Shown: piece by piece, positions 1 through 64,000 of the stretch
Position numbering within the stretch: the first letter of the stretch is position 1
Layout: each line of letters opens with the position of its first letter
Source of the DNA: Cyathus striatus
Taxonomy: Eukaryota; Basidiomycota; Agaricomycetes; Agaricales; Nidulariaceae
Direction of reading: 5' to 3'
DNA: 64,000 bases
Assembly (NCBI GenBank): GCA_025738555.1
Contig: JAOVFP010000017.1
Location: forward strand, 806,001-870,000
Program-made: the position numbers and the translations under genes
The notes under the pieces: generated by a model
The model's input: only the letters and a program-made list of their open reading frames with translations
The model's database searches: none
What the model was told of the DNA's origin: nothing

Positions 1-303
1 ACCATTCTCCTTCGACTCATTTCTCTTTCTAACCAATCACTTGCATATCTTTTATTCTCTCTGACTCACTACTTACTTTCTCTTTGACTCTAATTGACTC
101 GTTACTTACTGTGTAGATACTTATAAATAGCTTGTAGAATTACCTTGTAAGAGTAGAGTTCTTGAATACGAGACCCTACGACACGCATTCCCGGAAATTA
201 AGTCTCAAATTCTCGGACTCGCGTTACTTTAATCTCGTGTGTTTCCAGTGACAAACATAATCTTCTTGCTTGAAACTCGGAAACTCCACACACCTGCTCT
301 ACA
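1..303 (+). mobile_element. 3' part of a Ty3-type LTR
   Basis: This stretch aligns, with much divergence, to the 3' part of the LTR at 52505-53055. Shared landmarks in the same order are repeated GACTCA blocks, a TGTAGATA(C/T)..TATA stretch, AGAGTTC(C/T)TGAATAC and a GGAAAC(T/C)C..CACA terminus. The LTR end is placed at about 303. It is either a solo LTR or the 3' LTR of an element lying upstream of the window. No coding sequence of that element is visible. Confidence 0.7.
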
Positions 304-1348
304 CTACAGTCAATATAAAATTTGCGAGAGAATATGTGTAATGGCATACACATTTTGTCATAAAAGGATGGTTCTGAACATCATAACATAGCATGAAATA
401 TCAAAAATGCAAAAGGGAAACTTGTATGTACAAGCAAATGTATATTCCACGAAGTATTCTGTGTCGAAAGATATAACTAAACCTACTATATAACATAACA
501 CTTGTAAGTAATGATGCAAAACAAAAAATACAAAAGAACTCGTTAGTGGATGATTGGTTGATGACGCGCCGAATGTGGTTTGAACGCGGCAGAAGCTCCA
601 AGCCTCCAAAGTGCCTCCAAGTACTTAGTTGGGATACGGAGATGACCGATATTTCAAGCTTGCACGTGTATTCAAACTCCGCTTGATGGGAGGTGTTCGC
701 TCTGCAAAATTTTGTTTTTCATCACCCTACATAACCCTACTACCTTTTAAGGTAGCGGGAATATAAAAAAGAAGCTGCAGATGGATAGATCAATCGATCA
801 AGCTACATAGTATACACAAATTAATCTAATACGAGACACATAGAAACGGGGAGATGCACTGACACAATGGACGAGAGCACATAAACAAGACAGGGTAGGG
901 GTATAGGAGGTGAGAAATACCAGTTTCTAAACACATAGAATAGGTCAAAAAAAAGAAGAGAACCGCACAGACATAGCCTTGAATGCATAGCACAAGGCAG
1001 GGATTGCATCGACAAATGTCAAGGACAGGTCCGTGTAGTACAACATTCGTTCACCTTGGTAGAAAACATAAGCTGTGCCAACCGCCGCCCATGGATGCGT
1101 AGACCATTGTGAACACAAAAAGAACTTTGTAACTTTGTCCGGTTACGTGACAAAGTACAATTGTGGGTGTCACCCCACCTTAATCCCGAGAGAAAGGACC
1201 ATCCGATCCGTAAGCTATTGTACGGCGACTATGCAACTATGCCACTGGCCCCAGATTCGTTCCTTCACAATAACTTGGTTGGGATTTAAAGGACGCGAAT
1301 TCAGGAAGGTAGACAGCAGCAAATTTTCACCTACGTACCCTCGCCATC
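304..1348. other. intergenic region upstream of the first F-box gene
   Basis: I see no coding sequence with convincing codon structure here. The right end holds the likely promoter of the F-box gene at 1349, with an ATTTAAA box near 1286 and a block shared with the paralogue's promoter at 1149-1170. The rest is not recognisable. Confidence 0.5.
1149..1170 (+). promoter_or_regulatory. conserved upstream block of F-box gene 1
   Basis: The motif ACAAAGT(A/G)CAATTGTGGGT occurs here, about 190 bases before the ATG, and again at 30821-30840, about 210 bases before the paralogous F-box gene. The surrounding upstream sequence is much less alike, which suggests a retained regulatory site. Its binding factor is unknown. 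Confidence 0.45.
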
Positions 1349-3231
1349 ATGCGTCTCCAAACCCTTCCACTCGAAATCATAACAATGATATTCACTCACC
1401 TCCCAATATCATCCCTCCTTGCGTGCCTACGCACTTCGCGCTTCATCTATAGTGCAATCAAAGAAAGCTTAGAGCTGCAATATGCCCTCGAGAAGGAGAA
1501 AGCTGGTGTCGAGGACAATCGTTTCGACAAGAGCAAGCCCAGCATATCCGAGAAGCTCAATTTACTCAAGGAAAGAGAAGATGCACGGAAGACATTCAAC
1601 TACAAGTTCATGAGGGAGCTCGAAGGGTTCGAGTTGCCCAAGAGCGACTTGTTCAATGTTATAGCGGATACAATCTTCGTTGGCTGTGATGACCCTAGGA
1701 ACTCGAAATTGACGAGCGCGCTCAAGTTTGCTCGTCTTCCAGTGGATTCTGAAGAACCGATGGCATGGGAGACATTGGATGTTGGAAAGCCCATTATCAC
1801 TTTGGGGGCAGCGTTGGAGGAGCATGACTTAATTGCGCTTGCGTGCTAGTAAGTTTAAATTCCTCATGTATTCTAAATGAACCTATTAATAACTATGAAA
1901 ACAGTAGATCCCCATCCCGCGAAGGAATTGATATCATTCTTCGACGTTTAAGTACACAGTCGAAGCACCCGTATGCGCAGAAAAGCATTATACCTGTATG
2001 CAATCTGGAACTTGAACAGCTGCTAGCGGATGTGAATGTTGAAGATATCAAGCCATGGGTTAGTATAGATATATGTGGAGAAAATCTCATAATTTGCGTC
2101 GAGTGTTACGACTTTGAACCACTAATTAAGTCTATATACATATTCAATTGGAAGACCGGAGAAATGAAATTTGTACTGTTGTTTTCTATTTACTGTCTTT
2201 TGTCGCTGATTTGGAGTGATGTAGAAACCCATAACAGATATGAACTGTCCGAATGTATTTACCAAAGATAGACGCTTCCCCGAGGTCACTATGGAAACAT
2301 ATCATCTTCCTCAATCCCCCTTAACCGGAGAAGATGACCTTATCCCCTTTGTATATCTTGGGTTTCCTGAACTTCGGGAGTATGTGGAGGTGACTGAAAC
2401 AAGATGTCGTGAAGACCCGAGCCCAAAGGACCCGTTGTCCATCCGACCACTGGGATCACAGTATGGCCTTTCGCAACAAAGACCATTCTGTAACGCGCCG
2501 AGGATTCTCTTCTTATGTTTGCCATTTCACTGCAACCGTGGGGTGGGGAGAGAACGTATTCCTTTGTAATGCACTGTGATAAGCTACTGAATACTGTTCA
2601 ACCTTCTGTGACAAATTCATTTCCCGCACACCGTACCGACCCCACTTCTACCTCGTCCGCCCAAATCCCTTCGAAACATTTATGTACTGACAATGGTTCG
2701 GAAGATTCAGCAGGGTCCGATACGGACGACGAAATGTTGACTGAAGATTCAGTGTCTGAAATTGAAGTTCCGCTCTTGAGTTGGTCACAGTGGGGGCCCC
2801 ATAACACCCGCTGGATTGAAAATGGACATGGAGATTTTTTCAGAGACATTTACCCTACGAGCGGTGGGCGGTTCGTTATCCCTTATCCCCAAGCAGTTGA
2901 TGTGCAAAGGTACCTATACTGGGATATTCTACAGGTGATGGACTTCGGAAAAGGAAGAGTACGCGACGCCATTGCAACTTGGCGTAATGACGGTACTTCC
3001 TCAGGACAGGAAGAGAATGGAAATTGGGAGCTCGTAACGGCTCCAACTGTACTTAATCAAAACGAAAATAATCCTTTCAATGAGACTGTCCGGTCATATT
3101 TGCCGTACATTCATACCATCTCTAAGGAGGAATTTCGCATTTGTGCACAGTTTTTGGATGAAGAAAGGGTTATGTTCTTGGGTGTAAGTTTTTAATTATT
3201 CTTTTAGAACATGGCTAAATCGATGAAATAG
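1349..3231 (+). pseudogene. F-box protein, frameshifted paralogue 1
   Basis: The predicted protein starts with an F-box (residues about 4-45: LPLEIITMIFTHLP, then a CLRTSR turn), the Skp1-binding motif of SCF ubiquitin-ligase adaptors. Exons are 1349-1848, 1905-2172, 2225-3183 and 3208-3231. Positions and phases match the intact paralogue at 31047-32883, and the C-terminal half is clearly related (shared WGPxNTRW, LQVMDFG and EFLDEERVMF motifs). Near 2490-2500 this copy is one base shorter than the paralogue, so exon 3 passes from one frame to another and the full protein cannot be read as it stands. Either it is a recent pseudogene or the base is a sequence error. The target substrate is unknown. 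Confidence 0.75.
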
Positions 3232-3542
3232 GAAGATAATTCGTGTTCTATGTTATATTTTGGATAGTCTAAAGTAGCTTATACAGGAAGTACTGAGACT
3301 CATATACTTACGTGATGTTACACGTTGTATTTCGATTGCACACCTCCACAAAATGATCGGTAGAACAAATAAATTCCACAATACGAAACAATAAATCATT
3401 AAGTCGTATCCTATCAAAATGTTCAAGAAACATAAAGAGTCTCTGAAAACTAGCAGGGTCCCGAGATGATTACTATTCCCGATTTCCCTTCCCTCCTTTC
3501 TCATCTACCATTTACTACCAATCCCAATCTCTAATCGACAAC

Positions 3543-4347
3543 CTAGAGAAGTAGAGCACCTGCAAGCCCACCAACAACAGCCACGGCACCTGCGAAGACA
3601 CCTCCCATTCCAAATTGGACACTTGAGGAAGCAGCGGAGCTTTGAGATGCACTACCAGAGCTTGGTACAACTGAAGTGCCGGAGGTGGACGCACCGGAGA
3701 CGGAGGAGGCGCCAGAGACAGAGGCAGAGCCGGAAGCGGAGGAAACACCAGAGGTAGCAGAGACAGGGGTGGTAGTTGTGGTAACTGAAAATGAGGAGCT
3801 GGTCGATGCTGGGGATATGGATGAGGTCTCACCTGTTACTCCGGAGACTGAGCTTGAGGCGGGGGCTGGAGATAATAACGGTCATTAGAACTGGAAATTA
3901 AGATGAAAGAAGGATATGAAACGCACCAACATTGCAAACTTGCTGTCCTAACGACTGAGCAGCAGTCGCATCAGCAGCGGTACAGTTCGCTGTAATACAT
4001 GACAAGGCACTCGTTTGGAAGCTCGATGCATTGGAGCATACACAAGTTGTGTTGGCACTAATATGTTATCAGTAAGTACGAGAAGTAGAGAAAGGGGAAG
4101 AAATGTAAAGTAGGGAAAGTAAGGAGGGAAATGAGACGTACAAGTTGGTGCAGCCTACTTGAGCAGCGGTCTGGTCGAGGCACGTCGTGAGGCAGGGAGA
4201 GAGACCAGCGGTAGGGTTGGCGCTTGCCGCACTAGACGAGGCGCTACTTGAGACGCTAGCTGAAGTTGCTGCAGAACTGCTGGCTGTGGTAGAGCTCTGT
4301 GCGTAGACAACGGCAGCGGCGGAAAGGATAATAGCTAAAGCGTGCAT
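3543..4347 (-). CDS. CFEM-domain GPI-anchored cell-wall protein
   Basis: Three exons (4347-4142, 4057-3927, 3865-3543) join in phase to give 219 residues. An N-terminal signal peptide (MHALAIILSAAAVVYA) is followed by a short Ser/Ala stretch and then a CFEM domain with the expected eight cysteines, running from the LSPC motif near residue 50 to QQVC near residue 110. A long Ser/Thr-rich stalk follows, and the protein ends in a hydrophobic tail (GVFAGAVAVVGGLAGALLL) typical of GPI attachment. CFEM proteins act at the fungal cell surface, some in haem or iron uptake, others in adhesion or host interaction; which applies here cannot be told. Intron borders are GT..AG throughout. The start is the only ATG that gives a signal peptide. 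Confidence 0.9.
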
Positions 4348-7300
4348 CTTGAGATTATCGTAAAGCGTAGGAAGGATTTCGTTTCAAAGAGGATAGGAGA
4401 ACGTATAAGAGACGGGGGGAATCTAGAACTTGGATACCACTGAAAAGAAATCTTAGTCCTCGAGGGGTTTATATGAGAAGAGGGGTGGGAAGCGAAGCGA
4501 GCAGAAGTGCCGTTAGTTGACTGCAATCAGGGTGATGGTTGGTGGCGGACAATTTTGGAGGGTGAGGTAATCCCGCTCGAGGTGTACTTCCATTTGGTGT
4601 GGCTCCGCTCAATACGCTTCCGGTATGTACGACACTGTACATAGCCCATCTGTGCCATATGTTCTTGTCCGCAGTATGATGTACAGCCAAGACTGCGTTC
4701 CAAAATTAACTTAAAATGAAGAGGATAGGGAGGAGTTGAGGGAATCTTGAAGTACGTACGGTGGCTGTGAGTAGCGGGACCACTTGACTTACCGTCGAAC
4801 GCGAAGTCAGCACTTTTCGCTTCTGCCATGTGGCACGTGCAAGGTTGAATCCCCGCCGATGAGCTCAAACTTGTTTTCTCTCTTCTTGCCAACATTCGAG
4901 TTTCGTTCTTTCACAACATAGCTCAACTCTGCCATTTCAATATCATGGACAGCACACGGCCACTCACGCACGAGCACAATGGAGCACCAAGATCATACAT
5001 TGCGGTGAAACAGCATGGAAACACCGGACAGCGGCGCGTTACTACTTGAGGTTCGGCATGCACACTTCAAAAGTTCAAATCACTTCATTTACTTTGAATA
5101 CTACTAGCGTCTATCCCATAAATGATTAAAATGTACATGCACTTCAAAACCGTCACAGATGGCTTCCGATTTCAGCTTCAGACGCACGTTGTTAGACGTT
5201 TCTTCGACAGTCGACAGATTGACAGCGTTCCGTATGACTTGAGTTGGCAGATCTCCATGCGGTAGCATTGTGGTTCAGAATAGGCGCGGCCGATCTCTTG
5301 CGCGGTATCATCTTAGCGCCCAAAAATCTCTCGATGAGCTTGCGAGCTGTTTCCTCACTCTCGTTCTTGCCGTCTTTGGTTTTTGGTACAAATCAACTTA
5401 TCGAGAGCTGGTCGCTCAAACTGGCTACAGTCCTACTAGAAATATCCACCATAACCATCTATCAGTCTCCTCGCCAACTCCTCACTGTCTCGGCCGAGTG
5501 CGCCGCCATCGCGCTATCACCGTCCTACATTCTCACTGAAATTGTTCAGCTGACGAATGAATATTATAGGTGTCATATACATTAACTCATCTTGAATAGT
5601 TACTAAAGCCAAGCACAACTGTCAGTGATTTTTGTTCAAGCTTCAAGTCCCATGTTCTTCCTATGCGCAGTTCCGACACAGCGTTTGTTCAACGTTTATT
5701 CCCAGAATATGATCTCCAATACCATTCTAACCATATTCCTGCTATATAGAGCATATTCAATTTCTACGCCCGAGCACATCGCAACCCGTGGACACCCGTA
5801 CGTCGTTGCCCTCCATTCAAGTACAACCCGCAGCAACATATGTCAGTACTTACTAACACAAAAGCCAAAAAACAGTACACACAGCTCAAGCTTATCACAT
5901 CCTAATCACGTACCCACCTTCTATGTTTACTAATCTACGTGCTTTTAAACATTCCTCGTAAGCATGTTTACCTCAAAATTCTATTCTAACGCAACCCCAT
6001 TCCTATAGATATCGCTCACTCCTAAGTTACCGGATATCTATTTCCATCTATCATCCTTCAGATTGTTCGCCCCGTCCTCCAAGGAGCGAGCGCGTAGCTC
6101 AAGCTCACACTCCACCAGCGCCTAAGCTTTGCATCAAGTCTTTTCCGCCTTTATCACTGTCGAATAGCATCGTGCTCCAAACGTTCACTGCTCGTCGCCT
6201 TCTCGTGCGTCACGGTAGCCTGACACCTATCCATGAGGTATTGCCTCCCTGTACACGACTCAGAGTCTTTTACATTCTCTACGGAAGAAAGGCGAGTGGT
6301 TTAAGCTTTACGTTCTTGCTCTCTCACACCCTCGGAGTCTGAGCGTCGGAAGTTGAGAATCAGAAGCGAGCACTTTGATTCTCGTTCTGGCTTTCTTCTC
6401 CGAGTGATAAGCTCAGGATATCAAGTTGTCCCCCGGTAGCCGGCCCCACCATTATATATCAACGCGTTTAACTGTTCTCCGGATGGATGTTGGAATCGGA
6501 ATGTGGATATGTTGGTGGATTGGAGTTACGTGCGGAATGTATGTGCTGGGTACGTGTAGTGGCCCGATGGAAAATGTCTTGTTTGATCCTGAATATGTGG
6601 GTTTCTTTGCTTTTAGCGTTCAGTTTCAATGCTCATATTCGATGATGGTCACTTTGATTCGACATTTTAATCTGTCTCGTCCGAGATGTCTACCATCCTT
6701 GATTTCGGTCTTTCAACTGAGACAATCTTTCTTTCCTCAGTACGGATTGTCGCAGTAATTACTCGTTCTGCGAATACGCCTAGCAGGAAAGGTGTCCTCC
6801 GTACATGAGGCTCAAGGCCGTGGTGGAACTGAACATCTACTGCACCTGCACCATGTGCACAACTCGCGCGTACAGGATCGGATGCACCGGTGCGTTCGTC
6901 CAGGTGTGTCTGGTAGCGATTCAATGGTTGAACACACCATACTTAACATGCGTTTCAGTGTGTTCTCTCCCTTTTTGTCGTCACCTCACCTCACCAGCGG
7001 TGATCCTGAAACATACATAGATCTATAGCCTGAGCTCGAAGATTTCACGTACACCTTGCTTCAGTTGTCCGCATTGTCGATCTAATCGAGTTCTTTGATT
7101 TCAGGATCCACTGAATATGTTCTATGTCTCTGTTGATCTTCGTTCTCAATCTGTCTCGGTGGCCCACTATTAAGCGTCTTAGTGATGATTAGACCTCCCT
7201 CCTCACTTTAACCAGCGAAATAGGATCTTCTGTAATGATCATCGATATCACCAGCAAACATACTCGTGCACAGGGTGCTTTTAAGTCGCAACAATCATCC

Positions 7301-7509
7301 GCAAAAGCCTGGGGACATTGTTTCTACAGAGATTTTACCATTAGCTTGTATGCCGACACTATTCCTCGTAGAGATATCCAACACATGTTCTTAAACATGA
7401 CGATGATAGTTCAATTTACTGGTAATAACTCTGCTGAAATGTCCTGAGGTTACAAGCTGATCGCTATACACATACATTATGATAAGTCATTTTCGCCACA
7501 CTTCCACGT
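4348..7509. other. 3.1-kb region without recognisable genes
   Basis: Several short open frames exist but none has a recognisable domain, good composition or a coherent exon chain. A possible tiny spliced frame starts at about 4832 on the minus strand (MAEAKSADFAFD followed by a good GTAAGT donor) but gives only about 45 residues. I found no repeats with clear ends. I see nothing firm in it. Confidence 0.4.
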
Positions 7510-7899
7510 TCATTGGATTGCCTTCCTCCTCCTCCTCAGTCTGGGACGCGGTACTCCATCGATCAATAAATGTATCGTCTTCGTCTCGCCCCCTCCCGCC
7601 TCCTCCCTAGTCCACAGCTTATAAGTGAACACCATGAAGAAGACAATGACCGATAACAGCAGCAACTTGACGAAAGGCGTAAACGTATCGATAGTGGACT
7701 GCACAAAAACTCGAAGGTGGTAAATGTTCATTGAGATGTCGTTGAGAATCTCAGAAGCTTCTGCACTGTTGGCAGCGGAGTCGTTCTGGAGCGCTTCGGC
7801 CGATGTGCTGAGAGTCTCGAGAGTTTTCTTAAGCCCAGCTTCGTTGAGCAGCTTTTTCATCGCCTGGGTGACGTGACGGGCGATTCTTTCTTCGTCCAT
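7510..7899 (-). CDS. small single-pass membrane protein, unknown function
   Basis: One exon encodes 129 residues. The first about 75 are charged and helical, including a likely coiled-coil stretch (ALQNDSAANSAEASEIL). They are followed by one strong membrane segment (about residues 79-96, FVKLLLLSVIVFFMVF) and a short basic tail with RPRLRRRRK near the end. There is no signal peptide, so a tail-anchored or single-span membrane protein is likely. I do not recognise the family. It is read as real because the frame is open from a good ATG and composition is protein-like; the opposite strand offers nothing better. The upstream sequence includes a repeat shared with 34900-35172. Confidence 0.5.
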   Translation of the reverse strand: MDEERIARHVTQAMKKLLNEAGLKKTLETLSTSAEALQNDSAANSAEASEILNDISMNIYHLRVFVQSTIDTFTPFVKLLLLSVIVFFMVFTYKLWTREEAGGGETKTIHLLIDGVPRPRLRRRRKAIQ

Positions 7900-8139
7900 G
7901 ACACTTATCGCTGAATTGTGTCTAGTTCAACAGATTTATGTTAGTGGGCACACTTCGAGTTAAGAATGGGGCGCTTACTGAATATGTTCTGTCGCCGTAT
8001 CGAAGTCAAAGTAGTGGTCACTCTGGTGAATGCGGGAAGAGGTTTTAAGGCCGGAGAACGTTCGGTCATCTGGGTGAATACATATATTTCCACAGAACAA
8101 AAGAATGAACATTATCCACCTAGAAAGAACAAAGGACGG

Positions 8140-8415
8140 CGCTTGTGTAGAGCATGTGTTCTGCCTGCACCGCAAAATGCGGATTTCATCAGATTTCATT
8201 ACCGCCGCCTCGTTACTTACATGCTACCGTTCACGTGACCTTATCTCAGTAGCTACAAAAGTGTCGTACGTACGCTCTGAGAAGACAGCTTCGCATTCCC
8301 CCTCAGTTCAATTCTATTGCAAGCTCACCAAGATCTGGAGGTCGGACGGATGTGCCGGCCACTCGCACGATTTCTTCGTCGAGAGGATACTGCCTAGCGG
8401 TATTCTTCCTCTACA
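8140..8415. repeat. dispersed repeat copy A
   Basis: About 275 bases resemble 34900-35172 in the same order and orientation: a CTGCCTGCACCGCAAAATGC start containing the small hairpin CCGCAAAATGCGG (8170-8182), then CTTCGCATTCCCCCTCAGTT, GATCTGGAGGTC and GGTATTCTTCCTCTACA. No terminal inverted repeats were found. Both copies lie upstream of a minus-strand gene. Confidence 0.65.
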
Positions 8416-9158
8416 CTTGCAAGCTAAACGAACAAAAGTCTCGGCTTCCGGCATTGGCCGGTTGTCCGATGTCGACAGGCTACAGTGGACTACAGCTGAG
8501 CACAACAGTTACCCTGGCTACACCTTACGTACCTTAATTGTAGGTACATTGAAAACTTGAATGAAAGTTGTTTTTACGTCCCTCGTATCAAGTTCGTATT
8601 ATGCTTACCTGTCTTAAAGAACAAAGAAACAAGCGGAACTTATTTTCGTCTCCTGAACAGATACAATGGCAATATCACGAATATGTATGTAGATTAAAGT
8701 TTATTGAAGAGCGGAATTGGTTTTATAGATACTACCAACTCATCCAATACCTATAAAGCGTGGGACGCAAACTTTCAACGTCATACTTCATTATATCCGA
8801 GAACTTCGGAATGTTTTCCAGCTTTGCGCATATTTCGTCTTGCCAGCGTGATGCCCTTCGCCTACATTGCCCACCCGCACAGAGCTCGAGCTCCTTCTTC
8901 CATGCGTTACAAATTTCCTGGAACTCGAAAAGCTTGTCTAGCTGAAAATTGAATTGTCATCTTACGCAGTTATAGAAGGTTATCCATTCCTCACAATCCT
9001 CAATGCCACCTTTATATAGTCCGGTGACCGAGGGACGATGGCACATGATTGATATTGCAATGTTTTGATATGCTATACGGTACCGAGCCTACAGGTAGCG
9101 AAGTTAGCTCAAACAAGTCCTTCAAGAACCTAATAATACTGTACTACCCAGGGGACGA
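8416..9158. other. intergenic, nothing recognised
   Basis: Only short overlapping frames without domain similarity are present. This region is downstream of the minus-strand BTB gene ending at 9159 and upstream of the 7510-7899 gene. Confidence 0.4.
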
Positions 9159-9792
9159 TTAAATCGGGCATATTTTGATAGTCTTCAACAACTTGATATA
9201 AACGGTGGCTGCTCGAGTAGCTCTGTCGGCAAGATCTCTGTGGTCGTGCTTGATCGCATATGCTAGAACGTCGATGGAGTTTTCTCCTGTGAGATTATTA
9301 CTGTTTGCGATACGACTAACATGAAAGGTATGTGGATGACTATTAAGATCGCCCGACGCCAGAAGCTTTAGTCGACTACTTACAGAAGGTGTTGTTTACA
9401 TAGCTCAAGAGCTCCAAAAATTTCGTACTTCTCCACCGCCTCCGATAGTTTTAGAAGAATCCGAATAGATACCCCACTGAGGTTTGGATGACGCTGGTTG
9501 CGGTGCATGAATCGAAGCATTAAGTCAAGGACAGTCGAGTTTTCTGGCATTTGTACCGATTCACAGACTTTCCCAGAAGAAAGGTCTGCAGAAGGAAACC
9601 CCTCACTGAAAAACTCGAGGTATCTCTTATGAGCCCCAAATTGTTTTTCGTCGGAGGAGACTAAAATAACGTCAATAATTTCTTGACATTCGGAAGGTTG
9701 CACTGGTAGAATAGATTGTCTGGTGAGGGTTCACTACTATACGAATTCGACTTACCGTGGCAAACTGACATGCACTCGGTTTCTTCAGTCAT
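9159..9792 (-). CDS. BTB/POZ-domain protein
   Basis: Three exons (9792-9756, 9702-9384, 9315-9159) join in phase to about 170 residues. The middle exon carries a BTB/POZ fold of the kind expanded in Agaricomycetes: a DVILVSSDEKQFGAHKRYLE opening, then a VQMPENSTVLDLMLRFMH block and a LLKLSEAVEKYEIFGALELC helix pair. BTB domains mediate dimerisation and can bring substrates to Cul3 ligases; no second domain is visible, so the role is unknown. The start (MTEETECMSV) is the first ATG before a good donor. It is followed upstream by a diverged, broken paralogue in tandem. Confidence 0.8.
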
Positions 9793-10322
9793 AATGAAGA
9801 GCAGTTAGAAATACTATAGAAATACGTTGATTGGTGTGGAGCTGAAGTGAGGGTGTGATCTTGGTGACTTTCGGTATCACGCCCTGATATACTTCGTGTC
9901 CTCCTCGAAGCTTCCAAAACTAACTTCAACTTCGGGAGCTTCAACATGCTACGTATACTTCATCCGCATGATGATACCGCGGAACGCTCACATGTATGAA
10001 ATGTTTCAAGAACTAAAGCAAGGTTTCTCACAACCAGAATGTTCAACAGAATTCGGTGACTTTAGCGTTTTATACACGTTGTTAACTTAATCGGAGTTCT
10101 GCCATCTGACCATTACCACAGTCACAGACATGTATTAATCTATTGCGTGTCTAGAGGCCAGAGATGCAGGGTAAAAAATATCGTTACAAACTACATATCA
10201 TCTATGCATCTACGTCATTATATTCCATGATCTTAGAAAACTCTGGAATCCCTTGTACTTTTTCTGATACATTAAAAATCTATCGGTTCATCCGATTTCT
10301 GCATTGAGTTCCGGAACAACCG
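9793..10322. other. spacer between the two BTB genes
   Basis: No gene is supported. It presumably holds the promoter of the BTB gene at 9792 and the 3' region of the next one. Confidence 0.4.
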
Positions 10323-11132
10323 TTAAGCAGTCTCTCTCCGCTTCGACAGATCTCTTCGAACTTTAGTACACTTTGCATATGATTGTTCCTAAATTTTTCT
10401 TTGACGTGGCTATAAAACGAGGACTACGCATTGCAACGACGCGCACGATTGAATCAGGAATGAAAGTACATCGTGAACGTAGATACATACCCATGAGACA
10501 ATTAAGTCTAGCATACTGAAGTATTGTTGAACAGCTTTATGAACAGGATATCGCCCGAGCGTACGAGGAGCCACTTCATTGGCAAGATCTGTGTATCCAT
10601 GCTTAACGGCGAAAACCAAAAGATCGAAGGACTTTAAGTCAGCGATATTAACCTTCGCAGAGCGACTAATAAATGAACAGGTTATATACGCGAATTATTA
10701 GAAAACGACTATCGAGATAGAAAATGACACGTACATAAGGTGCTGCTTGCAGGACTCTATCGCTCCATACACCTGATACTTAAAAGCTGCCTCCGAGAGC
10801 TTCAGCAAGGTGTCAAAAGGTACATTAGTCAAATCAGGATAGCCATGATGCTTGTGCATAAACTGAAGCAGTAAGTGGAGTGTTGACGAATCTTCGGTCA
10901 ACGGTACAGTTTCACAACCTAAACACGATACGAGCTCGGCTGGGGGGAAACCAGGGGGAAACCATCGCTGTAGAATTCGAGATGCATTTTGTGTGCGCCG
11001 AATTCCTTCTCATCAGAAGAGAAGGGAACTATGTCAACTATTTCTTCGCATTTGGACGACACTGACGCAGGAGGTAGTAATGAGCTCACAATACAAACAT
11101 TGTTGGATTCTAGACTTACGATAACATTCCAT
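10323..11132 (-). pseudogene. BTB/POZ paralogue broken by an 11-bp duplication
   Basis: Exon order and phase mirror the neighbour at 9159-9792: exon 1 11132-11120, exon 2 11061-10735, a third exon beginning RSAKVNIADLKSF and a probable fourth ending at 10323. The BTB blocks are present (FGAHKMHLEF, LTEDSSTLHLLLQFMHKH, LLKLSEAAFKYQVYGAIESC). At 10941-10962 an 11-base unit (GGTTTCCCCCT on the coding strand) is repeated in tandem. Removing one copy restores the alignment to the neighbour; with both, the frame meets a stop about 13 codons later. The two genes therefore arose by tandem duplication and this one was later inactivated, unless the repeat is an assembly error. Confidence 0.75.
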
Positions 11133-12008
11133 TTTATTCTTCTTTAGAAAATGGCTACAATTGACTAGGATAGTCAGTTAAAACTGAGGAGCGAGTGTGG
11201 CTAGAGTGTGGGGGATACGTTTCATCTCCTCAAAGTTAATAGAAATTTGTGGTTGCTCGTTTCGGACAAGTTCAAACAATCAACAATAGACATAATGATA
11301 AGCGCAACAACCTTAAACGTGATATATATGCTGGTGCTGATCAAACGAATTCGCTGGAGGATGATTTCCACACTGTATCAGTCTTATAAGCTATACAATA
11401 AGCAGTGTCATGGTGTATAATTAGGCATTCTTTTATTGCCAGTCTGGGCTAAGTGTATATGACCGGGAATGCAGGAGTAACGCGGATTTTGCTTAGTTGA
11501 AGACAAAGAATGGATTGTTGCGGGATAAAAAGGTGAGTTGAAGGCTGCAGTGACGTGTTAGAAGTTTGCAGTCTGGACTCAACAATAGATTTGAAACGCG
11601 TGACTGAACGCGCAGACACGTCTCTTGTTTGGTACAGGTTAAACCTAAAGCTTTTGACAAGTAGTTATCAATAAGTTTGCTTTTCACCTTCGGCAAGAAG
11701 TCGCCGACTTGCAAACAACGTTGAACTTTCCACTACACGGTTCACTGCCACTGCGTCTGTTCATTGCAACAACTACTTATTCAAACATATCAGCTGTCCT
11801 ATCCAAATCATATATTTGAAATGACATGATATTTGCTTCCTAAACATACCGGAGTGAGCGGCTCCATAAACTTTACTATATCAAGACTACTCCAAGAATA
11901 GTTCAGAATGCCAGCGTCGAGTCAGTACGTCGTGGGGAGGCTAATTTTAGCACAGGAATTCTCCTACAAGGCCTTATCTCAACGATCTCCTTTTCTCCAT
12001 GAATCGCC
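11133..12008. other. intergenic, divergent promoters
   Basis: No supported gene. It lies between the minus-strand BTB copy and the plus-strand spermidine synthase start, so it should hold promoters for both. Confidence 0.4.
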
Positions 12009-13535
<1,527 letters not shown>

Positions 13536-13537
13536 TC

Positions 13538-13555
13538 TGGAGCCCACCGCGAGGG
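13538..13555 (+). other. putative primer-binding site
   Basis: TGGAGCCCACCGCGAGGG begins two bases after the 5' LTR and starts with TGG, the complement of a tRNA CCA end. I cannot say which tRNA would match. A comparison with the host tRNA set would decide this. Confidence 0.45.
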
Positions 13556-13744
13556 GGTGAGGGTTCAAATTAGTTTTGGAATATTCAAACGGATAGACAG
13601 ACGGCGAGAAACCGAGAACAGATTAAAAGACAAAAATAGATTTTTGACACTTGACATCGATCTGACAGACTTGACAGTGTGGCGAGCTCGAATAAATTCA
13701 AAGCACGAACGACGCGCACATCACAGAAAGCAGGGACAGAATGA

Positions 13745-15430
13745 CAGCTTACCCCGCCTTGGAAACGAAGGGCAGATAGATTAAATCAGCCAACTTTAGA
13801 GGAAAATAATAACACGGGATCTAGTCAAGTGATATCAGTAACTGAGCCCGTAGATTTGAACGCGCGGAGTTTAGTTGAACAAAATGAGACGACCCTGAAC
13901 GTACCAGGCGCTTTCTCTGGTCCATCAGACTCTGATTCCGAAGTCGAAGATCAATTATTGAGTGACTTGTATCACTTGAGAATACATAGTGACGAAAATC
14001 TGGCAGAAGAATTACCAATGAGTGAGCTAGAAACAGTAAGAGAAATTGAAATACCACAGCATAGTCCTAGCCCCTCAGTAGTAGCACCAAAGCCTGTAGA
14101 AATAATGACGAGCACATTGCCATCACCTACCAGTAGGGATAGTCCAAAGTGGGATGGAGTGGCAAATAACCTAAAACAATGGTTGAGACAACTAAAGATT
14201 TTGTACATTCACCATGGAGAAACAAACAGTAAAAGGAAAATTCAGCATGCACTAGGGTGTATTATGGACTGTGATTTGGCAGATGAAGTAGAAGCTTTCA
14301 CAGAATCTAAAGAGGATGATTGGGAAAAATTTAGGAAGAGATTGCTAATGGAATATGATCCAGAGGGAGGAGAAAAGCATGGGTCTGTAGAAAATTTAGA
14401 GAAAATCGTGGCGACCTACCGGCCAATTCCTGTAGGTGAATACAGAGAATGGAAAAAATTCAAACAGGAGTTCAATGAAGAAGCAGATAGATGTAAAAGT
14501 TCCAAAAATGGGGCTTTAATATCTAACCGTTCTTTAGTGGGACTACTAAGTGAAGTGTTCCATAATTCACTAAGGGAAAAAGTTGATACACAACTTACTA
14601 TGGTAGATATGATGAATACCAATGCTGCAACAGAGAGACCTAGGGAAGATCCATATAAATTAGAGGAAGTGGTGAAAGCTGTAGACAAAATAATGAGTTT
14701 AAGTCCATTGGGAGGTTCTGCACTTATGCAAGCACCTGCTAGGGAAACTAAAAACATAAGTAAGCAAGAGGTGATGGATAGTTCAATTGCAGCAGAGACA
14801 AGGCTGGCAACAGCACAAATGACAAAGGAATGGGACTCTGTGAAGAAAGAGATTAAAGAACTATTACAGAGTCTGCAGATGACTCAGAATGTGCAACAGA
14901 CTCCTCAACAGTACCGACCTACACCTCCAAATAATTGGCAACAGCCAACAGCTTATCAGTTCCGAGAACCACCAGCACAAAGTGGAGGATATGGGGGGTA
15001 TAATGGAAATAATATCCGAACAAACTGTTGGTACTGTGGGAATTGTCCTGAGCGCATGATGAATTGCAGAGTACGGGCTAAAGATATTCAGGATGGAGTG
15101 GTTCGTGAAGGTCCAAGTGGTCGATTAGTCATGGGAAGCAGTGGAATGTATATTCCACGAGTTGAAGGCCAGCCAATGAGAAGAGAAATTGAGCGCCTAC
15201 TAAAAGAATCAGAAGTGAGTTCTACAGGAGTGGATAAGGGTAAAGCCCCTGCAGTAATGATGCAGAGGACACCAATAGAAGGAGAACCACCTTTGCAGTT
15301 GATACAGGAGTTGCAGCGATATACTGGGTGGATCAGGGCACAGAATTTGGCTAGTCCTACTCAGGCATCTACAAGTCAGTTGCTACAAAATAGGACAGGC
15401 AAGGAGACTACACCAGAACCGGATTTTTAA
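13745..15430 (+). CDS. gag polyprotein of the Ty3 element
   Basis: The frame is open from 13745 with no ATG near its beginning; a GTG lies at 13829 and the first in-frame ATGs are further in, so the start is uncertain. The capsid-like region (WDGVANNLKQWLRQLKILY, then IQHALGCIMDCDLADEVEAF and KFRKRLLMEYDPEG) resembles gag of Agaricomycete Ty3 elements. Near 15025-15065 is a cysteine cluster (CWYCGNCPERMMNC) in the place of the usual CCHC zinc knuckle, but the histidine position is glutamate. The frame ends with TAA at 15428-15430, directly after a G-GAT-TTT heptamer, and continues in the -1 frame as protease. Confidence 0.8.
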   Translation, partial: QLTPPWKRRADRLNQPTLEENNNTGSSQVISVTEPVDLNARSLVEQNETTLNVPGAFSGPSDSDSEVEDQLLSDLYHLRIHSDENLAEELPMSELETVREIEIPQHSPSPSVVAPKPVEIMTSTLPSPTSRDSPKWDGVANNLKQWLRQLKILYIHHGETNSKRKIQHALGCIMDCDLADEVEAFTESKEDDWEKFRKRLLMEYDPEGGEKHGSVENLEKIVATYRPIPVGEYREWKKFKQEFNEEADRCKSSKNGALISNRSLVGLLSEVFHNSLREKVDTQLTMVDMMNTNAATERPREDPYKLEEVVKAVDKIMSLSPLGGSALMQAPARETKNISKQEVMDSSIAAETRLATAQMTKEWDSVKKEIKELLQSLQMTQNVQQTPQQYRPTPPNNWQQPTAYQFREPPAQSGGYGGYNGNNIRTNCWYCGNCPERMMNCRVRAKDIQDGVVREGPSGRLVMGSSGMYIPRVEGQPMRREIERLLKESEVSSTGVDKGKAPAVMMQRTPIEGEPPLQLIQELQRYTGWIRAQNLASPTQASTSQLLQNRTGKETTPEPDF

Positions 15431-16638
15431 CAAGTCCGAGGAAGGAGTGGCGCCGTCTAAAGGAAACGGCTCCTACACCAGTGGTTGCTGGCACTCCTGA
15501 GGACGAAGTAAGACCAATATATACCAAGCAGGTTGATGTACCCAAGGATACCCATGTAGAGAAAGAGACTGTTAGTACGAATGATATAGTTTCAGGAGAT
15601 AAGAATGAAATACAAAATAGGAAAATTGAAAAAGAACTGAAAAATACAGATAAGATAGACAAAGACAAAAATATTTCTATTTCTTTACCTTTCCCAGAAC
15701 ACCCTTTTAGAGATGTACCACCTGTGCAAATGGCTCCAGGCCATTTAGCTGTAACATTAGACGAAATAGAGAGAAGAGTAACTAAGAATGTAGCACCAAT
15801 TGAGAATGGGGTAGATGCAGGAGTAGTGCTTGATAAAATGTTGGAAGCACCTGTCACATTGTCACAGCATGAGTTATTAGCACTAGCACCAGTACTTAGA
15901 GCTGATCTACAAGGACGTTTAGTGACAAAGCGAACAATAATGGGAAGAGAAAATCAGCAGATAAAAAAGGTACACTTTGAAAAACCAAGCAAAGCTGTAC
16001 CAGTACCAAAGCAGGCTGAAGAGCACTTGATGATGCAGGACTTAGCACCAGCAAAGAAGGAGCGAAAAGAGTGGACAAACAAGGAAACTGGCCAGAAGAG
16101 AAAAGTTTGGTGGGTAAGTGATCCTGTTAGTTTATATCTTGAGAGTCTTCCAAAGCATAAGCGTGAAGAGCAAGTTCTGGATTATGAGGCAAGAGAGTCA
16201 GAACCCTTAAGGTGTATTAGGGGATTAGTAAATGGAACCAAGGAACAGGAAGCACTTCTTGATAGTGGCTCACAGATAATTTCTATGAGTAAAAAGAAGG
16301 CAGTGGAATGTGGTGTTAGTTGGGATCCAAGTATTAAGATAAAAATACAAAGTGCAAATGGAGGTTATGAAGCATCACTAGGACTAGCACGCAATGTACC
16401 TTTTAAAATAAACTCAATTACTGTACTTTTACAAATACACATTCTAACTGACCCACCTTATGAATTGTTACTTGGAAGGCCATTTGATGCATTAACTGAA
16501 AGTCAGTACAATAATGAGCATGATGGAGGTCTTTTTGTTATTATAAAAGATCCACAGACAGATCAGAAAATTGTCTTATCCACATATGAGCAGGGACAGA
16601 CACCTATAGGACAAGAAGACAGCCAAAATTTTCATTAA
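15394..16638 (+). CDS. gag-pro linker and aspartic protease
   Basis: This frame is -1 relative to gag and overlaps it from 15394. After a Lys/Glu-rich linker it holds a retropepsin-like domain: the catalytic DSGS motif (codons at about 16260-16272, in EALLDSGSQIISMS) and the second conserved block YELLLGRPF near 16460. The protease would dimerise and cut the polyprotein. There is no good ATG of its own at the start; entry by -1 frameshifting from gag is the simplest reading. It ends with TAA at 16636-16638, one codon after an A-AAT-TTT heptamer. Confidence 0.75.
   Translation, partial: DRQGDYTRTGFLTSPRKEWRRLKETAPTPVVAGTPEDEVRPIYTKQVDVPKDTHVEKETVSTNDIVSGDKNEIQNRKIEKELKNTDKIDKDKNISISLPFPEHPFRDVPPVQMAPGHLAVTLDEIERRVTKNVAPIENGVDAGVVLDKMLEAPVTLSQHELLALAPVLRADLQGRLVTKRTIMGRENQQIKKVHFEKPSKAVPVPKQAEEHLMMQDLAPAKKERKEWTNKETGQKRKVWWVSDPVSLYLESLPKHKREEQVLDYEARESEPLRCIRGLVNGTKEQEALLDSGSQIISMSKKKAVECGVSWDPSIKIKIQSANGGYEASLGLARNVPFKINSITVLLQIHILTDPPYELLLGRPFDALTESQYNNEHDGGLFVIIKDPQTDQKIVLSTYEQGQTPIGQEDSQNFH
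15421..15427 (+). promoter_or_regulatory. candidate -1 frameshift site, gag to protease
   Basis: In gag frame the sequence reads ccG GAT TTT TAA. The heptamer G-GAT-TTT is the type used for -1 shifting by dianthoviruses, and the stop follows immediately. A -1 slip enters the protease frame. A one-base loss in the T run would look the same. Confidence 0.45.
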
Positions 16639-19600
16639 TCGATGATTTGGTCAAAGACCAAGGAGAGCTAGCATTAGTATATACATATGAGAAATCAGGG
16701 ATGGTTACATTGAATGGATATTATACACCAGAAAACAAGAAGAAATTTAAAGGAGATGAATTGAAGTGTGCATTCCTAGTTGAACAAGCACGAGATGGTC
16801 TGATGGAAAATAAAAAAATGGAAAGTTTCTTTATGAGTTTGTTACCAGATGACTTAGCTACAAAGGCACAAACAGAGTCAGTATATACACAGGAGGAGTC
16901 TGACTTAAAGGACACCTGAGATTGTTTTGCTGGTAAAAAGTATAAGCCAGTAGCACTAAAAGTGAGACCTGTGTTGACAGAGTTACCAAAGGAGTTTTAC
17001 ATAAAAAGAAAGATATTAGGTGATCCTTTGAAAGGAATGCCTGAGTTACCTACAAATCCACCAGAATGGATACCAAGAAAGAGATATACCCAAGAACATA
17101 TGGAAGCAATGGACAAAGCACATAAGGAGGATTTCTTGCAGCCTGAAGAACGGAAACTGATGCATCATATGATCGGAGAACAGGAGGAAGCTTTTGCATG
17201 GAATGACACACAAAGAGGAACATTTAAAGAGGAATTCTTTCCTCCTGTAAAAATTCCCACTGTGCCACATGTTCCATGGGTAATAAAGAATATTCCTATT
17301 CCACCAGCACTGAATGAGGAAGTCTGTAACATAATCAGGTCAAAGATTGAGAGTGGAGTATATGAACCTTCAAATGCTTCATATAGATCCAAGTGGTTTT
17401 GTGTAATAAAGAAAGATGGTAAAAATCTGCGGTTAGTACATAGTCTGGAACCGCTGAACAAGGTAACAATCGCTCACTCAGGTTTACCACCTGCTACTGA
17501 GGAGTTGGCCAATCATTTTGCAGGAAGGGCATGTGGAGGAATTCTTGACCTATATGTAGGGTATGATGAAAGATCGCTAGCTGAAATGTCAAGAGACCTA
17601 ACTACATTTCAGACACCATTTGGGGCATTGCGATTAGTCACTTTACCAATGGGCTGGACCAACTCTGTACCTATATTCCATGATGACATTACATTTATAT
17701 TGCAAGATGAAGTACCTGAATACACAATGCCATACATTGATGATTGTCCAATCCGTGGACCAGCAACTAGATATGAATTACCAGAAGGTGGATATGAAAC
17801 TATCCCAGAGAATAAAGGCATTAGACAATTTGTATGGGAGCATATGCAGAATGTAAACAGGATATTACAGCGAATGAAATATAGTGGTGGAACCTTTTCT
17901 GGCAAGAAGTCAATTATTTGTGCTGATGAGTTTGAGTTGGTAGGTTATAAGTGTTCATATGAAGGATGGAGGCCAACAGCTAAGGCAATCGATTCAGTAC
18001 TTACATGGGTAAAATGTGAAAATCATAGTCAAGTTAGATCCTTCCTTGGAACAGTTGTACAAGCTAGACATCACATACCTAAGTTTGTTGACTTAGCGGC
18101 ACCATTGTATAATATGTTGTGTAAAAACATGCCATTTAGATGGGAATATGCAGAACAGAAGTCAATGGATGTCTTGAAAGAAGCAGTAAAGAATAACTTA
18201 CCAATTCGAAACCCTGATTACAAGAGTAAACAGCCATTGGTATTAGCAGTAGACACATCCTACATAGCAGCTGGCTGGGTGATATACCAAAGAGATGAGA
18301 TTGATCCATCAAAGATTCATTATGTAAAATTTGGATCTAAGTCATTAACAGAAAGACAATCTAGATATTCACAACCAAAGCGGGAGCTATTAGGACTGCG
18401 AATGGTACTTGAGGAGGAACAGTATTTGCTATTTGGTTGTAGAAATTTAGTAGTAGAAACAGATGCAAAGTATCTATCAGGAATGTTAGATAATGCAGGT
18501 AAAATGCCTAATGCAACAATTAATCACTGGGTAGATTTTATACGCACCAATTTCTTCTTCACATTAGTACATAAGGCTGGTAAAACTTTTGGACCAGATG
18601 GATTGTCTAGACGACCTCCTGCACCTACTGATCCAACAAACTGGAAATTTAATGATGAGTCTGATGATGATGACAAACCTTACCCCATGGAAAAATTGAG
18701 CCCAATGGACCCAGATCCACTACCTCTGGGAGACTTTATAGTGGATATTGATACTAGGACAGGTTTTATGATGGCTGAGGTACCCAGCGACATCACAGAT
18801 GAGTTAGTAGAAGCCAGGGAGAGTTGGGAACGTGAGTGGGAAATCAAACAGAGAATAATGGCAGATCCAGCATGTCCTGAAGAAAAACGAGCTTTCCTTA
18901 GTCAATTTATAAATATTGCTATAGTACCTGAGAAAACGACTTACTGGGCACCATATCCAGAAGAACATCGAACAACATTGGCTAAAGACAGAGACAAACT
19001 AATTGAATTAGTTAAGGACTGGTTAAAAGATACATCAGTACCACCTGAGGAAATGAATGATAAGGAGTGGAAGAACTTTAAGAAATTTGCAAGGCATTAT
19101 TTTCTAGATGATGGGAAATTATACTTGCATGACTTAGAAGGCGAACACAAATTATATGTTGAAAAACCTTACAGGATGTATATGATGCAAGCTTCACATG
19201 ATGCCCTGGGACACAGAGGTGCTTATGCAACCAGTCAATTAATATTAAATCGATTTTGGTGGCCTCAAGTTGAACAAGATGTTGAGTGGTATGTCCGAAC
19301 TTGTGATGAATGTCAGAAGCGTCAAAGGGCACTTTTTGAGACCCCTCCAGTATTGACCGAGACTCCTTCAGTGTTTCAAACACTACATGCTGATACTATG
19401 AATATGGCAGGAGAAGTTTCAAAAGGCTGTAAATATATTGTCCATGGACGATGTGCATTATCATCTTGGCCAGAAGCATGAGCTTTAACAAAAGAAAATG
19501 CTGGTACTATAGGTCAATGGTTATTTGAAGATGTAATATGCCGTTGGGGATGTATACAGAAAATTGTAACTGATAATGGTACACCTTTTAAGAAAGCGCT

Positions 19601-20513
19601 TAAATGGTTGGAAGACAAGTACCATATAACTACAATTACAATTTCACCATATAATTCACGGGCTAATGGAATCATTGAACGACCTCATTGGGACATAAGA
19701 CAAATGCTAATGAAAGCTTCAGCACCTGACTTTAAGAAATGGTATTACTTCCTGCACCATGTACTATGGGCAGATCGAATAACTGTGAGAAAACAAATGG
19801 GATGTTCACCTTATTTCATGGTGACAGGAGCACATCCAGTCATGCCTTTAGATCTAAAGGAAGCAACATGGTTAGTTAACCCACCATCAGGTATAATCCC
19901 AACTGCAGAGTTAATTGGTCTGTGTGCGAAAGCATTAGCAAAACATACATACCATGTTGAGGAAATGCGAGCAAGATTGACTGAAGATAAGATTAAGCAA
20001 TTAGAAAATTTAGAAAAAACCATTGAGCATAAAGTCAAAGAATGGGTCTTTAACCAAGGTGATCTAGTTTTGATGAGAAGTCCACAGATTGGTAAATTAT
20101 CAAATCAAAAGAATAAATACCGATATAATGGACCTTATGTAGTAATTGCACGAGTGGCAGGTGGAAGTTATGTTTTAGCAGAACTGAATGGGGCTACATT
20201 ACATAAGAAAGTGGCCAGAGTCAGAGTAGTACCATACTATGCGCAAGAACACATTGATTTACCTGACAATCTACAAGATATCATAGACTTATCAGAAGAT
20301 GGGTTAAAAGAATTACTAAGTGAAGCTGAGCCTGAAGATAGTATGTGTAACGATATAGAGGATTTAATATTCTCTAAAGTACGACTCAATTCAACAAAGG
20401 ATGATAGTATCAATGAGATAACAGCAATTGATGAACCAGATGAACACAATTCAGATCAAGAGGAAGAAGAAACTGGGATTCAATTGCCACATAGGTACAA
20501 TTTTAGAAAGTGA
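16590..20513 (+). pseudogene. pol: reverse transcriptase, RNase H, integrase, with two TGA stops
   Basis: Frame is -1 relative to protease. Reverse transcriptase shows PFGALRLVTLPMGWTNSVPIF and the catalytic YIDD (about 17733). RNase H shows LAVDTSYIAAGW through FGPDGLSRR. Integrase has an HHCC finger (H..H..CDEC, about 19200-19320) and the acidic triad (HADTMNM, TDNG, IIERPH). No chromodomain is evident at the end. In-frame TGA occurs at 16917-16919 and at 19480-19482; the second is at a position that is arginine in related elements as I recall them. The catalytic residues are otherwise present, so decay seems limited. The final acidic tail ends at 20513. Confidence 0.88.
16626..16632 (+). 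promoter_or_regulatory. candidate -1 frameshift site, protease to pol
   Basis: In the protease frame the sequence reads cA AAT TTT CAT TAA. A-AAT-TTT fits the canonical X-XXY-YYZ slippery pattern and a -1 slip gives the pol frame (..K-F-S-L-I-D). The stop lies one codon downstream. An indel in the A/T run is the alternative. Confidence 0.5.
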
Positions 20514-20690
20514 AAGTAATTGAATAGCGAACAATGATGTAATAGAAGGCAATTTAAACTAATACATTGCATCGCTATCTAAAGACAAACAATGGTAAAT
20601 AATGAATGACAGGTAACGTATGATGGGAAAAAGGAATGACAGCTATTGATATCAAAGATGAGCAGGGTAATGGAAAAGGAGAAAAGTAAC

Positions 20691-21174
20691 TCACTGGTAG
20701 AGTAGCGGGATAGTTAACCTGTAACTTGAGTTAGTCATAAAGAAAAAGAATTAAGAAAAAGAAACGCTTACACATCCAAGGGAACCAATCCTCTTTGAGC
20801 CATAGCCACTGAGTCCACAAGGAAGGAAGTGAGGGTCGGTGGAAGATGCGTGCCTTTTCAATGAGGAGCCACCCCATGTGCTCACCATTCAAGAGAATGG
20901 TGTATTGCTGATACTCAACGCCTGCTTGACCCTTTGGTGAGTAGGTCATGGGAGAGCCTGTGTCTTTGAGAGACAGCACTTGCTCATTAGGGAGTGTCAC
21001 AGTGGGAGTTGGCTCTTCCAGCAGATCCTCTGGACCATCCACAATGAAAGTAGGATAGCGTTTTTCAGACTCTAAACGTGCAAGCCGGTCAGGTTCTGGG
21101 TTGACAAGGGAAAGTTGGAAAGCAGTGGAGATGAGTGACTTGGTAATGACTGGACTAGATGAGGGTGAAGACAT
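20691..21174 (-). CDS. antisense gene H in the retrotransposon, unknown
   Basis: An open frame from ATG at 21174 (MSSPSSSPVITKSLISTAFQ) encodes about 137 residues before a donor near 20770. It probably joins an exon starting after TTACAG near 20715 and ends at about 20691; an alternative acceptor would give a longer tail. The protein is acidic in the middle (VDGPEDLLEEPTPTVTLPNE) and Trp-rich near the end (LWTQWLWLKEDWFPWM). I recognise no family. It lies tail to tail with pol on the opposite strand and is the most distal of the four antisense genes. Composition and the absence of stops make it plausible. Confidence 0.5.
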
Positions 21175-21359
21175 GATGAGAATAATGAAAAAAGATGCAG
21201 GATGAAAAATAAGTGAAGTCTGAGAAGTTACGATAAAGAACTGGAAGTGAGAAAGTACAGCATGTGATCACACTTTAAGGCAAGTAAAAAAGGGCAAACA
21301 AGTGCACAAATAATGATAAATAGTTATTTGACTATATATGGTAAAGATAATATGATGAG

Positions 21360-22003
21360 CTAAAAGTATGGTATGGAATCATTCAGTTGGGAATCGTCAT
21401 TTGGGTCAGATAACCAAGGCGATAGTGCTTCACTTTCGCTAACTGTTAAAAAAAAAAAAAAAAAAGAAATTATTTAATTAGATTAGCATAAGAAAATGAG
21501 GATATATGAAAGAAAAGAGGGGACTTACAGTAGGAATTGCGGAAAAACAACTGCCAGGCACTGGGTTGGCGCCATGGGAATTGCTTGCGATAGCGGGAAT
21601 TACCCTGTAAAACCCATAATGAACCAATGAAAGACTGGTTCCAGTAAATACAAAACTCGGTCCACACTGCATTGTTCTTTGACAGTAGCAAACTGCCACT
21701 AGGGTAGAAGAACAATTCGCCCCCCTTGCAGATGGATGTTTGACTGGAGTAATGAAAAAGAAATGAGGAATCTTCGGTTCAGAATGAGAGACGAGGAAGA
21801 ACATGTGGTAATGCAATCTCATTGGGGAGGAATACACGGACTGGAGTCTTCAAGTAATATGATAAGATGTCGGTGAGAGAGCGAGGGTAACAAACGACAG
21901 AGGAGAACATGGTGGGACAAACGAAAAGGAAAGGCAGGATGAAGTGCAAGAACTCAGAGCAGTGTTTAAATAACAGGGAACTTAGTCTGACATCGGCAGC
22001 CAT
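21360..22003 (-). pseudogene. antisense gene I in the retrotransposon, one TGA
   Basis: A two-exon gene: exon 1 22003-21529 and exon 2 21442-21360, separated by an intron with a 19-A tract on the plus strand. The frame opens MAADVRLSSLLFKHCSEFLH with a hydrophobic stretch. It continues in a single frame to an aromatic block (WTEFCIYWNQSFIGSLWVLQ) and an acidic tail (SESEALSPWLSDPNDDSQ). One TGA interrupts it near 21776, where CGA would give arginine; this matches the TGA pattern in pol. An alternative intron could skip it. No family recognised. A later ATG at 21910 could also be the start. Confidence 0.45.
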
Positions 22004-22432
22004 CAAGAACCCTGAGTTGGTTCAGATCATATCTAATGTATTAGGCAGACCCTTATTATTTGGTCTAAAGAAATTTAGACTATGCTATTACTAAAAATGG
22101 GTGCTAATCACATTATGTAATACCCAAGGGAATGAATATCCATATCAAATATAGTTGGAAGACCCTTATCAACAGATTAACGGGCATTTAGACTATGTTG
22201 TCAAGGGGCGAGCATTGATAAACTGGCTACTGATGATTAATAATAAAATAATGGTAATTGCATTGGATATAGAAGGCAATGATAAGTTACAAGTGCAGTA
22301 GGATATAACTAATCTACTGAGTAAGTGTAACCAAGAACCTCTACATCATCAATGTATCAGTTACCCAGGACTGGGACTCTATAGATAAGGTCATGAGTAT
22401 GAGAATAGAAAAATATGCATAGAAAAACATAC

Positions 22433-23951
22433 CTACATAGCACTGGAAGACAAGGAAAGGCGCTCCAAGTCAGCATAGGCACTCTTAGCAGCAAGGACTT
22501 GTTGCTCTACATTCGAAACGGCCTCCAATAAATGGGCAGACCGTTGAATAATGACAGCATCATGATAGCTGATTGTTTGAGCTGGCTGCTCAGGGTAGCG
22601 GCGTCCCTCAATGGTAGCCAAGACATTCAAGGCCCATTTCCGAAGGTCTGGAAAGTCTATACAAAGTATTAAAATAAGTAAAGGACATAAAAATAAAATA
22701 AAAAGGATGAAATATGAATACACACAAGGAAAAAGTAGCTCCAAACGAGCTTTCTTGCGGCCAGACAACTGCACAAACATTAGATAAGCTGGGCTGGTTT
22801 TGTCCAATTTAGGTAGTGCCTCGTAGGGCAGACATACCGTCTCGGGACGAGCTACAGCAGTTTTTCCCTATAATAAAAAGAAGAGAATGAGAAACAGACT
22901 TAGAAAAATGTTATAAAATAAGCGCACTTTGTCAATAGTATGCGAGCCATCATTAGAATCGTCAATAAGCATTGACATATCGAGGTGGGGCTATAATATC
23001 ATAATAAAAACTTGGTACAAGAAAAGAGGATGTAATCAAGGTACTTACCTCGGCACCCTCCCCATCAATAATAGTGGTAATTGATGCGCTGCCTTTGCTA
23101 GCTAAAAACTCTTCATCCGATTCGCTAAGGATGACATTGGCAGACTTGTGAGAACAAGTGGTAGGCTGGGTAAATAAAAATAAAATGAAAAGGGGAGTGA
23201 GCAAACGAAACAAAAATAAACATAAAAAAGAGAAAGAATTACGACATACACGGGAGCATTTAGCAGACATGACAACTTCAACAATTGGAGCTTTGCTGTT
23301 ACGAACACGCTGAACGTTGGTACACATCAGGCAAACACTGTTGTAATAGGGAACGGGCAGCACGAATTGTTTGTTGGATTTTTGCTCAAATATATGATAA
23401 AGTTTACGAAAGGAAAACATTAATTCAGTAAAATCGGTTTCACTGAAGACCTCAGGGTGTGTATCATGGAAGGCCAGGATACGAGCCTATGAACAAATGT
23501 AATCAGTTATGAGACAGGTATAAAATAAAAATAAAAACAGATAATAATGACATACGAGCTCGATGTGCAGAGGATCAAGAGTCAGGGCTTTATAATCAAG
23601 CCCATCGTTCAAAATCCGAATAAAGGACCCAATTTGGTCACGAAGACTGCGGCAGGAGCCTAAGAATACGAGATGACTAGAATAAGTTTCAGTGGAAGAC
23701 ATAGCTCGTGAACAAATATTCTGAGACATACCTCTACTATTATCTCCAGTTAAATACTTTTTCAGACTCTGAGTTACATCTGCTATCAGTACGAGATAGG
23801 ACAACAGTTGAGATGTAGAATTGATGGTATACAACACAGGGTACCATAAGGATAAATTCATTTTATGGGGGCACAGGCACGGACAACAAGTACAGCCACA
23901 TGCATTATCAGAAAAGCCAAATTTTATTGAACTATATCCCCTTCCACCCAT
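22433..23951 (-). CDS. antisense gene G in the retrotransposon, seven exons, unknown
   Basis: Seven exons (23951-23732, 23659-23556, 23486-23250, 23165-23049, 22990-22928, 22867-22726, 22656-22433) have GT..AG borders, AT-rich introns of about 60-90 bases and phases that add up without a stop to 368 residues. The N-terminus has a dense cysteine group (CGCTCCPCLC, residues about 18-27). The middle has another cysteine pair (VCLMC) and acidic stretches (LSESDEEFL, MLIDDSNDG). The end is helical (LEAVSNVEQQVLAAKSAYADLERL). No known domain is evident. An intact multi-exon gene antisense to an LTR element is unexpected, since introns could not survive a cycle through sense genomic RNA unless they are carried as antisense DNA, which is the case here. 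Confidence 0.65.
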
Positions 23952-24161
23952 TCAATACAATTCCCCTTCAACCGAGGGTGGTTGATATCTATGGGTTGGG
24001 GAGAGGGAAATAGCCTAGGGCTATGAAGAATTTTATTCTTTTAGAACAAGTTTTAAGGGAAGCCAAAGAAATGCTTATTGCACATCTTATTTGAACAAAT
24101 GTATCATAGGAATAAGCAGTGAAAAATATGTAACAAAATATGTAATAAACTAGATAACTGT

Positions 24162-25016
24162 TTAGCCTGAAGACGGCATACGTCTGCATCCTGAACCACG
24201 AGTAGCATGACGGCCACAAATAGACAAAGCACAATGAGAGGTGCGTGACGAACAAAGACCTGTGGCATCAAGAGGAGGTGCGAGGTTGTAATCAGACACC
24301 GTCTCAAAATAACCGGGAGGGACTTGGGTACCACTAAGCCCAAACCCCTCCTGAGCAGACAAAATAGCAGGGGAGACACCGATAGCTTGAATATCAGATG
24401 TAGTGGCAGCAATAAAAAACTCTTCGAGGATCAAGAGTGTCGAAGGGGTCATTACACCTTGACGGACAGTGTCGGCGAGAGTGAACATCCGAGTTAGGTC
24501 ACCAGCACTAACACCTTCAGCGACAAGACCACAAGAACGGAGTCTGGTGATACCGCCGAGTTGCCGAAAAGCTTCTCGAAATGCGTGCACAAGGTCGAGG
24601 AGGTAGAATGTATATTTTGCAAGCTGAAGGTTGCCAAGTACGGTAAATAGCTGTAGCGAGCACTGAGCTTCAGCTACTATGAGTAATCGTTGAGCGATAA
24701 CTAAGAGGAATAAAAGAAAAACAAGAAATTAGAAAATAAAGAAAAATAAAAATAAAAATGGGTACTCACTTTGACCTAGAATGTCGGTCTGAGGGTGAGG
24801 ATAAACCGGTACTCGCACATTAGAGGGATCATCTAGGGTGAAGTCACATTGAAACGAATCCGGGAGGCGAGAGCATGTAATACACGGTTCTCCAACAATA
24901 TTCGGGTGGACAATACATGGCCTATCATTGCGGACACAGCGGTTGCATTGGCGAGCGCTGCAAGCGGGACGAGCATCGAGTTTGAGGAGCTCCTGAATGG
25001 TATAACGAACATCCAT
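24162..25016 (-). CDS. antisense gene F: Zn(II)2Cys6-type cysteine cluster protein
   Basis: Two exons (25016-24770 and 24700-24162) join in phase to 261 residues. Near the N-terminus, residues 24-57, the cysteines follow C-x2-C-x6-C-x10-C-x2-C-x8-C (CNRCVRNDRPC, then EPCITC and FQC). This is the spacing of the fungal GAL4-type binuclear zinc cluster, with basic residues between the first three. The rest is largely helical (IIAQRLLIVAEAQCSLQLF, LVHAFREAFRQLGG) and Ser-rich at the end. If it folds as such it could bind DNA; the target is unknown. It lies about 470 bases from the 3' LTR and is transcribed away from it, so the LTR may serve as its promoter. The frame has no stops, unlike pol. Confidence 0.7.
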
Positions 25017-25476
25017 GACAGTTGACCTAGAAAATAAAATAAGGAAGGTCATAATGACCACTCAAAGGAAGATTCAACAATGACACTTATGAGGCAAAAA
25101 GGGAATAAAATTGAATTGGGGGAAGTGATAGAAATGAGGCAAAGTTTCGATATCACAGACTACCAACTTATGAGATAATAAAGAACAAGGTTCGATAAGA
25201 TTAACTGGCAACGCTTACCTAGGCGAGCACCACCACGCCGTCAAGTTACACTGCCCAGTTATGATATTCGAGAAAATGGCGGTGCACCAAATAACGAATC
25301 CCAAACGGAGACAGACTGAGTATTTGGGAGCCATTAATCACGGAAATAACACCTAGAGTTGACTATAATTCTCTGGGACAGATGCAGGGGTCAGGTCGAG
25401 ACAAGCACAGAATTATCACGAACCGCTAGTTGCACTAGAAATTAAAACTTCAACTGAGGACAGTCGTTTATTCGTT

Positions 25477-25485
25477 GGGGGGAGA
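25477..25485 (+). other. polypurine tract before the 3' LTR
   Basis: GGGGGGAGA lies immediately upstream of the TGATATGG that opens the 3' LTR, the position where plus-strand DNA synthesis is primed in LTR elements. Confidence 0.75.
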
Positions 25486-25778
25486 TGATATGGAGACTTT
25501 TAATTTGATAAGAGAACAGTTCAGTCAGAGATTACAAATCCAGTCAGAATAGCACGTACCTCGATGATCTTGGGCTTGAGAGCTGGAGTTAAGTCCCGCG
25601 CTGCCAGCTAAAAATATGTAAATACATATCTATCAAGGGAATAAAGCATCAATACAATATTATAAAGATCAGAAGAGGATACGAAGTATATAACTGACTA
25701 AGGACAAGTAATACTAGTACTGGAAGGATTCCTTTGTATAAATAATAACTACATCTCTTGCAAGACAGCGAAAGGCGG

Positions 25779-27134
25779 TGTCAGTTTAAGATAATAGATA
25801 TCTAAGGTGGTCAGCAGGAAGTGACTTTGTTCGTGCTTAGCACCTGAGTGTTGGGGGATATTATTTGTAGATATTCTCCTTAACTCAAGAGGTTTGGTGA
25901 TGATCACAGGTGTATATTTAAGTGTAGAGGTGGGTAGGTAAGTTTAGAAGAGTAGGCGAATAGCAAGCACAACAACTAGGATTGTGGCAAGGGCTTGCAG
26001 GTGAAGGGTAGGCTGAAGATATAGGTCACTATTATGTTGAAGGTTGAAGCGGAGCTGAGGTCCCTGATGGTTTCTGCTTCTTACTTCACAACTAGGGCGC
26101 ATATATAATTTACAAGGTTACGGTGTCTCACTATCTGAGTGGACACAGATACAATGCTGCTGCTGCTGCTGCTGCTACTGTTACTTTACGAAGATATGGT
26201 GCCTCACTATCTGAGTGGACACAAATACAATGCTGCTGCTGCTGTTACTTTACGAAGATACGGTGCCTTACTATCTGAGTAGGCACAAATAATACAAATT
26301 AGTTTCACACTTTACTGTTGACACTTTATATGTGACTCTGACAATACATGTACTGGGTAGAGAGGAAGTATATAGGTTATATTTAGTAGGTAAGGGTTGT
26401 GTGCTACAACTGCAAAGGGATACAAACAAATGTAAACTAGGTATAAGTTGTTAATTCTACAGGCCAATTCCTCTTCCTTATATGCCTTTTACCCTCCTGC
26501 TGACTAATCATATCCCACACCTACTTTCCCATTGTTCTCCAACTGGGGAAGGTATGAGTCATCCTTTTCTCCATTGTTCTCCAATTTAGGATGCATGAGT
26601 CAGCATCTTAGACAATGGGTATATTTAGCACAATAGAAATGCTATTAATAGTACTTGAAAGAACAATGGGTATATTTAGCACAATGGTTGTGCTATTAAT
26701 AGCTCTTGAGAACAATGGTGCTCTTTTGTTTGTACCTGAAGGCTTTCTTATTTTGTACAGGGTATAATTGTTTGTACATATTAGTCTTGGTGTAGTTGTT
26801 GTATGATGATATTTATTCTGATTAGTGCTGGTCCAGTAGTATGACTAAGTATTTGTGTATGTTTATCTTGATTAATAATGAGCTGGTATTGTAGTTACTT
26901 GTTTGTGTATAATTGTTCTGATTGGTGATGGACTATTAGTGTTTATGTAGCTTTATTTGTTAGTGTATTGATTAGTTACTTGTGTATGGTTTTCCTGATT
27001 AATAGTGAAATAGAAGTGCATATTAAGTGTTGTTTGTTAAGGTATTATTAAGTTTTCTAAGTGTTTGCTTTTCTATCTTTGAGTGATTTAGCTGTATTCA
27101 TGTCATTATGTGAAATCAACTTTCACCCGTGACA
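25779..27134. mobile_element. solo-LTR-like insertion, 1356 bp
   Basis: The insert starts TGTCA and ends TGACA (inverted ends) and is flanked by a 4-base duplication GCGG (25775-25778, 27135-27138) of sequence single in the other LTR. It has no coding frames, which suits a solo LTR left after recombination. It contains CTG runs and short tandem repeats. Its family is not otherwise seen in the window. Confidence 0.75.
26105..26295. repeat. tandem repeats with CTG runs
   Basis: A unit of roughly 80 bases containing GGTG(C/T)CT.ACTATCTGAGT and ACAATGCTGCTGCTGCTG is repeated about two and a half times inside the solo-LTR-like insert. Two further imperfect direct repeats (around ACAATGGGTATATTTAGCAC) follow at about 26615-26700. 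Confidence 0.7.
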
Positions 27135-27889
27135 GCGGGCACTGATGCGAGGTTAGAACTAGAGACAATAGCAAGGTGGTGATACTGTACCGACTAGCGA
27201 GCATCTATAGATAGAGGAATCAACTGGGACAATATTAGTTTATGATTAATGAAAGGGCGCACATGCGCATGGAGATAACGCATATCATCAGCGCGGGAAC
27301 TGAGCGCTCGGCGCAGTTCACTGGGAATAGTCATACGCGCCTCGTGCAGTATTGCGCGTGGAACACATCAGTGGGGACCTGGTATCTACGCATGCTAGAG
27401 TCACGGCTTGTCGCGGGTTATTGAATAAGACAGGCACAGGTTGGATTTTGATATTGTATAATAAATGCATATGTAGTTTATCTAAAATAGATAAGATATG
27501 TACGTTACAGTTTGATTGTGTCGCATAGTTATCATATATATAAGTCTCGATGTAGGAAGAGAAAAAGTAAGTACCGCACGACAGCAGTATTTCCGTTCCC
27601 CACAGACAGGGTAGCGCTACAGACAGACCAGACAACGGTTGTGATTAGATAACGAGATAATCGAGTACGCGAAGTGTATGCAAGCATTTTGAGATAGAAA
27701 CTGTCCACTGTCCGTTTACTTACACAGAATATATCATATAAATTTGAACTGTTTACACCCTCGACCTTTAAAAAGACTATTGCGAGTAACTCAGATAGTA
27801 TTGATAAGAATAGTAATCATAAACATATATTGTGTAGTAGTACTATTACTAACAAATTACCTGTATACACGAAGTAGCATCATCATCCT

Positions 27890-30095
27890 CAAACACGACT
27901 CTGTACAACAGATCGTTCTCTGTGGCATCGATGAGGTATGTTCCCCGCACGTTTCTCTCTGAGTCACTTCTCTCTACCCTGCTTCTTGATGACTCGTTTC
28001 TGCATACTGACCCTTACCTTCTTTCTCAGGCCATACCCCGCGTTTCGAAGCTCTCCCTCCCACACGTGTCGTCCTCCTTTTCCTCGCCAAGAGTAACAAC
28101 ACACACCACCAATGTCCTTACACTCCTCGAACAACACACGTCTACATATGACGTCATAATCGTAAACACCGCGACTCTAGACCTTATTGCCCTAGATGAA
28201 AAACATATCCACCTTCTCCACACATCACTCGCCGCAGAAGGAAACATCATCATCGCAGCGGGATCAACATGGGACGACCTTTCCCAAATCAAAGATCTCC
28301 ACCATCTCGCCAGCAGATTCTTCACCACCATTAAATACGCATATACTACACTCCCCACTGTTTCATCAGGGCAAATCGGGTTTATCGTCGCTTCGAAGAC
28401 GCTTAGTCGAGACCTACGCACTCCCTTACGAGAGGTGAAGGATACGAAGTATTATAATGGCAACATCCACACTGCTTCGTTTGTTCTTCCAGAGTTTACT
28501 CGTGCACTGTTGGAGGGTGGAAATGATGTCACGCCAAAGATTGGTCGCGATGCTTTAGCATTACTAGGTAAACCGACTAGAAAGGTGTTGCTGCTGGGAA
28601 GTGGCTTCGTAGCTCGTCCAGCAGCAGAGTACATCGTCCGCGACCCCTCGAATGCACTTACAATTGCGTGCCGTACGCTTTCCAGTGCGCAAGCGCTATC
28701 TTCAGGTCTACCCTCTACCATAGCCATCTCTCTCGACGTTAACGATGTAGCAGCACTAGAAGCTGCCGTTGCTGCTCACGACTTGGTTGTGTCCCTCGTT
28801 CCGTACACCTACCATGTCCAAGTGACCAAGGCTGCGATTAAGGGGAAAACACATGTGGTTACTACGAGCTATGTCTCCCCTGCGATGCGAGAGCTTGATG
28901 AAGAAGCTAAGAAGGCTGGGATTGTCGTGCTCAATGAGATCGGTCTCGACCCTGGGATTGATCATCTCTATGCGGTGAAGATGATTGATGAGGTACACGC
29001 TAAAGGTGGGAAGGTACTCTCTCTTTGTATCTCTTCTATCTATCACTTCCTTCTCTAACAACATGTATTAGATCAAAAAGTTCCTCTCATACTGCGGCGG
29101 GCTCCCAGCCCCCGAGTGCGCCTCCAACCCACTAGGCTACAAATTCTCCTGGTCATCCCGCGGAGTCCTACTCAACCTCCTCGCATCCGCAACATACCTC
29201 TCCGAAGGCCAACTAGTAGACATCCCAGCTGGCTCGGATTTAAGCAACTTCTCTGAGTCGTACTTCATTTCCCCCGCATTTGCGTTTGTCGGGTACCCCA
29301 ATAGAAACTCCGTGCCGCTTAAAGAGTACTATAACATACCAGAGGCGGAGACTGTGTTCAGGGGGAATCTGAGGTATCAGGGGTATTTAGAGTTTGCGAA
29401 GGCGTTGAGGGTAATTGGGTGGTTGGATGTGGGTACGAAGGAGTGGTTGGGTGATGAGTTGACATGGGCGGAGGTTACGCAGAGGAATGTTGGTGCTACC
29501 GATTCCAGCGAGGCGTGCGTTCTTTTCTGTCTTTGGTTGTCTACTTCATCTCTGATGTGGGTTTATAATAGTGCAATTATCGAGCGTGTAAAAGCTCTAT
29601 GTGACTTCCCTAATGAATCGGAGTCGGGTAGGATCATATCTGGTCTACGATGGATTGGTCTCTTCTCGGATGAGAAAGTCTCGTCGCGTCATGGAACACT
29701 TCTCGATACGCTCTGTGCACGCTTTGAGGTGTTGATGGCGTACGAAGAGGGAGAGCGGGATATGGTCATGCTCCAGCACAAGTTTTACGTCGAGTGGTCG
29801 GATGGTAAACAGGTTCGTGTACATTCCTTCTACTCTTCCTGATCTCCAAACGACTTACACGATGTGTATGGTGTAGGACATAATAACATCGACTCTCGAA
29901 GCATACGGAAGCCCACACGGTCACTCTGCAATGGCCCTTCACGTCGGCGTACCTTGTGGGATAGCTACGCAGTTGATTCTGGATGGTGTTATTGGAGATG
30001 TTGGTGTCCACGCACCGTATAGCAAGGAGATTTGCGATCCCATTCGGAAGGTCCTTGAGGAAGAGGGTATTGTTTTGGTGGAGAAGGTGCTTTGA
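27890..30095 (+). CDS. SPE3-LYS9: spermidine synthase-saccharopine dehydrogenase chimera, 3' part
   Basis: Exons 27890-27935, 28030-29013, 29072-29514, 29572-29812 and 29877-30095 join in phase. The first about 150 codons complete the spermidine synthase fold, but catalytic DSSDP reads NTATLD, the SAM/MTA acidic DID reads GID and the GDG motif reads TNV, so synthase activity is unlikely. From about 28580 it reads as saccharopine dehydrogenase (glutamate-forming, lysine biosynthesis): VLLLGSGFVARPAAEYIVRD dinucleotide loop, VSLVPYTYH, VVTTSYVSPAMRELDE, NEIGLDPGIDHLYA, FLSYCGGLPAPE, and a C-terminal HVGVPCGIATQLILDG. No stops interrupt this half. It is cut off from its own promoter by the retrotransposon, so any expression would have to start in or near the 3' LTR. 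Confidence 0.9.
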
Positions 30096-31046
30096 GTGTT
30101 TGTGGCATTGACTCGGGGACGCTGCGAGATGGAGATCATTCATGGAGGTGGGTTTGGACGGTATAAGTGTCGTGGCTTCGAAATAGAGAGGGTCAAGTTG
30201 GGGTCAAGAAGTATGAACTTCACTTGGCCATGCATTTAGATCACGTTAATGTGTTTAGGGGACATGCGTCGCGTTCATGAGAGGTTTGTGCTTCCAAGTA
30301 TTAGGATGGCGTTATCGGAGAGGACTATAAATGAGGGTACAAAGTTGTGATATAATAGTTAATAAAGATGGCTCGGGTTGGTTGTTTTTGAAATATAACA
30401 ACGTGGCGCATCCGTGGCTTTAGTCCTCTTTAGCTTTGTCGCTCTTGTACGGGCATACGAGGCCTACTTTTAAGCATTAGCAAATGGTCCTTGTTGTGCT
30501 TCATTCTTCATTCTACTTATTTGCAATTAATAAACATAGGCCCGGAGATGGAAACTCACCTATTCCGAAAGTTTCACGCGAAATACGACAAATTATGAAC
30601 GTATACAGTACAATCACAACTATGGCGAACACATGTGTAACGTTTGAGTAGACATGGCAAAGAAAATTGCAGCGAGGATCAAGCGAAAATAGGCGTAAAT
30701 GCGGTATATAGTAATATATTCCCACGCTTCCTAATTAGCGGGTTTCTGCAGATGGACAAAAATATGGCATCGCAACGGATAACAAGACAATGAAGGCCTA
30801 GTCATAATCCAATTTTGTGCAACAAAGTGCAATTGTGGGTCCCAGTATATCCGCACTGTGGCGCATTGACGACCACCCATAAAAATTTATTGTTCCTTAC
30901 ATAGCTTTGTTGTGCTCGTTATGCTCACTGCAGAAGGCAACGGTCAATGAACTTCACAATTGCCTTGTTCATATTTAAAGCGAGAGGAGTTCTGTATAAT
31001 TCTGTGGTAACTTTCACTCCTCAATCTAAATCTCAATCTGAACATC
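30096..31046. other. intergenic, promoter of F-box gene 2 at right end
   Basis: No gene seen. It holds a block shared with the other F-box promoter at 30821-30840 and a CATATTTAAAG box near 30970. Confidence 0.45.
30821..30840 (+). promoter_or_regulatory. conserved upstream block of F-box gene 2
   Basis: AACAAAGTGCAATTGTGGGT corresponds to the block at 1149-1170 before F-box gene 1 and lies at a similar distance from the ATG. This is conservation between paralogues only; function is inferred. Confidence 0.45.
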
Positions 31047-32883
31047 ATGTATCGACCATTCGAAACCCTCCCGCTTGAAATCAAAACCAAGATCTTCACC
31101 TACCTTCCAGTTTCATCGCTCCCGGCGTGCTTACGCACTTCACACTCCTTCTATTCCACAATCAAAAGAAGCATAGAGCTGCAATACATCATGGAAAAGG
31201 AGAAAGCAGGCGTTGAAGACAAGCCCATTAATAGCGTTTATAATATGTTACAGAAGCTAAACTTACTCATGAAAAGAGAGAAGGCGTGGAAGAACTTTGA
31301 TTACAAGTTCCATAAAGAGATTGAGTTCCCGTTGCCCAAAAATGATACTTACAACCTTGTAGGAGATACTATCTTCGTCAGCCGTGAAAATAATGGATAT
31401 ACGACATACGGGAGAACTCTAAGTTACCTACGTCTTCCTAAGCATGAACGACAACAGATCGGATGGCGATCGTTTGATGTTGGATCTTATATCCTCAATT
31501 TTGGGGCAGCGTTGGAAGAGCATGATTTGATTGCGCTTGCATGCCGGTATGATGCATTCTCACTTATTTGGTCTGTAAAACTTTGCTAATTGTGTAAAAC
31601 AGACGACCCGAAACCGATACCGAAATAGAAATCATTCTTCGAAGTTTTAGTTCACTGCAGCTTAAACACCCGCTTGCAAACCAAGAAATAATCAAGATAT
31701 CAAGTCTTCCACGAACAGCTGAGCCGCCAAGTGTCGATGTTGCTATAAGTGGCGAAAATCTCGTTGTTTGCGTGGAGTGCATGGGCTCTAGTAACGTCAG
31801 TTACCACGCTATATACACGTTCAATTGGATAACTGGTCAAATGAAATTCGTAACTATTCCTCTTTATCACTTCAGTTTGTAGCGCTGATATTGAATGATG
31901 TAGAAACCAATGACAGCAATGAATTTTCAAGGTGTGGCTTTTCTCAGCCCTGACGTATTTGTCAAGCCATACGTACCGATGGAAAAGGATTCTTGCGGTG
32001 CCGAGAAAATCATTATAGAAGCTTACTATCTACCTCCCGGCTCAACTACTGGCATGGATAATCTTGTACCGTTTGTAACTCTGGGCCTTCCATCGATTGA
32101 TAGGTATGTAGAGGTGACTACGATGATCTGTCGTGGAGACCCCAGTCCACGCCACCGATTTTCGCCATATCCAGGATCTCAATCTCACCCCTCCACAGAG
32201 AAGCCATTTCGTAACCGGACCGACGATTCCCTCATTCTATTCACCATTGAATTGACGTTAACTCGCCGCGCCATTTTCGAGAATTACTTGCTTGTGGTGC
32301 ATCGCAGTACACTGTGGAACATTGTGAAACATTATTTAAAACATTCGCGAAGGGAACGACACGTTAAGTGGTCCGGTTGGGGACCAAGAAACACTCGCTG
32401 GTTTTCATATGATGGAGACATTTTCAGGGATCCATGTTCTACCAGTGGTGGGCGTTTCGCAAATCCCTTCCCTCACATTCCCGGGCAAAGAAGAACTCCT
32501 GAAAGGGATGTACTACAGGTGATGGACTTCGGATTGCGTCGAGTTCGAGATGCACTTGTAAAAAGGGACCTATATGGTATTACTGATGGACAGGATAATA
32601 ACGGAACGTGGGAACTCGTCGCAGATACAAGTTACATTCAGGAATTTAGAGCAAAGGAAGGCTTCCGTGAGGCTATTTATTCATCCTTGCCCTACATTGT
32701 GACGTCCACGAGGCAAGAATTTAATATTTGCGGAGAGTTTTTGGATGAAGAGAGGGTTATGTTCATAAGGGTATGATTTCGTTACTTTACTTTAGTCTAG
32801 CTAACTAACTGTTGAAACAGGTTAATACGAATCAAGCCACGCAGCAGAAGTTCCTCTCATGTGTCATATTATATATAGGCTAG
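31047..32883 (+). CDS. F-box protein, intact paralogue 2
   Basis: Four exons (31047-31546, 31603-31849, 31904-32770, 32821-32883) join in phase to 558 residues. The F-box lies at residues about 7-47 (LPLEIKTKIFTYLPVSSLPACLRTSHSFY), in the form common in Agaricomycetes. It would bind Skp1 and present substrates to an SCF ligase. The remainder has no repeats such as WD40 or LRR that I can see, but shares several motifs with the broken copy at 1349-3231 (WGPRNTRW, LQVMDFGLRRVRDAL, EFLDEERVMF). Intron positions are the same in both. This copy therefore gives the reference for the frameshift in the first. Confidence 0.85.
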
Positions 32884-33543
32884 TTACTGCAATTTCTGCA
32901 TCATGGACATTACGTTTCGTACAAGTCAGGACTCACAGTGTACACAACCTAAATAACTAAATGCTTTCATTGTATTTTTATGTACGCAATTCCGCCCGTC
33001 GGTTGTGGAGGAGGATATTGGGTTGGTGATATCCTCTCAACAAAGAAACTGTGCGAAAGACGTCCGTCTGTCCCTTCAGATCCAGTGAGCTCGCGAGAGT
33101 TGGGGGGGGGAAGCGGAGCTGAATTTCTCAGAGCGTACGTATGACAGATATACGAAGACGGTAATGAACGATGTAAGTATTAGTAATCGAAAATGCGGAC
33201 ACAATGAGGAACGGAAATTGATAATGAGTGGAAACCGCATTTTACCATGCAGGCAGAATGTATGCTCTACACGGTTAACCCGGTCACGTTGTTCAACTTG
33301 AACTCTTGAATTTCAATTTGATCATCGACATTAGCAAGACATAAGTACCAACATATTACATCACCGTTTTCAAAAACAAGCACAAAATAAATCTTAAGCG
33401 GACATCTAAAAGTGGTTATCTCAGCTACCACGTAGTACTATTCTTGAGATTCCTTTTCTTCTTCTTCTGCTTCTTCTTTTGGCTTCTTTTCTCCCCGGAT
33501 GTATCTTGCTGCGATTTTAATCCCTCTTCTGGAGCTTCGCGCT
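32884..33543. other. intergenic between convergent genes
   Basis: Nothing supported except a Lys-rich frame on the minus strand (about 33425-33540) that would be the original C-terminus of the J-protein if its frameshift were absent. Confidence 0.4.
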
Positions 33544-34753
33544 TCATTTCTTTAGCAGCGAGATGAACCATATATCGGGGTCGCGTTCTTGTAGTACTTT
33601 GGCAAGGCTCTAAAGAACCATTATAGCTAAGGTTGTAAAAATAGACGATAGTAACACAGCGTACCCTAATGCAATCGTTGTACTGCTGATGAGCATGCTT
33701 TTGTAATGGTCTGTTGAGCTCACGTATGAATCTATTAACTACTATCAGCTACTGCACAAACTTACGACATAAGGAATATCTCACCGCCGGGTCCTCCGAT
33801 CAGTATCCGAGCATTCAAATGGGGTGATCCAGTCGAACTTCTTTGCAGTGGAAAATGTAGTCCAATAGTCGTAAAACTTCTTCACGGTGTGTCTCTTCTC
33901 TCCAGGAGCGATGTCCTCCTGACACCAAACCGACGCAGTCGATCCAAAAGAAGGGATAGTCTTCTTGTATCCCCACAAGAATTCATCGTAGGCTAGACAG
34001 TCGAACAGGTTTCCGAGTCCCGAGAGAGTGAATGACACCTGTCGTATGTAATATGTATGGCATACAAAAGACCAGGTTAAAGCTTCTTACCTGATTTTCA
34101 CCATCGTTTAAGGGAGTAGAATATAGTATACGAACATATTCCGCCATTTCGAATGGAGATATCCCCGGAGACCGTTCTGTGCCTACGCGAGCTTTATATA
34201 GCACGGGATCGTATTCGGACAAAACCTCGTCCATAGAAAAGTGATGATTGTTCGTGAAGAGGTTAAACGAGTCATCGGGGCTACTCTCTCGAGGAGACAT
34301 ACGATTCGTGTCGTACTGAATGCGTCGCTACAATCCACGGTTAATTTAGCAATGTCGTGAAAAGTAATAGTAGTAATACATTAATACCTGTCGATTGCTA
34401 AGCGTCTAGAATGGGTTCAAATTAGACATTTAACAAATGACCAAATATGATCTCCACATACATCGTATGCATTCTGAATACGCAAAAATCGCTGATTAGC
34501 ACCCTCCAGATCGTTCGGGTTCTTATCCGGGTGATGTATAAGTGCCATTTGCCTGTACACCCTCTGTGGGTATCAAAGATTTGTTAGGAACATCGTCTCT
34601 AGAATTTATTACATCTACCTTGATATCGTCATCTGAAGCATCGGAGGATATTCCGAGAATTTTGTAGAGATCCTCGTCGTTATCGTCTGATGATTCGACG
34701 CTCGGTGGTGGCAATACTGGTGACCGGAACACTCCAATAAACAGTTCAAACAA
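33544..34753 (-). CDS. JJJ1/DNAJC21-like J-domain protein, 3' frameshift
   Basis: Exons 34753-34619, 34563-34462, 34405-34388, 34327-34091, 34038-33785, 33710-33665 and 33609-33544 keep phase. The J domain is split by introns (DLYKILGISSDASDDDIK, then HHPDKNP with the HPD that activates Hsp70, then QYDTNR). After it come blocks typical of the JJJ1/DNAJC21 family, which act with Hsp70 in cytosolic 60S ribosome maturation: VKKFYDYWTTFSTAKKFDW, DTDRRTRR and QQYNDCIRSLAKVLQERDP. The frame then ends early (IWFISLLKK). One extra C in the CCCC run near 33575 would instead give RDPRYMVHLAAKEMKRE and a Lys-rich tail to about 33425. The family's C-terminal zinc fingers are missing either way. The 5' end lacks a clear ATG (a TTG is at 34753), so the start is uncertain. 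Confidence 0.75.
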
Positions 34754-35490
34754 GAATATAAGCCAAAATCTTCGTCGAGTAGGTTAGGAAGCATGACAAG
34801 ACAGCTGTACAGAATCTTACCGCAGTGAATAGATGTCCAACGAGGCCATATACATAGGTATGTATGTTGCCTATGGTAGCGAGTGCGATGAAAGGGGGGG
34901 AAGAAAGGTGTAGAGCAAGCATTCTGCCTGCACCGCAAAATGCGGTTTTCATTCCTTTTCATTTCCGTACCTCACTACTTACACGCTGTCGCTCACATGA
35001 CCTTCTTTACATACATAAATGTTGTACCTACCCATTTGAGAAATCTAGCTTCGCATTCCCCCTCAGTTCATCTCTATTGCGAGCTCACCAGGATCTGGAG
35101 GTCAGATGGATGTGCTGACTACTCGCACAATTTCTTCGTTGAGAGGGTACCAGCCGGTATTCTTCCTCTACAAAGGATGTCACGAAGTGTTAAGCAATTA
35201 AAGGAACAAAGGGACCAAAATTGAAACACGAGGCATCATTACTAGCAGCGGAAGGTCATTCATCGGGATTCTTTGCGAGGTAGCGGAGCGCCTAAAGGCC
35301 TTATTCCTCAACCAATACCAAAGTTCCGAAGTGAGTTTCCCAATAAACTTTCTTAGGCTATTGTCTTACACTTTAACATCGTACATGCGTACGGCCAACG
35401 GAACTTGGGGGGCTGTACTAAGGTTGAAGCGCGCTTCGAAAAGTGGCACGAGTATATTACCAAAACAAGGAAGACGCCCAAATGGCAAAT
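34754..35490. other. upstream region of the J-protein with repeat copy B
   Basis: No gene supported. Most of it is the diverged repeat described at 34900-35172. Confidence 0.4.
34900..35172. repeat. dispersed repeat copy B
   Basis: Diverged copy of 8140-8415 with the same landmarks, including the hairpin CCGCAAAATGCGG at 34933-34945. Like copy A it lies upstream of a minus-strand gene. No terminal repeats or target duplication found. Confidence 0.65.
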
Positions 35491-38028
35491 CTACGTTACT
35501 ACATGGCACTTTTTGATCATATCGGCTGCCTAGAAAAATATCTTAATAACATATCTGAAGGAACAAATCGAGATTCACCTTCTCTCCAATAGCATAGACA
35601 GTCGAAGACTACACATAACAAATGGTAAATCAGTACTTGCTTCTACGAAGGCTGAAACAATCACTAACTTACCAAATGGGCACTAAGAGGCATCGGAATT
35701 ATCGAAGCATCCACAACCCTCAGATTCTGTACTCCGTACACCCGCAATTGCGTGTCCACCACACCTCCAAGTTCCGGAGGCATCATGCTCAACGTTCCAG
35801 TTTCGTGATTATCGCTTCCAACCACACCCCTAGCCCACGTTTCCGCGTCCACATTCTCACCTGGTTCGAATTCGCCCTGGTAGACACTGTCCAATGGAGG
35901 GCTTTGAAGCATCGTTCTACCTAGCTCGATACCTGCCACGTGAGATGCGGAGTCAAGTGGATGTGACCAATACGCGGGGTCAACAGCTGGGGCACTAAGG
36001 GGTGAAGATGTGACGATGTGCGAGCGTCCACGGGACAGAGGTGCATATAGTACTGCATTGATCGTGGAAAAATTCCGTTGGGGGCGGGAGGATAGTGGTG
36101 TCGGACCCGAATATCCTGGCTCTATAGTGTACAATGAATCAGCTGGATTCATAATACGGCTCCTAAAAATCTCACCGAAGTTCATTTCCAATACGCCTTC
36201 AGTATTACACTTATACATATCAATCATGACTTTGTGTTGTTCCTCAATCCCTTTTGCGAGGTCAGCATTACCATTTGAAAATAGATTGGCGTAATATGTC
36301 AAGTTATTCTCCGCTTCAGTTACCAATGACGCCATCGATAAAGGAGAAAATATGTGAGAAGGCGGTACAATCCCAAGAGTACGTGGGGCGGCAGAAAGAA
36401 GACCTATGACACAAAACAGTTAAGGAGTTAGATGTAACAGATATAAAGATTACTGACCCGTGCGATTGCTGTTCCATAGTGCAAGTTGCTCAGCCATGAA
36501 ATCTGGATTGACATTGAGAATATCTTTCGTCATCCTGTACATATATTAGATTACAATAACAGGTTGCACCACAGAATACTAACGTTATGTTGGTGAAAGC
36601 ATTAGTCCAACTATGGACATGGTCTATCGCTCACGTTAGTTTGTCCGTAGGCGGGTGAAATAGAAGTTTGATGACCTGCAAGATTTTCCCCCACAGTAGC
36701 CAATTCCAAAACGGGCGTAATCCCTGCAGCCCGAAGGATGCTGATGATAAGTATTAGTAAGCATTCAACCATGTAGTGAAGGGAAGCAAAAATCAAAACT
36801 CAAACAATACGTACGTTGCGTTGCCTACTCCACTCAATTCCAGAACCTTAGGCGACCCGATAGTTCCGGCAGAAAGAATAACCTCCTTGTTCACGTCTGC
36901 AACATCGGTTTGATTATTCATAATATACTCGACACCAATAGCTTTGAGAGGCGATGACCCAGCATCCCAAATGATGCGAGTTACAGTTGCACCTGTAAGG
37001 ACTTCGAAATTTGGTTGCGAAGCGAACGGGGTATAATAGGCGCAAGCAGCTGAGCATCTGTCCATTCAACATCAGACAGCTAGTATTGAGTTGAATTGAT
37101 AAAGATCCCTAACAAACCTTGTGTTGTTCGCCGCGTCTAATGAATTCGGGGATACACCAGCGCTTCCTGCCGGATCTCCATCCGCCAAATCACCAGATTC
37201 TGTCAATCCCGAAGCTTGCGTCCACATTTGGGATTGAGGGAAGAAATAATTTGGAAATCCGACTTTTATTCTTCCCGTATTCGTGTCAAAGCCATGATTC
37301 TGAGGCTCGTATTTTGCTCCGTTTGCGACTTGGAATTCGTTGGGTGGAGTAAAGATTTCGGATCGCTTGAAGAAAGGAAGGAGGGAGGACCATGACCATG
37401 AGTCGTCGTTGTTCAGTTGACCCCAGGTATCGTACTGGGCCTTGATCGCACGGGGCTATATTCAAGTATTATTAGGAGATCGATTCATGAAATTCGGCTC
37501 TGAAAATGCGTACGAATATCATGCTATTTGCTATACGAGTGTTCGTTTATCAGTTTGGGTAGTAAGTGACGAAGCAGTGTGATACACATACTGATAGTGC
37601 TCCCGCCTAGTGCCTTACCCGCGTTAATAGTCACCGCTCTGTTGTTTAGATTCGTCTGCGGCACTGTACGATATGCCCAGTTGAGCGTTGTGCGAGCCTG
37701 GCCAGTCCCAATTAACCCAGGGACATATACCTGTAAATTATTAGTCGAGACTCCCAAAAGCTAGTTGATATCGATTATGTATACCTCAGGAAGATTCTCA
37801 GCGTTAGGGCCAGCTTCCAGTACGGCGACGGTAACTGTTTTGTCTTCAGCTAGCCGACTGGCGACGGTGAGCCCTCTATGCAACTCATATTTCAGAAACT
37901 CGCGAGGGCAACGAGAAAGTAAGACATGCGTACCCTGTGCCACCACCAATGACTACATAGTCGTAGGATTTCCCTTCACTGAGAACGACTAAAGTCACTA
38001 AGAGCGGGATGGAAGTGCGTAAAATCAT
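35491..38028 (-). CDS. secreted GMC oxidoreductase (AA3_2-like), copy 2
   Basis: A gene of about twelve exons reads through without a stop to roughly 600 residues. It starts MILRTSIPLLVTLVVLSEG, a signal peptide, followed by the FAD Rossmann motif VVIGGGTGGLTVASRL (split by an intron), the EAGPNAENLPE acidic block, GGSTI..SMIF..RAIKAQYDTWG, and the second GMC signature SAGTIGSPKVLELSGVG. The C-terminal domain has both catalytic-type histidines (DNHETGTLSMMP and VVDASIIPMPLSAHL). Members such as aryl-alcohol oxidase or glucose dehydrogenase oxidise alcohols or sugars outside the cell and feed hydrogen peroxide or quinone cycles in wood or litter decay; the substrate cannot be told. It ends AADMIKKCHVVT at 35491. 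It lies in tandem with copy 1, which shares its exon borders. Confidence 0.9.
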
Positions 38029-38649
38029 TGGAGGTTTAATTTTGACTTACAAGCTTCAGTACTTATATAACACACAGATGTTTACCTACATTTTGAAACG
38101 TAGGGTCGTTGACGCGAGAGTTCAACCACCTTGACAGATGTTGTCGTTTACTTTTCGGTTGAGCAAAGTTCGCCCGAATTGAGACTTCAGCCAATAATAA
38201 AGTTTATTTTGTCTTATTTGCACCTCACGTGCTCACTTGACCATGTATGTATATCATATATGAAATGAGGCTCCTATCCCGGACCCTAAAACCATCTTCT
38301 CATATCGAGAAATCTCCTGAAATCTCCTATGTTTATGTCTCATATTTTTATTTGTCCCAAATAATATTCCACTTTTTCCTCCTATTATTTTATAGGAGGA
38401 TAGTTCGTGTGCCTGATTCGGAATCAGAATGGAGAAGGGTTGAATGCTTTCAGTATCTTCAGTTTCTTAAACAAGTCCTGAACCTCCCCAGTCTTCACCG
38501 TATAATGTAGCACAAAATAATGTCTAACCGTTTTCATTCTCCAGGTTACCTGAAGGTTACTTTAAAATCGAATGGAATTCAAATAGACATTGATAGTTGT
38601 GTAGTATTTACTATTTAGATTAAGAATGTAAATGGGGCACATAATAGCT
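38029..38649. other. spacer between tandem GMC genes
   Basis: No gene. It should hold the promoter of copy 2 (minus strand). A small hairpin (CCTCCTATT..ATAGGAGG near 38380-38402) is present. Confidence 0.45.
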
Positions 38650-41152
38650 CTACATCGCACCTTTAATCATATCGGCAGCCTAAACAAAGCGATTGATATC
38701 AGTAATCATAAGATATCGCAAAAAATAGCATGGTACATACCTTCTCTCCAATAGCATAGATAGTCGATGACTAAATATATAAATCAGAACCTTGCCCACT
38801 TGAATTAACAGATAACATACCAAATGGGAACTAATGGGCACCGGAATTATCGAAGCATCCACAACCCTCAAGTTCTGTATTCCATACACGCGCAACTGCG
38901 TGTCCACGACACCTCCAAGTTCCTGAGGCATCATGCCCAATGTTCCTGTTTCGTGGTTATCGCTTGCAACTACTCCCCTTAACCAAGTCTCCGAGTCAAC
39001 GCCTACGCCGGGCTCGAATTCGCCTTGGTAGATAGTATCCAATGGAGAAATATTAAGTGTCTTTCTTCCAAGATTGATACCTGCAACTTGAGACGCAGTA
39101 TCAAGCGGATGGGACCAGTAAGCTGGGTCGACGGCAGGTGCACTGAGTGGAGAAGAGCTGACGATATGCGTATGTCCACGGGATAATGGAGCATAAAGCA
39201 CTACATTGATCGTAGAAAAATTACGTTGGGGACGAGAGGCAAACAGTGTAGGACCCGAGTATCCTGGTTCTATGGTTAAAAACGTATCAGTCATGCTCTC
39301 CTGTTTATGTTTTCAAAGATGAATCTCACCGAAGTTCATTTCTAATACTCCTTCGGTATTTTGCTTATACAGATCCAGCACAGCTTTATGCTGTTCTATG
39401 ATGCCAATCGCAAGGTCAGAATTTCCGTTTGAGAATAGATTGGCGTAGTAAGTCAAGTTGTTCTCCGCCTGAGAGATCAATGATCCGAACGATGCAGGAT
39501 TGAAGATATGAGAAGGCGGTACGATCCCAAGCGTTCGAGGGGCGGCAGAAAGGAGACCTGTCACGAGATAATTATGAAAAAGAAGAAAAAGGCGAATCTT
39601 ACTTACCAGTACGATTAGTATTCCATAGTGCAAGCTGTGCAGCCATGAAATTCGGGTTGAGCAGTAGAGAGTCTTTCGTTAACCTATATTTGTATGTTTA
39701 CTAGATTGTAAGTCACAGAAAAGTACACTAACGTGATGTTGGTGAAGGCATTTGTCCAGCTGTGAACATGATCTGTCGCCGATGTTAAATTTGCCTTCGG
39801 GTATTCCAAGGATATAGAACCGTACCTGCGAGATTTTCCCCGACAGTCGACAGATTCAAAACAGGTGTTATCCCGGCTGCCTGAAGGATACTGTTGATAA
39901 CAATCAGTGTAAGCACGGGCACGTAACTGAAACTCAAAAGCATACGTTGCATTACCAACGCCGCTCAATTCCAAAATCTTGGGCGACCCGATGGTCCCGG
40001 CAGAAAGAATAACTTCTTTGGTCACGTTCGCAACAGCGGTCTGATTATTGATGATATACTCGACGCCAGTTGCTTTGAGAGGCGTCGAACCGGAATCCCA
40101 AATGATGCGTGTGACAACTGCACCCGTGAGCACGTCAAAATTCGGTTGAGAAGCAAATGGTGTGTAGTAGGCGCAGGCAGCGGAGCATCTGCACATTCCA
40201 CATTGCGATATCAGTAAGCCAACATCGCGTTCGGAGTGATAAAGATCCCAAACAGACCTAGTGTTATTCATCGCGTCCAACGAGTCCGGGAAACACCAGC
40301 ATTTCCTGCCGGATCACCATCAGCCAAGTCGCCGGATAACGCCAACCCCGAAGCATTCCTCCACAATTGAGACTGGATAAAGAAGTAATTAGGAAATCCA
40401 ACCTTTACTCGACCTGTTGCATTATCAAAGCCGTGAACATCAGGCTCGTACTGTGCTCCACTTGCAACCTGATATGGGTTCGGTGGAGTAAAAACCTCGG
40501 AACGCTGGAAGAATGGAAGGAGGGAAGACCAAGACCACGAAGAGTCATTATTCAGTCGACCCCAGGTATCATACTGAGCTTTTATCGCGCGAGGCTGTAC
40601 GAGTATATTAGGCAACTGATTCATGAAATTCGGAACTGAAAATACGTACGAATATCATGCTATTAACTTCAGGTATATTACAATTCAGTTCAACTAGCGG
40701 TGATTAATGAGTTCTATACTTACTGATTGTGCTCCCGCCGAGAGCCTTGCCAGCGTTTACGGTCAACACCCTGTTGTTTAAATTCTTCTGCGGTACGGTA
40801 TGATACGCCCAATTGAGTGTTGTAAACGATTGCCCTGTTCCTATTAGACCAGGGATATAGACCTGAAAGCTATTAGAGAGAAGCGTCGAAAGTGGATGTC
40901 GAAGATAGGTACTTCAGGAAGGTTTTCTGCATTCGGACCAGCTTCTAGGACGGCCACTGTAACTGATGCATCTTCGGCAAGACGACTTGCCACGGTGAGC
41001 CCTCTATACGATTCATGGTTAAGATGAATCCTGAGGGCAAAAAAACGATATGCGGACCCTGTTCCACCACCAATGACTACATAATTATAGGATTTCCCTT
41101 CACTGAGAACAATGAGAGTCGCTAAGAGAGATAAGTAGGTACGTGGAACCAT
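38650..41152 (-). pseudogene. secreted GMC oxidoreductase, copy 1, one-base frameshift
   Basis: Start at 41152 (MVPRTYLSLLATLIVLSEG, signal peptide), then the same exon pattern and motifs as copy 2: FAD loop, EAGPNAENLPE, SMIF..PRAIKAQYDTWG, SAGTIGSPKILELSGVG, DNHETGTLGMMP, VVDASIIPVPISSHL, ending AADMIKGAM at 38650. In the exon near 40285 this copy reads TCCCGG where copy 2 has TCCCCG, one C fewer, so the frame shifts and meets a TGA within a few codons. After that point the sequence continues in a good frame to the end. It is a very young pseudogene, or a miscalled base in an otherwise intact gene. All other exons are open. Confidence 0.85.
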
Positions 41153-41934
41153 CGCAAGCTGAATCCAACATACAAATTATCAGCTATTTTATAGCCAGGA
41201 TATGGTTACAAACATCTTGTGAAACGGAACGGGCGTTGACGGAAAGGGATAGGGCGGCGTTCAGAAATGCAACCCACTAGCATTTAAATTACAAACGTAT
41301 GAGAATTGATATAGATAAGTGCGGGTTATGCTATACGAGGATACGGAGCATACCTGGTACATGTGTGTTGGGCTGTGTGTTGGGCTCACAATTCCACCAA
41401 AGGAGCTACCGGCTCCTCGCAAGCTAGAAAGCGAATGAAACCAGCATGATGACCAAGATGTGGCAGAGATTTATACCACCATCAGCAATGCGTTCCCCCA
41501 CAATTACTGAAGGGAAGTAACTGAATGGACGATAGCCAAGCGCAACCCTAGAGACACCGACAAATGCAGATTAAAATACCACAGGAGACTGTCACTGAAG
41601 GGCCCATCCATAAGTGCTGAATAGTATAGAAGCTTGCATAGAATAGTCTCTGAGGTACTTTTTTGGAAAATTTCAGAAAAAAGCCTAGGAGAGTTGGAAG
41701 TAGAAATATGTTTTCAGGGAAGAAAAGAGGAATAGATGGCAAGACTCAAGAGGGCCGATTTCAGAGCAATCAGAGAATCGGAACCAGCAGTGGCGATCGG
41801 CACGTGAAGCCGTCGAAGCCGTCATTTTCCGATGTGCTTACATAAGTCTTCCCTTATGTAAGTTCAGAGATTGATCATACCATTGCCGAAGTTCAAGTGC
41901 CCAAAGGTGCCTAGATACTACGGCTTTATAGGTA
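41153..41934. other. intergenic, nothing recognised
   Basis: It holds the promoter side of the GMC copy 1 gene and no supported coding frame. A TIR element follows at 41935. Confidence 0.4.
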
Positions 41935-42585
41935 TTGGATAGCTTTCCACAGCGTTTAAAATCCTAGATTATATTTCTAAACTTAAGCGAGCGTCGTTCG
42001 GGAGAAAGTAGATTTATTTCTAAACCGTAACGCAAGACAGCATACATCGTAAATAGAAACTATAACGAGTACCCTGAGAAATGTTCCTGAGAACTCGATC
42101 TTATCGCGCCGTCTATGAAGAGTTTTATTCGACCTTCCCGAAGGTTTTACTAGTTCGTTATTGGGTAGGTGATATTGTACAGTACATGGAGCAACGATTT
42201 TGTAGGTCTCAATTGTCCTAGTCTAGATTCTGGAATAATTGTACTTATGTCTCAATGTAATTGGCTTAGTAGGTACGGGCCTCATTGATGCTTGATGTTT
42301 GAAAATTTAGCGTACGTTCAGAATAAGGTGTTGGAGGATTGAGAAAATTCAAACAATGCAGTCAGATGATGTTTATACAAAATGAAGAGCAGTTCACTTG
42401 AAGAGCAACCGTTGTTGAACATTGAGGAATGATATATATAAATCGAAGGGACATGATAACGAGCGCGCACAGAATCGGTTGACGTCGGATCTCGAAAAAC
42501 GTTTAGAAACGGTGTTTAGAACCTGTTTAGAACTAGAAGAGGGGGGGGGGTAGGCCTCTTCCAGATGCGCCACCTAGGATGGGGG

Positions 42586-43560
42586 TAGTGTTGCCACGGT
42601 TCGACTCGAAAACCGCGAACCGTACAAGTGGAACCGAAAAAAGTCGAGCCGAGTCGACAATGTTGACTTCCGGTTCTCACGACCTGACTTCCAGATGAGG
42701 TCGACTCGAAGTCGACTTAGTCGCTTTAAGTCGCACAGAAAGTCTCGTATACTGTACCATTTCGACCAACTGTTCGTTGATTTACGCTGTGACGACGATG
42801 AACAGTTGGACCCTCTGTTCAAGTGTCAGCGTGATGCGTGATGAACAGAGAAACTGTTCACCACTAAACAATTTGTAGCGAAATTTTTCACGAATAGCGA
42901 GGATTTATTATTATTATTTTAACCATCTTCTTGTACCTCTGTTCATGAAGTGCTGTGATGCGTGACGAAATGTATATGTGTTCGTGTTCACGATATCGTG
43001 TGACGCGTTACTGAACAGTTGGTCGAAATGGTACAGTATCAGCTTTCCAGTGCAGCCTACCTCGTACGGCGGCATGTTTTGCGTATCAAGTCAATATAGC
43101 GCACATTTTAATTGAGAGATAATTTCTACGTGATCTTAGCTTTAATTATGGTGTTTTAAGAATATTGTGTTATGAATCATATTTTTACTTTGGTAACTTA
43201 CTGGTAGGCGCCCGCTACCAAATGTACACACGCAATGTCAGCCCTGTGCGATAAACGCTTATATTCCTTCAACTTTCTCTGCAATAATTGTGACTTTAAA
43301 CATGAACTATATCACAAAAATCATTGTAAGTTTCTGCATACATGTATAAAATAGGATATATCATTTATATATTCTTTTAGAGTGAGTTTTACTAGTAAAA
43401 ATCTCAATAACACCTGATTTATATGTAAGTCGATGACTTAGTCGCAAGTCAAGTCGAGTGCATGACTCAGGCACAACTCGACTCGACCCTTCCGCTGTCA
43501 ACTTCATAAAACCGGTAAAAGTCAAACCAAGTGGAGTGAAGTCGAACCGTGGCAACACTA
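42586..43560. mobile_element. non-autonomous hAT element (MITE), 975 bp
   Basis: Inverted ends TAGTGTTGCCACGGTTCGAC are flanked by a perfect 8-base duplication GATGGGGG (42578-42585, 43561-43568), the hallmark of hAT transposons. It is rich in GTCGA(C/G)T subterminal repeats and encodes no transposase. It is inserted in the outer element at 41935-43685. Confidence 0.88.
42752..43036. mobile_element. MITE with CTGTAC ends, 285 bp
   Basis: Perfect 24-base inverted ends begin CTGTACCATTTCGACCAACT and are flanked by TA. It contains several internal CTGTTCA motifs in both orientations. It lies inside the hAT MITE, so it is the youngest of the three nested insertions. Confidence 0.85.
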
Positions 43561-43685
43561 GATGGGGGTGGTTTCAAGATCAGCTGTCAATGTGTACCGA
43601 TTCGGAAAACGGCATTTCGGCTCATCTCGCTTAAGACGTTTAGAAATTTAATCTGCGTTTCTAAACCCTGTGGAAAGCTATCCAT

Positions 43686-44131
43686 TACTAGTATAGTGAC
43701 CAGTTGAATTCCGGACCCGGTAAAGAGATATGTTATGTTAGCATTTGATATTTACATTCACAAATCACAGTCTTCCGTGAAGGAATTTATAATTTGGCTA
43801 TGTATAATACACCTTCCGAGAGAAGCACCTCTAGCGCTAAAAATAAGTTCATTTTCTCAGCTTTGTAGGCTTCTGTGAGCACGATAATCAATTCTTCGGC
43901 GCTCCTCGACATCAGTGAATGATGTGATTAAGTATATTTATATGCCCAATACCCATGCCACAGGAACAATTCAGTACCTGCACATGCGGTACGCTGATGC
44001 ATCAGATTGACAGAAAAACAAATATAAGTTCGTATACACATGAAGGTGAGAAATCATTTCTGATTACCGCCGGGAACTTGGGTTTCAAGGCGAGAGTACC
44101 AGTTGGTTGGCTGAGGTTGGGAGGCCGGATA
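43686..44131. other. spacer between TIR elements
   Basis: Nothing supported here. Confidence 0.35.
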
Positions 44132-44562
44132 CTGTTATTTACCGGCCGGTTGTACGCCGAATCTTAAATTTATTATAAAAGTACCGACATTACAATACGA
44201 ACCTAAAAAAATTGACAGACATAAGGTGTGATGTGTATACTATTTATTCCTCAAGTTTCACGGCAGTAGAACATATTTTGAAGAAGTGGTTTATGTTTTA
44301 CTGATTTTGATGTGCAATCCGGCATCACCACCCGGTCGCACAGCGTTACAATTTTGTGGGACCATCAAAATTCGATAAAACACACAAAATCTAACATTGC
44401 AACAGAACCACATATCTTGATGCCGACATAAATGCATAAAGTGATAGAATACACTTACAGCGACATATGTATCCAATTTCAATAAATGTTATTACAAGTT
44501 TAGCGGAGAAATGTGTTACTGTACAAGTGGCTAATGGCGTACAACCGGCCGGTAAATAACAG
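44132..44562. mobile_element. MITE with CTGTTATTTACC ends, 431 bp
   Basis: Perfect 27-base inverted repeats start CTGTTATTTACCGGCCGGTT and are flanked by TA on both sides (44130-44131, 44563-44564). No coding frame. The CTGT end and TA duplication link it to the elements at 42752 and 50705. Confidence 0.9.
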
Positions 44563-45202
44563 TATAGACTTTCGGTGGTGGTACCGAACGCGTTAGTCTT
44601 TGTACTTATGGTAAAGTTGTAACGGTAAAGCACGAGAAATATCATTTATTAAAGACTTCAGGTTATGAGACTTACATCGAGGAACATTTTTATATGAAGA
44701 ATTTGTGATTTTCAGCGAAAGGTATTTATCTGAGGCTTGAGCTCTGCATGGTTAGTATTTACTAGTTGTGGTGCCACAACGCTGAGCGCTGGTTGTGCGA
44801 GAAGTTGGAGAGGCTGAAAACCGTATCCATACTTTAAGTTATGGTGATGATTTTAAATATTCCTCAGGTAGGACACTGTTTAATAGAGTGCTATCACCTA
44901 GAATTACCAGTTATAACGCTCTCGTATTCTTTTCCGAACCAACTGAACGGCCCCAAAATTCCTATTGTGATACAAATATATGTATCATAAGCGAGCGAAG
45001 ACCAGAAACGGCGCTTAAGATGTCAAATCAGAGATACCGTATAAGCACCTTGTTACCGACTGGCTTACACCTGTCAATGTAATGTTCTATTTTTACTCTG
45101 GACTCACGTTAAGTTGAACCTTGGGCTTGACCAGATGACATCTAAGGATATATAGTACTAGACGCGACGAAAAATCCCCTAGTTTTAACCAAGCTTCAAC
45201 AA
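44563..45202. other. upstream region of the membrane-protein gene
   Basis: No supported gene. GGATATATAGTAC at about 45149 is a likely TATA box for the gene starting at 45203. Confidence 0.4.
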
Positions 45203-47011
45203 ATGGTTCAAACATCGTCTTACACTCCCCTTCTATCCAACGAAGAGTTACCACTGCAGACCCTTGATAAAAAGACTTTTACCATCAAGTCCCCGGATGC
45301 GCGCCTTGCTCCGCCTCAGGACTGGACATTTCTAACCCGATGGTTGGCATTCGTTACCTGCGAAGCCGGGTTCTTGTTCCTTGGAGCATACTGTCTATCG
45401 AGCCCATTGCTAGTACGCTTGCCACAATTCTTAGAAGATCAAGCTAAAGGCATATTTACCGTTCTTATGATTGGATGGCAAACGTTATGTGTATTGTTGA
45501 TAGGTCCCATTGTCACGAACATATTCAGTTCAGAATGGCACTTTCAGCTCCGAAGAACAGGCGCCGTCATTCCAAGGCAAACAGACAGGGTGTCTATACT
45601 CACGTCCGATCTCTTCGATCAAATTCGACATTTCTTTTCGTCCAGCAGCAGTCGTACATTTCGGATTGCACTCTCCCTTTCACTTGCCTTGCTCACTTTA
45701 AAAGGAACGGCCCCAGCGGCTATAAGCGTATCCACTGTACCTTTGCAATTTGAAATAGATATCCCCATCGCCGATCTGTCAGTGGGATCAGGCGTCGTGG
45801 AAGAAAACGATTATTTTGAATTTAGCCGCCCTCTAGTAATCCGACGCGCGGCTATTACTACACATATGGAGCAGTTGGAAAACACCCCATATAAATACAA
45901 GTCACCACCGAATATTATCGTTCCTGTACCTCTAAGGACAGAAGATAACTCGAATGTAGGAAATTTATCTGGGGGTCCGGTCACATACAGAAGTGACTTT
46001 GGGAAATTCAACTTCACTTGCGAATGGGCGGCTCCTGTGGGGGCAGACAATTTAGTTGATTTTGTTGGTAAAGAATGGGAGCTTTATCCAATTAATTCGA
46101 TCGTCACAGAGAACTTTACGACCGGTGAGATCATGCCACCAAGTTTATATTTGCGCGATGGCTCAGGACAATTCGCAGGAATATTCCCACTGTTTCCTAT
46201 AACTCGTGATGGTAATCAAACGGACTTTCAATCAACTATCGAGACCACAATATCGATATATATGTTCGCTGGTCGAAACTCCACGGTCGGGCCTGACAAC
46301 ATATTCGAAGGATTTAATCTCGACAATATCCCAACAAGCCAAACTGATCAAATATTCAATTTGACAGATCTATTATTTACAGCTGCCCCCTTGATATCAC
46401 TATTGGTTTGCGACCCACATTTTGAGCTCTCCACGGGAGATGTCACTCTTCACCCTGACGGGTCCTTAGAAGTTTCAAACACCACAGGTGTTCCCCTCGG
46501 AAACATGCAGCAAAATGTTACAAATTTTATGTTTTCCACAGGAATGATTGACGTAGTCACATACTCAGAATTGAGTGAGGCAATACAGTCATCCACACTC
46601 ACTTGGTTCATGAATGACATTGCCGCCACGGTCTTCACTTCAAATCCTTCGTTTGACCCCAATAAGCCTCCTTATATCACCACACTCCCATTGGATCAAA
46701 TTGAAAAGAATATTAACGCATACTTTGTCTCTGCCTCCAAAGCATTCACAGATGGATACAGATTTCACTCGAGCGTGGACGGGGAAAGCATTGTCCCCAT
46801 CGCATATTATAACAATATGACTGTCAAAGGAACCATAGAACTTCCATCAACAGCAGTTGTAACAAGCCGTCTCATTTATTATCTTACCGGCTTTGAAGTC
46901 GGTTTGGTTACTATCTTGACACCGTTTTTGTACCGAGGATGGAAACGAGGAAAAGCATATCCGTTCTCTTTTGATAGCTTATTGAGCGCAAAAATCCTGA
47001 AGGACTTGTAG
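45203..47011 (+). CDS. fungal multi-pass membrane protein with glycosylated outer domain
   Basis: A single 602-codon exon, unusual among the intron-rich neighbours. Three hydrophobic segments lie in the first third (about residues 47-68, 84-106 and 151-172) and one near the C-terminus (about 560-585, LTGFEVGLVTILTPFLY). Between them is a large hydrophilic domain with many N-glycosylation sequons (NLSG, NFTC, NFTT, NQTD, NSTV, NLTD, NTTG, NVTN, NMTV), which therefore probably faces outside the cell or a lumen. The N-terminal about 40 residues are cytosolic and Leu/Pro-rich. I have seen similar uncharacterised proteins in Agaricomycetes but can name no function. It is flanked by transposon remnants on both sides, yet has no stops. 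Confidence 0.8.
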   Translation: MVQTSSYTPLLSNEELPLQTLDKKTFTIKSPDARLAPPQDWTFLTRWLAFVTCEAGFLFLGAYCLSSPLLVRLPQFLEDQAKGIFTVLMIGWQTLCVLLIGPIVTNIFSSEWHFQLRRTGAVIPRQTDRVSILTSDLFDQIRHFFSSSSSRTFRIALSLSLALLTLKGTAPAAISVSTVPLQFEIDIPIADLSVGSGVVEENDYFEFSRPLVIRRAAITTHMEQLENTPYKYKSPPNIIVPVPLRTEDNSNVGNLSGGPVTYRSDFGKFNFTCEWAAPVGADNLVDFVGKEWELYPINSIVTENFTTGEIMPPSLYLRDGSGQFAGIFPLFPITRDGNQTDFQSTIETTISIYMFAGRNSTVGPDNIFEGFNLDNIPTSQTDQIFNLTDLLFTAAPLISLLVCDPHFELSTGDVTLHPDGSLEVSNTTGVPLGNMQQNVTNFMFSTGMIDVVTYSELSEAIQSSTLTWFMNDIAATVFTSNPSFDPNKPPYITTLPLDQIEKNINAYFVSASKAFTDGYRFHSSVDGESIVPIAYYNNMTVKGTIELPSTAVVTSRLIYYLTGFEVGLVTILTPFLYRGWKRGKAYPFSFDSLLSAKILKDL

Positions 47012-47566
47012 CTATATATACCTACTCGCCAATGTTTTTGTATGTACGTAAATAACTCAAATGCTACAGTACGGCATCTTAACTTACATCCTATCAATCG
47101 GAATTGGGAATGGGGATACAGCTCGTACAATGAGAATCATACTAGGAAACAAAAACGAAGCCATATGCGGTAACACCGCTAGCCTGTGCAAGCATGAAAA
47201 TTAGTCAAATGGACATTAGTCTTATGCAAAGTTGTTGGTGTTAGCACCCGTGGTTATGGTCATAGTCTTGAGGGTAGGAGCCGCGTGTTTAATATCAGAG
47301 AATCGAGATGATCATCAGAACTGGCGCTGATTACAATTACGGGAGTCCCCGCTATCTTAAATGGCATTGAATGGAGACTGAGCGCTGAGATATGTTATAA
47401 GGTCAACTGACATCGAAAGGGTACAAACGATGAAGCTTGAATATAATATTGCCTCAACTGCATGCTGAAATATACACTGGAACAATCAAACAAGAATTCT
47501 AATAGTTGTAATGATGTTAACTCTGGTTTTATATATGCACCGTGGGTCTAATTTACCCATTCGTGA
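47012..47566. other. intergenic, nothing recognised
   Basis: No coding frame with support and no repeat found. Confidence 0.35.
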
Positions 47567-48102
47567 ATGGTTACACATGATAATCATGTTCTACAATCGG
47601 AAATAAGTTTAATGATAGGTATGAGTCTATATGGATCTTCGGATATCACCATATTAACGAGTTCCAGCGCAGCGCCGAGAATAATTTGGGTTTGGAGGTC
47701 AGAAAGACTCATGGAAGCAACTTTAGATCAGGACCTGCGAGTACTATATAAGCGTACTGAGCTACATGATCGATACCTCGAGAACATGGATACCACCAGT
47801 CCGGAGTTTCGGATAGCTATCGTGCAGTTATTTTCCGCTGCCCAGTTAATGGACTATTTGACTGGTGCGTAGATTGACACTTTAAGCAACAGCTTAGTTT
47901 TAATGGAGTTCCAGTGGCTAGTGCAACACTAGTATTGTATGTAACTCCCAGAAATTTCACACATGTTTCTTCTCAAGAAATTCCAGCTTCGATTACCTCA
48001 TCTGCCTTTCAAGGGAGGTTGAATTACTATGGCGCAAGTCACTCACAAGAGCGCGGGGTCTCTATGTACGTACTTCAACGATGTATTTCTTTTGTAATAT
48101 AA
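47567..48102 (+). CDS. hypothetical two-exon frame, possibly a gene fragment
   Basis: An open frame from ATG 47567 can splice from 47864 (GTGCGT) to 47915 (TTCCAG) and continue to 48102, giving about 160 residues. The first exon has a helical, charged part (IIWVWRSERLMEATLDQDLRVLY) and the second looks like ordinary protein sequence. I recognise no domain. It may be the decayed C-terminal half of a membrane protein, or chance. No start context or promoter speaks strongly for it. Confidence 0.3.
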
Positions 48103-49250
48103 ATAACAGTTTCAATAGCTTGTGGTGAATAACTTAGATTATCTGTCTCGTAAATGTTGTTCTCCTCACTCACGTGTATAAAGACACGATATTTTACCCT
48201 TGCGTGCATGGGGTGAGTACGACGCTACACGTATTAGCTCAAAATTCTAATTTGGTGCATTAGATTCAACATATATGGTAGGCTCGTCAATATATATGAG
48301 ACTAATGGCTTAGCCACTCTTCTAGTACAGATAAGCTATGCAAAATCAAACTCTGTAAGTAGTAAACCAGATATCTAATGGATAGGGCACACATTTATAA
48401 CCTATTATAGCAGTATGTTTTATTCGTTAAGTCGGCATCTATTCTCATATTCCGATCGACAAAGATGTTATCGTAATGTGAGGGTAGTAATGTTTCTGAT
48501 TTAAATGAAGTAATGAAGACATCTAATCGTTTCATAACAGGCTCAAGCGAACCTTTCAACATTACTATTGGTTCTTACAGATACGGTGCTTGCCTATCGG
48601 TACGCCACTGGAAATTCATATAATTTACATAAAGTGCGAACTTCTAAATATGCACCATAGTGTATGGATTCTGTTCTCACTCAACACGGTCATCCTATGG
48701 CTATTAGGCGTCATATTAACTTGTGAGAACAATTTATGCAGTCCCAAATAATGGATACTAACAGTTGCCCAAGGTCAATTGGTCATTGTGTGAGTTATTG
48801 TAAGCCAAAATACAGTATCGATGAGGGCGCCTAATCACTTCAGGGCTACATTTGTGAATTTATACATGAATCAGTTTGGACATTTGAGTGAGCAGAAACA
48901 TACCACAGCTGATTATGTGCAATTACAAGAGCTAAATTGATTGTATAGGATTCCTGCAGCATGCGTAGGCGCTCTTTGTGAATCCATGGTTGCAAACCCT
49001 GATACCTAAGCATGTTAGGCCGACTCTTCATGGCTGCTACACCATCGGTATGCCGAGTGCGTAAAATTCATATGTATTAAATGCTTACCCAAGTTTTTGT
49101 GGGTGATATTGGGATGGTATTGTATTGTAATTCATTGAGCAGGACGGAGAATGACTGACTCAGAGAGGGAGAGGAGAGGGGGAGGGGGAAGGGGAGAGAC
49201 TGGTTGGGGAGTTGGTTTGTAGGGAGTGAGCAGATGAATTATTATCAACT
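48103..49250. other. AT-rich intergenic, nothing recognised
   Basis: No coding frames, no inverted repeats noticed. A purine-rich tract (GAGAGGGAGAGGAGAGGGGG) lies near 49160-49190. Confidence 0.35.
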
Positions 49251-49918
49251 TTTTTGAACTTTGTTAAAGTAGTGGTGTAAAGTGGCAAATACTGCGACAA
49301 TTTACAATTCTGATTGAGCTGCTCAAAAAGTTACAGCACTATTTTACATTTATTTATGACAATAAATGGACCACTGAGAATCACAACATCGAATCCTCGA
49401 TAATCAATTTAGAGGTGAGCAGACTGCAGCCCCAACCCTCAAGTGGGTAGACTATATTGCCTTGGATTGTTGAAGGTCGTAAATCTAAAGAAACTTGGGA
49501 GGTGGATGGGAGTACTAGCATTAGAGTAGACCTGGGGGTGTATTTATGATGCACCATCCACTTTTGACTGTTTTGAAGTATGTGGCGAGAGATGATGTAA
49601 GGTGGCGAATGCTGTGATGATTCTTAATTCTGATTGAGCTATGCAAAATGCTAGAAAGAAACGTACAAGACAATACATGGACAGGTAAGAATTGAACCTG
49701 CCATAATCAATTGAGAGAGGTCGACTGCAAGTAGGCTATATTGTCTTTTATATTGTAGGTGGTATTAGAATGGTTATTGTATCCTGTGATTAGTTCAATG
49801 ATTCTGATTGAACAGGGGAAAAATAGCCTTAATTAAAGATATACATGGTAATATGCACACCTGTGGAGAGTCAATCCCTACTTCCAACTCAGGAAGTGCT
49901 GCCCTGCGTCAGTGATAA

Positions 49919-50668
49919 CCTTGCTTGGCAGAGAAGGTAAGCATACACTGATGTGATGGTAATTATAGGGCATAAGGGTGTAATTAATTCAGAGTGTAAA
50001 AATACAATTATAGAGTTAGATATGGTACAGTACAAATGTGAATAAGTTATAATCAAACAATTCCCAATGTGATAGCAGACATCATGACCCCATCATGTAC
50101 AGGACTAAATCTCAATAACCTGTACATTGCATTATCGAGAAGCACAGGCTGTACATCAACTCGGCTACTTAGAGACTTTAACAACTCAATTTTCATGTGA
50201 GGGCACAACAGTGAACTTTTCGAAGAGGATGATCGACTGGAAGCAGCTGTGTTGTGAACATGGAACTGGTGGCAACATATGGAAACACTATCAAGCAATG
50301 CCAGAGGGATTCAGTAAAGGAGGTAAAGGAATTGACAAGACATGTAGCTGACTGAAAGGGAGGAGCAGTGACATTATGTTATAGAAAACATACAAACCAG
50401 TAGCAGTGTAATTTAAGGCAAATATGAAGCCCATTGTTGGAAAGGAATATCAGAACTAGCACCATACAGTGAAGGGAAACAAAAACTTACACCAATCTAT
50501 AGTGGCACACAGAAATGAAGAGAACACAGCAGGACAGAAGAAGGAGCAAATTTGAAAGGCAACAGATGCATTTGTTTGGCAAAAGCTACAGAAAAAGCAT
50601 CACACATCATGTCACACAATATGAAAATGGCCCTCAATTGTCAGGGAGAGAAACCTTGCCAAGCAAGG
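49919..50668. mobile_element. candidate PIF/Harbinger-like MITE, 750 bp
   Basis: Inverted 12-base ends CCTTGCTTGGCA are flanked by TAA on both sides (49916-49918, 50669-50671), matching the TWA duplication of PIF/Harbinger elements. No transposase. The short ends make this less certain than the other elements. Confidence 0.5.
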
Positions 50669-50704
50669 TAATCATTTGGAAGAAACTGAGTTGACTAACA
50701 GATA

Positions 50705-51091
50705 CTGTACTAATCAAAATACTTCGGCACCCTTATATGTGCGTGACAGGCCCAACCACGGAACCACTTTGTCAGGTCAAAAAAATTGCATGACAATTTA
50801 AAAAATTCGGCATCTTCGTGAGTGGAAGAGCCCTAAATATATAACTTTTAAGTCTAATTAATGTATAAGATGTCATGGTCTAACGGTAAGTTATATTTAA
50901 ACCCTGTAAAGGGCCGAATTTGTGGAGAAAATTTGAAAAATCGCTAGTTCAAACCCTCTTCAGCAAAATTTTTTATCCATGACCTCTCAGACCTTCCATC
51001 AGTTGCAGTTATGACGTGTGACAAGTACCAAATTTCGGCACATCAGGTAGCTGTGTGATGCATGACTGCTGAAGTATTTTGATTAGTACAG
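50705..51091. mobile_element. MITE with CTGTACTAATC ends, 387 bp
   Basis: Inverted ends of 24 bases (CTGTACTAATCAAAATACTT..) with one mismatch, flanked by TA (50703-50704, 51092-51093). It carries tRNA-like promoter boxes internally. The ends resemble those of the MITE at 42752. Confidence 0.85.
50876..50974 (+). ncRNA. possible Pol III unit (tRNA-like boxes) inside a MITE
   Basis: TGGTCTAACGG at 50876-50886 fits an A box and AGTTCAAACCC at 50946-50956 fits a B box, with T6 at 50969-50974 as terminator. The 70-base spacing is longer than in a plain tRNA. I could not fold it into a convincing cloverleaf, so a tRNA-derived passenger rather than a tRNA gene is likely. Confidence 0.4.
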
Positions 51092-51911
51092 TACTGCTAC
51101 ACTATATTGTCTTAAGCATGAAAAATGGTATTAGGTTGGATAACTGATTGAGAAGGAGAAAAATGACTTAAAAGTGGGGATGGCAATATGTGCACTGTTG
51201 CAATAATTCTTAATTCTGATTGAACTGCACAAAAATGAACAATGCATTGTCTATGATAACAATAAGCAGACCAGTGACTCATGAGAGTCAAACCCACAAT
51301 AATCAATTGAGAGGAGTGGACTGCATGTAAGCTATATTGTCTTGCCTGTTAGAAGGTGTTATTGGGATGGTATCATGATCAGTCATAGAGGCTCTCAACA
51401 ATAATGTGGCTGTTGTGACTGAGGCATATCAAGGTGGCAAATATATTTGAAAATCAAGCTGGACACAACAAAAAGATGCAAATATAAACCAATGGTCATA
51501 TGTGGATCAGTGTGAAAGTCGATCCCTGCTTCCAATCATTTGAAAAGGTGAGTGGACTAAAAGCTACACTATAATGTCTTGAATATTTGGAAGTCATATT
51601 GGGATAGGATTGTGTTTTGACTGATTTAGCAGGACAAAAGATATAACACAATGTGGAGCTACTTAAGTACTTAAGAACACTGTTACACACACCCATCCCT
51701 CCTTCTAGTAATGCATCTACATGACCTTGGGCTATTCACTGAATCTGAAGAAACTTTTGAGTTGGATGAGGAGGAAAAGGAGGAGGAAGAGGGGAACAAG
51801 GGAGAGAATGAGAGACAGGTAGGAGGTGTGTTGGATCTGTTGGTTTGAGGTGGATTCAGTGTATTCTTGGTTCTGTAGAGAGGGGTTTTGTGGATGGGTA
51901 GAGCAGATTGA

Positions 51912-51957
51912 ATTGGATTGGATTGGATTGGATTGGATTGGATTGGATTGGATTGGA
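51912..51957. repeat. (GGATT)n microsatellite
   Basis: About nine perfect GGATT units in a row. Confidence 0.95.
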
Positions 51958-52504
51958 GTGTGGACTTAATATTGACAACTTTTTATGGTTTTTGAAGTAG
52001 CAGTGTGAGGATGTAATGTAGTGAACACTATGATGATTTCTATCAATTTTGGATTAAGCTGCACAAAAAGATAAGGGAGAACAATAAGTACACATGTAAT
52101 CTGTGACAATGAGTACTGGTGGAGAGGGCTATTTTTGGGAATGACAATATGCACACCAGTGGAGAGTCAAACCCATGATGATCAATTAAGAGGGGTGGAC
52201 AATGGGTAGGCTATATTGCCTTGGGTTCAATATTTCAATGTTGAAGCCTGTTGTAAATTGTGAATGGGAGTAAAGCATCAGAGTAGGCCTGGGGATGTAT
52301 TTATGACACACCATTAACTTTTGACATTTTGAGGTATGTGGTGAGAGGTGATGTAAAGTTGTGAATGTTGCAGTGGTTCTTAGTTTCAATTGAGCTGTAC
52401 AAAAGATACTTAAGGACAAAGTGTTCATAACAGTAAGTGGACCAGTGAGTTAAACCTGCAATAATCAATTGAGAGGTGGGTGGACAAGCTGTGGGTAGGC
52501 TATA

Positions 52505-53055
52505 TGTAAGGTCTCGACCTTGCAGAGCCCTGATGTCAACAAATCAATGCACTCACATGATACGAACACTGCCGCATGGACTGTCCATGTGACAATGACA
52601 CTACTTCCATATGCTCTCTCCTCACTCATTGGCTTCTCCCCTCTTGCACTTCCACTTTGACCTATGGTACTGACAGCCATGCTGGTACTGCCTCCCTCAA
52701 GACTCACACAATCACTAACGTTCTCCTTCTTCTTACCTACTTTCCATATTCTCTTACTCACCCTATCTACTCAATACAAAACTCTTTTCTCCTTTCTCTG
52801 ACTTTCCATGACTCGATAGATACTTCCCTTGACTCAATAGAATTATTCCTGACTCATTACTTACCTTGTAGATATGTATATAAACCCCAGTAAAGTATGT
52901 AGTACTTTAGAGTTCCTGAATACAAGACTTTTAGACACATATTTCCTGAGTGATAAGTTCTTGGCCCCTTGAACTCCAACCCCCTTTCCCATGTGTTTCT
53001 GCTATCAAAGTCTAACCCTCTGACTTTAAAATCGGAAACCTCACATTTTTTTACA
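52505..53055 (+). repeat. 5' LTR of the chromodomain Ty3 element
   Basis: It begins TGTAAGGTCTCGACC and is taken to end TTTTTTTACA at 53055; the end is inferred from the parallel with the LTR end at 303. A TATATAAACC box near 52878 is a likely promoter. Without the 3' LTR the exact boundary is not proven, and I saw no clear tRNA primer site right after it. Confidence 0.7.
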
Positions 53056-53102
53056 TTTCAAACCCAACCCTCATATCTCAAACATCCGGCCTGATCAACT
53101 GG

Positions 53103-53149
53103 GTGAGTTTTCATTTCATTTTTTCTAACTAACTTTTTCTATTTTCTAG
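53103..53149 (+). other. candidate intron ending directly at the gag ATG
   Basis: GTGAGTTTTC, a CTAAC branch-like motif and TTTTCTAG immediately before ATG at 53150 make a 47-base consensus fungal intron in the leader. Confidence 0.45.
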
Positions 53150-55668
53150 ATGCATCTTCAAAGCGCAGTACGTACAAAGGAAGGGCAGACTGCCAGGTCT
53201 AATGACTCAGAAGTGGCTGCTACCAGCAAGGCCCCCACGAAAGTAACAGAGGATGCTGGTCAATTCATGGGAGAGTGTATTAAAGCCCCATTTAAGACTC
53301 CTCCCACTGAGTATGCGGTTGAGCAGATCTTCGAACCTCCCACTCGTTCCTCAATGGATGAGATTGACTTAGCAGTTAAATGGGGGCTTCTCGATGTCGA
53401 TGGCATGAGTAATAGCCTCGGAACTCATGTCATGAGAAGCCTAAGCTTGAAGATTCCGAAGTTTGTGAGCAGATCTGCAGATAAAGAAACTAGTAGGACG
53501 AAGTCATACTCACAGGTAGCAAAACCCGCCTTGGAGCAAGGTAATGACCCTCCACACGACAAAGAAACACCCATGTCTCCAATAGAAATTCCTGTAGAGC
53601 CTATTATAGAGTTAAATAGATACCCTTCTGATGAAAACCACACAATAAAAATTGAAGTAGTAGACGAATACATTGAACCTAAGGGATTTGTAAGACCTAA
53701 GAAAACCGTGAAAACATTAAAAATTACACGTAAGGCATTAGATACACTGCCTAGGTACTTTCCCAGTGAATTTGCTAATGACACAGATCATAAAGCCCTG
53801 TGGGACATAGAAGTCATTGAGCACCCCATAGAAAAGATAAAGGAAATATTCGGCCGCTCACCTGATTTGCCATTTGACAACATCTTCCAGGACATCACTG
53901 GAACTGGTGAATTATACCTGGATGAATACATAGTACCATTACCATCATCTCCCCTAACACCAATTGAAGAGCAAATGTTCATACCAGTACACTCACCCCA
54001 CCTCTCGTACGACAGCAGTATAAGCTCATTCTCTTCCTCAGAACAAGAGCCTGTACTATCAGATATAAGCTCCTTCAATTCGGATGAGGAAATGGAGGAC
54101 TTACAACATGCAATATCAAACTCGCTTGTTATGTATAGAAGTGAGCCCCACTGGTATGATCAAAGCAATGCATGTGCATCAAGCTCATTGAGAATACCTG
54201 TAAACGCCATTGTAGTTGTAGTTGAAGAATCAAAAGCCACTACACCAGGCAATAAAACTGAGAATAAAGTTAAAGATAAAGGGAAAAAAGTTGACTCATC
54301 TGAGAGAGGCCTGGACTATGATAAACTATTTAAAGATCATAAGCGATCCAAATCAAAGAACTTGGCTGATAAGAAAGTCGATTTTGGCCCACATGACTTT
54401 AAGAGAGACCGATCTGAGCTCCCAGATGGGGGATACTTCTGAGCTACAACAGAAGTACCAGAAAGTGACACTGAAATCGAAGAACAAATCCCAAGTGGCA
54501 ACAGAGGAGGTGAAGACGATGGCAACAGCTCTGACACCAGTAGCTCAAGTAGTTCAAGCAGCTCAAATGGCTCAAATTCTTCTGATGATTCACAGGACTC
54601 GAAATGATCTGGTAATAATCGCAATTCTCAAAAGCGCCATCAACAACGCAAAGAATACAAGAAGCTAAAGAAAGCACTTAATGGTGTAAAGATAAAAACT
54701 CCATTTACTTACAGTGGAACAGTGGATCTAGACATGTTTGATCAGTGGACTTATGAAGTTGACACTTGGTGTGAATGGAATGGTCTTAGTGACCGGCTAT
54801 TACTACGAGTTATTGTTAATTTTATGTTATACAAAGCAAGCAGGTTTTTTATGAAACATGTAGCAACTCACTGTGAATCTTGGATGATAAAGAAATTATA
54901 CAAAGCTCTTTTTGATTACTGCTTTCCCCCACATTTCAAACAAGAGCTATGTGATAAGTTATTACATGCAACACAAGGCAGGAACAATGTGAGAGATTAC
55001 TTAAGAGATATTGAAGCACTACAAGTATGATTCCCAGATGTCACTGTGCGACAACTCACACAGATCTTCTGGAAGGGAATTCATCAGTACCTTTGGCTGT
55101 ATCTGATTGAAAAGGGACTTGACCCAGAAAGACACACCTTGGAAAGGCTTGCAAAATATGCTACTTGACGAGAGGAAGCTGCAGAAATGAAACGACATGA
55201 GGAGAATGCATACAGTGGACGTATTCCAGGTTGTACATGGGGTCACTTCCAAAACAGGTCAACAGGCCCACAGCCATACAACGCAAATCTGGCACAACCT
55301 TCATCTGGAGGGTGTAACAATGTACAACCAACAAACAGAAATCTGGGGACAAGTAATAACCCACCTACCAACATAAACAGTGGTAACAGGAATTCTGGAG
55401 GGCGCAGTGGCAACAACAATACCCCTAGAAAAGTAGTACTGTTCAGAATAGTAATAACAATAACAAGTTTGGAAACCCACATACCAACAAATTGTCCAAA
55501 GATGAATGAGATAAACTGCATGCTGAAGGACGTTGTTTTACCTGTAAGGAGGTAGGACACAAATCACACAACTGTCCAACTCGCCAACAGGCAAAAGTGC
55601 CTGGGAGCATGCTTACCATGAAGATGTCAAGTCATACCTATACACCTTATTCAATAGTTACTTTGGAA
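53150..55668 (+). pseudogene. gag of the chromodomain Ty3 element, with TGA stops
   Basis: The frame starts at ATG 53150 and can be followed to about 55430 through four TGA codons (54440, 54605, 55028, 55166). An N-terminal low-complexity region with Ser/acidic runs precedes a capsid-like domain (FDQWTYEVDTWCEWNGL, ASRFFMKHVATH, LYKALFDYCFPPHFKQ). After a frame change near 55430-55490 comes a CCHC zinc knuckle (CFTCKEVGHKSHNC, 55534-55575), itself preceded by another TGA at 55507. At least three of these TGAs (55028, 55166, 55507) stand where related gags have arginine, by my recollection of the family. The protein would package RNA; this copy cannot make it whole. Confidence 0.8.
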
Positions 55669-58130
55669 TAGAAGGTGCACAACTTGCTGGAGTTGATCTT
55701 AGTGATCGCTTCCTGGTGATAAAGGAAGGCGAGCAATATGTAATATTCAATGGGCTGCATCTAGACCACCACTACTCTGTCACCGCAAAAGACCTGGACA
55801 AACCAGACTTCAGTATTGGCAATTTAGTAATACAAATGTACAACGATGAAGACCATACCATAACATGCCCATTACTCCCTGACAAATCCTATGCTGATAA
55901 TCCAGCCACAAGCTGGCTTTACATCCGGTTCCAAATGGCAATGAATTGACATGCATGGATGGATGTGACAGAAAAATTGAGACTGGATGTTGTTCCTCAC
56001 AAGAATGGGTATCTGATAAAAACATTAAGTACACCTGACATAGTAGTGAATGTAATGCATGAAACTGTACATAACAGCATAAATATAGGAAATATCATTG
56101 AAAGCATGTGGCAGAAATTTAGAATGTTGGAAGACTGTAAAACTGAACACTGTAAAAATCGTCGTGCAAAAGTCATGCTAGGGGCAGCAACAATGCCAGA
56201 TATTAAACACAATGCTAAAAAACAGAATGGCCATCTTTCATCTATGATTAATGCCATTGAACGTACCTCTATGTGAATATGCAACTTTAAACAGCACCTA
56301 CCCAAGCCAATCATAGTCACAGTACTTGCAAACAGAAAACCTATTCGTGCCCTGATCGATACAGGCTCAATGGCTGACTTCATATCTACAACAATTGTGG
56401 ATCAGCTTATGCTAAAAACAGACAAATTAGCAAAACCTGTTACCATTCAACTGGCAGTGCATGGGTCTTGGTCAAAAATCAATGTCTCTACTGAAGTTGA
56501 CTTTCAATATCAAGAAATTAACTGTAAACGGAGATTTGATGTAGCGAACCTAGACAATTATGATATGATCCTCAGTACACCTTTCATCTACCAACATAAA
56601 GTCATCCTAAGCATGAATCCAACACAGGTAGCTATAGGATCGAAGGAACCTTTGGAAATGAAAGGGGAAGAAGTCAGTACTATAAATTCAGCCACAGCAG
56701 ATATCTTCGAAACTGACCTTACTCAAATAAGGGAACAGCTACGAACTGAAGCAATGGACTTATGTCCAGACACTTCTAAAACAAACCTACCACTGTTTAG
56801 AGCAGTTAATCACATCATACCTTTGATCGATGATAATAAAGTTTACAAGTTTCATCCCACAAGATGTTCTGAAGCATTGAAACCCTTATGGTGTGAAAAA
56901 CGAGATGCTTACATTAAATCTGGCCAGTGGGAAGTCACCACTGGTGTAGCATCATCACCAATGCTTATTTTGCCGAAGAAATCGAAGGATAGCCCTGTAA
57001 TAAAAATTCGTACAGTACTTGACAAATGAGAACAAAATAAGAATACACACAAGCTAGCCACACCACTACCAGACATTAACTCAATACTTCGAAATGTTGT
57101 GCATTGTCATTACTGGACCCTCGTTGACGGCAAGGATGCCTATGAGCAAATCTGGGTGCAGACAGACCATGTACCATGCACATTATTCACTACCCCTGAT
57201 GGAATGATGGTAAGTCTGGTGATGCAGCAGGGAGACTGTAATGTGGGAGCCACTTACCAAATGTTAATGAACCACATCTTTGCATCATACATTGGTATAT
57301 TCTTGGATGTATACCTAGACAATATTGTAATCTATTCCAACATGGTTAAAGAGCACTTGAAACATATTAGAATAGTGTTTGATATCCTACAACACGAGAA
57401 ACTGTACTTATCCCCAAATAAAATGCAATTCTTCACAACTGAATTGAAAATACTTGGCCACGTAATCAACAACAAGGGGATCAAGATGGACCCCCACAAA
57501 GTTGACTCCATAGCTAATTGGAAAACACCAACTACGAAAGAATTGTTGGCCAGGTTCCTAGGGGCCATGGGGTATCTAGCAGATAATTGTGAGGGGATTC
57601 GAGTCCCAATGGGAACACTCACCCCATTGACAGGCTCCACACATAGTTGGAGATGGTTGCATACTGAACAAAGGGCATTTGAAAAAATTAAAGACTCCAT
57701 ACAACAACACAGAGACTCACATTGAATTGCCGCTGATTACTCCCTGGCTGTGGAATGGCTCAACCTAGTCACTGACACATCATTCACAGGTGCTAGTGGA
57801 TATATTAGCCAGGGAAATGACATTCAAACTGCAAAAGTCATTACCTTTTGGTCCAGGAAATTCAACCCTGCACAGCAGAATTATGCAGTCCATGAACAAG
57901 AACTTCTCGCTATAATCAAGTCCTTGAAACGATTTCGTGGGATACTACATGGTGCAAAATTCCGCATCTGCACAGACCACAAGTCACTGGAATACATTAT
58001 GTCACAGAAAAACCTCTCACCTCATCAACATTGCTGGCTGGACATACTGAATGAATTCAATTTCGAAATTCACTATATTCCAGGGGAAAAAAAAACAAAT
58101 TAGCAGATGCCTTATCATGCATATATAGCA
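55669..58130 (+). pseudogene. pol, first part: protease, reverse transcriptase, RNase H
   Basis: The protease has DTGS at 56358-56369 (ALIDTGSMADFIS). Reverse transcriptase follows with YWTLVDGKDAYEQI, LFTTPDGMMVSLVMQQGDCN and the catalytic block VYLDNI at about 57309-57326. The usual second aspartate there is asparagine, which would inactivate the enzyme. RNase H starts LVTDTSFTGASGYISQG and ends with a frameshift in an A run near 58085-58093. TGA stops lie at 55947, 56274, 57027 and 57723. At 57027 relatives read arginine. Confidence 0.82.
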
Positions 58131-59305
58131 ACAAACCTTTAGGAGTTGTACGCACACACTCTGAGTATGTGGGAGGGGATGATAATGAGGAAGAAAGAAT
58201 CACCTCTCATATGCCTTCAGACCCCATTTACACAGGCAGCGCTACCTTAGCAGAGTTGGAAAACACCCTAAATAAGCCAAGACAATCACATAGATTAGTG
58301 GAAGTAAATGCACATGAGCGTACTTACCCGGGAGCAAAGAAACGGAAGAACACACCTTGTGTATCAACACGTTCTGATGCCAGTGATGTACTCCCTATGA
58401 ATCAGAATGATAATGAAAGTACATCAGCAGAAGGCTCAGAAGATAATCAAATAGATTCACATGAGCCTGAACTCCCAGATCCTCGAATTGAGATAATCAA
58501 CTGTGATGAGGATGAAGATAATGATCATGCTCATAGCAAAACACAGCTGAACTTACCAGCAGTCTCTACATCCGGTGACATCGGCACACCCATGCCAGAT
58601 AGTATATGATATTGCTATAACGAAGACCCATTCTTCTGAGACATCTTGAAAAACCTGGCTGCATACCTTGATTTTAGGGAAATAGATGGTTTGATCCTCA
58701 AAACACGCGAGAATCAAACAGTACTTTGCATACCAAATATTTTAATAGGAAAACGAAATGTTCGGGAGGTTATAATACAGCATGCGCACTCACCTCTAGC
58801 TCACCTTGGGAAAAATAAAACCTCAAGTCTGTTACAAGAAGAAGTCTGGTGGAAGACAATGGTGAATGATGTTGACAAATTCTGCCATTCATGCTCCCTG
58901 TGTGCAATAAGTAAGTCAAATAATCAAAAACCAATGGGACTATTGAAGACATTACCAGTTCCTCAAAGACTGTGGCAAGCCATTGGAATTGACTTTGTCG
59001 GACCATTTCTGGAAGCAAAGACATGATTGGGCACGTTTGATATGATGTGTGTAATCATAGACCACTTAACTTCAATGGTTCACATCATCCCAACTAAACA
59101 AACCTATGGAGCAAAGCATATAGCAGAAATCATATTTGAAACAGTATATAAACTTCATGGCTTACCAGAATGTATAGTCAGTGATAGAGACTCGTTGTTC
59201 ATGAGCACATTTTGGAAATGACTACATGACCTATTGAGAGTTGAACTCTGCCTCTCCACAGCATATCACCCACAAATGGATGGTACCACAGAATGCGCAA
59301 ACCGT
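58131..59305 (+). pseudogene. pol, linker and integrase first part
   Basis: An acidic linker (58169-58609) is followed by the integrase zinc finger (HAHSPLAHLG then CHSCSLC, about 58780-58905) and the catalytic core: IGIDFVGP near 58985, CIVSDRDSLF near 59170 and HPQMDGTTECANR near 59265-59305. TGA stops at 58607, 58637, 59024 and 59219. The core is cut at 59305 by the insertion, and resumes in phase at 62332. Confidence 0.82.
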
Positions 59306-60310
59306 TGAAAAGGGGTACTTGTGTTCTAGTAGTGAAATTGGCTCTATGTTTGCAACTTATTTCACTATAAAATTCACAAGACTCTTTAAGTGCGAGTTGT
59401 GGGAAAGGTGGGTGTTCCTTCTTATTGTCTTATGCAAGTTTAAATCGTTTGAAAAGCCTTTGAATCGAAATGTAATAGAATTTTATTGTAGGATCCAAGT
59501 AATACACCTTTGTACTACTCCAAACTTTGTAGAAGTGTCTTAACAACCCTTTGCTAGTACAACTTCTTAGAAAACCGAAACAAGAGCAACCCTTTACTCT
59601 TATGAAACCACTTTATTGAAATAACTAAGTCCTAGGCCCTCTCTGGAGTCTCAGAACTTCAATTCTTTCCAAAAGATACCCAAAATGCGAACCAAAACAA
59701 TATATTCTTTGAAACAAATAAGACCTAAACCACTACCCAATACCTATTGTACCTGGGCAAGAAAGGTGCGAATCTGCTTGCCTTTCTACCCTCTATAGTA
59801 CCTACTTAAATATACAAAGCCCAGAACTATTATTATGATTTTCCCAGACATTGTATACTACATATATCTACCTGAAACACATCCCCTGTCCTTATTTGTG
59901 TCTTTATTTAGCTATCATTTGACTATGAGTCACTCCGAGGCATTAGAATCCTCTAGAATGTTCAATTCCCATGGTTTTCAGATGCTACAGTGTCTCATCA
60001 TTGATCATTTTGGGTAGATCATCATAAAATTGTCATCTTTGATCTAATGTTTTGTTCTTATCCAGGCCTGTGCTTCGGTGAGACCATTCCCTATCATACT
60101 AGAATAGAATGTACTAAATTCTAGCTTCCGATCAAGACCAAAATCATCCTGATTGATGAAGAATTGACTATTCTACATCACTTTGAAATAGACTGTCGTT
60201 CGTCTCCCCCACCTGGGACATCACGTGACATTCCAAATCGGGGCATATATTCCTGTGCCAGAAGACAGATAGACATAAGACTCCATAATTACAGGTTTTA
60301 TGCAGCACTG

Positions 60311-60391
60311 TAGTTGATTGGAAAGATAGTTATGTTATATGAGTTGTGGTACTTGACGTTGCGAGTTCGATTCTTGTGTATTGATTTTTTT
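60311..60391 (+). ncRNA. tRNA-like Pol III boxes in the MULE
   Basis: TAGTTGATTGG (60311-60321) resembles an A box, AGTTCGATTCT (60364-60374) a B box with a pairable T-arm (GCGAG/CTTGT), and T7 follows at 60385-60391. The spacing suits a tRNA gene, but the acceptor and anticodon arms do not fold well by eye. Confidence 0.3.
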
Positions 60392-60610
60392 ATTTTGGAG
60401 ATCTACTGAGAAGCCGACACACTGAGAAGCCAATGCTGTCGCATTATGCATGCACTTGCATCGGCTCAACATAACAATTGTTTACTCCTAGGGCCGAAGT
60501 CGCGTCACACCATGCGTGCACTTGCATTGGCTCAACGTTATGTCAGGACTCAGAATGAGGTAGCAGGTGGAGGCCACATTGGAAAGGGGTAGAATAGGAG
60601 GTTAAGTCAA

Positions 60611-61556
60611 GTGGTGAAGTCGAGTAGGAATGGGAGAGCCGTGCTGCATGCTTTGCCCTCTTGTACTGGGCATTTCAACGGCACCATGGAAGACAATAAC
60701 TCTCTTCGACAGTGTTCTAATTCTTCATCATCATGTAAACAGCTCACTAAATTACCTTTCAAATACTGTGACGCCTGCCGTGAACGTGCCAGATCCAAAA
60801 AAAGAAATCAATGCGCTGAAATAAAGAACAAAGATACAACAATGGGTCCAACTCCTGTGGCTGGTGCAAAATGTTGTAATGATTCTCAGGCAATCACACC
60901 TAATAAGCATACTCATGTGGACATGTCAAACACCAAGGAGACTCAGGAGAGCGGTACAGAATCCAATGAAAAGGGTGTAGAGTGGAATGAAGTTGACAGC
61001 CTTGAAAATGATGTAAGATTTAATATCAATACAGAATCTGAAAGGCTCACCCGTGGCTGTTATAGTCAATTGAATTATATATGGATGCAGAAGAATGTTT
61101 CCAAACGATACGCTCAAAATTTAAAGCAAATTCAACTGTTGAATTTCTCAGGCAGTACTGTATTAAGAATGATGAAATAGTTAATAGCAAGGAACGAGTG
61201 CAAATGGTAGCGAGAGAAATTTGGAATATTACTGGGTATCATTTCATGTGGGTAATTTGTTGAAAGGAATACTATCAGTGAATTAAAATACATATTTACC
61301 AGAGTGAGGGACTTCGATTATTAACACAATGACAGAATTTAAAGATTTATTACAGTACCAAATTCAGTTCCAGGATCAACGAGTGCTGCGAACATTACAA
61401 AGTCGAGGAGCATCTTTCTTTGCGCTAGCAGAGGCATGTTTGGATAAGGAGAAGAGGATGAATGGGAGGGTAGGATCCAGAACACCTTCGACATGGGATA
61501 AATCAACTTCGAATGTGATGTTCTTCCGTACAAGGCCTGCAGCAGTAAATGAATGA
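60611..61556 (+). pseudogene. remnants of a MULE-type transposase gene
   Basis: 60611-61180 opens with a cysteine module (QCSNSSSSC, then KYCDACRERARSKKRNQ) like the N-terminus of fungal MULE-linked proteins as I recall them. 61081-61263, in another frame, reads FQTIRSKFKANSTVEFLRQY and ERVQMVAREIWNITGYHF, also typical of that family. 61329-61556 gives a C-terminal piece (RGASFFALAEACLDKEKRMN, TPSTWDKSTSNVMFFRTRP). The DDE transposase core between them is absent, so the element depends on a relative for movement. Confidence 0.6.
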
Positions 61557-62331
61557 ACATCGAGTAAACCTTCAAAGCGCTATTTTTATTATGTACTAGT
61601 ACTGAGCTTATTAGGTACAGAGTCTTACAATAATCAACGTGCTTTATATATTTGCGTACTTAAGTATAACTAAGTAGTACATGAATCCTTGAGCACTACT
61701 TAAATACATTAAATTGTACCCCTTCGACCCCCTTTACTATTTCGACGCTACCTGGCACTACCTAAACCGATCATTTTATTTCAAGCCAATGACAAGGTTA
61801 TGTACATGTCATTCATCTACATCCATGTCAGTGCTGGCGAGTAAGCGTCTGCACACCATGAGAAGTCCTCTGGTAAGCATTGTAACCTTGAGCCGGTGGT
61901 CACATGATGTCCCAGGTGGGGGAGACAAATGACAGTCCTTTGAAATATTCTTTAATTCATATTTATGTCATTGACTATTTGTTAGACTTCAATCCTGATG
62001 CCAAACAAACAACTTAGTGGTATCAAAGTGAAATTAAAACATATACAAGTCATGTGACTGGCAGAAAAGCGGTCCCTTCAATATTTAATATCTTTTCCTA
62101 CACATCAGGCTAATGGTAGGTTGGACATAGAAGCACTTGTACTATATTTTATGATATGAACTGTTGAATATTAACCCAAATAAAAGGCCAATAAGTACAA
62201 GGCTTGCTATTTTGTAGCAGTCCATAGATCTTTATTTATTATCTGGGGTTCATTAATGTGTACAGATTTAAGACTGTAAATGGTAGAAATGTGCAATTTT
62301 ATGCCTAAATGCACAGGTGGCGTCACACTGT

Positions 62332-63060
62332 ATGATCACACAAATGCTATGCAATAGCATCAAAGAAAATCAAAAAGACTGGGTGGAACACTTACCAGCC
62401 ATAGAATTTGCTATGAACTCTGCTCAATCTGAAACCACTGGATTTTCACCATTTTTCTTGAACTATGGCCACACGCCATGCACCATGATATGGGAAGATC
62501 AAAGTGAATACCCTGGTGTCTGAAAATTCGCTCTGAAGATGAAGGAAGCAGTCATGAGTGCACATGACACTATCATCAAAGCCAGAACTCATCAAACCTT
62601 GTATGTGAACCAAAAGTGTCACAGCTCTGAGCTTGCAATTGGAGACTTAGTATACCTGTCCACCAAGAATTTGAAACTGCCTAAAAAGAGGGCATGCAAA
62701 CTCATACCTAAGTACATTGGACCTTTTCGCATTTTGAAAGTAATAACCCCAGGAGCATCCTATAAACTCAAGCTATCACCTGAATTGAAATCAAGAGGCA
62801 TACATGATGTGTTCCATGTGTCAGTTTTAAGAATCCACATACCCAATGATGATTGACATTTTCCTGGATGCCAAATCCATCAAATACCTGGCCTAGGAGA
62901 ATCCCCAGCTGAGTGGAGTGTCAATCATATCATATCTCATTATGGCAAGGGCCTTGATGCACAATTCGAAGTCTTATGGTCAATGGGCAATGTCAGCTGG
63001 GCACCATATGCTGAGGTTGGCCATCTGAATGCGATGGATGAATACTGTGAAGCAATGGGG
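62332..63060 (+). pseudogene. pol, integrase end and chromodomain
   Basis: Continuation of the integrase after the insertion: [30 protein letters not shown], then the GPF/Y-like LIPKYIGPFRILKV and HDVFHVSVLRIHIPNDD. TGA codons occur at 62521 and 62854; both are arginine in relatives as I remember them. From about 62911 a chromodomain-like segment (EWSVNHIISHYGKGLDAQFE, WSMGNVSWAPYAEV, LNAMDEYCEAMGI) follows, which in such elements directs integration to heterochromatin. Confidence 0.78.
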
Positions 63061-64000
63061 ATCAGCAGCCTGAAAAAATTGCCTGCAGGTAAATCCAAGT
63101 CTGACTTACCACCTGATATCACTCTAGGAGTATCCTGCTGCATGATGGTGTTGAGCAAATGCATACATATGCCTAACACAAGGTATAACCAGCAAAATCA
63201 ATTAAAATCAGTTGAAAATCAGAATGTAAGAATAAGAAACTTACCCCCCAAGTCTCATTCACATTCCTCCCTTTGTTACATCATGGAACACACCGCTGTT
63301 ATTGAATTTTCCAATGCTGAGTGCAGCCTCTGGGTGAATTTTTCGGACACTCTTTGCGCATTTGCTGATGGACGTGGTTCTCACCCAGGCTCGCCACCTT
63401 GTGGTTATGGCATCTACCTGTGTACACATTCTAGTGCCGCTGATCCAAGCCAGTGCCCAGTTCCACCCGCTCCAGCTATGCCAATGGCCATTGAGCATGC
63501 TATGGGTGATATTAATCTGTCAGCTGCAGGATTGCACATGATTTTGGATGCACAGAATACTGCTTACCAAACTATTATGAGCAGTATGTGCTTGCCTCCT
63601 AACCCGGATCCGCACTGATTCCCTCATCAGTACACACCTCGCAACTGGAGGGGCCAAAACTTCAAATTTCCTCATACCCCCTGGAAGTCTGACAAAGGCC
63701 CACAAGCACCCAACAAGAGTCTGCAAGGTGAGTCCGTTTCTAAACAAACGAAGACAGCTAATAAAATGTTAGACACTATTGCAGACAGGCTTAACAACAT
63801 ACCTAAACTGCTGGGAAAGCCTGCACACAAATGAGGCCGGCACAACAGGAAGACAGCCAGTAAGCCTTCCACAGTGCCACAGAAATCCAAAGCCACTCCC
63901 AAGTTGGAAGAGGACATGAAAGCACTGGTCACAAGTGGCAGTGCTTTGCTGGACACGACCACTGACCATGATATGACCATTGATGACATGGCTGAGTACT
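63061..64000 (+). pseudogene. open region after the chromodomain, unknown
   Basis: The pol frame stays open past the chromodomain to 63618 (TGA). After it, in the same frame, the sequence is coherent again up to the window edge with one more TGA near 63831. Readable parts are Cys/Ala/Pro-rich (CPVPPAPAMPMAIEHAMGD) and later basic and Ser/Lys-rich (NKSLQGESVSKQTKTANKML). I recognise no domain. It could be a C-terminal extension of pol or a separate accessory protein; the end lies outside the window. Confidence 0.5.

Follow-up and report, generated by a model that had tools for sequence, protein, structure and literature searches.

The window, the whole 64,000-nucleotide stretch of Cyathus striatus DNA analysed here, contains a Ty3-type LTR retrotransposon at positions 12452–27885, in which a block of antisense genes is located between pol and the 3′ LTR. 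The 5′ LTR (12452–13535, plus strand) has TGAT...ATCA ends, the 3′ LTR (25486–27885, plus strand) holds a 1356-bp nested insert at 25779–27134, and the element is bordered by a 4-bp duplication, TCCT, at 12448–12451 and 27886–27889. On the plus strand, a gag-like ORF (13829–15430), for which Pfam matches are below cut-off only, and a protease-like ORF (15481–16638) were named by position and by eye, and are followed by pol (16962–20513), which carries RT, RNase H and integrase zinc-binding domains and whose frame is interrupted after 19481. The Ty3-type assignment draws on the direct LTRs with TG..CA ends, a short target duplication (TCCT in the window; GTTT in C7, a young copy with both LTRs, 2 differences in 1083 between them, and all four antisense gene regions) and the domain order RT-RNase H-integrase, with RT_RNaseH and Integrase_H2C2 above the Pfam cut-off and in sequence, and RVT_1 in the window pol at 20 bits, under its cut-off of 29.6. 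Scanned against Pfam at E up to 1, both pol ORFs in the window copy showed no chromodomain.

Genes of the antisense block

The initial annotation placed four consecutive minus-strand genes (H, I, G and F) between the end of pol at 20513 and the polypurine tract at 25477. This order stands, the four genes lying between the end of the pol ORF at 20513 and the 3′ LTR from 25486, with the exception that I is not intact in the window, where codon 44 is an in-frame TGA. The models of G and I obtained by ab initio exon chaining were wrong, and hand-set, homology-guided models were used instead. Gene H (20714–21174) has two exons, 21174–20772 and 20718–20714, encoding 135 aa. Gene I (21360–21910) has two exons by homology with C7 and starts at 21910; its version is open for 154 aa in C7 and for 141 aa in the diverged copy C3. 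A TATA-like motif, TATTTAAA, precedes I on the minus strand at 21965–21972 and lies 62 bases before the ATG in C7 and C3, a promoter function being suggested by the pattern.

Gene G (22433–23702) was originally described with seven exons and 368 residues, and is corrected here to six coding exons (23702–23556, 23486–23250, 23165–23049, 22990–22928, 22867–22726 and 22656–22433) that encode 309 aa from the ATG at 23702. Similarity to C3 begins at this position, and upstream of the ATG the frame, which in the window stays open for 83 codons, does so for only 9 in C3 and 1 in C7. The motif TATTTA at 23751–23756 (minus strand) is a putative TATA element, again by pattern; it is found 54 bases upstream of the ATG in C7 and 55 in C3, with TATAAA at 61 in C5. 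A further intron in the 3′ UTR is likely, as judged by eye from a TAG followed by GTATGT.

Gene F (24162–25016) comprises two exons, 25016–24770 and 24700–24162, and 261 residues, just as first proposed; a putative 5′ UTR intron at 25027–25218 on the same strand (TAG/GTAAGC ... CTAG/GTCAACTGTCATG) was placed by eye and is uncertain. Fungal Zn(II)2Cys6 (Zn_clus) transcription factors are characterized by six cysteines with CX2CX6C-CX2CX6-8C spacing. In the window, F reads CX2CX6CX10CX2CX8C, and the six cysteines are kept in 11 of 11 aligned copies with spacing CX2CX6CX10-12CX2CX8C, followed by a predicted long helix (pLDDT mostly 65–78), although two F proteins gave no Pfam zinc-cluster match at E up to 10; the zinc-cluster part lies outside the folded segment of the model. 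Pfam scans of single exons and spliced proteins of the antisense genes returned nothing above cut-off, with no match for spliced F, G or H, and the matches of I to AraC_binding (15.6 bits, cut-off 21.1) and DUF6502 are both below cut-off and are not relied on. A fold search gave no match with E below 1, the structure models being weak (mean pLDDT 52 and 54). Protein-database searches found two matches for F and one for G, all from Cyathus striatus, among about 8000 candidates scored in each search, at which depth distant relatives may escape, and none for H among 323 candidates.

The block in other copies of the element

A search of other copies, as the initial annotation had proposed, found related blocks in the corresponding position of many old copies, as well as in C7. 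Homologues of G occur at 18 loci in the genome, 17 of which are antisense to and 3′ of a related pol; the corresponding figures are 15/17 for F, 6/10 for H and 10/22 for I, counting loci that follow a listed pol on its 3′ side by no more than 10 kb. No locus of the four genes was in sense orientation to such a pol or on its 5′ side, and the single G locus without one (C1:7211875) adjoins sequence that matches the edge of the 3′ LTR. Of 38 pol loci, 16 show none of the four genes, and G and almost the whole of F are missing from three related copies, which have spread nonetheless. A weak G-like gene was also seen 3′ of the pol at L037 (hmmsearch E 0.08 for one exon, the exons being set by eye), a lead that stands outside these counts.

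The five introns of G hold their place and phase across 12 spliced copies (intron 4 by eye in two), the remaining 5 of the 17 element loci (C10, C1, C19, C4:3.19M and C4:6.08M) having been left unspliced. Splice sites in the window, C7, C3 and C5 were set by hand and coincide in place and phase, with intron 3 inside a gap-rich stretch; exon lengths are identical in the window, C7 and C3, whereas the introns of C3 differ in length. Of 8 newly fetched copies, 6 yielded all five introns with an aligner guided by the Cyathus striatus protein P0003, which matches the G of C5 at 91.5% over 318 residues. The other two, L044 and L045, yielded four of the five, and at the fourth intron place both show, by eye, a GT..AG stretch of 51 nt. 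Intron boundaries in the aligner-spliced copies move by at most one residue. P0003, known here as a protein only, runs uninterrupted across the five intron places. The F intron falls at the identical residue in all eight newly fetched copies (L041–L048); additional introns that the aligner put into L046 after residue 91, and into the C-terminal part of F in L044 and L045, were taken as artefacts. A stop or frameshift interrupts G in 4 of 12 copies and, by alignment, F in 8 of the 8 newly fetched ones, that of L044 lying in the diverged C-terminal part, and the F of C7 has a changed splice acceptor.

Between C7 and C3, identity is 78%, 82% and 78% in the exons of H, I and G, respectively, but 87% in the H intron, 85% in the I intron, 87% in the DNA between G and I, and 61% in the G introns. 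As the H and I introns and the G-I spacer are more alike than the exons, and the G introns alone are more diverged, the block is a mosaic, and the contrast between introns and exons is valid for G alone. Taken together, the block looks like a real part of the element and not an accident of one copy.

Protein-level selection

The dN/dS of G and F across copies, also proposed initially, is well below 1: for G it ranges from 0.06 to 0.27 (36 pairs of 66, those with dS 0.3–3) and for F from 0.12 to 0.28 (24 pairs of 55), the remaining 30 and 31 pairs having been dropped (dS below 0.3, above 3 or saturated). In 24 of the 66 G pairs, dS is saturated; the RT dS of C4:5.00M was unusable, this fragment being out of frame with 8 stops. 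Between C7 and C3, dN/dS is 0.30 for H and 0.20 for I. For G in the same pair, 78 amino-acid changes were counted, compared with a mean of 218 and a minimum of 195 in 2000 neutral runs based on 104 fourfold sites; the simulated neutral stop count, with a mean of 5.5 and a minimum of 0, does not discriminate. In a frame control on C7 and C3, the proposed frame of G, H and I (the first 381 nt for I) is alone among six in being stop-free in both copies, and in each gene the fraction of codon differences that alter the amino acid is smallest in that frame; F is outside this control, as most of it is missing from C3. The dN/dS values, the frame control and the cysteine conservation of F thus provide evidence that the antisense block is under protein-level selection. 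At the level of sequence, place, orientation, intron positions and this selection are common across families, in agreement with the earlier proposal that the element encodes an accessory module and carries it along when it moves.

Relation to known antisense genes and proposed function

LTR retrotransposons are usually thought to need gag and pol only. Boty-like elements of Botrytis cinerea reportedly carry an antisense gene, brtn, a report ascribed to Zhao et al. 2011, Virology 417:248. Antisense accessory ORFs as such are already known, in plant Retand/Grande and in fungal Boty; their arrangement here as a modular set of several genes rich in introns is, to our knowledge, new. PMC7264820 lists brtn among antisense genes between pol and the 3′ LTR, and Boty-like elements or brtn are also mentioned in parts of PMC8365987 and PMC4227169. 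Boty resembles the Cyathus element as a fungal LTR retrotransposon with an extra gene antisense to gag-pol, and differs, with brtn compared by description only, in that two to four genes, one of them with five conserved introns, are present here and are recombined against pol, and in that a chromodomain is described for Boty-like pol (PMC4227169, in part) and none was found in the window pol. Plant Tat/Retand elements with an aORF-3R (Grande gene23, RIRE2 and Retand) likewise have antisense ORFs between pol and the 3′ LTR, those of Retand mostly bearing TRP28 (PF04195), according to PMC7264820 and PMC11963269; in Cyathus, F, G and H have no Pfam match and the weak matches of I are to families other than TRP28. 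The word 'intron' is missing from the main text of both sources, whereas the Cyathus antisense genes are multi-exon. HTLV-1 HBZ, mentioned with other retroviral antisense genes in part of PMC11963269, is an antisense protein-coding gene of an animal retrovirus whose product has nuclear localisation, a likeness by description only.

We consider it quite probable, judging from sequence, that a Ty3-type lineage carries an old antisense accessory module (H, I, G, F), for which trans-acting nuclear regulators are the likeliest function. On the minus strand, G and I would each have a TATA-like promoter of their own, F would perhaps be transcribed from the 3′ LTR region, and host splicing would yield separate mRNAs; lying antisense to the genomic RNA, the introns would escape removal before reverse transcription and travel with the element. 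F may bind DNA as a Zn2Cys6-like protein that includes a long helix, and G may be its partly helical, largely disordered partner; together they would boost element transcription or counter host silencing, as retroviral regulatory proteins do. The spread of copies without G and nearly all of F, the often broken F and the broken I of the window argue against a need in cis, and the module is probably regulatory in trans.

A non-regulatory step, such as particle assembly, integration targeting or an envelope-like role, would suit the usual env/accessory gene location of the block, and is unlikely given that F, G and H belong to no Pfam family, that I has weak AraC_binding and DUF6502 matches below cut-off, and that the F cysteines resemble fungal DNA-binding zinc clusters. 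That the block is a separate mobile element, inserted in an ancestral copy and now merely hitchhiking, would agree with its variable content (H-I-G-F in the window family, G and F alone detected in C5-type families) and with the three deleted copies; the constant place and orientation among element loci, the persisting protein-level selection and the absence of an inverted repeat of at least 60 bases in the window make this very improbable. As PMC7264820 discusses for plant elements, transcription antisense to an element can be a source for RNA silencing, and the transcripts could act as RNA, for example as a dsRNA source limiting copy number, with the proteins incidental; we give this little credence in view of the dN/dS, frame control and cysteine conservation. 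Capture of host genes by one copy, which the initial annotation had raised and which the host-like introns and promoter-like motifs would recall, is refuted to near certainty by the G and F loci within elements at identical place and strand in many copies, and by the saturated dS of 24 of the 66 G pairs. An ancient capture predating the split of the families may have occurred, the protein searches with F, G and H having found no non-Cyathus homologue to decide the origin.

Returning to the accessory module, a bolder reading, which we hold as tentative and somewhat doubtful, is that the antisense strand of the element lineage hosts a regulatory programme of several genes, spliced like host genes and under separate promoters. 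Working in trans, F, G, H and I would then switch the element on or overcome silencing, module-deleted subfamilies would be parasites of their products, and modules would be shuffled against pol by recombination. In terms of element biology, the block suggests that elements can carry ordinary eukaryotic genes, introns kept, by facing them the opposite way, and such genes may get annotated as hypothetical host genes. For a fungus, the block would provide candidate regulators that are encoded by the element and open to testing, and the natural deletion derivatives could serve as controls.

Gene models and predicted splicing of the antisense block

The Ty3-type element at 12452–27885, in a window (C17:806001–870000) drawn from a 107-Mb genome in 24 contigs, has LTR ends TGAT..ATCA and a target duplication TCCT, and carries four minus-strand genes (H, I, G and F) between pol and the 3′ LTR. 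F and H encode 261 aa and 135 aa, each from two exons, and I has two exons in the copies on contigs 7 and 3 (C7, 154 aa; C3, 141 aa) and a stop at codon 44 in the window. G encodes 309 aa in six coding exons from an ATG at 23702. The longer, seven-exon G of the initial annotation is unsupported, as the frame upstream of 23702 stays open over 83 codons in the window, against 1 in C7 and 9 in C3, and similarity to C3 starts at 23702. TATA-like motifs lie 54–61 bases upstream of the G start (C7, C3 and the contig 5 copy, C5) and 62 bases upstream of the I start (C7 and C3); no such motif was found up to 200 bases from the F start (C7 and C5 checked) or nearer than 148 bases to H. Inspection by eye also picked out a candidate 5′UTR intron for F and, in the LTR near 25560, a donor-like site GAG/GTACGT.

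Spliced G models were built for 12 of 17 element loci, with splice sites assigned by hand in the window, C7, C3 and C5 copies and, at loci L041–L048, by an aligner guided by the related Cyathus striatus protein P0003. The aligner recovered all five introns in 6 of these 8 copies; in L044 and L045, four were recovered and the alignment ran on through the place of intron 4, which holds a 51-nt GT..AG stretch. Intron boundaries vary by at most 1 residue across the eight copies, and G protein identity is as low as ∼39% (C7 versus C5). No stop or frameshift is present in G in 8 of the 12 spliced copies, the defects being two stops in L042 and one frameshift each in L041, L046 and L047. For F, the alignment contains a stop or frameshift in all eight newly fetched copies.

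Genomic distribution and selection

As a genome query, block DNA gave 14 matches, and protein searches gave 74, 35, 10 and 23 exon matches for G, F, H and I, which were merged by hand into 18, 17, 10 and 22 loci, respectively. At least 56 pol pieces, from the 40 candidates scored out of 117, were merged into at least 38 elements. Antisense homologues lie within 10 kb 3′ of a listed pol at 17/18 G, 15/17 F, 6/10 H and 10/22 I loci, so that the block proposed in the initial annotation does recur in other copies. No locus of the four genes is in sense orientation or 5′ of a listed pol, and 1, 2, 4 and 12 loci, respectively, are without a pol among those listed. Among the 38 listed pol elements, 22 carry at least one of the genes and 16 none; the window family has all four, and in the C5 type and its kin (12 elements) G and F alone were detected.

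Several further features accompany these loci. At L037:4000–4600, a multi-exon antisense gene of very low similarity to the last G exons adjoins I and H, and a tandem-repeat array between two pol matches (L037:7443–8837) is common to this locus and the diverged L033 (7306–8681). L034 (C10:3.83M) and L035 (C3:6.38M) have 7.4 kb in common, inverted relative to each other and 98% alike, and the I gene is broken in both; I relics are numerous on C3 beyond 6.1M and on C10 at 3.1–4.03M.

In usable pairs, dN/dS is below 1 for both genes, as had been anticipated for an element function: 0.06–0.27 for G (36 of 66 pairs, dS 0.3–3; dS above 3 in 4 and saturated in 24) and 0.12–0.28 for F (24 of 55 pairs; above 3 in 2 and saturated in 24). 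Two closer G pairs give 0.40 and 0.28. Five closer F pairs give 0.22, 0.27, 0.36, 0.50 and 2.97 (the last at dS 0.01), in keeping with decay of single copies. Recent differences are largely transitions (101 of 118 in the block between window and C7, 65 with CpG in one copy), and thus both dS and dN are affected by C-to-T change. Between C7 and C3, the proposed frame alone is stop-free in both copies for G, H and the first 381 nt of I; the amino-acid-changing share of codon differences in this frame is 0.48, 0.61 and 0.43, respectively, versus 0.59–0.98 in the other five frames.

Movement, exchange and loss

The window LTRs differ at 16/1042 sites, every one a transition. Those of C7 differ at only 2/1083 and are flanked by a GTTT duplication, indicating that a block-bearing element moved recently. 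The C7 copy is without ∼515 bases across the gag-like/protease-like junction that are present in the window (15280–15793, end of the gag-like ORF to the start of the protease-like ORF) and in C3. At 19482–19607 the window copy has a break in its pol frame and is therefore probably defective. A nested 1356-bp insert (25779–27134) lies in its 3′ LTR; it has TGTCA..TGACA ends, is flanked on each side by GCGG and could be either a solo LTR or a small DNA transposon. Triplet-rich repeats within this insert occupy 26106–26313. Elsewhere in the window, three pairs of direct repeats ∼3.1 kb apart (35665–41164, 77–80% identity) are likely a tandem duplication.

In 200-base bins, window and C3 are 92–100% identical in pol, 65–91% in the block and 65–90% in the gag-like ORF. 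In the C4:1.09M/C2:7.30M/C14:1.00M/C17:1.00M group, RT dS is 0.13–0.20 and G dS 0.34–1.18, and the order is reversed between window and C7 (0.22 and 0.04). These contrasts suggest that pol and the antisense module have recombined among elements. Between C7 and C3, G introns are 61% and G exons 78% alike, whereas the introns of H (87%) and I (85%) and the G–I intergenic DNA (87%) exceed the H and I exons (78% and 82%), pointing to exchange or constraint inside the block too.

Three copies that are mutually ∼90–96% alike (C8:1.566M, C11:418k and C14:2.03M) yielded no match to any of the four genes (E up to 1) over 4.0–4.6 kb from the pol end. Short remnants in them are collinear with the C2:7.30M block, the intervals for G and nearly all of F being gone. 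Loci L049, L050 and L051 represent such a subfamily, which kept pol and spread; the spread of a module-less derivative implies that the genes are dispensable in cis or provided in trans.

Precedents and possible function

Antisense accessory ORFs at the same position are already known from plant LTR elements (excerpts of PMC7264820 and PMC11963269) and from fungal Boty (excerpts of PMC7264820, PMC8365987 and PMC4227169). Rotifer elements with extra ORFs are described in PMC5408684, and a survey of fungal LTR elements (PMC3248453) discusses additional domains and does not use the word ‘antisense’. Among the papers found by a partial literature search, none describes a fungal LTR element whose antisense module holds several genes with multiple introns.

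F and G have no match to Pfam or to solved folds, and the database relatives found are all from Cyathus striatus. This species is a bird's-nest fungus of the Agaricales, which makes Cyathus or a near relative the probable source of the window. F has six conserved cysteines (CX2CX6CX10-12CX2CX8C) and a predicted long helix. For G, a helical N-terminal domain is predicted up to residue 110 (pLDDT 66–88 per ten-residue block), followed by a low-confidence middle and predicted C-terminal helices. Our best guess, a tentative one that is less likely than not to hold, is that F and G could be a pair of nuclear proteins acting in trans, either as regulators or against silencing.
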